From Levilinea saccharolytica (GTDB lineage: Bacteria; Chloroflexota; Anaerolineae; Anaerolineales; Anaerolineaceae), in contig NZ_LGCM01000018.1 of NCBI RefSeq assembly GCF_001306035.1, positions 1 to 36,694 on the forward strand: DNA of 36,694 nucleotides, in the 5' to 3' direction. Shown in pieces: positions 1-36,694 of the stretch. Positions within the stretch are counted from its first letter, which is position 1. Each line of letters starts with the position of its first letter. Both the position numbers and the translations under genes were made by a program. Below the pieces are notes generated by a model. That model saw nothing but the letters and a program-made list of their open reading frames with translations, ran no database searches and was not told the origin of the DNA.

Positions 1-182
1 CCTTGCGTCCCGTTCCGCCTTTCTTCACGTATCTGCAAGCCTCCATTCGCAAAATGGTTGAAACGACTGGTAGTTTGTTGGAGCGGCTGTTGCCAAAATC
101 AATTCATGCGGTGACCGCACGTGGTTTCGAACTTAAAGTCGCTCTGTTTGTCCTCGCGACCTCCATCAACTTCCTGTGGTAG
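1..182 (+). mobile_element. 3' end of IS982-family-like transposase (partial)
   Basis: An open frame enters from the left edge and stops with TAG at 180-182. Its last part reads HAVTARGFELKVALFVLA, which I recall as the C-terminal signature of IS982-type DDE transposases; this family call is from memory. The frame is 59 codons long here and the rest lies outside the window. Just after the stop the sequence ends in ACTTGGGT (185-192), whose complement begins ACCCA, as IS982-type terminal repeats often do. The probable right end of the element is therefore near 192, where the neighbouring RHS tip frame also terminates. The left end and the catalytic DDE residues cannot be seen. Confidence 0.6.
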
Positions 183-191
183 CAACTTGGG

Positions 192-779
192 TTAAATAAT
201 ACGTTCAGTGGATACGCCTAGAATTTTTTCAGGAAATTTTAGAACCGAAAATTCTCCCACATCTTCTGCAAATTCGCCGGTTCCACCGTGCAGGCTGGAT
301 GCAGCGAATAATGACTGAATAACAGTGGCCAGATCATTCGCATTCCAGTTGCCCATCCCAAGCGATACATTATCAAACCAATCATTAATGGCTCCAGCGT
401 ACGTATCCACCGTGGATGCAGAGCCACATCCACCACCAATATCCCCATCCGCGCAAGCTTGCATATGGCCGGTTGGATCCGTGTAAATAATGGGGTTATA
501 GTTTACATACGCATACCGATCCCAAGACAGCGGGTTGCCCACACCGGGCACCAGCGTATCTGCCTGGGTGAAATGCGCCCCGGCCGGGTCAAACCACCTC
601 GCCCCGTAGTGATATAACCCCACCTGCTCCATCTGGCTGAGCTGCCCGGTGTATTGGTACGCCGTGGGCATCTCCCCGCCGCGGGAACGCACCTCCCCAA
701 AGGCCGTGTAACGCTGCACCCCGCTGGCCGCGCCCCCCTCCGCCGCCGTCACCTGCGCGCTGCCCAGGTGATCCGTCAA
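192..779 (-). CDS. RHS core/tip fragment, toxin end cut by the IS element
   Basis: Residues 1-105 are an RHS-repeat-associated core C-terminus (TDHLGSAQ, YTAFGE, YQYTGQ, GLYHYGARWFDP, DRYAYV, YTDPTGH). A new tip of about 90 residues follows that I do not recognise; it ends EKILGVSTERII. The only available start is a TTG at 779. In frame upstream the reading continues as PWWGTLNWLLTDH, more like a normal RHS core than the other copies, back to a TAG. This copy therefore looks like a broken-off piece of a longer RHS gene. Its stop codon (192-194) overlaps the apparent IS right end, so the natural C-terminus is probably lost. No immunity gene follows. It is most likely non-functional, or a recombination reservoir. 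Confidence 0.7.
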   Translation of the reverse strand: MTDHLGSAQVTAAEGGAASGVQRYTAFGEVRSRGGEMPTAYQYTGQLSQMEQVGLYHYGARWFDPAGAHFTQADTLVPGVGNPLSWDRYAYVNYNPIIYTDPTGHMQACADGDIGGGCGSASTVDTYAGAINDWFDNVSLGMGNWNANDLATVIQSLFAASSLHGGTGEFAEDVGEFSVLKFPEKILGVSTERII

Positions 780-907
780 AAGCCAGTTCAGCGTGCCCCA
801 CCAAGGGATAGATCCCCCCTCTAAGGCAGATTTACGCTTAGCAGACCCCTATTCGGTTGGAAATGTGCAAGAACTTCAACTTTTGGAACCGAATTTCTAA
901 AAGAAAG

Positions 908-1192
908 CTAAACCTGTCTATATTGGAAATCACTAGCTTTTACTATTATTAATTCCGAAGAACCGTCTTCTAATCCATTGCTAGAATCTAGGTGCAAGTG
1001 ATTACCTGAAGGTATATCAGGATTAGCTAAAGTTAGAAAATGGTGAGCTAGTGAGATCAGACCCTCTTTGTTAGCTGTTAGCACCACAGCCCCATCAGAG
1101 TCGACTTCGACCGATATCCAAAATCCGGATTCCCATTTCAATCGAATCCCATCATTTGGATGATAGTCTGGCAAATCAATTGTCACTCTCAT
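908..1192 (-). CDS. Putative immunity protein of RHS cassette C (94 aa)
   Basis: This small soluble protein starts 24 bases after the stop of the RHS tip at 1217-2176, with AGGAAAACT before the ATG. It has no signal peptide or membrane segment. It contains GLISLAHHFLTLA, NHLHLD and LEDGSSELII blocks. From memory these resemble small polymorphic-toxin immunity proteins of the Imm32 type, but I cannot confirm the family. Position directly behind a tip domain is the usual place for the cognate immunity gene. The inferred role is to bind and neutralise the C-terminal domain of cassette C in the cytoplasm. The absence of an export signal suggests that toxin acts inside the cell. Confidence 0.6.
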   Translation of the reverse strand: MRVTIDLPDYHPNDGIRLKWESGFWISVEVDSDGAVVLTANKEGLISLAHHFLTLANPDIPSGNHLHLDSSNGLEDGSSELIIVKASDFQYRQV

Positions 1193-1216
1193 AGTTTTCC
1201 TATCGAAGCATGAAAA

Positions 1217-2176
1217 TTAAGGATTAAGGTAAATATGGTAGTTTTGCGTGATAACCTTCTTGCCTGTTTTTGGATCAACAGCTAAGGTTTCAAAGTTCAT
1301 ATGTGATTGACCTGTACCATGTCCGGCCAAGTCCCCAGATTTCATCCTTACTTGCCGGAAACCATCCTTGGAAACAAATCTACCTGGTTCAATCTCAATG
1401 TATCCTGGTCCTAAAAACTGAGTTGCTGCATCAAGCGCATCATCAACAGACAATTTCATGCCATTATGTAAAGAGGCTTCAGGTCTTTCCGATCCTCCAC
1501 CCACAATTATGCCAGCTATTGTCAGGCTAGCTCCGCTTGCAAAAGCTGTCCATGAATTCTTGATCCTATCTAACAGGCTAGGGAGTCTGTATATAGCATC
1601 TGCGTTTCCAATGAAGATTGCATTTCCTACTATGAATCTTCCAGTATCTTCTAAATCTGCGTCGATAGCATAATTGTAGTCTGGATGCGTGATCGAGTAA
1701 TTATATATTGCCTGGTTTTTTACATCTTCAGATGCATCTGTATTAATAATCTGTGCGGGTTGAAGATCCCCCATGCCTAACCCTGCACAGCCATTACTCA
1801 AATCATCGTTCATGCAGGCTACCGCATGACCTGTCGGATCAGTATATTTTATTGGATTATTTCTGGCATAACTGTAACGATCCCAATCTAAGGCGTTAAT
1901 CGGATTTGGCACCAGCGTATCCGCCTGGGTGAAATGTGCCCCGGCCGGGTCAAACCAGCGCGCCCCGTAATGATACAGCCCCACCTGCTCCATCTGGCTG
2001 AGCTGCCCGGTGTACTGGTACGCCGTGGGCATCTCCCCGCCGCGGGAACGCACCTCCCCAAAGGCCGTGTAACGCTGCACCCCGCTGGCCGCGCCCCCCT
2101 CCGCCGCCGTCACCTGCGCACTGCCCAGGTGATCCGTCAGCACAGTGCAATTTCCCATCGGACTCATACCACCCAT
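1217..2176 (-). CDS. Orphan RHS tip, cassette C (core plus C-terminal toxin candidate)
   Basis: The ATG at 2176 (MGGMSPMG) matches the start of cassette B and follows a TACAAT box. Residues 1-117 are RHS core, ending YTDPTGH. The tip (118-319) has a short hydrophobic stretch (SGASLTIAGIIVGGG) and then a compact terminal domain of about 80 residues with LGPGYIEIEPGRF, GFRQVRMKSGDL, a GTGQSHMNFE block and a final NYHIYL. I recall this as a recurring tip of RHS and filamentous-haemagglutinin proteins, usually with the two histidines, but know no proven activity; a nuclease-like role is only a guess. The frame stays open to 2299, but that extension crosses a hairpin repeat and is unlikely to be translated. 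No delivery or YD-repeat barrel is present, hence orphan. Confidence 0.75.
   Translation of the reverse strand: MGGMSPMGNCTVLTDHLGSAQVTAAEGGAASGVQRYTAFGEVRSRGGEMPTAYQYTGQLSQMEQVGLYHYGARWFDPAGAHFTQADTLVPNPINALDWDRYSYARNNPIKYTDPTGHAVACMNDDLSNGCAGLGMGDLQPAQIINTDASEDVKNQAIYNYSITHPDYNYAIDADLEDTGRFIVGNAIFIGNADAIYRLPSLLDRIKNSWTAFASGASLTIAGIIVGGGSERPEASLHNGMKLSVDDALDAATQFLGPGYIEIEPGRFVSKDGFRQVRMKSGDLAGHGTGQSHMNFETLAVDPKTGKKVITQNYHIYLNP
1826..2176 (-). repeat. RHS core repeat, copy 2 of 4
   Basis: This DNA segment encodes the shared RHS core. It is nearly identical to 465-779, 3494-3844 and 5489-5794 over most of its length. Identity is strongest from the TDHLGSAQ block to the ADTL block and fades towards the TDPTGH boundary, after which each cassette is unrelated. 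It offers a homology arm for exchanging tip domains by recombination. Confidence 0.8.
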
Positions 2177-2181
2177 ACTGT

Positions 2182-2187
2182 ATTGTA
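2182..2187 (-). promoter_or_regulatory. TACAAT box before RHS cassette C
   Basis: On the minus strand TACAAT lies exactly 5 bases before the ATG at 2176. The same spacing occurs in cassettes B and A. It looks like a -10 element of a leaderless promoter, but no clear -35 is seen, and the conservation may simply reflect copying. Confidence 0.35.
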
Positions 2188-2203
2188 CATCATCACCCCT
2201 ATA

Positions 2204-2239
2204 CGGGTGCGCCGTAGGGTGCCGTCCCCGACGCACCCG
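2204..2239. repeat. Hairpin repeat upstream of cassette C
   Basis: CGGGTGCG (2204-2211) and CGCACCCG (2232-2239) form an 8-bp stem around a 20-base loop, within a segment of about 75 bases shared with 3845-3920. The matching stem near cassette B has a compensating T-A to C-G change. It sits between the immunity gene of cassette B and the start of cassette C. Confidence 0.6.
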
Positions 2240-2307
2240 CTGTGTCTGGGGGTGGTGCGAGCGGTGAAGCTGAGTGCAACGTACTACTTGGACATTCATG
2301 ACAGCAA

Positions 2308-2838
2308 TTAATGATCTTCCAAATAACAGGCGGAAACTTTATCTTCAATATCAGAAATAGAATTATGGAAGTCGTGTATGGAGAAGCCACTGTCGCTAAC
2401 ATCAACATTGATAAAGGTAACTATCTTCTCATATCGCGCGATGAACGAACAGACTTTACGTTCTTCATTTCGTGTACACCCGCAACGCATTTCATCAGCG
2501 GTAATATTGGTAAAGGTAATCGGAAACTCTTCTAGGGATGGATCGCTATTCTCGAATATTGCCTGCTGATAGTCATCAAACCGTTGTTCCGCTCTCTTGA
2601 GTGAAGGATATTCAATTACCACATGATGCGCAGGTGTTTTTCCTCTATATAAATATCGAGCTGCGGATCTATTCGGCTCTTCAGGCAATGGAGAAGATGC
2701 TTCATCTTCGACACAACCCCCTGGATAGTTCGCGCATGTTAGAAGCAGGCTCTCCATAGTGCATTTCGTTTCATTCCTCTGACTACATCCAAAAAGCAGG
2801 ATTATTGGTAGCACTAGCCATAATCGTTTCGCGATCAT
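2308..2838 (-). CDS. Lipoprotein in immunity position of RHS cassette B
   Basis: The ATG at 2838 follows AGGGGGAAG and starts 13 bases after the stop of the cassette B tip. The protein (176 aa) begins MIAKRLWLVLPIILLFGC, a lipoprotein signal with lipobox LLFGC, so it should be lipid-anchored on the outer face of the cytoplasmic membrane. The mature part is rich in cysteines (about seven, such as MRCGC) that could form disulfides outside the cell. I do not recognise a family. The position makes it the candidate immunity protein, implying that the toxin acts at or enters through the cell surface. It could also be an unrelated cargo gene. An upstream in-frame ATG at 2991 lies inside the RHS gene and is unlikely to be used. 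Confidence 0.6.
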   Translation of the reverse strand: MIAKRLWLVLPIILLFGCSQRNETKCTMESLLLTCANYPGGCVEDEASSPLPEEPNRSAARYLYRGKTPAHHVVIEYPSLKRAEQRFDDYQQAIFENSDPSLEEFPITFTNITADEMRCGCTRNEERKVCSFIARYEKIVTFINVDVSDSGFSIHDFHNSISDIEDKVSACYLEDH

Positions 2839-2851
2839 CGTGTACTTCCCC

Positions 2852-3844
2852 CTATTTATGATCAAAATGATTGGGCTCATAAGGTGCTTCTTGACGAGGA
2901 ATAAACTCTGAGGGCGCGCTAACGAGTGCCATTGAATCCTTGTATCCCTGTAGAACCTGCCGGAATTCATTACTGGTAAGCAGGTTATCATTCAAATAAT
3001 TATTTTGGTAAAGTTCAAAACCGAAATTCACCGCCGAATAATCATCAGGGGTGTCAAGATATTCTGGAAATAGCTGCCCTAAGTTTCCTTCTTGATTTAT
3101 AAAGTGGTCATATGCCTGAGCAGCACCTGCACCCATATGTAGAGTCTCAAGATCAAAACCAGCGGCGGCCCCATAGAAGCCATATAAGAAGTTACCTGTA
3201 GTAGAATACTCAAACCATGCATCACCTAACTTAACTTTTTCCCCTAACTCTATTAGCACTTGATCTTTAACATCAAATCTTGCCCCATCCTTTACAATTT
3301 TATAAAATTTCATCATTGCTAAGGTGGGTCTCGCCAGAGCTTCGCTACCATTCTGAACATCTTGCATCGATAAGAGTTGTTTAATTTCCTGCACGTCCTC
3401 ATCGTTAGCCATGTACACAGAAGCTTTTACAATCCATTCTGTTAGGTCGCGATATTCAGGGACTCCCCCGATTCGATCATCATCTGCCACCATATGTCCC
3501 GTTGGGTCCGTGTACTTTAGCGGATTCCCCCGCCCATACGCATACCGATCTACATCCAATGGGTTGTACAGGTCTGGGATTAGCGTATCCGCCTGAGTGA
3601 AATGCGCCCCGGCCGGGTCAAACCACCTCGCCCCGTAGTGATATAACCCCACCTGCTCCATCTGGCTGAGCTGCCCGGTGTATTGGTACACCGTGGGCAT
3701 CTCCCCGCCGCGGGAACGCACCTCCCCAAAGGCCGTATAACGCTGCACCCCGCTGGCCGCGCCCCCCTCCGCCGCCGTCACCTGCGCACTGCCCAGGTGA
3801 TCCGTCAGCACAGTGCAATTTCCCATCGGACTCATACCGCCCAT
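2852..3844 (-). CDS. Orphan RHS tip, cassette B (toxin-44-like C-terminus)
   Basis: This 330-residue protein has the RHS core at residues 1-117 and a unique tip at 118-330. The tip contains a KDQV block near 192, NFLYGFYGAAAGF at 218-230 and GAGAAQ at 238-243, then a DDYSAVNFGFELY block. From memory this follows the layout of the polymorphic toxin type 44 domain, where the corresponding blocks read roughly DHK and NIHYGYVGRAAGF followed by GAGxAQ. If so, two histidines expected in the family are replaced here (V and L), so activity is doubtful or different. Start ATG 3844 follows a TACAAT box. The downstream gene at 2308-2838 is its likely partner. Confidence 0.75.
   Translation of the reverse strand: MGGMSPMGNCTVLTDHLGSAQVTAAEGGAASGVQRYTAFGEVRSRGGEMPTVYQYTGQLSQMEQVGLYHYGARWFDPAGAHFTQADTLIPDLYNPLDVDRYAYGRGNPLKYTDPTGHMVADDDRIGGVPEYRDLTEWIVKASVYMANDEDVQEIKQLLSMQDVQNGSEALARPTLAMMKFYKIVKDGARFDVKDQVLIELGEKVKLGDAWFEYSTTGNFLYGFYGAAAGFDLETLHMGAGAAQAYDHFINQEGNLGQLFPEYLDTPDDYSAVNFGFELYQNNYLNDNLLTSNEFRQVLQGYKDSMALVSAPSEFIPRQEAPYEPNHFDHK
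3494..3844 (-). repeat. RHS core repeat, copy 3 of 4
   Basis: Near-identical to the core of cassette C (1826-2176) over the MGGMSPMG to ADTL coding region, with scattered differences. Its last 50 bases are instead closest to the cassette A core: both encode YNPLDVDRYAYGRGNPLKY. Copies B and A therefore share their core end, while copies B and C share their start, a mosaic pattern expected from recombination. Confidence 0.8.
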
Positions 3845-3849
3845 GCTGT

Positions 3850-3855
3850 ATTGTA
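3850..3855 (-). promoter_or_regulatory. TACAAT box before RHS cassette B
   Basis: On the minus strand TACAAT stands 5 bases before the ATG at 3844, as in the other complete cassettes. It is a possible -10 element for a leaderless transcript; no clear -35 is visible. Confidence 0.35.
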
Positions 3856-3870
3856 CATCATCACCCCTGC

Positions 3871-3908
3871 GCGGGCGCGCCGTAGGGTGCCGTCCCCGAC
3901 GCGCCCGC
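3871..3908. repeat. Hairpin repeat upstream of cassette B
   Basis: GCGGGCGCG (3871-3879) pairs with CGCGCCCGC (3900-3908) around a 20-base loop. The loop sequence is the same as in the copy at 2204-2239, while the stem differs by one compensating pair. Confidence 0.6.
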
Positions 3909-3986
3909 TGCGAATGGGGGTGCGGTGCGTTTGATAAAGGTTAAGCGCTTTCTACACCTGAAAGTGTATTTATAAAAATTCTGTTT

Positions 3987-4847
3987 TCATTGTGGATAAC
4001 TGCCAACAATTACAAGTATTAGCAGCTTCATTATTCCTAAAAATAACCCGTTTAAACACATTCCAAACAATAAAGATCCAGCATTAGCAATGATCATATT
4101 TATAAGAAATTGGTTATTTTGGAATTTTCCATTTAATCCATACAAGATCCAGAGTATTGGTAGAATCATAAATAACGATAATTCAATAGAAATTATGGCG
4201 TCCCATGGAAGCCTTATCATTGTGATCAAAGGAAATCGCCATAGAGGGTCTGAAATTTTCCATCCCAGGTAAAAGGCAATAGCAGCGAATAAAATAAGGA
4301 TGATCAATCTCATTTTTCCTATTCTATTCTTTAGAATCAAGTTACCTCGGCTTTTTTCAATAGCCGGTAAAAATCTCGAAATGCTGGCGGACCCTAACCA
4401 AAATATCACAAGAGCTAGAAGGAAGGCCACAGCGCTCCATTCAATTGTGGGTTTTCGTTGATACCGCCCAGCAAGATTCGAAAAAACCTCAGACTGGATT
4501 ATTAAATCTTCTTCATCACGAGAAATTCGGAATATTCCTCGTTCTCTCCCCGTCATTATCATTTGTCCTACTTCGTCTACTTCATAGTATAGAAGAAGGT
4601 TATTTAACGGCTGTTTTCCGTCCACTCTATTTAGAATGAGCTTCCCAGGTTTTTGAAACTCCAACTGATAATAGGAATTATCTATGCTGTCAAGACTGCT
4701 TTGAGGCACCTTGTTTACCCATGTACCAACAACGTAGTCAGACAAACCATCGCCTTGTGGTTGAAGAGATTTATATCCTGAAAGGACAAGAAACCCACAC
4801 CCCACAACAAAAAAACATATCAATAATAAGTTTTTCTTAGATTTCAT
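3987..4847 (-). CDS. Multi-pass membrane protein in immunity position of RHS cassette A
   Basis: I place the start at ATG 4847, which has AGGTGA five bases upstream; a GTG at 4856 overlaps the RHS stop and is the alternative. The protein (286 aa) has an N-terminal membrane segment (LLLICFFVVGCGFLVLSGY). An exposed domain of about 100 residues follows (VVGTWV, YYQLEFQKPGKLIL), reminiscent of small beta-barrel or lipocalin-like folds. About four further membrane segments follow in the C-terminal half. I do not recognise a named family. As the gene directly behind the cassette A tip, it is the candidate immunity factor and would protect at the membrane. GC content is far below that of the flanking core repeats, fitting horizontal acquisition. 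Confidence 0.6.
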   Translation of the reverse strand: MKSKKNLLLICFFVVGCGFLVLSGYKSLQPQGDGLSDYVVGTWVNKVPQSSLDSIDNSYYQLEFQKPGKLILNRVDGKQPLNNLLLYYEVDEVGQMIMTGRERGIFRISRDEEDLIIQSEVFSNLAGRYQRKPTIEWSAVAFLLALVIFWLGSASISRFLPAIEKSRGNLILKNRIGKMRLIILILFAAIAFYLGWKISDPLWRFPLITMIRLPWDAIISIELSLFMILPILWILYGLNGKFQNNQFLINMIIANAGSLLFGMCLNGLFLGIMKLLILVIVGSYPQ

Positions 4848-4852
4848 TTTTA

Positions 4853-5794
4853 TCACCTGACCCCAGGGTACATGGAGACTAAACCTTGGTAATTGTTATT
4901 CATGATGGCAAAAGCCCGGAATCCAACCTCAAACCAATACAGCGTACCAGAAGACGGTTCTGAGGATGGGTATTGGTTCGGTTTAGTTAAATGGTTAAAT
5001 GTTTTCCAACCGCCGACAATCACCTTTTCACCAAACCATAAAGGCTCATTATTTGCTGCTGACCACATACCCTGTGCGAAATAATTAATCTCATGTCGAG
5101 AATAACATGAACCATCATCAAAACAGACATTTCCTGGAGCTTTTCCGTAGCTATCCCAAAACGGCGTATCGTATGCGGCCCTTTCGCTATTTGTCCGAAC
5201 TCGGTTTCTAATATCAAAGAACACCGCGATCATGAGTAGGTCGAAATCATCATCGTTGATAGTAATGGAATTATTAATTTGATATAGTTCTCTAGCGTAA
5301 AAGCATTCCACGTAAGAAGAATATGGACAACCGGGTACTGTACCGATAGTTATCGTAACATTAGGGTCAGGAAAATTCGGAATGCCGTTTCCATCAGGAT
5401 CTTGAGATGCAAATTCACTATTACCTAAATCGGCGTCTGATAGATAATCTTCAAGACCACAACCCCCATCTCCCCCATCATCCACCATATGCCCCGTCGG
5501 GTCCGTATACTTCAGCGGATTCCCCCGCCCATACGCATAGCGGTCCACATCCAATGGGTTGTACAGTTCTGGGATTAGCGTATCCGCCTGGGTGAAATGC
5601 GCCCCGGTCGGGTCATACCAGCGCGCCCCGTAGTGATACAGCCCCACTTCCTCCATCTGGCTGAGCTGCCCGGTGTACTGGTACGCCGTGGGCATCTCCC
5701 CGCCGCGGGAACGCACCTCCCCAAAGGCCGTGTAGCGCTGCACCCCGCTGGCCGTGCCGCCTACCTGCGCGCTGCAATCTCCCATCAGGCTCAT
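4853..5794 (-). CDS. Orphan RHS tip, cassette A (unknown C-terminal domain)
   Basis: This 313-residue protein carries a shortened RHS core (residues 1-102): relative to the other copies it lacks the TVLTDHLG block and part of the TAAEGG block. The tip (103-313) begins with an Asp/Gly/Pro-rich linker. It then has a domain with YARELYQINNSI, FDIRNRVR, CYSRHEINYFAQGMWSAA, WFGEKVIVGGWK and GTLYWFEVGFRAF. I remember similar RHS tips with a HSE-NY-AQGMW core but no assigned activity. The stop overlaps the region giving the ribosome site of the next gene, so the two are translated together. This is the 5'-most cassette; upstream lies the pgk terminator, so no full-length RHS precedes it. Confidence 0.75.
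   Translation of the reverse strand: MSLMGDCSAQVGGTASGVQRYTAFGEVRSRGGEMPTAYQYTGQLSQMEEVGLYHYGARWYDPTGAHFTQADTLIPELYNPLDVDRYAYGRGNPLKYTDPTGHMVDDGGDGGCGLEDYLSDADLGNSEFASQDPDGNGIPNFPDPNVTITIGTVPGCPYSSYVECFYARELYQINNSITINDDDFDLLMIAVFFDIRNRVRTNSERAAYDTPFWDSYGKAPGNVCFDDGSCYSRHEINYFAQGMWSAANNEPLWFGEKVIVGGWKTFNHLTKPNQYPSSEPSSGTLYWFEVGFRAFAIMNNNYQGLVSMYPGVR
5489..5794 (-). repeat. RHS core repeat, copy 4 of 4 (internally deleted)
   Basis: Homologous to the other three cores but about 45 bases shorter near its start, because of two small in-frame deletions. The end of the core matches copy 3 (PLDVDRYAYGRGNPLKY). Confidence 0.75.
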
Positions 5795-5799
5795 GCCTT

Positions 5800-5805
5800 A
5801 TTGTA
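5800..5805 (-). promoter_or_regulatory. TACAAT box before RHS cassette A
   Basis: Minus-strand TACAAT lies 5 bases before the ATG at 5794, with the same spacing as in cassettes B and C although the surrounding bases differ more. It is a possible leaderless -10 element. Confidence 0.35.
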
Positions 5806-5818
5806 CAGCATCTGCCCT

Positions 5819-5844
5819 GTAGGGGCGCGTCTGAGCGCCCCTAC
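5819..5844. repeat. Perfect hairpin GTAGGGGCGC, repeat element
   Basis: GTAGGGGCGC (5819-5828) and GCGCCCCTAC (5835-5844) form a 10-bp perfect stem with a 6-base loop. It occupies the place taken by the longer hairpin in front of cassettes B and C. The remaining bases to 5992 hold no gene that I can support. They contain one purine-rich stretch (minus strand, GCAAAGAAGCCAAGGACGCG near 5920-5945) of a kind that is often dispersed in such genomes. Confidence 0.6.
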
Positions 5845-5992
5845 ACCTGGGGATTTCTCCTGGCGCGGTGTGTGCCCAACCGCGCTTTTTGAGACGCGCC
5901 CGTACGCCTGGGGGTACCCCACTTCGCGTCCTTGGCTTCTTTGCGGTGAAATTCCCGTCCTTGTGCCGCAAACCGCCCCCCCGCCCAACCAA

Positions 5993-6020
5993 AGAGGGTT
6001 CCGGCGCGCCGGAACCCTCT
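5993..6020 (-). terminator. Terminator after pgk
   Basis: A perfect 28-base palindrome with arms AGAGGGTTCCGGCG, starting 16 bases after the pgk stop. On the minus strand it is followed by TTTGGTT, a weak T-tract. Confidence 0.75.
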
Positions 6021-6036
6021 CATCAACCTGTCCAAT

Positions 6037-7212
6037 TTAGCGGTCTTGCAGCGCCGCCACCCCGGGCAGAACCAGCCCTTCCAGCATCTCCAGCGAAGCC
6101 CCGCCGCCGGTGGAAATATGGGTGATCTGATCCGCCAGCCCAGACTGCTGAATGGCCGCCACCGATTCGCCCCCGCCGATCACGCTGATCGCCGCGCTGG
6201 CCGCCACGGCCTTGGCAATTCCCACCGTGCCCACCGCGAAAGCCGGGAACTCAAACACGCCCATCGGGCCGTTCCACACCACCGTCCCCGCCTGCGCGAT
6301 GACCCTGGCGTAATTCTCCACCGTCTCCGGGCCAATATCCAAAATGCGCCAGCCGTCCGGAACCGGTCCGGTGGGCAGCGTCTTGTGCTGGGCTTCCGCC
6401 TCAAAGGCATCCGCAATCACCATATCCACCGGCAGACGCAGCTTATCCGACCCCGCCGCCAAAAGGTCGCGGGCCAGATCCAAAGCCTCATCCTGCACCA
6501 GCGAATCGGCCACCGGGTAGCCCTGGGCCTTGAAGAAGGTGTTGGCCATGCCGCCGCCAATCAGCACCTGGTCGGCCTTGGTCAGCAGGTTGCGGATCAC
6601 GCCGATCTTATCGCTGATCTTGGCCCCGCCCAAAATGGCCACAAAGGGGCGCTTGGGCTCGGCCACCGCCTGGCCCAAATATTGAATTTCTTTTTCCAGC
6701 AGGAAACCCGCCACGGCCGGCAGATGATGCGTCACGCCCTCGGTCGAAGCGTGGGCGCGGTGCGCCGTGCCAAAGGCGTCATTCACGAAAATTTCAGCCA
6801 AAGAGGCCAGCTTGCGCGCCATCTCGGGGTCGTTCTTTTCTTCCTCGGCGTAGAAGCGCGTGTTTTCCAACACCAACACCTCGCCCGCCTTCAGCGCCTG
6901 GGCGGCCGCCTCAGCCGTCGGGCCAATGCAGTCTTCCGCGAAGGCCACCGGCTTGCCCATCAGCCCGCCCAAATATTCGGCCACCGGCTTCAGGCTGTAT
7001 TTTGCCTCCGGCCCACCCTTGGGGCGGCCCAAATGCGAGCAAAGGATCACCGCCGCGCCCTGGTTCACCAGGTATTCAATCGTCGGCAGCGCCGCGCGGA
7101 TGCGGGTGTCGTCGCCCACCTTGCCTTCCTTCACCGGCACATTGAAATCCACGCGCACCAAAACGCGTTTTCCACGCACATCAATATCACGAACGGTCTT
7201 TTTCTGGAACAT
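6037..7212 (-). CDS. pgk: Phosphoglycerate kinase
   Basis: This enzyme interconverts 1,3-bisphosphoglycerate plus ADP with 3-phosphoglycerate plus ATP in cytoplasmic glycolysis. The 391-residue length is normal. Visible family motifs are RVDFNVP near residue 20, SHLGRPKGG near 60, [23 protein letters not shown] near 310 and the nucleotide-binding GGGES loop. The last is usually GGGDS, so Asp is Glu here, a mild change. ATG 7212 was chosen because the conserved N-terminus begins there and GGAGGAAAGC precedes it; the frame is open further upstream. It lies downstream of gap in the same direction, with a hairpin between them, the classic glycolytic pairing. Confidence 0.97.
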
Positions 7213-7264
7213 GCTTTCCTCCCAACGGGTTGGGGAAATAAAGGATCGAACAGCCGCAGATTGC

Positions 7265-7318
7265 AATCACGGAGGGCGCAGCACAGCCAAAAATGGCAGA
7301 CGGCGGCCCTCCGTGATT
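7265..7318 (-). promoter_or_regulatory. Hairpin between gap and pgk
   Basis: AATCACGGAGGGC (7265-7277) and GCCCTCCGTGATT (7306-7318) form a 13-bp perfect stem around a 28-base loop, in the 122-base gap between the two glycolytic genes. There is no T-tract after it on the minus strand. It is more likely an mRNA-processing or stabilising structure, or a repeat element, than a strong terminator. Confidence 0.55.
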
Positions 7319-7334
7319 CAAGTCTCGCGAAAAA

Positions 7335-8408
<1,074 letters not shown>

Positions 8409-8410
8409 CT

Positions 8411-8450
8411 AAACAATTTTACCACGCCTTCAGACACAGCAAAATTGTTT
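8411..8450 (-). promoter_or_regulatory. Inverted repeat over the gap promoter
   Basis: AAACAATTTT (8411-8420) and AAAATTGTTT (8441-8450) are perfect inverted copies whose centres are 30 bases apart, about three helical turns. A TAAAAT (-10-like, minus strand 8416-8421) overlaps the arm nearer to gap. This is a candidate operator for sugar-dependent control; alternatively the transcript hairpin may help end yvcK. Confidence 0.45.
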
Positions 8451-8463
8451 GTTTGCTCGTGTT

Positions 8464-9807
8464 TCATCCCTCGTCGCGGGATGCCAGCGGCCCGGTGCGT
8501 TCATAGAACAGATCCATAATCACCTGAGCCAGCTTGTTGGAATCGTGCCGCCACGGGTTTTCCTTGTTGGCCAGATCCGCCTGATAAATGGGGTGGCTCT
8601 GGTTCAGCTCAGGCTCCGGCTGAATCCAGTTGACCGTCTCCGGCAGCTCGCCTTCAAAATTGCCGTTGCACACCACCGTATCCAGGATGCCCTCGCCCAG
8701 ATACTTTTCCACCGTTTTCACATGGTCGCCGCAGGTGTAGTGATCGGTCTCTCCCGGCTGGCTGGCCAAATTGCAGATGTAAAATTTCAGCGCCCGGCTG
8801 GCGCGGATGGCGTCCGCCAGATCGGGAACCAGCAGATTGGGCAGAATGCTGGTATACAGACTCCCGGGGCCAATGATGATCAGATCCGCGTTCAAAATGG
8901 CCTGCAGCGCCGGCGGAAAAGCCAGGGGGTTATTCGGCTCCAGCCACACGCGGTTCACCCGCCCGCCCATCTGTGAAATGCGGCTCTCGCCCTTAATCAC
9001 CACCTCTTTCGACTGGTCGGGCAGCTGCACATCCGCCACCAGGCGCACATCGTGCAGGGTGGAGGGCATCACCTGCCCCTTCACCGCCAAAACCCGCCCC
9101 GTCTCGGCCACGGCTTCTTCAAAACTGCCGGTGATGTCCGTCAGCGCCGTGATCAGCAGATTGCCCAGGGTGTGGCCGTTCAGCCCCGCCCCGCTGGCGA
9201 AGCGGTATTGAAACACCTGGGTCAGCAGAGCCTCATCGCTGCTCAGGGCCGTCAGGCAGTTGCGGATATCGCCGGGGGGCAAAATGCCGATGTGCCGGCG
9301 CAGCTCGCCGGAGGAACCCCCGTCGTCCGCCACAGTCACAATCGCGGTCAGGTTGTTGGTTTGCGCCTTCAGCCCGCGCAGCAGCGTGGCCAGGCCCGTG
9401 CCGCCGCCCAGCGCCACCACCCGCGGCCCCTTCTCGCGCCGCCGGAAACTGGTCACCGTGTCCAAAATCGGCTTGCCAGGGTGCAGGAAAGGGGTGATCA
9501 GGGCGCGGTTCAGGCCCCACGTCCCCAGCAAAATCAGCGCAAGCCCCAGCCCGCCAAACACCACCGCGCGCAGCGTGCGGTCTAAAAAGCGCAGCGAAAG
9601 CGTCGAGAGAATCGGCAGCCACCAGGTCTCCGGCGCGGTGCGGTACACATCCAGAATCAGAATCGCGAATCCAATGCCAATCAGCGTCGTTCCCGCCAGA
9701 ATAACCGCAATCCAGCGCTTCACCCCCAGCCCAGGAAGCAGCCAGCGCATCTCGGAGCGAACCGTGGACCACAAACGAACCAACCCATTTCTGTGCTTAA
9801 TCGGCAT
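8464..9807 (-). CDS. yvcK: YvcK/CofD-like gluconeogenesis-factor protein, membrane-anchored
   Basis: This 447-residue protein has two N-terminal membrane segments (about 32-53 and 80-100), followed by a cytoplasmic YvcK domain. Domain motifs are VALGGGTGLATLLRGLK (132-148), ADDGGSSG (160-167), PPGDIRNCL, NGHTLGNL and IGPGSLYTSILPNL. In Bacillus and Mycobacterium, YvcK-type proteins (there soluble) bind UDP-sugars and support cell-wall synthesis and growth on gluconeogenic carbon. That knowledge is transferred here by family. Extra membrane segments of this kind occur in some homologues. ATG 9807 is placed by a promoter (TTGACG-17-TATGAT) whose -10 lies only 9 bases upstream, so the message is probably leaderless. 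It is divergent from a sugar kinase and upstream of gap-pgk, all linked to carbon flux. Confidence 0.9.
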   Translation of the reverse strand: MPIKHRNGLVRLWSTVRSEMRWLLPGLGVKRWIAVILAGTTLIGIGFAILILDVYRTAPETWWLPILSTLSLRFLDRTLRAVVFGGLGLALILLGTWGLNRALITPFLHPGKPILDTVTSFRRREKGPRVVALGGGTGLATLLRGLKAQTNNLTAIVTVADDGGSSGELRRHIGILPPGDIRNCLTALSSDEALLTQVFQYRFASGAGLNGHTLGNLLITALTDITGSFEEAVAETGRVLAVKGQVMPSTLHDVRLVADVQLPDQSKEVVIKGESRISQMGGRVNRVWLEPNNPLAFPPALQAILNADLIIIGPGSLYTSILPNLLVPDLADAIRASRALKFYICNLASQPGETDHYTCGDHVKTVEKYLGEGILDTVVCNGNFEGELPETVNWIQPEPELNQSHPIYQADLANKENPWRHDSNKLAQVIMDLFYERTGPLASRDEG

Positions 9808-9816
9808 ACGGGTCTT

Positions 9817-9845
9817 ATCATAGCAGGATTTGAAACCAGCGTCAA
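9817..9845 (-). promoter_or_regulatory. Leaderless promoter of yvcK
   Basis: Minus strand TTGACG (9840-9845), a 17-base spacer and TATGAT (9817-9822). The ATG follows after 9 bases, leaving no room for a ribosome-binding site. Confidence 0.7.
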
Positions 9846-9926
9846 CGATTTTAACCCCTGGCGTGCGGGGGTTAACCCAATGAACTGCATGGTATGGAAA
9901 CGCTCCCAAAATTCCTCAAGTGACGT

Positions 9927-9932
9927 TATAAT
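9927..9932 (+). promoter_or_regulatory. -10 box of the ROK kinase, leaderless
   Basis: TATAAT ends 7 bases before the ATG at 9940. No strong -35 is visible at 16-18 bases upstream. Transcription should start at or next to the initiation codon. Confidence 0.6.
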
Positions 9933-9939
9933 TCAAGCT

Positions 9940-10872
9940 ATGACGGACTACTACCTGGCCATTGATATCGGCGGCACCCGCCTGCGCACAGCCCTCTTCC
10001 CGGCGGGCAGCCGCGAACCGGTGCGCCACGAGCGCATCAGCACCCGCGGCGCCGGCTCCACGCTGGACCGCCTCTGCGATCTGGTGTCGCGCGTCTGGCC
10101 CAATGACGGCCCCGTGCGCGCCATCGGCGCCGCCGCCCCCGGGCCCATCAACCCCCGCACCGGCGTCATCTACGCAGCCCCCAATATCCCCGGCTGGCGC
10201 AATATGCCCCTCAAGAAAGAGCTGGAAGATCATTTCCATGTTCCCGTCGAATTGGGCAACGACGCCAACCTGGCCGCCCTGGGGGAATGGCGTTTTGGCG
10301 CAGGTATGGGCTGTCATAACTTGCTTTACCTCACCATCTCCACCGGCATCGGCGGCGGCGTCATCCTGGATGACAGCCTGGTGCTGGGCGAACACGGCCT
10401 GGCGGGTGAATTGGGCCACATCACCGTCCTCCCCGATGGCCCCTTGTGCGGCTGCGGTCAGCGCGGCCATCTGGAAGCCATCGCCTCCGGCACGGCCATC
10501 GCCCGTTGGGCCGCCGAACAGCTCGCCGCCGGGCGCCAATCGTCCCTCACCCCCGACCCCGCCCCCACCGCCAAAGACGTCTCCCGCGCCGCCCAGGCCG
10601 GAGACGCCCTCAGCATCGAGGCTCTCAGCCGCGCCGGTCATTTCCTGGGCGTGGCCCTGGCCGATTTCCTCCACGCCTTCAACCCCTCCATGATCGTCCT
10701 GGGCGGCGGAGTCATCTCTAGCGGCGAGGTCTTCCTCGCGCCCGTGCGCCAGGCCATCTACGACCACGTCATGTCCCCCGCCTACGTGCAGGACCTCAAG
10801 ATCGTCAAAGCCAGCCTGGGGGATGATGTCGGCTTGTTCGGCGCCCTGGCCCTGGCCGCCAGCAAGTATTAG
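9940..10872 (+). CDS. ROK-family sugar kinase (glucokinase-like)
   Basis: The predicted role is ATP-dependent phosphorylation of glucose or a related hexose or N-acetylhexosamine. The 310-residue protein has the ATP loop DIGGTRLRTA at 8-17, a GPINPRTGVI block, the sugar-binding NDANLAALGEW (catalytic Asp in ND), STGIGGGVIL, and the zinc site starting at ELGHI followed by CGCGQRGHLEA. The third Cys of the usual CxCGxxGCxE signature is His here, which could still hold zinc. The start is placed at ATG 9940 by the TATAAT 7 bases upstream and by the conserved N-terminus. The substrate cannot be fixed from sequence. It is divergent from yvcK and ends at a clear terminator. Confidence 0.9.
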   Translation: MTDYYLAIDIGGTRLRTALFPAGSREPVRHERISTRGAGSTLDRLCDLVSRVWPNDGPVRAIGAAAPGPINPRTGVIYAAPNIPGWRNMPLKKELEDHFHVPVELGNDANLAALGEWRFGAGMGCHNLLYLTISTGIGGGVILDDSLVLGEHGLAGELGHITVLPDGPLCGCGQRGHLEAIASGTAIARWAAEQLAAGRQSSLTPDPAPTAKDVSRAAQAGDALSIEALSRAGHFLGVALADFLHAFNPSMIVLGGGVISSGEVFLAPVRQAIYDHVMSPAYVQDLKIVKASLGDDVGLFGALALAASKY

Positions 10873-10892
10873 CCCCTTCCCCTTTCCGGATG

Positions 10893-10916
10893 CGCCCGTG
10901 TTTAGCGGGCGTTTTT
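10893..10916 (+). terminator. Terminator after the ROK kinase
   Basis: CGCCCG stem (10893-10898), 7-base loop, CGGGCG (10906-10911), then five Ts. Confidence 0.8.
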
Positions 10917-10997
10917 CCATTAAAAAGCGCGCAGAATAAAGATGAACGTTCACCAAAACGGTGATTTACTGCCTATAGGCCGCCCGCGGGGGAATGC

Positions 10998-11003
10998 TAT
11001 AAT
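10998..11003 (+). promoter_or_regulatory. -10 box of the aminotransferase operon
   Basis: A TATAAT lies 58 bases before the ATG at 11062, leaving a 5' leader of about 50 bases with an AAGGAG ribosome site. The -35 is weak. Confidence 0.5.
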
Positions 11004-11061
11004 CAATTCAGGTTCACCGTCAGTGTCAACGCTCACCCTTCAGAAAAAGGAGTCCTCATAT

Positions 11062-12387
11062 ATGGAACGGCTTAACTTACCCGGCCCCAATGCCCAGGAG
11101 ATTGTCTCGCGCGACGAAAAAGTCATCTCCCCATCCTACCCACGCGGTTACCCCTTTGTGATGGATCACGGCAAAGGTTCTCAGGTTTGGGATGTAGACG
11201 GCAATGTTTTTCTGGACTTTGCGGCGGGCATTGCGGTGCTCTCCACCGGTCACAGCCACCCCAAGGTGGTCAAAGCCATTCAGGAACAGGCGGAGAAGTT
11301 TATTCACATCTCCTCCGATTTCTACCACCCCAAATGGGTGGAGTTGGCCGAGAAATTGAACGAGATCGCCCCCTTCAAGGAAAATGCCGTCTCCTTCATG
11401 ACCAATTCGGGCACCGAAAGCGTTGAGTCGGCCATTAAGCTGGCCCGCCACACCACCGGCCGCACCCAGTTCATCGGCTTCTTGGGCGGCTTCCACGGCC
11501 GCACCCTGGGGTCGGTCACCTTTACCGCCTCCAAATCCAGCTATCACCGCGGCTTCTACCCCCTGATGAACGGTGTGGTACACGCCCCCTTCCCCAACAC
11601 CTACCACCCCATCCTGGCCTCCCTCCCCGATGAAGATTACGGTGAAACCGTGGTGCGTTACATCGAAGAGCAAATCCTCGGCCGCATCGTCCCCGCCGAA
11701 GATGTGGCAGGCATCCTGGTCGAGCCTATTCAGGGTGAAGGCGGCTATGTTGTGCCGACGCCGGGCTTCTTCCCCGCCCTGCGCCGATTGTGCAACCGCC
11801 ACGGCATCCTCCTCATCGCCGATGAAGTGCAGGCCGGCGTGGGCCGCACCGGCAAATGGTGGTCCATCGAGCAATTTGGCGTTGAACCCGATATCGTCTG
11901 CATCGCGAAAGGCATCGCCTCCGGTGTGCCCCTGGGGGTCATGGTCGCCCGCGAATCCCTGGTCAAGTGGCCGCGCGGCTCTCACGGCAACACCTACGGC
12001 GGCAACCCCATCGCCTGCGCCGCGGCCCTGGCCACCCTCGACCTGGTGGGCAGCGAATTCATGCAGAACGCCGTCGAAGTCGGCCAGCACGCCAAAGACA
12101 TCATGGAAGAGATCATGTCGCGCCACCCCAGCGTGGGCGAAGTGCGCGGCATGGGCCTCATGCTCGGCATGGAATTCGTCAAAGACCGCGCCACCCACAA
12201 GCCCAACGAGCACATCCGCGACCGCATCGTGGACCTGGCCTTCGAACGCGGCCTCATCACCCTGGGCTGCGCCAAGAGCACCATCCGCATCTCCCCGCCC
12301 CTGTGCATCACCCGCACCGAGATCGAAGAGGGCATGGCCATTCTGGACGAAGCCATCTCCATCGCCGAACAGGAATTGATCGATTAA
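11062..12387 (+). CDS. Class III PLP aminotransferase (GABA/ornithine-type or amino-acid racemase-like)
   Basis: This 441-residue fold-type I enzyme uses pyridoxal phosphate. Visible are TNSGTESVESAIKLAR near 115-130, GGFHGRTLG, EPIQGEGGYVVP at 221-232, ADEVQAGVGRTGKW with Asp254, and the Schiff-base lysine in IAKGIASG (Lys283). The N-terminus (NLPGPNAQEIV, then VISPSYPRGYPFV) resembles archaeal and thermophile members annotated as 4-aminobutyrate aminotransferase. Some relatives of that branch are amino-acid racemases or ornithine aminotransferases, so the exact substrate is open. The start was chosen for AAGGAG nine bases before ATG. Its stop overlaps the start of the histidine kinase by one base, so the two are co-translated. 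Confidence 0.9.
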   Translation: MERLNLPGPNAQEIVSRDEKVISPSYPRGYPFVMDHGKGSQVWDVDGNVFLDFAAGIAVLSTGHSHPKVVKAIQEQAEKFIHISSDFYHPKWVELAEKLNEIAPFKENAVSFMTNSGTESVESAIKLARHTTGRTQFIGFLGGFHGRTLGSVTFTASKSSYHRGFYPLMNGVVHAPFPNTYHPILASLPDEDYGETVVRYIEEQILGRIVPAEDVAGILVEPIQGEGGYVVPTPGFFPALRRLCNRHGILLIADEVQAGVGRTGKWWSIEQFGVEPDIVCIAKGIASGVPLGVMVARESLVKWPRGSHGNTYGGNPIACAAALATLDLVGSEFMQNAVEVGQHAKDIMEEIMSRHPSVGEVRGMGLMLGMEFVKDRATHKPNEHIRDRIVDLAFERGLITLGCAKSTIRISPPLCITRTEIEEGMAILDEAISIAEQELID

Positions 12388-13970
12388 TGCTGCCCGATTT
12401 CCGCGTCCGCCAGCGCGATTACCTTTTGGAAATTTCCCGCACCATCACCCAGGAGCTGGATCTGGATAAGGTGCTGGAACGCATCCTGAATATTTCCATC
12501 GAAATGCTGGCCGGACAGGCGGGGATCATCGCCTTACGGAAACTCACCGGGGGCTGGAGCGTGCGTGTGGCGCACGGCCTGCCCCCGGCTTTTCTTAAAT
12601 TTATTGAATCCCTGCTCAGCCAGCTCCCCGATATCGGCCAGGCCAATTTCACCGAGGTGGACATCGCCGAGATCAACCAGCGGCTCCAGGAGCTGACCTA
12701 CACCGCCAGCATGGGCTATTACACCAGCGTGGCCCTGCCCATGATTTCGCGCGGCTCCATTGTGGGGGTCATCTTCATCTTTCGCAATTATTCCGGCACG
12801 TTTTCCGCCAATGATCACGTCATCCTGGCCTCCTTTGCCAATCAAGCCGCCATCGCCGTTCAAAACGCCCAATACTTCGCCCAGGTCACCCAGGAGAAAC
12901 TGCGCCTGGATGCCCTGCTGGATACCGCCGGTGACGGCATTCTGATCCTCACCAACAACCACATCATCGAACGCTGCAACCAGGCCCTGGCCCGCCTGCT
13001 GGGCTCCCCCGCCGAGGTGCTGCAGGGCAAACATCACGACGCCGTCCTCGCCTGGAACCAGCCGCCCCAGGGCCTCACCCTGGAACAGGCCGTGGCGGGG
13101 GGGTGGCCGCTGACTGCCCACGCCCAGCTCTACATCGAAGGCGACCTGAAACGCGGCCCCGGTCAGCCCCCCCTGCCGGTGGGCATCACCTACGCCCCGC
13201 TGCTCTCGGGCGAAGGCACGCTGCTGAACATCATCGCCACCGTGCGCGATATCACCCGCTTCCGCCAGGCCGACGAGATGAAAAGCACCTTCATGTCCAT
13301 CATCAGCCACGAGCTCAAAACCCCCGTGGCCTTGATCAAGGGCTATGTCTCCACCCTGCGCCGCGACGACGCCGATTGGGACCGCGAAATCGTGGCCGAC
13401 AGTCTGCAAGTCATCGAAGAAGAGGCCGACCGCCTGACCATGATGATCGAAAACTTGCTGGACGCCACCCGCCTGCAGGCCGGGGGCTTAAACATCAAGC
13501 GTTCGGATGTCTCCCTGGCCGCCTTGGCCGAGCGACTGGCGAAACGCTTTCAAACCCAAACCACGCGCCACACCCTGGTGGTGGATTTTCCGCCCGATTT
13601 CCCCGTGATCCTCGCCGATGAAACCCGCCTGGAACAGGTGGTGGGCAACCTCATCTCCAACGCCATGAAATACGCCGCGGAAGGTGAAATCCGCATCGGC
13701 GGCCAGATCCTGCCCGATCTGGTGGTGGTGTGCGTCAGCGACCAAGGCCCCGGCATCGCCCCCGGCGACATCCCCCACGTCTTCGACCGCTTCTACCGCG
13801 CCCCCGATATGGCCCGCCACACCAAAGGCGCCGGCCTGGGGCTTTTCCTCACCCGCGCCATCATCGAAGCCCACGGCGGCCGCATCTGGGTGGATCCCGA
13901 ATCGGGCAAAGGCGCGCGCATCTGCTTCTCGCTGCCGCGCCCCGAAACCCATCTCGTCGCCTCAAAATAA
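12387..13970 (+). CDS. GAF-PAS sensor histidine kinase
   Basis: This 527-residue protein has no membrane segment. In order it has a short N-terminal helix, a GAF domain (about 20-170; QAGIIALRK, IAVQNAQYF), a PAS domain (about 175-300; LDTAGDGILIL), and HisKA with ISHELKTPVALIKGY (His308). The HATPase follows with NLISNAMKYA, DQGPGIAPGDIPHVFDRFYR and GAGLGLFLTRAIIEAHGG. It should autophosphorylate in response to a cytoplasmic or small-molecule cue. No response regulator is adjacent, so it is an orphan kinase. The ATG overlaps the aminotransferase stop (TAATG), suggesting that the two are made together. Its input may be linked to amino-acid metabolism, but that is inference. Confidence 0.92.
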   Translation: MLPDFRVRQRDYLLEISRTITQELDLDKVLERILNISIEMLAGQAGIIALRKLTGGWSVRVAHGLPPAFLKFIESLLSQLPDIGQANFTEVDIAEINQRLQELTYTASMGYYTSVALPMISRGSIVGVIFIFRNYSGTFSANDHVILASFANQAAIAVQNAQYFAQVTQEKLRLDALLDTAGDGILILTNNHIIERCNQALARLLGSPAEVLQGKHHDAVLAWNQPPQGLTLEQAVAGGWPLTAHAQLYIEGDLKRGPGQPPLPVGITYAPLLSGEGTLLNIIATVRDITRFRQADEMKSTFMSIISHELKTPVALIKGYVSTLRRDDADWDREIVADSLQVIEEEADRLTMMIENLLDATRLQAGGLNIKRSDVSLAALAERLAKRFQTQTTRHTLVVDFPPDFPVILADETRLEQVVGNLISNAMKYAAEGEIRIGGQILPDLVVVCVSDQGPGIAPGDIPHVFDRFYRAPDMARHTKGAGLGLFLTRAIIEAHGGRIWVDPESGKGARICFSLPRPETHLVASK

Positions 13971-14075
13971 AGCTTACCTCATGGGGGCGCACCAGCGCGT
14001 CATGCGTTCAGCCTCTCCATGATTATTGGCTACACGCAGTTCACCGAACCCCACCCCGCTTTCCCCCGCCTCTGG

Positions 14076-14081
14076 TATAAT
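14076..14081 (+). promoter_or_regulatory. -10 box of the CpXC gene
   Basis: TATAAT in the 186-base gap after the histidine kinase, about 70 bases before the ATG at 14157. The -35 is not clear. Confidence 0.45.
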
Positions 14082-14156
14082 TCCCCCATACTGGCTGTCT
14101 CGATCAAAACGCCTGCCTCTGGGCGTATCTTCTTCATTAGGAAGGCTCACCTTCGT

Positions 14157-15509
14157 ATGGCTAAAACCACCACTTCCTGTCCGCGCTGCCGCCAGCCCGT
14201 TGTGGCGGATGTTGAACAGCTCTTTGACCTCAACCAGGACCCGCGCGCCAAGCAGCGTCTGCTGGGCGGCCAGGCAAACCAGATTGCCTGCCAAAGCTGC
14301 GGTTACCAGGGCAATTTCAGCACCCCCATCGTGTATCACGACCCCGAAAAAGAACTGCTGCTCACCTACTTTCCCCCCGAAATGGGCCTGCCCGCCAATG
14401 AACAGGAACGCATCATCGGCCCCCTCATCACCCAGGTGACCAATAAGCTCCCCGCCGAAAAACGGAAAGCCTATCTCTTCCGCCCCCAGACCATGTTCAC
14501 CTTTGACACCCTCATCGAGAAAATCCTCGAAGGGGACGGCATCACCAAAGAGATGATCCAGGCCCAGCAGGCCCGTCTGGCCCTGCTGCAGCGCCTGCTC
14601 ACCACCACCTCCGTTGATAGCCGCCTCACCATCATCCAGCAGGAAGAAGCCATCATTGACGCGGAGTTCTTCACCCTCTTTGGGCGCGTCATCGAATCCG
14701 CCATGGCCCAGGGCGACCAGCAAACCGCCCGCGCCCTGGCCGGCTTGCAACAGGAGCTGCTGGATAACACCAGCTTTGGACGCCAGGTCAAATCCTCGGC
14801 CGAGGCCTCCGAGCGCATGGTTAAAAGCCTGCAGGAAGCCTCGCAGAGCGGCCTCACCCGTGATAAGCTCCTGGATGTGTTCCTCACCGCGCCGGATGAG
14901 GCTTCCCTCTCCACCGTGGTCACCATGACCCGTACCGGCCTGGATTATGAATTCTTCCAGGTTCTCTCCGGCCGCATTGAAGCCGCGGACGGCCCCGAAA
15001 AAGAAAAGCTGGAAACCCTGCGCGGCACCCTGCTGAAGATGGTCGAAGCCATTGACCAGCAGATCGCCCAGCAGATGGAAGCCACCAAAGCCATCCTGGA
15101 TCAAATTCTGGCTACGCCCGACATCGAAAAAACCATCCGCGACAACGCCCAGTTGATAGACGATTTCTTTGTGGAAGTCGTGCAGGCCGAGCTGCAAGCC
15201 GCCCGTCAAAACGGCGACCTGGAGCGCAGCGCCAAGATCAATCAGGTAGTGGACGTCCTCAAGAAGTTGAGCGCCCCGCCCAAAGAATTTGAGCTGATCG
15301 AAAAACTCATGCAGGTCGGCGAGGACGCGCAGCGCCGCAAGATTCTAGAAGAAAACGCCGAGATGGTCACTGGTGAATTTGTGCAGATGCTCTCCACCCT
15401 CGCCAGCCAATCCGAAAGCCAGGGTCAGCCCCCCGAAGTTGTGGAAGAGCTGAAGAAAATCTACCGATTGAGCCTGCGTTTCACCATGGAAGCCAACCTG
15501 AAGAAGTAA
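14157..15509 (+). CDS. CpXC zinc-ribbon protein with long helical C-terminus
   Basis: The N-terminus has SCPRCRQPV and ACQSCGYQGNF, two Cys pairs that form the zinc ribbon of the CpXC family (family from memory). They are followed by YHDPEKELLLTYFPPEM, also typical of that family. The remaining 300 or so residues are almost all helix, rich in Glu, Gln and Leu, with coiled-coil character and no catalytic motif that I recognise. There is no signal peptide. Length is 450 residues; ATG 14157 was chosen because the zinc ribbon begins there and AGGAAGG lies upstream. It is flanked by a promoter and a strong terminator, so it is probably transcribed alone. Function is unknown. Confidence 0.8.
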   Translation: MAKTTTSCPRCRQPVVADVEQLFDLNQDPRAKQRLLGGQANQIACQSCGYQGNFSTPIVYHDPEKELLLTYFPPEMGLPANEQERIIGPLITQVTNKLPAEKRKAYLFRPQTMFTFDTLIEKILEGDGITKEMIQAQQARLALLQRLLTTTSVDSRLTIIQQEEAIIDAEFFTLFGRVIESAMAQGDQQTARALAGLQQELLDNTSFGRQVKSSAEASERMVKSLQEASQSGLTRDKLLDVFLTAPDEASLSTVVTMTRTGLDYEFFQVLSGRIEAADGPEKEKLETLRGTLLKMVEAIDQQIAQQMEATKAILDQILATPDIEKTIRDNAQLIDDFFVEVVQAELQAARQNGDLERSAKINQVVDVLKKLSAPPKEFELIEKLMQVGEDAQRRKILEENAEMVTGEFVQMLSTLASQSESQGQPPEVVEELKKIYRLSLRFTMEANLKK

Positions 15510-15532
15510 GCCCTTTCTCAAGTGACAAACAA

Positions 15533-15564
15533 ACCGACCGGCCCGTTTGCAAAGGCCGGTCGGT
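15533..15564. terminator. Bidirectional terminator between CpXC and FHA genes
   Basis: ACCGACCGGCC (15533-15543) and GGCCGGTCGGT (15554-15564) pair around a 10-base loop between convergent genes. GATTTT follows on the plus strand. Confidence 0.75.
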
Positions 15565-15584
15565 GATTTTAAGGGGTTCAGCCC

Positions 15585-16250
15585 TCAGGCTGCCGGGTTA
15601 TCCAGGCGCAGCCCGTGACCGCGCACCGTTAGAATGTAATTATGCCGCGGGTCCAGCGCCGTCAGGCGTTCGCGCAGCCGCCGTGCCAGCGCATCCAGCG
15701 CCTGATCCGAAACCCCAAAGGCCTCCTCGCCCCCCCACACGGCAGAGACCAGTTCCTGTCGCGAAACCACCTCTCCCTGCTGGTCATACAGGGCCTGCAG
15801 CAGTCGGAATTGCGAAGCCGAAAGCGGCGGAAGCACTTCTTGTGTGCCCACCCACACCCGCCGCGAGCGCGTATCCAGGAATAGGCGGCGGCTGGCACGG
15901 CTGATCACCGGCAGGTCCATCCCCTCCATCGGCATGGTCGCGTCTGAGCTGAGGAATACGAAGCTTTGCACCAGGGCAATCTGCAGCAAATCGCTATCCT
16001 GCAGCATTTGCGGGTCGCTGATCAAATTAGCGTTCACATACGTCCCATTTTTGGAGCCCAAATCTTCCAGCAGCACCCCCTCCGGGCCAGGAGTCAGGCG
16101 GGCGTGGTAACGGGACACCTGGCGGTCTGGGATGACGATATCGCAGCCCGGTTCGCGGCCCATCATCAGCACCTGTCCAATGACCCACCGCTGCCCGTTT
16201 AAAGGCCCTGCCTGACCAATCAATACCGGAAGCTCTGCTGTACGATTCAT
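15585..16250 (-). CDS. FHA domain fused to OmpR-type winged helix
   Basis: This 221-residue regulator has an N-terminal forkhead-associated domain (about 10-95; GREPGCDIVIPDRQVSRYHA, DLGSKNGTYVN) that should bind phosphothreonine. A C-terminal transcriptional-regulator winged helix (about 120-215; LSASQFRLLQALYD, VSRQELVSAVW, VRGHGLRLD) should bind DNA. The architecture resembles the actinobacterial EmbR type with the domains in the opposite order. It faces a Ser/Thr kinase gene across a 282-base divergent region, so the kinase is the obvious candidate to generate its ligand; this is inferred. The ATG at 16250 has GGAGG five bases upstream. Confidence 0.9.
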   Translation of the reverse strand: MNRTAELPVLIGQAGPLNGQRWVIGQVLMMGREPGCDIVIPDRQVSRYHARLTPGPEGVLLEDLGSKNGTYVNANLISDPQMLQDSDLLQIALVQSFVFLSSDATMPMEGMDLPVISRASRRLFLDTRSRRVWVGTQEVLPPLSASQFRLLQALYDQQGEVVSRQELVSAVWGGEEAFGVSDQALDALARRLRERLTALDPRHNYILTVRGHGLRLDNPAA

Positions 16251-16393
16251 GGGTTCCTCCCAGCTTCAGATTACCCTAACAGCCGCCCCCCCACCGTAGA
16301 TTCAGCAATCGAAGGCCGCCGTTTCTGTTTTAATTCCCGCTGTCCGGGCAAATCTTATTCTTTGAAGGCGCTGTGCTTTCCGTTCCTTCGAGG

Positions 16394-16399
16394 TATAAT
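16394..16399 (+). promoter_or_regulatory. -10 box of the Ser/Thr kinase
   Basis: TATAAT with a leader of about 125 bases before the ATG at 16533. The leader holds a GCGGCAAAACGCCG-type small hairpin near 16447. The 16251-16532 gap carries no gene that I can support. Confidence 0.5.
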
Positions 16400-16532
16400 A
16401 TAGCAGAATTTTGATCTTTTGTGTGAACATGGCTGGGTTTTCCTGAGCGGCAAAACGCCGAAATATTTCACCGCCGCTCTGTCAACGCCAATTCAAAAAG
16501 ATCACCGCAGCGTTGGGTGAGGAGTTCACGCT

Positions 16533-17531
16533 ATGCCCGTCCCTCTGAAAGCCGGGGAAATCCTGCGTGGGCGTTATCGCATCAGCCGCATCATTGGCCA
16601 GGGCGGCATGGGCAGTATTTACCTGGCAGATGATCAGCGTCTGGAAGGGCGTCAGTGCGCCCTGAAAGAAGTTGAACACGACCGCTCACTTCCCCCAGAT
16701 CTTGTCCGAGAGGCTCGCGAGCAGTTCCTGCGTGAGGCCACCGTATTGGCGCGCCTCGACCACCCCAATCTGCCCAAAGTTTCCGATTTCTTCTCCATTG
16801 GCACCCGCGATTATCTGGTGATGGATTTCGTCCCCGGCAAAGATCTGCGCGCCCTGATGCTGGAAGCGCGCCAATCCGGCAATTTCCTTCCCGAAAGCAG
16901 CGTGCTCAATTGGGCCAACCAGCTGGCCGACGCGCTGACCTACCTCCACGCCCAAAAACCCGCCATCGTCCACCGCGACATTAAGCCCTCCAACCTCAAG
17001 CTTACCCCCAGCGGCCTGCTCAAACTGGTGGATTTTGGCCTGGTAAAGCTCCTGGCCCCCGGCGAAGTCACCATCACCGTCCTGCAGGGGCAGGGAACCG
17101 CCCTCTACACCCCCCTGGAGCAGTACGGCGGTGACAGCGGTCACACCGACGCGCGCAGCGATATCTTCACCTTCGGCGCCACCCTCTACCACCTGCTCAC
17201 CAACCATCCCCCGGCCGATGCCCGCCAGCGCTTCTTAGACCCATCCGCCTTGCAGCCCCCGCGTCAGATCAACCCCGAGATCTCCCCCCGCACCGAACGT
17301 GCCATTCTGTGGGCCATGAGCATGCACCCCGATGACCGCCCCGCCAATGTGGAAAGCTTCCGCGAGGCTCTCGTGGGCAGCGCTCCTTTGCTGATGACCA
17401 ATTTGCCCCAACGCACCCAGCCGCAAAAAAACACCCTCCAAAGCATGTTCGCGCACGATCCAGAGCGCTCCCTTTGGTGGGCGTTAATCGGAATGTCGGT
17501 GGTCAGTCTGGTGCTTTCTTTGCTGCGTTAG
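16533..17531 (+). CDS. Membrane-anchored Ser/Thr protein kinase
   Basis: This 332-residue Hanks-type kinase has the glycine loop [12 protein letters not shown] at 21-32, the ATP lysine in CALKEVE, catalytic [17 protein letters not shown], a TPLEQYGG activation segment and [19 protein letters not shown] single membrane segment closes the protein (about 313-331; [18 protein letters not shown]), so the catalytic domain faces the cytoplasm and there is no outside sensor domain. GAGGAG precedes ATG 16533. It is divergent from the FHA regulator, its likely target. Its stop overlaps the stop of the convergent GH3 gene. Confidence 0.92.
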
Positions 17532-20350
17532 GCCTGCGCCCGCTGACGGATCAGCTGCCGCCAGGCCGCCGCGGTCCCCGCCCCCAACAAACAGCCGATG
17601 CCCACAAACCCCACCAGCCGCAGGAAGGGCAGCCCCTCCACGCGCCATTGGGGCGCATCCACCAGCAGTAAAAGCGCATAAGCCGCCAATCCCCCCAAAG
17701 CCACGCACAGCCCCAGGCGCAGGCTCCAGCGCGGCGTCAGCCAGCGCCGCCCCACATACAGCGCCCCAAAACCGCTTCCCCAGGCCAGCCCCATCGCCAA
17801 CAGCCAGCCCGCCGCGTTGGCTGCAGGCGGTTCGGAGGTTTCTTCGGCCGCAGGCGTTGGCTGCGGCGTTGGGGTGAGCGTCTCGGTGGGTTCTACCGTG
17901 GGTGTGGTGGGTGAGGTGGGTGTAATTTCCAGCACCACCGCCGCCTGCCCCGCACCCACATCCAGCCGCAGTTGGGTGGAAACCAACGCCGGGTCGCTGG
18001 TCACACGGATGTCCATCAACCCTGGGCTTTGAATACGGTACACCGCCCGCGCCACACCCTGCACGGTGGTGGTTTCAATTTGCTGCACGGTGCTGCTGTC
18101 GCCGCCAAAGGTGAACAAGAAGCGCACCACCGTCCCATCTGGCACAGGGTGGCGGTTGTGATCGTAGATCACGCCCGTTTTCAACGGCAGCGAATCGCCC
18201 ACCTTAAAGGTGGGTTCGGGTTCTGGCGTGGGGGTCAGCTCCGGCGTGGACTGATCCTGGGTAGGCACGGCGGGCACCCCTGCCTCGCTTTCCGACGGCT
18301 TCAGATCAATCATCAAAGGGATCACCTGGGTGGGGTCTGGGGACATGGCCGTGATCAGATCGTACCCCAACCCTGATACCGATACCGGCAATGCCCCCAC
18401 CGCCGTCTGTTCTTGAAAGAGCAGGCGCGCTGCCATATCCACAAAAGCGGGCTGCTTGCTGTACAGAGCATAATACGCGGTCAGTTTGGAAATATCGGTT
18501 GCATCCAGATAGTAAGGCGCGTTGAACGCAAACACAATCACCCGTTTGTTGCGCACCAGATCAGGCCGTTCGGCTAAAAGCTGCCGCAGGGCCTGAGACT
18601 CGGCCCTGGCTGTGTTGGTGTTCATGAAAGAAAACACCACCCAATCCGTCAGCTTCAATTCCTGCGCCAACGTTTCCGTCTTTTCGGGCGCGCCCCCGTT
18701 CATCAACAGCCACAAATCCATAAAACTGAAGGACGACAGCTTAAAGTTGATCACCTGCGCGCCGGCGTTGGGACCGTACAGGCGCAGTACGGCGCTTTCC
18801 AGCGCGCTGGCAGGGAAAAATTCCTGCGGCGTACATTGGCTGCACTGCTGCTGGCTGACCGTCTCGGTGATGAACACAATCCGGTCCAAAATATCCGGTG
18901 GGCGCGGCATGCTGACGTTTAATTCCGTGGGGTCCGGGCTGAGCAGGGTCGCCGCGCGCTGAGCCACCTGGAACACCACCTCCTGAGATTTACCCACCTG
19001 ACCCAGTCTGTCCACCGGCGGAGTCGTTGCTTCCAGGCTGAAGGCGCCGTACATGCGCAGCTTGATGGTCAAAATTCGCGCCACCGAGGCGTCCACCCGC
19101 TGGGCAAAGACCACATCTTCGCGGTATTTGGTGGCAAAGAACTCCAGCGTGCGCACAATGGTGGTGTACGTGTCCGCATCTCCGCTGGCGATAAAATTGT
19201 CCAGATACAGCACATCGTTGCCCGCCAAAAAAGCGCTGCGGGCTACCTGCCGTGCGTCAAACGCCTGACCCGTGGGGTCAAAAAACCGCCGCACCGCCTG
19301 ACTGCCCAGGTCGTCGCTGATCACAATCCCGCCCTGATTTCGCCAGCTTTGGAACTGCGGCAGCCCCATAATCTGTTCAAACGCCGCCGGGTCAAAGCTC
19401 ACCGGGCGGGTGGTGGCGCGGATATTGCCTTGAAACCCCTGGTAACGAATATGGGAAGCCAACAGCCCATCCGCCTTCGCTTCCTCATTGGGTGCGCTGC
19501 CCGTCACCGCAAAAAAGGGCGCCAGCTCAATCTGCTTCAACTGCTCCAACGATTTGCGCACCGTGGCCACTTCTTCCTGCGGCGGCCGGTCCGATCCGCC
19601 CCGCCCAGGGAAGTTCTTGGCGATCACCGCCAGACGGTGATTGCTGCCGGTGTGCAGCCCGCTGATATAGGCCTTGCCCATCTCACCCACCCAATAGGGG
19701 TCGCCCCCAAAAGTGCGGGTTCCCAAATCTTCCCCTGTTTCGGCCTGCACCACATCCAGCACATCCAGTGAAGGGCCGAACAGCAAATTAAAGCCCAGGG
19801 CCGAAAGCTCTTGCCCCAGGGTGGCCCCCACGCTCTGCGCCAGATTCGGATCCCAGGTGGAACCGATGGCCATCTGGTTGGGCAGGGGCGTCAGCCCATT
19901 GAGGATCTGATCATACGGCGGGCCGTCGCCGTCCTGAGAGATACCCACAAACAGGGGAATAAACTGGGGGGTGTACACGCTGGAGGTGGCCGTGTTCACC
20001 AACTCCATCTGCGAGCTGCTCCAGGCGTTCTTTTGCAGCCCATTGATTAATTGGTACGTATCCCCCACCGTGCCGTCGGGGCCGGTGAAATTGTCATTGG
20101 CTGCCCGCAGCACCACCCCGCCCACATGGTGATTGACAATCAGGTCGTAGATGGGCGATGACGGCCCCGTCTGCCGTCCTTTGAAGCTCACCAGAAAGAG
20201 CTGCCCCACCCGCTCCTCAGGGGTCATTTTTTCCAGGATGCGCCGCACCTGGGTGGGTACATCGCTTTGTGCCCGCACAGGCTGCACCGCCGGCCCCCAG
20301 GCAGCCAAAAGCAAGGCCACCGCCAGCAAGCAGCGTGTCCATACAACCAT
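17528..20350 (-). CDS. Secreted GH3-like protein with Thr/Pro linkers and C-terminal membrane anchor
   Basis: The layout is a signal peptide ([20 protein letters not shown] to VRAQS), a glycoside hydrolase 3 barrel of the NagZ type ([22 protein letters not shown]), and a second alpha/beta part. An Ig-like beta domain follows between two Thr/Pro/Glu-rich linkers, and then about three membrane segments at the C-terminus. The nucleophile region [10 protein letters not shown] (about 344-353) is kept. The loop that in NagZ reads KHFPGHGD, with a catalytic His further on, is [16 protein letters not shown] here. Activity as a beta-N-acetylhexosaminidase is therefore doubtful. ATG 20350 was chosen because the signal peptide begins there; an ATG at 20437 overlapping the upstream gene would add a basic 29-residue extension. 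It acts at the cell surface, possibly in wall turnover or as a binding protein. Confidence 0.8.
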
Positions 20351-20411
20351 CCTGAATCGGCGAGGCGGCCTCAATGCTTCTAAAAATCTCCTTACCGAAA
20401 AACTCAGGGGA

Positions 20412-21188
20412 CTAGCCCGCCGCAGCGGCTGCCCCATCCTGCTCAGTCAAGATCTGGCGGGCCAGGCGCGGGTCATCCGTGAAGATGCCGTCCACGCCGT
20501 CGCGGAACAGCCGCCGCATGTCCTCCGGGTCATTCACCGTCCAAACGTGTACGCGCCGCCCCAACCGGTGCTGGGCGGCGATGAGCTCGGTGGTCGTATC
20601 CGCAACGTAGGGGTGCAGAATGGCCGGGGCAATCCGCCGTCCAAAGGGTGAGCGCGCCAAAAAGCCCGCCCAGCCCACGTCTGCCAGCAGCCCCGCGGGC
20701 ACATCCGGCATCCAGCGCCGCACCTTGAGAATGTTCAGCGAAAGAAAGGAAGAGAACAGCACGCTCTCTTCCATGTGGTATTGGCGCACCAGATCCACCA
20801 CCTTTTCCACCAGCGCATCCCGAGGAGTGGTGTAATTGGTCAGCTCAATGTTGATGAAAAGCTGCTGTCCCACCGCTTCAAACACTTCAGCCAGGGTGGG
20901 CACCTTTTCACCGGCAAAGTCCGCCGAAAACCAGCTCCCTGCGTCCAAAGCGCGCACCTGCGCGAAGCTGTGGTCTTTTAACAGGCCGTGTCCGTTGGTG
21001 GTGCGGTCCAGGGTGGTGTCGTGCAGCACCACCACTTCGCCGTCTGCCGTCAGTTTAACGTCCAGCTCAATGGCATCCGCGCCGTGTTCAACCGCCAGCC
21101 GGAAAGAGGACAGAGTATTTTCAGGGGCATGGGCTTTCGCGCCCCGGTGGGCAAAAAGAACGGGTTTAGGAAGGGATTCGAGGGTCAT
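20412..21188 (-). CDS. Glycerophosphodiester phosphodiesterase
   Basis: This enzyme hydrolyses glycerophosphodiesters to an alcohol and glycerol-3-phosphate. The 258-residue protein has the catalytic FAHRGAKAHAPENT at 12-25, AIELDVKLTADGEVVVLHD with the metal-binding Glu/Asp and catalytic His, and the closing VWTVNDPEDMRRLFRDGVDGIFTD (only part quoted as a motif: WTVND and IFTDDP). There is no signal peptide, so it should be cytoplasmic. Its ATG overlaps the stop of the AAA+ gene (ATGA), giving translational coupling, and the GH3 gene follows closely. The context suggests membrane-lipid or wall-polymer turnover, by inference. Confidence 0.92.
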   Translation of the reverse strand: MTLESLPKPVLFAHRGAKAHAPENTLSSFRLAVEHGADAIELDVKLTADGEVVVLHDTTLDRTTNGHGLLKDHSFAQVRALDAGSWFSADFAGEKVPTLAEVFEAVGQQLFINIELTNYTTPRDALVEKVVDLVRQYHMEESVLFSSFLSLNILKVRRWMPDVPAGLLADVGWAGFLARSPFGRRIAPAILHPYVADTTTELIAAQHRLGRRVHVWTVNDPEDMRRLFRDGVDGIFTDDPRLARQILTEQDGAAAAAG

Positions 21189-22525
21189 AGGTCCACAAAA
21201 TAGGCTTCACAGGCAGCATCGATGAGTTCAGTGGTCATAGAAGGTTCCACAGAGATGTAACGCGCCACATCCACAATCTGATCGCAGATATCGCGAGGGT
21301 GCGAAGCGCGCATTTTCCGATTATGTTTGATATACCATTCCTGCAGCAAATACGCCAGGCCCTGATCGCTGTAAGCAACACCCTTGGCTGCCGCCACCCG
21401 CCGGAAAATCTCACGGTATTCCTCATAGGTGGGGTCGCCGATCTCGATCTTGTGGCGCAGCCGCCGTAGAAAGGCCTCATCCACCAGGTCGCGCGGCGGC
21501 AGGTTGGTGGAAAAGATAACCAACACATCAAAAGGCACTTCCACCTTGCGCCCGGTGTGCAGGGTCAGGTAATCAATGCGGCTTTCCAGGGGCACAATCC
21601 AGCGGTTCAGCAAATCGCGCGGGCGCACTTGTTGGCGGCCAAAGTCGTCAATCAAAAGGATCCCGCCGTTGGCTTTCACCTGGAAAGGCGCCTCATAGAA
21701 CTTGCTGTTCTCCTCATACACCAAATCCAGCCCCGCCAGGGTCAGCTCGCCGCCGGTAATGATGAAGGGCCGCGAAATGCGCACCCAACGCGGGTCGCGC
21801 CGCTGGTTGGCACGCAGCACCCCCGTCGAGCTGGTGGGCAGCTCTTCTTCGGGCGAAAGTTGATGATTCACCGAGTCATACAGCTTAATCACCTGTCCGT
21901 CCACGTACAAAGCGTAGGGAATGTACATGAACTGGCTCAAAATCAGGTTGCCAATCGCCTTGGCCACGCTCGATTTACCGTCTCCGGGCGGGCCGTATAG
22001 GAAAATTGAAGTCCCCGAATTCACCGCCGGGCCCAAACGCCCGTAGGTTTTTTCGGACAGCACCATATGAGAAAGCACCTGATGCATCAGGCGTGAGGTC
22101 ACCTGGGTGCGGCCGCGGCTTTGGCGGCGGCAGGCGTCGTTGTACACTTGCAGCGGAACCGGCGCCGGCCCAGCGTATTGGCTGCGGTCCAGCGCTTCGC
22201 GCGCGCGGGCAATCCCCGCCCCGGTGATTGCGTACAGATAGGCCCCATCCCCCAACCCCGTTGAAGACGAGCGCACTTCCACCAGCTTCTCGCGCTTTAA
22301 AGATTCCAGCACCTGATCCACCACCCCCGCGAAAGGCAGGGCAATTTGCTCGGCGATCTTAAAACCGGTCAGGTATCCTTCGTAATACATCACCTTCAGG
22401 ATGTGATCTTGAATCCACAAAAACGAAAGTCCCGTATCCTCAACCCGCGTGATGGGCGGCGGGACATAGGGAGCCGCATTGGTGTTCGGCTCCAGGCTTG
22501 CGGAACGCGGAGGCATTTTGCTCAT
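21185..22525 (-). CDS. AAA+ ATPase with N-terminal winged-helix-like region
   Basis: This 446-residue protein has a Pro-rich N-terminus, then a helical/winged region (about 30-110; LTGFKIAEQIALPF, VLESLKREKLVEV) resembling a small DNA-binding or adaptor fold. The AAA+ core follows, with Walker A YGPPGDGKSS at 177-186, Walker B ILLIDDFGRQ at 289-298, sensor 1 IFSTNLPP and an arginine finger in FLRRLRHK. It contains EENSKFYEAPFQVKANGG, which I recall from a family of uncharacterised ATPases in Chloroflexota, Actinobacteria and Cyanobacteria. Function is unknown; an unfoldase or assembly motor role is plausible. The start at 22525 has GAGGGAAGA before it; an ATG six codons upstream is the alternative. 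Confidence 0.8.
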   Translation of the reverse strand: MSKMPPRSASLEPNTNAAPYVPPPITRVEDTGLSFLWIQDHILKVMYYEGYLTGFKIAEQIALPFAGVVDQVLESLKREKLVEVRSSSTGLGDGAYLYAITGAGIARAREALDRSQYAGPAPVPLQVYNDACRRQSRGRTQVTSRLMHQVLSHMVLSEKTYGRLGPAVNSGTSIFLYGPPGDGKSSVAKAIGNLILSQFMYIPYALYVDGQVIKLYDSVNHQLSPEEELPTSSTGVLRANQRRDPRWVRISRPFIITGGELTLAGLDLVYEENSKFYEAPFQVKANGGILLIDDFGRQQVRPRDLLNRWIVPLESRIDYLTLHTGRKVEVPFDVLVIFSTNLPPRDLVDEAFLRRLRHKIEIGDPTYEEYREIFRRVAAAKGVAYSDQGLAYLLQEWYIKHNRKMRASHPRDICDQIVDVARYISVEPSMTTELIDAACEAYFVDL

Positions 22526-22651
22526 TCTTCCCTCAAGTGTCAATCAGGGTGGGCGCAGCTATACCTTTAAATTATAGCACGCCTCCCCCTTTCCTCCCCC
22601 CTTGCACTCTGCAATGACTTTACAATTCCCTGACCTTTTGAAGCCTAAACC

Positions 22652-22680
22652 TTGCCTCGCCGTGCCTGTTCCCGTATAAT
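22652..22680 (+). promoter_or_regulatory. Leaderless promoter of the glycosyltransferase
   Basis: TTGCCT (22652-22657), a 17-base spacer and TATAAT (22675-22680). The ATG follows after 7 bases at 22688, so the transcript should start at or beside the start codon. Confidence 0.75.
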
Positions 22681-22687
22681 TCAGACC

Positions 22688-23371
22688 ATGAATGTGACCG
22701 TGATCATCCCCGTTTATAATGAAATTAAGACCATCCACGAGATTGTCCAGCGCGTCAAAGCCACCCAACTCGTGCATGAAATTGTCATCGTGGACGACGG
22801 CTCCACCGACGGAACCCGCGCCGCTCTGGCCGAAATGGACGGAAAAGAGGGCGTGCGCGTCATCCTGCACGAGAAAAACAGCGGAAAAGGGGCGGCCCTG
22901 CGCACCGGCATTCAATCCGCCACCGGGGATGTGGTCATCATCCAGGATGCGGATCTTGAATATGACCCGCGCGATTACCCCGCTCTGCTCAAGCCGATTC
23001 AGGAGGGCATTGCCGACGTGGTGTACGGCTCGCGCTTCCTGGGCGGCGCCCGCCGGCCTATCCTCTTTTGGAATATGGTCGCCAACAAGATCCTGACCTT
23101 CATCACCAATATCCTGTACAACAACATCCTTTCGGATATGGAAACCGGCTACAAAGTCTTCCGCCGTTCCATCGTCAAAGACATCACCTTCCACGCCCGC
23201 CGCTTTGAATTTGAGCCGGAATTCACCGCCAAAATCCTCAAGCGCAATATCCGCATCTTCGAAGTGCCCATCACCTTTAACCCGCGCCTGTACTCCGAGG
23301 GCAAGAAGATTAAAATGAGCGACGCATTCGAAGCCTTGTGGGCGCTGTTGAAGTATCGTTTCGTAGATTAG
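22688..23371 (+). CDS. Family 2 glycosyltransferase (dolichyl-phosphate mannose synthase-like)
   Basis: This 227-residue GT-A enzyme has VIIPVYNE at 5-12, the nucleotide-binding [10 protein letters not shown] at 34-43, [13 protein letters not shown], the DxD-type QDADLEYDP near 84-92, YGSRFLGG, and [10 protein letters not shown]. It ends before any membrane segments, like soluble DPM1-type enzymes that move a sugar from a nucleotide donor to polyprenyl phosphate on the inner membrane face. The acceptor and sugar are not determined. The start at ATG 22688 is fixed by the TATAAT 7 bases upstream and by the family N-terminus. It is followed by a GC-rich hairpin and an MFS transporter. Confidence 0.92.
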
Positions 23372-23425
23372 TACAATCGAGGGCTGCTGCCTCCAGCTCC
23401 CAGCCGATACAACGATGCTGGTCGG

Positions 23426-23443
23426 GCCGCCTGTAAAGGCGGC
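23426..23443 (+). terminator. Hairpin between glycosyltransferase and MFS genes
   Basis: GCCGCC, loop TGTAAA, GGCGGC, followed by TAAATTCT. The T-tract is poor, so termination is probably partial, or this is only an intercistronic structure. Confidence 0.4.
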
Positions 23444-23473
23444 TAAATTCTGGATTGGATGAGGACGAGCATC

Positions 23474-24706
23474 GTGATCAACCTGTTCTTCAAGCGCATG
23501 CGCGCTATGTACGAGTATTACCCCATGCAGTTCTGGCTGCTCATGGCCGGCATGTTGGTCAGCCGCATCGGCATGGGCATGATCTGGCCTTTCCTGACCA
23601 TTTACCTGAAAACCAAGCTGGGCCTGCCCCTCACCACCATCACTGCCCTGCTCACCCTGGATTCCATCATGTCCATTATCGCCTCGTTCCTGGCGGGCAC
23701 AGTCACCGACCGTCTGGGGCGCAAATGGGTCATGGTGGTCAGCCTCAGCATGATGGGTATCGTCTACGCCATGATGAGCCAGGCCAACACCCTGGGCGCC
23801 TTCGCCATCCTCATGGCCCTGCGCGGGCTGGCCGTGCCCATGTACCAGGTAGGCGCTGACGCCATGATCGCTGATCTGATCCCCAACGACCAGCGCGCCG
23901 AGGCCTACTCACTGCTGCGCATGGTCAGCAACACTGGCATCGCCATCGGCCCTGCCATCGGCGGTTTCATCGCTGCCACCTCGTACGGCATCGCCTTCAT
24001 GATCGCCGCCGTTTCTCTGTTGCTCTTCAGCTCCCTGGTCGGCTTTGGCATGCGCGAAACCATCCCCGCCGAGGCTGCCGCCCAGGCCCGCACCGGCGAC
24101 GGGGGCTATCGCACTGTCTTCCGCGACCGTTTCTTCCTGTGGTTTGTGGGCGCCTTCACGATGACGGGCATGGCCTCTTCTCTGGTCTTTGCTTTGCTGC
24201 CCCTCTACACCAAAGAGAATTTTCAACTCCCCGAAACACAAACCGGCCTGCTCATGACCGTCAACGCCACCATGGTGGTGCTTTTCCAGGTGCTGGTCAC
24301 CCGCTGGACCAAGCAGCGCCGCCCGCTGGCGATGTTAACCATCGGCGCGCTCTTCTATGCCGTGGGCATCGGCGGCATGACCGCGGGGTCTGCCTTCCCC
24401 CATTTCGCGGTCAGCATGGCCGTCATGACCATCGGCGAACTCATCGTGGCCCCCACCTCCACCAGCCTGGCCTCCAGTCTGGCCCCCATATCCATGCGCG
24501 GGCGCTACATGAGCGTCTTCAGTTTGGGCTGGGGCATCAGCCACGGCCTGGGGCCGGTGGTGGGCGGCCTGCTCAACGATTTTATCGCCCCCATCGCCAT
24601 CTGGTACGGCGGCGTGGCTTGGGCTTTGCTGTCCGCCGGGCTGTATTTCATCCTCTACCGCACGCGCAAAACCAGGGAAAACAGCGCCTCACCTCAACCG
24701 GTCTGA
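23474..24706 (+). CDS. MFS transporter
   Basis: This major facilitator protein of about 410 residues has twelve predicted membrane segments and the loop 2-3 signature GTVTDRLGRKWVM. A second-half repeat follows a short central loop (EAAAQARTGDGG). The chemistry of the substrate cannot be told; family members of this type export drugs or move sugars. GTG 23474 is preferred, as GAGGA sits eight bases before it; an ATG at 23459 would add five residues but lacks a ribosome site. It is transcribed in the same direction as the glycosyltransferase and closed by a strong terminator. Confidence 0.88.
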   Translation: MINLFFKRMRAMYEYYPMQFWLLMAGMLVSRIGMGMIWPFLTIYLKTKLGLPLTTITALLTLDSIMSIIASFLAGTVTDRLGRKWVMVVSLSMMGIVYAMMSQANTLGAFAILMALRGLAVPMYQVGADAMIADLIPNDQRAEAYSLLRMVSNTGIAIGPAIGGFIAATSYGIAFMIAAVSLLLFSSLVGFGMRETIPAEAAAQARTGDGGYRTVFRDRFFLWFVGAFTMTGMASSLVFALLPLYTKENFQLPETQTGLLMTVNATMVVLFQVLVTRWTKQRRPLAMLTIGALFYAVGIGGMTAGSAFPHFAVSMAVMTIGELIVAPTSTSLASSLAPISMRGRYMSVFSLGWGISHGLGPVVGGLLNDFIAPIAIWYGGVAWALLSAGLYFILYRTRKTRENSASPQPV

Positions 24707-24739
24707 TTCTCCCCAGGCAAAAGCCCCTATCTACCAAAA

Positions 24740-24772
24740 CGCCAGCCGCAAATGGGCTGGCGTCAATTTTTT
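24740..24772 (+). terminator. Terminator after the MFS gene
   Basis: CGCCAGCC (24740-24747), a 7-base loop and GGCTGGCG (24755-24762), then TCAA and six Ts. It lies between the convergent MFS and recJ genes. Confidence 0.85.
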
Positions 24773-24788
24773 GCTGCCTGGGTTCGGA

Positions 24789-26492
24789 TTATGCCGCGGG
24801 TTTCAAGTCGCGGACGTTAAGCTGCAAGCTTTCCCGCCCCATATAAACGTTCTTTTCAAAGGCGTACAACAAGTCCACCCGCTCCGGCATCTGCTTGGCC
24901 CAATACCCCAAGCGGAAGCCGATCGCATCGTAGACCAGTCCGTGCCCATCGCTCACCGTCAGGCGCAAATGCTGCTGCTCGCGGCCCACCGTTTTAAAGT
25001 GCCGCACCTGCAAGCCGCGGGAGACAAAATACACCCCGTGGTTAGCCATGCCGGTCGGTTCAATTTGATCCATCAGCGGCAGCAGTTCTGGGCGCAAATC
25101 GCGCAATTCCAGGGCCAGATCCGCCCGCAGCACCGGCTTCAGTTCGCGGCCGTCCAATTCACGGTGGGCAATCTCCTGCAGTCGGCTGACCAGCTCTTCC
25201 ACATTCTCGTTGCGCACCGTCAGGCCCGCCGCCATCGAATGGCCGCCGTGCCGCACCAGCAAATCGGCGCATTCATCCAACGCCTGGGTGATGTGAAATT
25301 CCGGGATGCTGCGGCAGGAGGCGCGTGTAAATTCCTCACCGCGCGCGCCCACCACCGAAGGGCGGTAATACAGCTCCGTCAGGCGCGAGGCCACCAGTCC
25401 CACCACGCCCATGTTAAACTCCGGCGAAGCGGCAAAAACCAGGTGCGCCGCGGGCCGTTCGGCCATCTGCTCTTCGGCCACCCGCTGCATGAACAGGGTC
25501 AAATCCTGACGCTGCCGGTTCTGGTCATCCAGATGCTGCGCCATCACAGAAGCCTGTTCCCCATCCTCTTCATCCAGCAGGTGGAAAGACGCCAGCGCCG
25601 ATTCCAGCCGCCCAGCCGCGTTCAGCCGCGGGCCCAAACCAAAGCCGATGTCGCGCGCTGTAATTTTGTTGAGCTGAATCTCGGCTGCCCCCGCCAGCGA
25701 GGCCAGCCCCCGGCGCGGCCCCTGGCGCATGCGCCGCAGCCCGGCCTTCACCAGCGAACGGTTCTCCCCCACCAGCGGCACAATATCCGCCACCGTCCCC
25801 ACCGCCACCAGGTCCAGCCAATCCTCCGCAGCGCAGCCTTCCAGTGGACGGCGCGTCAGCAGCGCCTCGACGATCTTATAGGCTACGCCCACCCCAGCCA
25901 GGTTGGTATCGGGATAGGTGTTGCCGGGGCGCTTGGGCGAGATGACCCCAAAAGCCGCCGGAACTTCCTCGTGCGGTTCGTGATGGTCGCTGATGATCAA
26001 ATCCACCCCCAGCTTCCGCGCCAGATGCGCCTCGGCGGGTGAGCGAATGCCGCAGTCCACCGTCACCACCACCTGCGCGCCTTCGGCGGCCAGCCCTTCC
26101 AGCGCCTCGCAGTTCAGGCCGTAGCCCTCTTCAAAGCGGTTCGGGATGTACTCGCGCACCTGCCCCCCCAGCCTGCGCAGCACTTGTACCATCATCACCG
26201 TGGCGGTCACCCCGTCCACGTCGTAATCGCCGTACACCACAATCTGCTCGCCGCGCTCCACAGCCAGCAGCAGCCGTTCCACCACTTCTTCCATATCTTG
26301 CAGCATCCACGGGTCGTACAGCGAGCCTTCCCAGTTCAGATAGCGCTCCGCTTCCTCAACGGTCGTGATCCCGCGGTTGTGCAGCAAACGCCGCAGCACA
26401 AAAGGGTACTTGCCCAATGCCGTTTCCACTTCCATTGGGATCGGGTTCTCATTTTCAGAAATCAGCCACCGCTTTTCAACTTGAGTCTGCAT
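24789..26492 (-). CDS. recJ: Single-stranded-DNA-specific exonuclease RecJ
   Basis: This 5'-3' exonuclease acts in recombination and mismatch or base-excision repair. At 567 residues it has normal length and order: DHH motif I YGDYDVDGVTA, motif II VTVDCG, motif III ISDHHEPHEEVP, motif IV VGTVADIVPL, then the DHHA1 domain with GLGPRLNAAGRLES and RHGGHSMAAGLT, and a C-terminal OB-like part ending in NVRDLKP. ATG 26492 has GGAG five bases upstream, and TTGCCC-17-TATACT lies just above it. It is divergent from the SLC13 transporter gene. Confidence 0.96.
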   Translation of the reverse strand: MQTQVEKRWLISENENPIPMEVETALGKYPFVLRRLLHNRGITTVEEAERYLNWEGSLYDPWMLQDMEEVVERLLLAVERGEQIVVYGDYDVDGVTATVMMVQVLRRLGGQVREYIPNRFEEGYGLNCEALEGLAAEGAQVVVTVDCGIRSPAEAHLARKLGVDLIISDHHEPHEEVPAAFGVISPKRPGNTYPDTNLAGVGVAYKIVEALLTRRPLEGCAAEDWLDLVAVGTVADIVPLVGENRSLVKAGLRRMRQGPRRGLASLAGAAEIQLNKITARDIGFGLGPRLNAAGRLESALASFHLLDEEDGEQASVMAQHLDDQNRQRQDLTLFMQRVAEEQMAERPAAHLVFAASPEFNMGVVGLVASRLTELYYRPSVVGARGEEFTRASCRSIPEFHITQALDECADLLVRHGGHSMAAGLTVRNENVEELVSRLQEIAHRELDGRELKPVLRADLALELRDLRPELLPLMDQIEPTGMANHGVYFVSRGLQVRHFKTVGREQQHLRLTVSDGHGLVYDAIGFRLGYWAKQMPERVDLLYAFEKNVYMGRESLQLNVRDLKPAA

Positions 26493-26524
26493 CAGCGCTC
26501 CATCTGCTTCCGTGGGGTCTGCCT

Positions 26525-26553
26525 AGTATATCCCGCTCAGAGCGGAAGGGCAA
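26525..26553 (-). promoter_or_regulatory. Promoter of recJ
   Basis: Minus strand TTGCCC (26548-26553), a 17-base spacer and TATACT (26525-26530). The leader to ATG 26492 is about 25 bases. The spacer holds a small palindrome, CCGCT-CAG-AGCGG (26533-26545). Confidence 0.65.
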
Positions 26554-26573
26554 GGAAACCGACCTGCTCATAG

Positions 26574-26579
26574 TATAAT
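26574..26579 (+). promoter_or_regulatory. -10 box of the SLC13 gene, leaderless
   Basis: TATAAT lies 10 bases before the ATG at 26590, with no ribosome site between. No clear -35 is seen. Confidence 0.55.
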
Positions 26580-26589
26580 CATAGCGCCT

Positions 26590-28389
26590 ATGGATACACC
26601 CATCCTCCTCACTCTCATCATCACCCTGGTCGCGGCCGCCCTATTAATCAGCGAAAAGCTGCGCCCCGATCTGGTGGCTGTCGCCGTCATGGTCACCCTG
26701 GGCCTGCTGGGGTTGGTCACTCCCTCCGAGACCTTCGCCGGTTTTTCTGGATCTGCCGTCATGACCATCCTGGGCATTTCCATCATTTCGGTGGCCCTCC
26801 ACCAAACCGGCATCACTCACCTGCTCGGTCGGGTGATGAGCCGCCTATCGGGCGGTTCAGATCTGCGCCAGATTTTGGTGACCATGCTCATCGCCGCGGC
26901 CCTCTCGCTCTTTATGAACAACATCGCCGCTGTGGGTGTGCTGCTGCCCGCTGTGATGAGCCTCACCCGCCAGAGCCAAACCTCCCCCTCCCGCCTGATG
27001 ATGCCGTTGGCCTACGGAACCATCCTGGGCGGCATGGCCACCCTGCTGACCACCTCCAATATCATCGTCAGCGGCGCCCTGCGCGACGCTGGTTTTCAGC
27101 CCTTCGGATTGCTGGATTTCATGCCCATCGGCGGCCCCATCGTCATCCTCGGCATCGCCTATATGCTCATTTTCGGCCGCCGCATGCTCCCCACCGCCCT
27201 CCCTGACGGCGCCGCCAGCCGCGCACGCCAGCTTCGCAAGGAACTGGGCCGTCTGTACGAATTGGATACCAACCTGTGTGAGGTGGAGGTGCTGCCCGGC
27301 AGCGCCCTGGCTGGAAAAACCATCTCCGCCGGAAAGTGGGCCGCCCGCACCGGCCTCAACCTGACGGCTCTCGTGCGCCAGGGTCAAATCATCCACAGCC
27401 TGCACCCTGGCGAAATCATCCGCACCGGCGACCATCTGATCGGCAACGGCTGCCCCCCCGCCGAGGAACTATCTACCCTGGGGCTGCGCCAGCTAGACCG
27501 CCCCACCCAGGAGCGCGCTTTCACCGATCAAGGCACCATCCTGGGCGAACTGGTGCTCTCTCCCCATTCCAATCTCATCGGCCGCTCCCTCAAAGAGGTC
27601 AGCTTCCGCGAGAAATACAACCTCAACGTGCTCTCCGTCTGGCGCGAGAGCAAGCCCGTACAGGATAAAATCTCCGATCTGCCCCTGCGCTTTGGCGACG
27701 CCCTGCTGGTGCAGGGTGCTGCCTCCGATCTACAGTTGGTGCGTAAGGATACCAACCTGATTTTGCTGGAAGAAGACCCCGACGCTGTGCTTAAACCCGG
27801 CAAACAAGCCCTGGCGGCGGTCATCACCCTGTTCACCCTCGGTCTGGCCTCCCTGGGCAGCCTGCCTGTGGCCACGGTGGTCATGGCCGGCGCAGTGCTG
27901 CTGCTGCTCACCGGCTGTTTGGAAATGCGCGATATCTACCAGAGTATGGAATGGAAAGCCATCTTCCTCATCGCCGGCATGTGGCCGCTTTCCACCGCCA
28001 TCCGCACCACAGGCCTGGCCGACCTCACCGTGCAGACCATCTTCAGCGCCGTGGGTCAGGCTTCGCCCCTTCTGGTGGCCGCGGTCATGATCTTCCTGGC
28101 CTTCATCCTCACCCAGGTGATGAGCGGTCAGGTGGCTTCGCTGGTCCTGGCTCCCCTGGCTCTGGCCGCCGCCAGCCAACTGAATGTGGACCCGCGCGGC
28201 ATGGGCATGGGCGTCGCCCTGGCCTGCTCGCTGGCCTTTGCCACCCCCTTTGGCCATCCGGTCAACATCATGGTGATGAACTCCGGCGGCTACCGCATTC
28301 GCGATTACCTGCGCATTGGCTTCCCCCTCACCGTGCTGGCCTATGCCTGCATCCTTCTCGGCTTGTGGTACTTCTGGGGCATTTCCTAA
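26590..28389 (+). CDS. SLC13-family permease with two RCK C-type domains
   Basis: This 599-residue transporter has an N-terminal membrane half (PDLVAVAVMVTLGLLGLVTPSE, MNNIAAVGVLLP, GGMATLLTTSNIIVSG), a cytoplasmic insert of about 200 residues, and a C-terminal membrane half (TPFGHPVNIMVMNSGGYR). The insert holds two TrkA-C/RCK-C-like units (VEVLPGSALAGKTI and LVLSPHSNLIGRSLKEVSF), often nucleotide- or ligand-responsive. The family includes sodium-linked dicarboxylate and sulfate carriers; the substrate here is not known. It begins a plus-strand run with tgt 33 bases downstream, so co-transcription is likely. Confidence 0.9.
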   Translation: MDTPILLTLIITLVAAALLISEKLRPDLVAVAVMVTLGLLGLVTPSETFAGFSGSAVMTILGISIISVALHQTGITHLLGRVMSRLSGGSDLRQILVTMLIAAALSLFMNNIAAVGVLLPAVMSLTRQSQTSPSRLMMPLAYGTILGGMATLLTTSNIIVSGALRDAGFQPFGLLDFMPIGGPIVILGIAYMLIFGRRMLPTALPDGAASRARQLRKELGRLYELDTNLCEVEVLPGSALAGKTISAGKWAARTGLNLTALVRQGQIIHSLHPGEIIRTGDHLIGNGCPPAEELSTLGLRQLDRPTQERAFTDQGTILGELVLSPHSNLIGRSLKEVSFREKYNLNVLSVWRESKPVQDKISDLPLRFGDALLVQGAASDLQLVRKDTNLILLEEDPDAVLKPGKQALAAVITLFTLGLASLGSLPVATVVMAGAVLLLLTGCLEMRDIYQSMEWKAIFLIAGMWPLSTAIRTTGLADLTVQTIFSAVGQASPLLVAAVMIFLAFILTQVMSGQVASLVLAPLALAAASQLNVDPRGMGMGVALACSLAFATPFGHPVNIMVMNSGGYRIRDYLRIGFPLTVLAYACILLGLWYFWGIS

Positions 28390-28422
28390 AACCGCCCAAT
28401 ACTTTCAGGATCACAGAAACGC

Positions 28423-29559
28423 ATGGATTCCAATCCCTTCACCTTTGAATGTCACGCCACCGACGGCCAGGCGCGCGCCGGGGTCTTCCACACCCCCCAC
28501 GGCCCCATCCCTACCCCCATTTTCGCACCGGTCGGCACCCAGGCCACGGTCAAGGCCGTCACCCCCGCCCAGCTTGAAGAATTGGGCGCGCATCTGGTGC
28601 TCTCGAACACCTACCACCTCTTCCTGCGCCCCGGCCCCGATATCGTTGCCGAAATGGGCGGCCTGCACCGCTTCATGAACTGGCCGCACCCCATTCTCAC
28701 CGATTCGGGCGGCTTTCAGGTCTTCTCCCTCACCTCCATGCGCAAGCTGGATGAAGACGGGGTCACCTTCAAAAGCCACATTGACGGCTCTATGCAGCGC
28801 CTCACACCCGAAATCTCTGTGGATGTGCAGCAAAAACTGGGCGCAGATATCATCATGTGCTTTGATGAATGCGCCTCACCCTACGATCGTGACTATGTGG
28901 AACGCGCCATGCACCGCACCCACCGCTGGGCCGAGCGCTGCCAACAGGCCAAAACTCGCCCCGATCAAGCCCTCTTTGGCATTGTGCAGGGCGGGGTCTT
29001 CCCCGATCTGCGCCAGCAGTCCGCTGAGTGGATCGCCGCCCAGGGCTTCCCCGGGCATGCCATCGGCGGCCTCTCCGTGGGCGAAACCAAAGCCGAGATG
29101 AACCACATGATCGAAGTGGTCAACGCCGTCCTCCCCCCCGAAAAACCGCGCTATCTGATGGGCGTGGGCTCGCCGGAAGACCTCATCCACGGCATCTGGC
29201 GCGGGGTGGATATCTTCGACTGCGTGCTGCCCACCCGCCTGGCCCGCCACCACGCCGCCATGACCTTCAGCGGGCGGCTAAACCTCATGAACGCCGTCAA
29301 CGCCCGCGATCCGCGCCCCATTGATGAAAATTGCGGCTGCTATGCCTGCCGCCATTACACCCGCGCTTATTTGCGCCACCTGATCACAGCCAAAGAAATC
29401 CTGGCCGCCACCCTCATCTCCATTCACAACCTTTATACCCTGGAAGAGCTGGTGCGTCAGGCCCGTCAGGCCATTCTGGAAGGCCGCTACCAGGCCTTTG
29501 CCGAAAACTTCCTGGCCAACTACCGCCCCCAACCCGAAAACAAATCGAGGCCCGCATGA
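28423..29559 (+). CDS. tgt: tRNA-guanine transglycosylase, bacterial type
   Basis: This enzyme exchanges guanine-34 of GUN-anticodon tRNAs for preQ1 in queuosine synthesis. The 378-residue protein has SNTYHLFLRPG, the catalytic ILTDSGGFQVFS, CFDECASPYD, the second catalytic Asp in IFDCVLPTRLARHH (family norm reads FDCVxPTRxxRxG), and the zinc site CGCYACRHYTRAYLRHL. All key residues of the family appear. The ATG at 28423 begins the conserved N-terminus. Its stop overlaps the start of uppP (ATGA). No other queuosine genes are in the window. Confidence 0.96.
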   Translation: MDSNPFTFECHATDGQARAGVFHTPHGPIPTPIFAPVGTQATVKAVTPAQLEELGAHLVLSNTYHLFLRPGPDIVAEMGGLHRFMNWPHPILTDSGGFQVFSLTSMRKLDEDGVTFKSHIDGSMQRLTPEISVDVQQKLGADIIMCFDECASPYDRDYVERAMHRTHRWAERCQQAKTRPDQALFGIVQGGVFPDLRQQSAEWIAAQGFPGHAIGGLSVGETKAEMNHMIEVVNAVLPPEKPRYLMGVGSPEDLIHGIWRGVDIFDCVLPTRLARHHAAMTFSGRLNLMNAVNARDPRPIDENCGCYACRHYTRAYLRHLITAKEILAATLISIHNLYTLEELVRQARQAILEGRYQAFAENFLANYRPQPENKSRPA

Positions 29560-30377
29560 CCCTCTGGCAATCCATCCTTCTCGGTATTGTGCAAGGCATC
29601 ACCGAATTCCTGCCGGTCTCCAGCTCCGGGCATCTGGTGCTGGTTCCTTTTCTGCTCGGCTGGAAAATCCCCACGGATCAGGCCTTTATCTTCGACGTCC
29701 TTGTGCAGATCGGCACCCTCCTGGCCGTCATCGTGTACTTCTGGCGCGACCTGTGGGCCATCCTGCGCGGTCTGTACCGCGCCGCTTTGCACCGCAGTCT
29801 GACCGATGAACCCGACGCCAGGCTGGGCCTGCTGCTCATCCTGGCCACCATCCCCGCCGGGCTGGCCGGGCTGCTCTTAAAAGACCTGGTGGAACAGGCC
29901 TTCGGCAGCCCGCGTGCCACGGGGTTCTTCCTGCTGATCACCGCCGTTCTGCTGTGGGTCGCCGAAACTGTGGGCAAGCGCTCGCGCCCCCTGACCAGCC
30001 TCACCTGGAAAGACGCCTTGTGGATCGGCGCCGCTCAGGCCCTGTCCATCTTCCCCGGCATCTCCCGTTCCGGCTCCACCATCGCCGCGGGCGTCTCCCG
30101 CCACTTCCAGCGCGCCGATGCCGGCCGCTTCTCCTTCCTCATGATGATCCCCGTCATGTCCGCTGCTGGCCTGCTCAGCTTTTTGGACCTCTTGGAAGCG
30201 CCCAACTTCACCAGTTTCCTGCCCATCGTCCTGGCAGGCTTCATCACCTCTGCCGTGGTCGGCTACGCCTGCATCGCCTGGCTGCTGCGCTTCCTCAACC
30301 GCAACTCGCTCAAAGGCTTTGCCTATTACTGCCTGGGGGCGGGTCTGCTGCTCATTTTGTGGACGTATGTCATCTAG
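29556..30377 (+). CDS. uppP: Undecaprenyl-diphosphate phosphatase
   Basis: This membrane enzyme (also called BacA) converts undecaprenyl diphosphate to undecaprenyl phosphate, the lipid carrier for cell-wall synthesis. The 273-residue protein has QGITEFLPVSSSGHLVLV at the N-terminus, and FPGISRSGSTIAAGV near 165-180, the two signature repeats with catalytic Glu and Arg. It has about seven to eight membrane segments. The ATG overlaps the tgt stop, a coupled start. The next gene begins 11 bases inside its end. Confidence 0.95.
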   Translation: MTLWQSILLGIVQGITEFLPVSSSGHLVLVPFLLGWKIPTDQAFIFDVLVQIGTLLAVIVYFWRDLWAILRGLYRAALHRSLTDEPDARLGLLLILATIPAGLAGLLLKDLVEQAFGSPRATGFFLLITAVLLWVAETVGKRSRPLTSLTWKDALWIGAAQALSIFPGISRSGSTIAAGVSRHFQRADAGRFSFLMMIPVMSAAGLLSFLDLLEAPNFTSFLPIVLAGFITSAVVGYACIAWLLRFLNRNSLKGFAYYCLGAGLLLILWTYVI

Positions 30378-31107
30378 GCTTTTTTTGGCCGTTGGAATGC
30401 TGTTCCTCCTGGCAGGCTGCGCACCCCTGCCCGCCGCCGAAGTGCCGCCTTCCGCTGCCCCCTGGATCATCGAAATCGAACCGTCTCTCAGCTGGATGGG
30501 AGATGCCTTCTCAGCCTGCGCCCTGCGGCAGCCCGGCTTCCATCTGGTCGTCGAAGAGGTTCCCCCCACCCAGCCGCCTTCCCCCTCCGCTGCCGTGCGC
30601 TTTCAATGGGGAGACGGCGGCATCGAGGAGCGCAGCGCCTACCCCATCGGTCAAGACTCCCTGGCCTTTGTGGTCAACCCGGCCAACCCCGTCGCTGAAC
30701 TCACCTACGATCAGATTCAATCCCTCTACACTGCCCAACTGCGCTCCTGGCGAACGGTCAACGGCGAGCAGGCCGCGGTGAACACCCGCATCCATTATTG
30801 GGTCTATCCCCTCGGCAATGAGGTGCAAACCGCCCTGGAAGAAGGCCTGCGTATTCAGCCCCACAACGCCCAGGCCGTCGGAATTGCCCCCCACCCCCAG
30901 GCCATGCGCCAGGCCGTCGCCGCTGACCCCGCGGCTGTGGGCTTCCTGCCCCGCCGCTGGCTGGATTCCTCAGTAAAAGAAATCGCCCTCACCGGCGCGC
31001 CCTTTGATCCCCCCGCCCGACCCATTTTGGCCGTCTCCGCCGCCGCCCCCAGCGGCAGCCTGTACACCTGGCTGTACTGCCTGCAAGAAACCTATGCTTC
31101 CCCCTAA
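30367..31107 (+). CDS. PstS-like substrate-binding lipoprotein
   Basis: This 246-residue protein begins MSSRLFLAVGMLFLLAGCAP with lipobox LLAGC, so it is anchored outside the membrane. The body has FVVNPANPVAELTYDQIQSLYTA and SWRTVNG blocks that recall PBP-like domains of the PstS type (tungstate/phosphate/molybdate binders), then VGFLPRRWLD. No ABC permease or ATPase is adjacent, so it may work as a sensor or partner rather than as a transport component. The start was chosen for the signal peptide and overlaps the uppP stop by 11 bases. No ribosome site is obvious, so coupling is probable. Confidence 0.78.
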   Translation: MSSRLFLAVGMLFLLAGCAPLPAAEVPPSAAPWIIEIEPSLSWMGDAFSACALRQPGFHLVVEEVPPTQPPSPSAAVRFQWGDGGIEERSAYPIGQDSLAFVVNPANPVAELTYDQIQSLYTAQLRSWRTVNGEQAAVNTRIHYWVYPLGNEVQTALEEGLRIQPHNAQAVGIAPHPQAMRQAVAADPAAVGFLPRRWLDSSVKEIALTGAPFDPPARPILAVSAAAPSGSLYTWLYCLQETYASP

Positions 31108-31122
31108 AAGGTACGCCCGCTG

Positions 31123-31839
31123 ATGGTTCAATCCGAAGAATCCAACACCGCCCTGCTTGCTTTGATCCCCAAGAGCGAATTTCTTTCGGGCTTCAGCACA
31201 CCCTTCCTCAATGCCCTGGTGCAGGGCGCACGTCTGCGCCTTTGCAGCCCCAACCAGACTCTGTTTTGGGAAGGCGAGCCGTGCGCTGGCCTGCACATTC
31301 TGGAAAGCGGCGCGGTCAAGCTGTACAAAATGGCCCCCAACGGCCGCCAGCTCACCATTCGCATCATCGAAACCCCCGGCCAATCCTTTAACGAGGTCCC
31401 CGTGCTGGATTTGGGGAAAAACGCCGTCAACGCCTCGGCGCTCGAGGAAACCCGCCTGTGGGTCATCTCTGCTGAAACCGTGCAGGCCGCCATGCGCGCC
31501 TTCCCCGACCAATATCAAACCATCGTCCTCAAGCTGTCGGCCAACCTGCGCAGCATGATTCAGATCATCGAAGAGCTGGCCTTCTATCAGGTCACCGCCC
31601 GTTTGGCGCGCCTGCTGCTCTCCCTGCCGCCCCAGCGCCTGACCGGTGAAGAAAACCAACGCCTCACCCAGCAGGAACTGGCTGCCCGCCTGGGGACGGT
31701 GCGTGAGGTGGTGGCCCGCTCTCTGCGCGACCTGGAACGCAGCCGCGCCATCCAGATTCACCGCCGTCAGATTCTGATCCTGGATCCCCAGCGTCTGCAA
31801 GCCTGGGCTTCCGGCTCCCCCGACCTCGAAGAGGAATAA
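31123..31839 (+). CDS. Crp/Fnr-family transcription regulator
   Basis: This 238-residue regulator has a cyclic-nucleotide-binding fold (about 20-140; FWEGEPCAGLHILESGAVKLYK) and a C-terminal winged helix (about 165-230; LTQQELAARLGTVREVVARSLRDLE). It lacks the N-terminal Cys cluster of Fnr, so an oxygen-sensing iron-sulfur cluster is unlikely; the effector is unknown. It lies 15 bases after the lipoprotein gene and convergent to nrfHA, which carries a CRP-type palindrome at a class II position. Regulation of nrfHA by this protein is a testable inference. Confidence 0.9.
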   Translation: MVQSEESNTALLALIPKSEFLSGFSTPFLNALVQGARLRLCSPNQTLFWEGEPCAGLHILESGAVKLYKMAPNGRQLTIRIIETPGQSFNEVPVLDLGKNAVNASALEETRLWVISAETVQAAMRAFPDQYQTIVLKLSANLRSMIQIIEELAFYQVTARLARLLLSLPPQRLTGEENQRLTQQELAARLGTVREVVARSLRDLERSRAIQIHRRQILILDPQRLQAWASGSPDLEEE

Positions 31840-31843
31840 TAAA

Positions 31844-31867
31844 ACAGCCGCCCTTCTGGGCGGCTGT
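31844..31867. terminator. Terminator between crp-like gene and nrfA
   Basis: ACAGCCGCCC (31844-31853), loop TTCT, GGGCGGCTGT (31858-31867). On the minus strand a TTTTATTATT tract follows, so it mainly serves nrfA; on the plus strand it may also stop the crp-like run. Confidence 0.8.
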
Positions 31868-31886
31868 GATGGAAATCTTCTAAGGC

Positions 31887-33188
31887 TTAAGGCTGGCTGG
31901 CCTGACTGCTTCCCAACCCAGCCTGCACGGCCTTCAGCTGCGCTTGCCGCGCCAGGTCGGTGGCGGTAGCCAAAATGCGCAGGGCCTCTTCTGGGTTATG
32001 AAAGCCCATGCTGTTTTCGGCGGCGATCAAATCCCAACGCATCTGCGCTTCGCGGTGCATTTGGCGCGCCTCGTCCAGCAGGGCCGTATTAACGCCCGCG
32101 GCTTTGCTGGCGGTCTCAATCGCCCCAATGGCGTCCACAATCGCCCGCTCTGTCGCCAGCATGGTGTCGTTCACCTGCTTTTGAATGGCCGCCACCCGCT
32201 CCACCACGTAATCTACGTCCGTGTGGCAGGTTCCGCAGCTCTGCGAAGCCATCAGCAGCGGAGATTTGACATCATGGCTGCTGAACTTGGCCGCACCGTC
32301 GCGCGTGTAGGGCATGTGGCAGTCCGCGCAGGCCACGCCCGCTTTGTAATGCGTACTGTCCGCCGTGAACAGCTCATAATCCGGATGCTGCATCTTGATC
32401 ATGGCCGTCTTACTCTGCGGATGTTCCCAGTCCTTGAACTGGATTTCGTCGTAGTACGCCATCATGGCTTCGGCGGTTGTGCCCTTCTCCCACGGGAAGG
32501 TCAGGTACTTGCCTTCGCCCGCGAAGTAATACTCCACATGACAGTTGGCGCACACCACCGTGCGCATCTCCTGCCGCGTGAAGGTGCGCCAGTCCTTGCC
32601 CTGGGCCTTGAGAGCCTCATCTAAGGCCGGGTTGGTCACCACCAGGCGCATGGTCGCCGCGTCGTGGCAGTTGGCGCAGCCAATTGGCTCGGTGATCTTG
32701 GAGGTCATATCGGCAAAGGACATCTTGTCATAAGCCGCCATGCCCATCTCATCCCACAGCTTGGGGTTATCAGACGACTTGCAGGAATAGCAGGTGGCCG
32801 GAGTCGTCTCGTTGACGCGCGGCGTATTGCGCACATCCGTCAGGGCGTTCATATGTCCGCGATCTTCATCATACGCCTTGCTGAACCCATATCCGGCAAA
32901 AAGCGTCTTCAGCATGGGGTCCACCGCCAGCTTGTCCACCGGCTCCGAACCGCCAAAAGCGGTGCGCGTATTGTTGGTTTCCGTCTTCAGCAGCGTGGAA
33001 TACTGATTGGGGAAATTCAGCCCCCACTGCGCGCTGTCCGGTTCCATGGCCGCGATCACCACCAACGGTTCAACCCCCCGCATCGGCTTGGGTTGGTTGC
33101 TGATGAACACCAGCAGGGCAATCACCAACGCCGACAGCGCAAGGATGATGCCGGTTACAATCATGACAGGTAAAGACGGTTTCTTCAT
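31887..33188 (-). CDS. nrfA: Ammonia-forming cytochrome c nitrite reductase
   Basis: This pentahaem enzyme reduces nitrite to ammonium with six electrons outside the membrane. Of 433 residues, the first 30 form an uncleaved-looking membrane anchor or signal (MKKPSLPVMIVTGIILALSA). The haem motifs in order are CYSCK (Cys133-Lys137, the active-site haem), CANCH, CANCH, CADCH and CGTCH. CANCHVEYYF and KMQHPDYELF match the calcium and active-site region of the family. The start at ATG 33188 was chosen because GAGAGGTGATTGTG lies before it, five bases after the nrfH stop. It forms an operon with nrfH. Confidence 0.95.
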   Translation of the reverse strand: MKKPSLPVMIVTGIILALSALVIALLVFISNQPKPMRGVEPLVVIAAMEPDSAQWGLNFPNQYSTLLKTETNNTRTAFGGSEPVDKLAVDPMLKTLFAGYGFSKAYDEDRGHMNALTDVRNTPRVNETTPATCYSCKSSDNPKLWDEMGMAAYDKMSFADMTSKITEPIGCANCHDAATMRLVVTNPALDEALKAQGKDWRTFTRQEMRTVVCANCHVEYYFAGEGKYLTFPWEKGTTAEAMMAYYDEIQFKDWEHPQSKTAMIKMQHPDYELFTADSTHYKAGVACADCHMPYTRDGAAKFSSHDVKSPLLMASQSCGTCHTDVDYVVERVAAIQKQVNDTMLATERAIVDAIGAIETASKAAGVNTALLDEARQMHREAQMRWDLIAAENSMGFHNPEEALRILATATDLARQAQLKAVQAGLGSSQASQP

Positions 33189-33193
33189 CACAA

Positions 33194-33685
33194 TCACCTC
33201 TCTCGCAAAGGTTGGTACGTGCCTGTGTCCTGGTAGGGCAAAATGGAAATCCCGCGGTCCCCGTGCGCCACGCTGCGGTGGCATTCAAAGCAGTAGCGCC
33301 CGGAATCCATCGTCCCGTCCGCCACCATCGAAACAGTCTCTTGGTGACAGTAAATGCAGTTCGCCTGGATGATTTTTTGGGTTGATTCTTTGGCGCGCAG
33401 CGGTTCGGGCAAATGGCCGATGGTGAAGGCCGAAACGTGGTTAAACCCCGATTTGGCTTTCACAAAATACTTGGGAATGAACTCGTGCGGCGTGTGGCAG
33501 TCGTTGCAGGTGGCCCACTGCTTATGCCCCGCGTGATACCAGCCCTCGTACACGGCGTCCATCACGTGGCAGTTATTGCAGGCTGTCGGGTCATTCCCCA
33601 GATAGACGGTAAAGTCCGATAAATACAGAAGCATTCCCACGGCCACTGCCAGGAGAATTAACCCAATGGTGATCGGTAGTTTCAT
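33194..33685 (-). CDS. nrfH: Cytochrome c nitrite reductase small subunit (quinol dehydrogenase)
   Basis: This NapC/NirT-type tetrahaem protein takes electrons from menaquinol and passes them to NrfA. The 163 residues begin with one membrane helix (PITIGLILLAVAVGMLLYLS). The four haem motifs are CNNCH, CNDCH, CIYCH and CFECH. GAGGGAGCGGTC precedes ATG 33685. It is the first gene of a two-gene operon; a CRP-type palindrome and a -10 box lie upstream. Confidence 0.95.
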   Translation of the reverse strand: MKLPITIGLILLAVAVGMLLYLSDFTVYLGNDPTACNNCHVMDAVYEGWYHAGHKQWATCNDCHTPHEFIPKYFVKAKSGFNHVSAFTIGHLPEPLRAKESTQKIIQANCIYCHQETVSMVADGTMDSGRYCFECHRSVAHGDRGISILPYQDTGTYQPLRER

Positions 33686-33727
33686 GACCGCTCCCTCGCC
33701 AATTCGGGGTAATTTAATCTTGATTTA

Positions 33728-33733
33728 ATTTTA
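33728..33733 (-). promoter_or_regulatory. -10 box of nrfHA
   Basis: Minus strand TAAAAT, with its expected transcription start near 33721, gives a leader of about 36 bases. The palindrome at 33754-33769 then centres at about -41. Confidence 0.5.
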
Positions 33734-33753
33734 CGGGATTGGGTTCTTTTGTC

Positions 33754-33769
33754 TGTGACTTAAGTTACA
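33754..33769. promoter_or_regulatory. CRP-type operator upstream of nrfHA
   Basis: TGTGA-CTTAAG-TTACA matches TGTGA-N6-TCACA at all but one position and is a near-perfect palindrome. Its place, about 41 bases before the inferred nrfH start, is that of class II activator sites. It overlaps the stop of the hydrolase gene. Confidence 0.6.
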
Positions 33770-34676
33770 TTGTGTCCGCGGTGCCGGACCCGTTGCCGTT
33801 CTTCTTGTCCTTCCGGGTAAAAAGTTGGAACAAGTTGCGCTTGGGCGGCTTGGGCAGCCGCACGTGCTTCAGCAAAAATGGATGCACCAGATGGTAAAAA
33901 TCCTCAAACGCTTCTCGCCGGATATTGTGCCCCACACCGTCAATCACCCCCACGCTGCCCTGCTTCCAAAACTTCGCCGCTTCTTCGGCCACCGCCGGGG
34001 TCACAATCGCCCCACGCTGCGGATCACCGCACACCAGCAGCACCGGGCAGGTGATGGCCTGGGCCGTCTCTTGCCACGGCCGCCGCTCTGCCTGGAAAAA
34101 TCCAGCCACCTGAGGGCGCACTTGCTGTTTGGCCTTCGCCCATTGGAAAAATTCACTTTCATCCCAGGTGGGATTATCCGCGCGCCCGGCAGTTATGATT
34201 TCATCTAAAGTTTTTTGGCGGTTGCTCATCATCCGCCCCATCATGCCTTCCACCATCGCATGCCAATCCGCCGGGTTCTCTTCCGGCGTCGGGTTGCGCC
34301 AGGCGGGGTCTTCCAACACCAAAGCCCCCACCAGTTCTGGGTGTGCCGCCGCCAATTCCGCCGCGGTCATCGCCCCCATGGAATGGCCGATCACCCCTGG
34401 TTTTTCCAACCCCAGCTCGCGAATCACCGCAGCCACATCTTCAGCCTGTTCGCGGGGGGCGTAGCCGCCTTCCGGCGCGTCCGAAAGGCCGTGCCCGCGC
34501 GCATCCACCATCACCAGGTCAAAATCCGCCTCCAACGCCAGGGCCAGGTTTCCCCAGCACATGCCGTTATCGCTCAGTCCGTGCAGCAGCACCAGCGGCG
34601 GCTTTTGATCGGAGGTGCGGTAATAGTGAATCTTCGCGCCCTCATGCAGAACGTGTCCGTAAAATAAGCGTGACAT
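33765..34676 (-). CDS. Alpha/beta hydrolase
   Basis: This 303-residue protein has the oxyanion loop VLLHGLSDNGMCW, VDARGHGLSD, the nucleophile elbow GHSMGAM, the acid-strand region CPVLLVCGDPQRGAIV and the catalytic His in GVGHNIRREAF. The substrate is unknown. The C-terminus is a Lys/Gly/Asn-rich tail (RKDKKNGNGSG). ATG 34676 follows the stop of the upstream gene by four bases. Its own stop lies within the nrfHA operator. Confidence 0.88.
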   Translation of the reverse strand: MSRLFYGHVLHEGAKIHYYRTSDQKPPLVLLHGLSDNGMCWGNLALALEADFDLVMVDARGHGLSDAPEGGYAPREQAEDVAAVIRELGLEKPGVIGHSMGAMTAAELAAAHPELVGALVLEDPAWRNPTPEENPADWHAMVEGMMGRMMSNRQKTLDEIITAGRADNPTWDESEFFQWAKAKQQVRPQVAGFFQAERRPWQETAQAITCPVLLVCGDPQRGAIVTPAVAEEAAKFWKQGSVGVIDGVGHNIRREAFEDFYHLVHPFLLKHVRLPKPPKRNLFQLFTRKDKKNGNGSGTADTM

Positions 34677-34680
34677 GGGT

Positions 34681-35070
34681 TTATTTCCCAAAAATCAGAA
34701 CGCGCCAAATCATCCAGTTAGGCGCACGGGTGGGCGCTGGAAGCACGGGTACATTGGGGGTCGGCGTGCCTTCCGCACCCGGGATAGGGATGATGGCGAT
34801 ATCCCCTGGGCGCACATGTGACAGGTCTTCGCGGATCACCCCTTCCACACCCACTTCCGAGCCTGCCGCGCTGACAGCGGTGCTCAGCGCAAAATCGGTG
34901 GCCTGCATGCCGCCCACTTCGCCCATGATGCGCGTTAACTGCTGATTCTGCTCGTGCAAAATGGTCAGGCGGTTGTTTAAATCCATCAACAACAGCACCA
35001 GGATCGCCAGCGCTCCAAAGATCAATACCTGCTGTGGTTTAAAAGGGAGTTCAAACTTTCCAATGCGCAT
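34681..35070 (-). CDS. Small bitopic membrane protein, FtsB/DivIC-like
   Basis: This 129-residue protein has one membrane segment near the N-terminus (about 14-30; VLIFGALAILVLLLMDL), a short coiled coil (NNRLTILHEQNQQLTRI), then VEGVIREDLSHVRPGDIAIIPI. The last block resembles the region after the coiled coil in septum-formation initiator proteins (FtsB/DivIC), which stabilise the division complex. A Pro/Thr-rich tail follows. This assignment rests on layout, not on a strict signature. A TTGTAT-17-TAAGAT promoter ends 6 bases before ATG 35070, suggesting a leaderless message. The hydrolase gene follows after four bases. Confidence 0.6.
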   Translation of the reverse strand: MRIGKFELPFKPQQVLIFGALAILVLLLMDLNNRLTILHEQNQQLTRIMGEVGGMQATDFALSTAVSAAGSEVGVEGVIREDLSHVRPGDIAIIPIPGAEGTPTPNVPVLPAPTRAPNWMIWRVLIFGK

Positions 35071-35121
35071 ATCAGTATCTTACCCCAGCCGCGCGTTCAA
35101 TACAAGCCTTAGCCGCCCAGG

Positions 35122-35150
35122 AAAAGAAAAACCCCGTCTTTCGACGGGGT
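35122..35150 (-). terminator. Terminator after tRNA-Leu
   Basis: ACCCCGTC (35131-35138), loop TTTC, GACGGGGT (35143-35150). On the minus strand a TTTTTCTTTT tract follows. Confidence 0.85.
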
Positions 35151-35153
35151 GTG

Positions 35154-35237
35154 TGCCGAAGGTGGGATTTGAACCCACACGAGCGTAAGCCCACTACGCC
35201 CTGAACGTAGCGCGTCTGCCAATTCCGCCACTTCGGC
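35154..35237 (-). tRNA. tRNA-Leu (CAG anticodon)
   Basis: The minus strand folds as a class II tRNA: acceptor GCCGAAG with CTTCGGC, a D arm with GGCGGAATTGGCAGAC, the anticodon stem CTACG-TTCAGGG-CGTAG giving anticodon CAG, a long variable arm, and the T arm with GGTTCAAATCC. The discriminator is A, as expected for leucine. The CCA end is not encoded. It has its own promoter and terminator. Confidence 0.96.
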
Positions 35238-35259
35238 GCTTTCAGAACCAACGAACAGA

Positions 35260-35287
35260 ATTTTATCTCAAATCTGCCATTTGTCAA
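35260..35287 (-). promoter_or_regulatory. Promoter of tRNA-Leu
   Basis: Minus strand TTGACA (35282-35287), a 16-base spacer and TAAAAT (35260-35265). The tRNA 5' end lies about 22 bases beyond the -10 box. Confidence 0.8.
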
Positions 35288-35407
35288 CCTTTTCATTTGG
35301 TTTCTCGCAAATTTCCTCCCTTTCGACCTGCCCTCCAGCGCGGAACGGCTCTTGCAACTCCGTTAACAGGTTGCCTCCTGAAAATGGCCTCATTAGAATG
35401 ACCGTGC

Positions 35408-35413
35408 TATAAT
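35408..35413 (+). promoter_or_regulatory. -10 box of the terminal membrane-protein gene
   Basis: TATAAT with a leader of about 20 bases before ATG 35439, which has a GGAG ribosome site. No -35 of note. Confidence 0.5.
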
Positions 35414-35438
35414 GGCATAACAAAATGGAGCTGGGTTT

Positions 35439-36694
35439 ATGTTTGATCTGATTCAAGAAATCTTCAAATTAATCACTGTCGGACCCGGCAACCTTGTGGT
35501 GCACCTGGCTCTGGCGATCTCCGTCATGGCTGCCCTCCAGGTAACGCTTTTCTCGCGGCGCGGCGCCCCGCCCGGCGTGTTCCCACGCCTGGTGTTGGGC
35601 CTCCTCCTGCTGCTCATCGCCCAATTTGTGCAGTTCCTCGCCAGCGGACTGGCCTGGCAGGGTCTCCTCAATCCCCAAACCTTTCTGCCCTCCCTCGACC
35701 GCGCCGTCATCGCCTGGTCGCTGGTGTGGCTGGTGTGGCTGTGGGGTTTCCCACGCCCATCCCGAGCCGCAGATGTGATCAATATCCTTTCCAACATCAT
35801 CATCCTCTTGATGTTGGTGTTCAGCGTCTCCGCCTGGGCTCAAACCGCCCCCGGCGCCTCTTTCAACAATACCTGGGTAGATTGGGGCTGGAGCCTCTTC
35901 TCCATCTTTATCCTCCTGGTGGGTCTGCTCTTCCTCCTGCTGGAGCGCCCTCAAAATTGGAATATCGGCCTGGCGGTACTCGGCCTCAACCTGGCAGGGC
36001 TGGTCATCCACCTGGTGTGGCCCACCCCCGGCGGTGATTTTTCAGGGGCCATCCGCCTGGCGCAGCTGTGCAGCTTCCCCCTGCTGCCCGCCCTGACCCA
36101 ACGCCTGCACTCGGCCGTATCAGCCAAAGCCGCCGAAAACGCCCCTGCCGAATCCGCCACGGTGGAACGCCGGCGTTATTCCGCCGACCCGCGCGCCGTA
36201 TATGCCTGGCTGCAGCTGGCCACCCACCCTTCCGCCGATGAACTGCACACCACCCTCACCCGCGCCGTGGCACAAACCATGCTGGCCGATCTCTGCTATC
36301 TGGCGCTGACCCCCGATCCTTTTGGAGATGTGGTCCTCAAGACCGGCTACGACCACATCCGCGATGAAGTGCTGCCGAGCGTGCGCATCCTGCAAAACCG
36401 CATCCCCGCCATCACCTCCAGCCTGCAGCGCGGCCGGCCGCTGCGCCTTTCTGCCTCCGAGGTCACCCAGGCGGAATTGAGCGCCCTGGCTGAAGCCCTG
36501 GGTCTGGAGACCTCCGGCAATTTGCTCATCATCCCCCTGGCCACGCAGCGCAAGGTGTGGGGCGGTTTGCTGCTGCTCTCGCCCTATTCACAGCGCGTGT
36601 GGACCGCCAACGACCAGACCTACCTGCTCACTACCATTGAAACCCTGGTGGAACTCTTGCAGCGCGCGGATCAGCCCACCCCTGCCCCCACCCC
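35439..36694 (+). CDS. Multi-pass membrane protein with cytoplasmic GAF-like part (partial, runs off the right edge)
   Basis: The frame is open from ATG 35439 to the window end (418 codons). It starts MFDLIQEIFKLITVGPGNLV and has about six to seven membrane segments in the first 225 residues (for example LVLGLLLLLIAQFVQFL and SLFSIFILLVGLLFLLLE). A cytoplasmic part follows (about 240 onward) with YAWLQLATHPSADELHTTL, then LLIIPLATQRKVWGGLLLLS and TIETLVELLQ. These are the marks of a GAF domain as found before histidine kinases. Kinase motifs may lie beyond the edge. The GGAG ribosome site eight bases before ATG supports the start. I cannot tell whether this is a histidine kinase, a diguanylate cyclase or another sensor. 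Confidence 0.8.
   Translation, partial: MFDLIQEIFKLITVGPGNLVVHLALAISVMAALQVTLFSRRGAPPGVFPRLVLGLLLLLIAQFVQFLASGLAWQGLLNPQTFLPSLDRAVIAWSLVWLVWLWGFPRPSRAADVINILSNIIILLMLVFSVSAWAQTAPGASFNNTWVDWGWSLFSIFILLVGLLFLLLERPQNWNIGLAVLGLNLAGLVIHLVWPTPGGDFSGAIRLAQLCSFPLLPALTQRLHSAVSAKAAENAPAESATVERRRYSADPRAVYAWLQLATHPSADELHTTLTRAVAQTMLADLCYLALTPDPFGDVVLKTGYDHIRDEVLPSVRILQNRIPAITSSLQRGRPLRLSASEVTQAELSALAEALGLETSGNLLIIPLATQRKVWGGLLLLSPYSQRVWTANDQTYLLTTIETLVELLQRADQPTPAPT

Follow-up and report, generated by a model that had tools for sequence, protein, structure and literature searches.

A 16-base palindrome before the nrfHA operon of Levilinea saccharolytica very probably acts as a switch for the neighbouring Crp-family regulator, and we consider it highly likely that this is a class II site through which the regulator activates nrfHA. 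A dimer of the Crp/Fnr-family protein would bind the palindrome and, centred at about -41, would contact RNA polymerase as a class II activator, taking the place of a poor -35 element; nrfHA would be expressed whenever the regulator is active. The initial annotation of the window (the whole stretch of DNA analysed, 36,694 nucleotides) had predicted an activating operator for nitrite ammonification, and the features that we computed argue for one: the site itself, a near-fixed spacing to the -10 hexamer, the way regulator and operator occur together, the opposed order of the genes, and the specificity residues of CRP type that the regulator carries. Binding by the regulator, activation rather than repression, and the signal are what we infer. 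Crp/Fnr proteins are known to control nrf elsewhere, so the proposed circuit is of a known kind; many related bacteria have both the regulator and the switch.

Sludge, anammox reactors and sediments commonly harbour Anaerolineae. A clear NrfH is present in 27 of 101 relatives of L. saccharolytica, yet the open-licence PMC literature that we found, some of it in excerpt, names no regulator of NrfH for Anaerolineae; a search of the same literature turned up no publication about regulators of nrf in Chloroflexi/Chloroflexota, and no description of the regulator group, the operator or the promoter geometry in Anaerolineae. With a regulator, a sharp operator and a near-fixed promoter geometry, the control of nitrite ammonification in this phylum can be put to the test, and the operator and geometry make target genes predictable from DNA.

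The nrfH promoter and its gene neighbourhood

The nrfH gene (33194-33685, minus strand) encodes the tetraheme quinol dehydrogenase subunit, with four CxxCH motifs and a TIGR03153 score of 158.2 bits against a curated cut-off of 134.2; nrfA (31887-33188, minus strand) encodes the pentaheme ammonia-forming nitrite reductase, recognised by PF02335 (Cytochrom_C552; 449.7 bits) and carrying one CxxCK and four CxxCH heme motifs. The gene of the predicted nrfHA activator (31123-31839, plus strand), assigned to the Crp/Fnr family from PF00027 and PF13545, its orthologue set and its model, faces nrfA, which bears out the convergent arrangement first described. Between these two genes lies a terminator-like hairpin (31844-31867, minus strand); hairpins of this kind number 5 in 31000-35300 against a shuffle mean of 4.9, and are not significant as a class. 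Upstream of the regulator gene in the window is a phosphate-binding-protein-like gene (30319-31107). In seven relatives (L087, L093, L095, L109, L110, L125 and L127) the regulator is, as read by eye, often preceded by phosphoribosyltransferase-like and membrane-protein genes, with a PriA-like gene further upstream in several of these loci.

The palindrome, TGTGACTTAAGTTACA at 33754-33769 on the forward strand, occurs as an exact 16-mer once in the genome (4,230,078 bases, or 4.23 Mb, in 65 contigs). Read in the direction of nrfH, on the minus strand, it is TGTAACTTAAGTCACA, one mismatch from TGTGA-N6-TCACA and symmetric at 7 of 8 positions, with its centre at 33761.5, 76 bases upstream of the nrfH ATG. 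The -10 hexamer of the nrfH promoter, TAAAAT (minus strand, 33733-33728), matches TATAAT at 5 of 6 bases and lies 28 bases from the middle of the palindrome. If the hexamer is assigned to -12 to -7, the nrfHA transcription start would fall at about 33721 (minus strand) and the palindrome centre at -40.5, in keeping with the earlier estimate of some 41 bases before the start and within one base of -41.5, the centre of a canonical class II operator; the same one base separates the offset of 28 from that commonest among relatives, 29. The palindrome had been described as lying within the end of the hydrolase gene (33765-34676, minus strand; alpha/beta hydrolase, PF00561). The two do overlap, but only by the last five bases of the gene (33765-33769), that is 5 of the 16 palindrome bases, with the TAA stop codon inside the palindrome.

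Scanning the window for TGTGA-N6-TCACA with up to two mismatches gave 11 matches where shuffles led us to expect 9.8; the loose pattern is no commoner there than chance would have it, and the case for the site therefore rests on comparison with relatives. As to autoregulation, no palindrome with up to two mismatches was found within 1.5 kb before the regulator gene in the window.

Regulator and operator among relatives

A first comparison searched for NrfH and the regulator in 101 genomes from the genus, family and order of L. saccharolytica. NrfH gave some match in 37 of these and a clear one in 27, and 27 nrfH loci from these 27 genomes were scanned upstream; the ten genomes with weak matches were not counted as NrfH genomes, and of two strong copies in G100 the second (C147) was left out. 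Regulator matches at E 1e-20 were obtained in 35 of the 101, and ten genomes stand apart as a distinct best-match group, scoring at least 164 bits with 39 to 100% identity, the next match scoring 122 bits. The palindrome together with a -10 hexamer at class II spacing preceded nrfH in 6 of 6 genomes with an orthologue, against 3 of 21 without (Fisher p = 0.0003); for the palindrome alone the figures were 6 of 6 and 5 of 21 (p = 0.0016). Regulator and nrfHA adjoin and converge in five of those six genomes; the sixth, G084, has nrfH at a contig end and nrfA with the regulator on a second contig. All ten orthologue genomes have a palindrome, within two mismatches of TGTGAC-N4-GTCACA, before a target operon, and in all ten a -10-like hexamer follows at an offset of 28 to 30 bases, measured from the centre of the palindrome, 29 corresponding to -41.5. 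The sites in G067 and G092 were picked by looking before one shared operon type and so lend weaker support; in G067, moreover, the hexamer is poor (AAAAAT) and site and regulator are on different contigs. The flanks of the palindrome differ among relatives.

Two nrfH loci from related genomes without an orthologue, L005 and L010, show an FNR-like TTGATTAATGTCAA some 70-80 bases before nrfH, and nrfHA in these genomes may be under a different Crp/Fnr protein.

A second comparison was built on the regulator, not on nrf: a profile of the ten regulators (A1), used with two seed patterns of which one is the recognition helix, found 151 relatives, and the loci of the best 80 of the 151 were kept. 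All 80 carry Chloroflexi/Anaerolineae names, including one Herpetosiphon and one Candidatus Aquidulcis; four share contigs with genomes already met (L075 = G001, L143 = G092, L148 = G084, L151 = G086), and related genomes are not independent samples. NrfA is encoded at 49 of these best 80 loci of 151, downstream of the regulator and on the opposite strand in 49 of 49, at distances of 6 to 4,855 bases and within 1 kb in 43. NrfH is encoded at 45 of the same 80 (best of 151), and before it the palindrome (up to two mismatches) and a -10 hexamer (at least 4 of 6) stand together in 40, the offset between them being 29, or -41.5, in 36, 28 in 3 and 30 in 1; by the inferred -10, the L. saccharolytica site, with its offset of 28, thus shares a class II position at about -41.5 with these relatives. 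Resampling the upstream regions under a first-order Markov model (100 rounds) gave site plus hexamer in none of the 45 in any round (mean 0.0, maximum 0), and site alone in a mean of 0.24 of 45. The exceptions among the 45 are L081, which has no site, L115, which has a site and no -10 hexamer, and L105, L108 and L111, where a three-mismatch site has its -10 hexamer in place. Over the 982 kb of loci, the pattern with up to one mismatch made 82 strand hits (about 41 places) against 0 for its reversed control, and with two mismatches 116 against 51.

A third comparison took 33 regulator genomes, those of 32 of the 35 loci without NrfH and of L081; L091, L143 and L148, also without NrfH, were left out. 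NrfH at E 1e-25 was present in 19 of the 33, two of which repeat operons already counted, L081 (no site) and L108 (three mismatches). Where nrfHA was not in the stretch beside the regulator, site and -10 hexamer, at offset 28 or 29, were found in 17 of 17 promoters; at L156, L159, L161 and L173 the regulator contig ends close by, so nrfHA may truly adjoin the regulator there. NrfH at E 1e-25 was not found in 14 of the 33 genomes. L092 and L096 among them have NrfA beside the regulator, and L099, L106, L117 and L119 have, whole or in part, an operon of the type encoding a 511-residue protein (see below); no target was found in the other eight (L085, L097, L109, L112, L113, L118, L123 and L128), so the link between the regulator and nrfHA is not an exclusive one. 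Gene contents of the loci without NrfA were read by eye, a few of their proteins being run against Pfam.

Choosing the site on the palindrome, without regard to the -10 hexamer, gave one in 59 of 63 nrfH promoters of regulator genomes (37 distinct sequences), a set that contains those of the 45 loci and the 17 operons, L157 and L158 having been dropped as the operons of L081 and L108. A match to TATAAT of at least 5 of 6 fell at exactly offset 29 in 42 of the 59 and at 28 in 5; the control at offset 29 on the mirror side gave 1. The middle of the site is asymmetric, with A at positions 8, 9 and 10 in 32, 38 and 38 of 40, which fits a directional promoter. Position 6 is C in 27 and T in 13 of these 40 sites, and position 11 is G in 35 and A in 5.

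Other operons preceded by the site, and the signal

A search for the same motif before other nitrogen genes, proposed in the initial annotation, succeeded in relatives, where it precedes an octaheme operon and nirS, but not in the L. saccharolytica genome, where our scan gave no convincing second target besides nrfHA. In G066 and G091 the stretch around the regulator holds no NrfA; the site is followed there by an operon for a NapC/NrfH-like cytochrome (PF03264) and a 453-residue octaheme protein, which has eight CxxCH motifs and matches Multi-haem_cyto (PF13447), an HAO-type octaheme cytochrome; the domain matches are those obtained for G066. The octaheme operon at L091 has a perfect site, with TAACAT at 28.

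At L043:4144-6066 and L044:5656-7581 a pair of NapC/NrfH-like and HAO-type octaheme genes replaces nrfHA beside the regulator, behind the same operator with a perfect TATAAT; the pair is a candidate Anaerolineae octaheme enzyme for reducing nitrite or hydroxylamine.

Ten whole genomes were also scanned with a strict composite pattern, consisting of the operator, 21 bases and TANNNT, which made nine matches (0 to 2 in each genome) against none for the reversed control. Six of the nine are targets already named. Another, in G084 (L178:1528-1543, C74), precedes a cytochrome cd1 gene (NirS, PF02239) with cytochrome c domains; one in G092 precedes a cupin-DUF166 pair beside another Crp-type gene; and one in G086 lies, as read by eye, after a fumarate-reductase-flavoprotein-like gene. 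In the L. saccharolytica genome (G000) there were 0 matches, the pattern missing the nrfH site because the spacing there is one base shorter. Four candidate second targets in this genome (C5:19057, C8:81301, C24:17130 and C39:323) were set aside, none giving a strict composite match, although the same is true of the nrfH site. The sequence TGTGAAAAAGGTCACA, lying between two genes, is conserved in both Levilinea-like genomes, at G000:C8:81301-81316 and G001:C65:22948-22963. At L068:1501-1516, in G071, a perfect TGTGACAAATGTCACA stands upstream of an Rrf2-family regulator gene (PF02082), which is followed by what by eye is a cydA-like gene.

The regulator lies near the operon of the 511-residue protein at five of the best 80 loci of 151: L099, L106, L117 (part of the operon), L119 and L143. 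At L099, L106 and L143 a site was seen at this operon; none was seen at L117 or L119, where the contig breaks off close to the start of the operon. The corresponding operon of G067 also has a class II operator, with a poor -10 hexamer, and that of G092 includes FGE-sulfatase-like and UbiA-like genes. The protein itself (L143:10976-12508, minus strand; homologues in L106, L119, L099 and L064) is a multi-helix membrane protein with no Pfam match. Its model, of low confidence (pLDDT 59), resembles subunit I of heme-copper oxidases: Foldseek returned no match at E 0.001 or better, with probabilities up to 1.00, and VIA-align gave Z scores of 20.1 to a cbb3 oxidase and 17.6 to an NO reductase, on a scale where unrelated helical models can reach about 14. 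A heme-copper-oxidase-like fold may be suspected from this model, as a lead.

In relatives, then, the same site precedes other nitrogen-oxide enzymes, HAO-type octaheme and NirS, and a heme-copper-oxidase-like operon, from which we infer that the regulator probably responds to NO, to nitrite or to something else that nitrite reduction yields. To name NO or nitrite as the signal, direct or indirect, is more tentative, a judgement that we hold slightly short of even and that draws on regulon content only. A broader proposal seems to us evenly balanced: that a distinct Anaerolineae subgroup of Crp/Fnr proteins, with neither FeS cysteines nor the cyclic-nucleotide pair, is a nitrogen-oxide regulator, and that one conserved class II promoter architecture has been moved between enzymes unrelated to one another but all handling nitrite or what is made from it, namely NrfHA, the HAO-type octaheme complex, NirS and the divergent complex of heme-copper-oxidase-like type.

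The regulator, competing binders and known systems

The regulator belongs to the Crp/Fnr superfamily (PF00027, 62.7 bits; PF13545, 56.9 bits; both above cut-off), and its AlphaFold model (pLDDT 85, pTM 0.64) has the CRP/FNR fold, matching structures of CRP, GlxR, DNR and HcpR in Foldseek with no clear winner. We aligned 44 regulators, the window's sequence and 43 of the 80 from the loci. The recognition helix, GTVREVVAR, includes T192, V193, R194, E195 and V196, which with R199 are invariant in 44 of 44; the helix having been one of the two seed patterns for the 80 loci, this invariance is partly by selection. With the helix placed by eye, R194, E195 and R199 correspond to R180, E181 and R185 in CRP numbering, the residues of TGTGA-type specificity, and they are present too in 10 of 10 orthologues from the whole-protein search. 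The R and E at CRP positions 180/181 are, according to the available excerpt of PMC1274295, correlated with bases of the site. The regulator had been said to lack an Fnr cluster, and does: C41 and C54 are its only cysteines (present in 1 and 37 of 44), so it has no four-cysteine cluster of the kind found in FNR, the 4Fe-4S oxygen sensor. His58 (H in 24 of 44) and Cys54 (C in 37 of 44) were considered as heme or thiol ligands and dropped; neither is invariant, and no ligand residue is named.

In CRPs, an Arg-Ser (or Arg-Thr) pair holds the phosphate of the cyclic nucleotide, and Mtb CRP has Arg-Thr at the aligned positions. In the 44 regulators the corresponding residues 100-102 are mostly N-P-V (N, H or S at 100; P, A or V at 101; V, I or A at 102), with no Arg in 44 of 44, and cAMP is an unlikely ligand because the pair is missing. 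It is for this reason improbable that the regulator would act at the palindrome as a cAMP-dependent CRP in carbon control and not as a nitrogen-oxide regulator, as the CRP-type site and fold, with CRP and GlxR as best solved-structure matches, might have suggested; the strict composite, with its 0 to 2 matches in each genome, also points to a small regulon, albeit with a pattern that misses the L. saccharolytica site.

We rate as marginally less probable again that the NADH/NAD sensor Rex uses the palindrome as its operator, repressing nrfHA when NADH is low. Rex sites, TTGTGA-N6-TCACAA, do resemble the palindrome. In the excerpts available of PMC5701242, moreover, Rex is said to bind sites identical to those of HcpR1. 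Every one of the ten orthologue genomes has the Rex-type domain PF06971, but so do 14 of the 21 nrfH genomes that lack an orthologue; 10 of these 14 have no site before nrfH, and G070 has a site but no PF06971 match; this distribution weakens the case for Rex, the site tracking the Crp gene better. A position near -41.5 with a -10 hexamer and no good -35 element is, besides, the geometry of an activator; positions 6 and 11 of the site are C/T and G/A, where the Rex consensus has A and T; and the adjoining gene is of Crp type.

Slightly lower still we place binding by another Crp/Fnr protein, with the neighbouring gene incidental. Its ground is the palindrome before nrfH in 5 of 21 genomes without an orthologue (up to two mismatches; three with a -10 hexamer), from which it follows that another protein can use such sites. 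A search of the L. saccharolytica genome (97.65% complete) with the HTH_Crp_2 profile gave 17 matches, however, of which two were strong (67.8 and 59.1 bits) and the next scored 29.5; the nine best were read, the seven after the strong pair (L194-L200) as other kinds of regulator, and the last eight scored 20.8 bits or less. The second strong match, with the helix GTTLFTVSR, is the only other clear Crp/Fnr protein found here and lacks the TGTGA-reading Arg-Glu pair. Regulator and operator, furthermore, co-occur even when not adjacent. That the palindrome arose around the stop codon by chance and has no function, for which one might cite the frequency of the loose pattern in the window, no higher than in shuffles, has a negligible likelihood: its conservation in 59 of 63 nrfH promoters, with differing flanks, makes a chance origin untenable, and over the 982 kb the pattern with up to one mismatch made 82 strand hits (about 41 places), its reversed control none.

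The proposed class II control, in which the adjacent Crp-family regulator would activate nrfHA, has partial counterparts elsewhere. The half-sites here are TGTGAC, not the TTGAT of FNR. Activation of nrf by FNR in E. coli, related in the excerpt of PMC12285233, is likewise the work of the Crp/Fnr family, but the L. saccharolytica regulator has no Fe-S cysteines and the operon is of a different type. In Shewanella oneidensis, by Table 1 of the same excerpted review (PMC12285233), cAMP-Crp controls nap and nrf, again a CRP-type control of nrf, although the cyclic-nucleotide Arg-Ser pair is missing here. Wolinella succinogenes NssA, NssB and NssC, also Crp/Fnr-superfamily activators of nrf but in a different phylum, raise nap and nrf upon nitrate, NO or N2O (excerpts of PMC8139620 and PMC12285233). 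In the portion available, the table of this review, which dates from 2025 and deals with the regulation of nrf, covers four organisms: E. coli, S. oneidensis, W. succinogenes and D. vulgaris (PMC12285233).

HcpR of delta-proteobacteria and clostridia shares with the present system a TGTGA-N6-TCACA operator, nrfHA as a target and the lack of FNR cysteines: in the excerpt of PMC1274295, Desulfovibrio HcpR has the site wTGTGAnnnnnnTCACAw, a CRP-like R180 and no FNR cysteines, and the HcpR regulon is predicted to include nrfHA in Desulfuromonas and Geobacter, whose site consensus, however, is different. The HcpR structure of P. gingivalis gave the highest query TM-score (0.71, at 22% identity) among the 50 Foldseek matches listed. 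The hcp gene (Prismane, PF03063) has no match in the L. saccharolytica genome (G000); it is present in 5 of the 10 orthologue genomes, with no site of up to two mismatches in the fetched stretch around any of them. This absence of hcp, and of signs of hcp control, weakens a reading of the regulator as HcpR.

An anammox-reactor study reports, in the portion available, no identifiable CRP/FNR protein in three Anaerolineales genomes among the 16 most active (PMC8510549); it used annotation names, and the regulator group described here suggests that such proteins may have been missed. The published genome of L. saccharolytica KIBI-1, of 65 contigs and 4.30 Mb, includes NrfA and NirS (PMC4653796).
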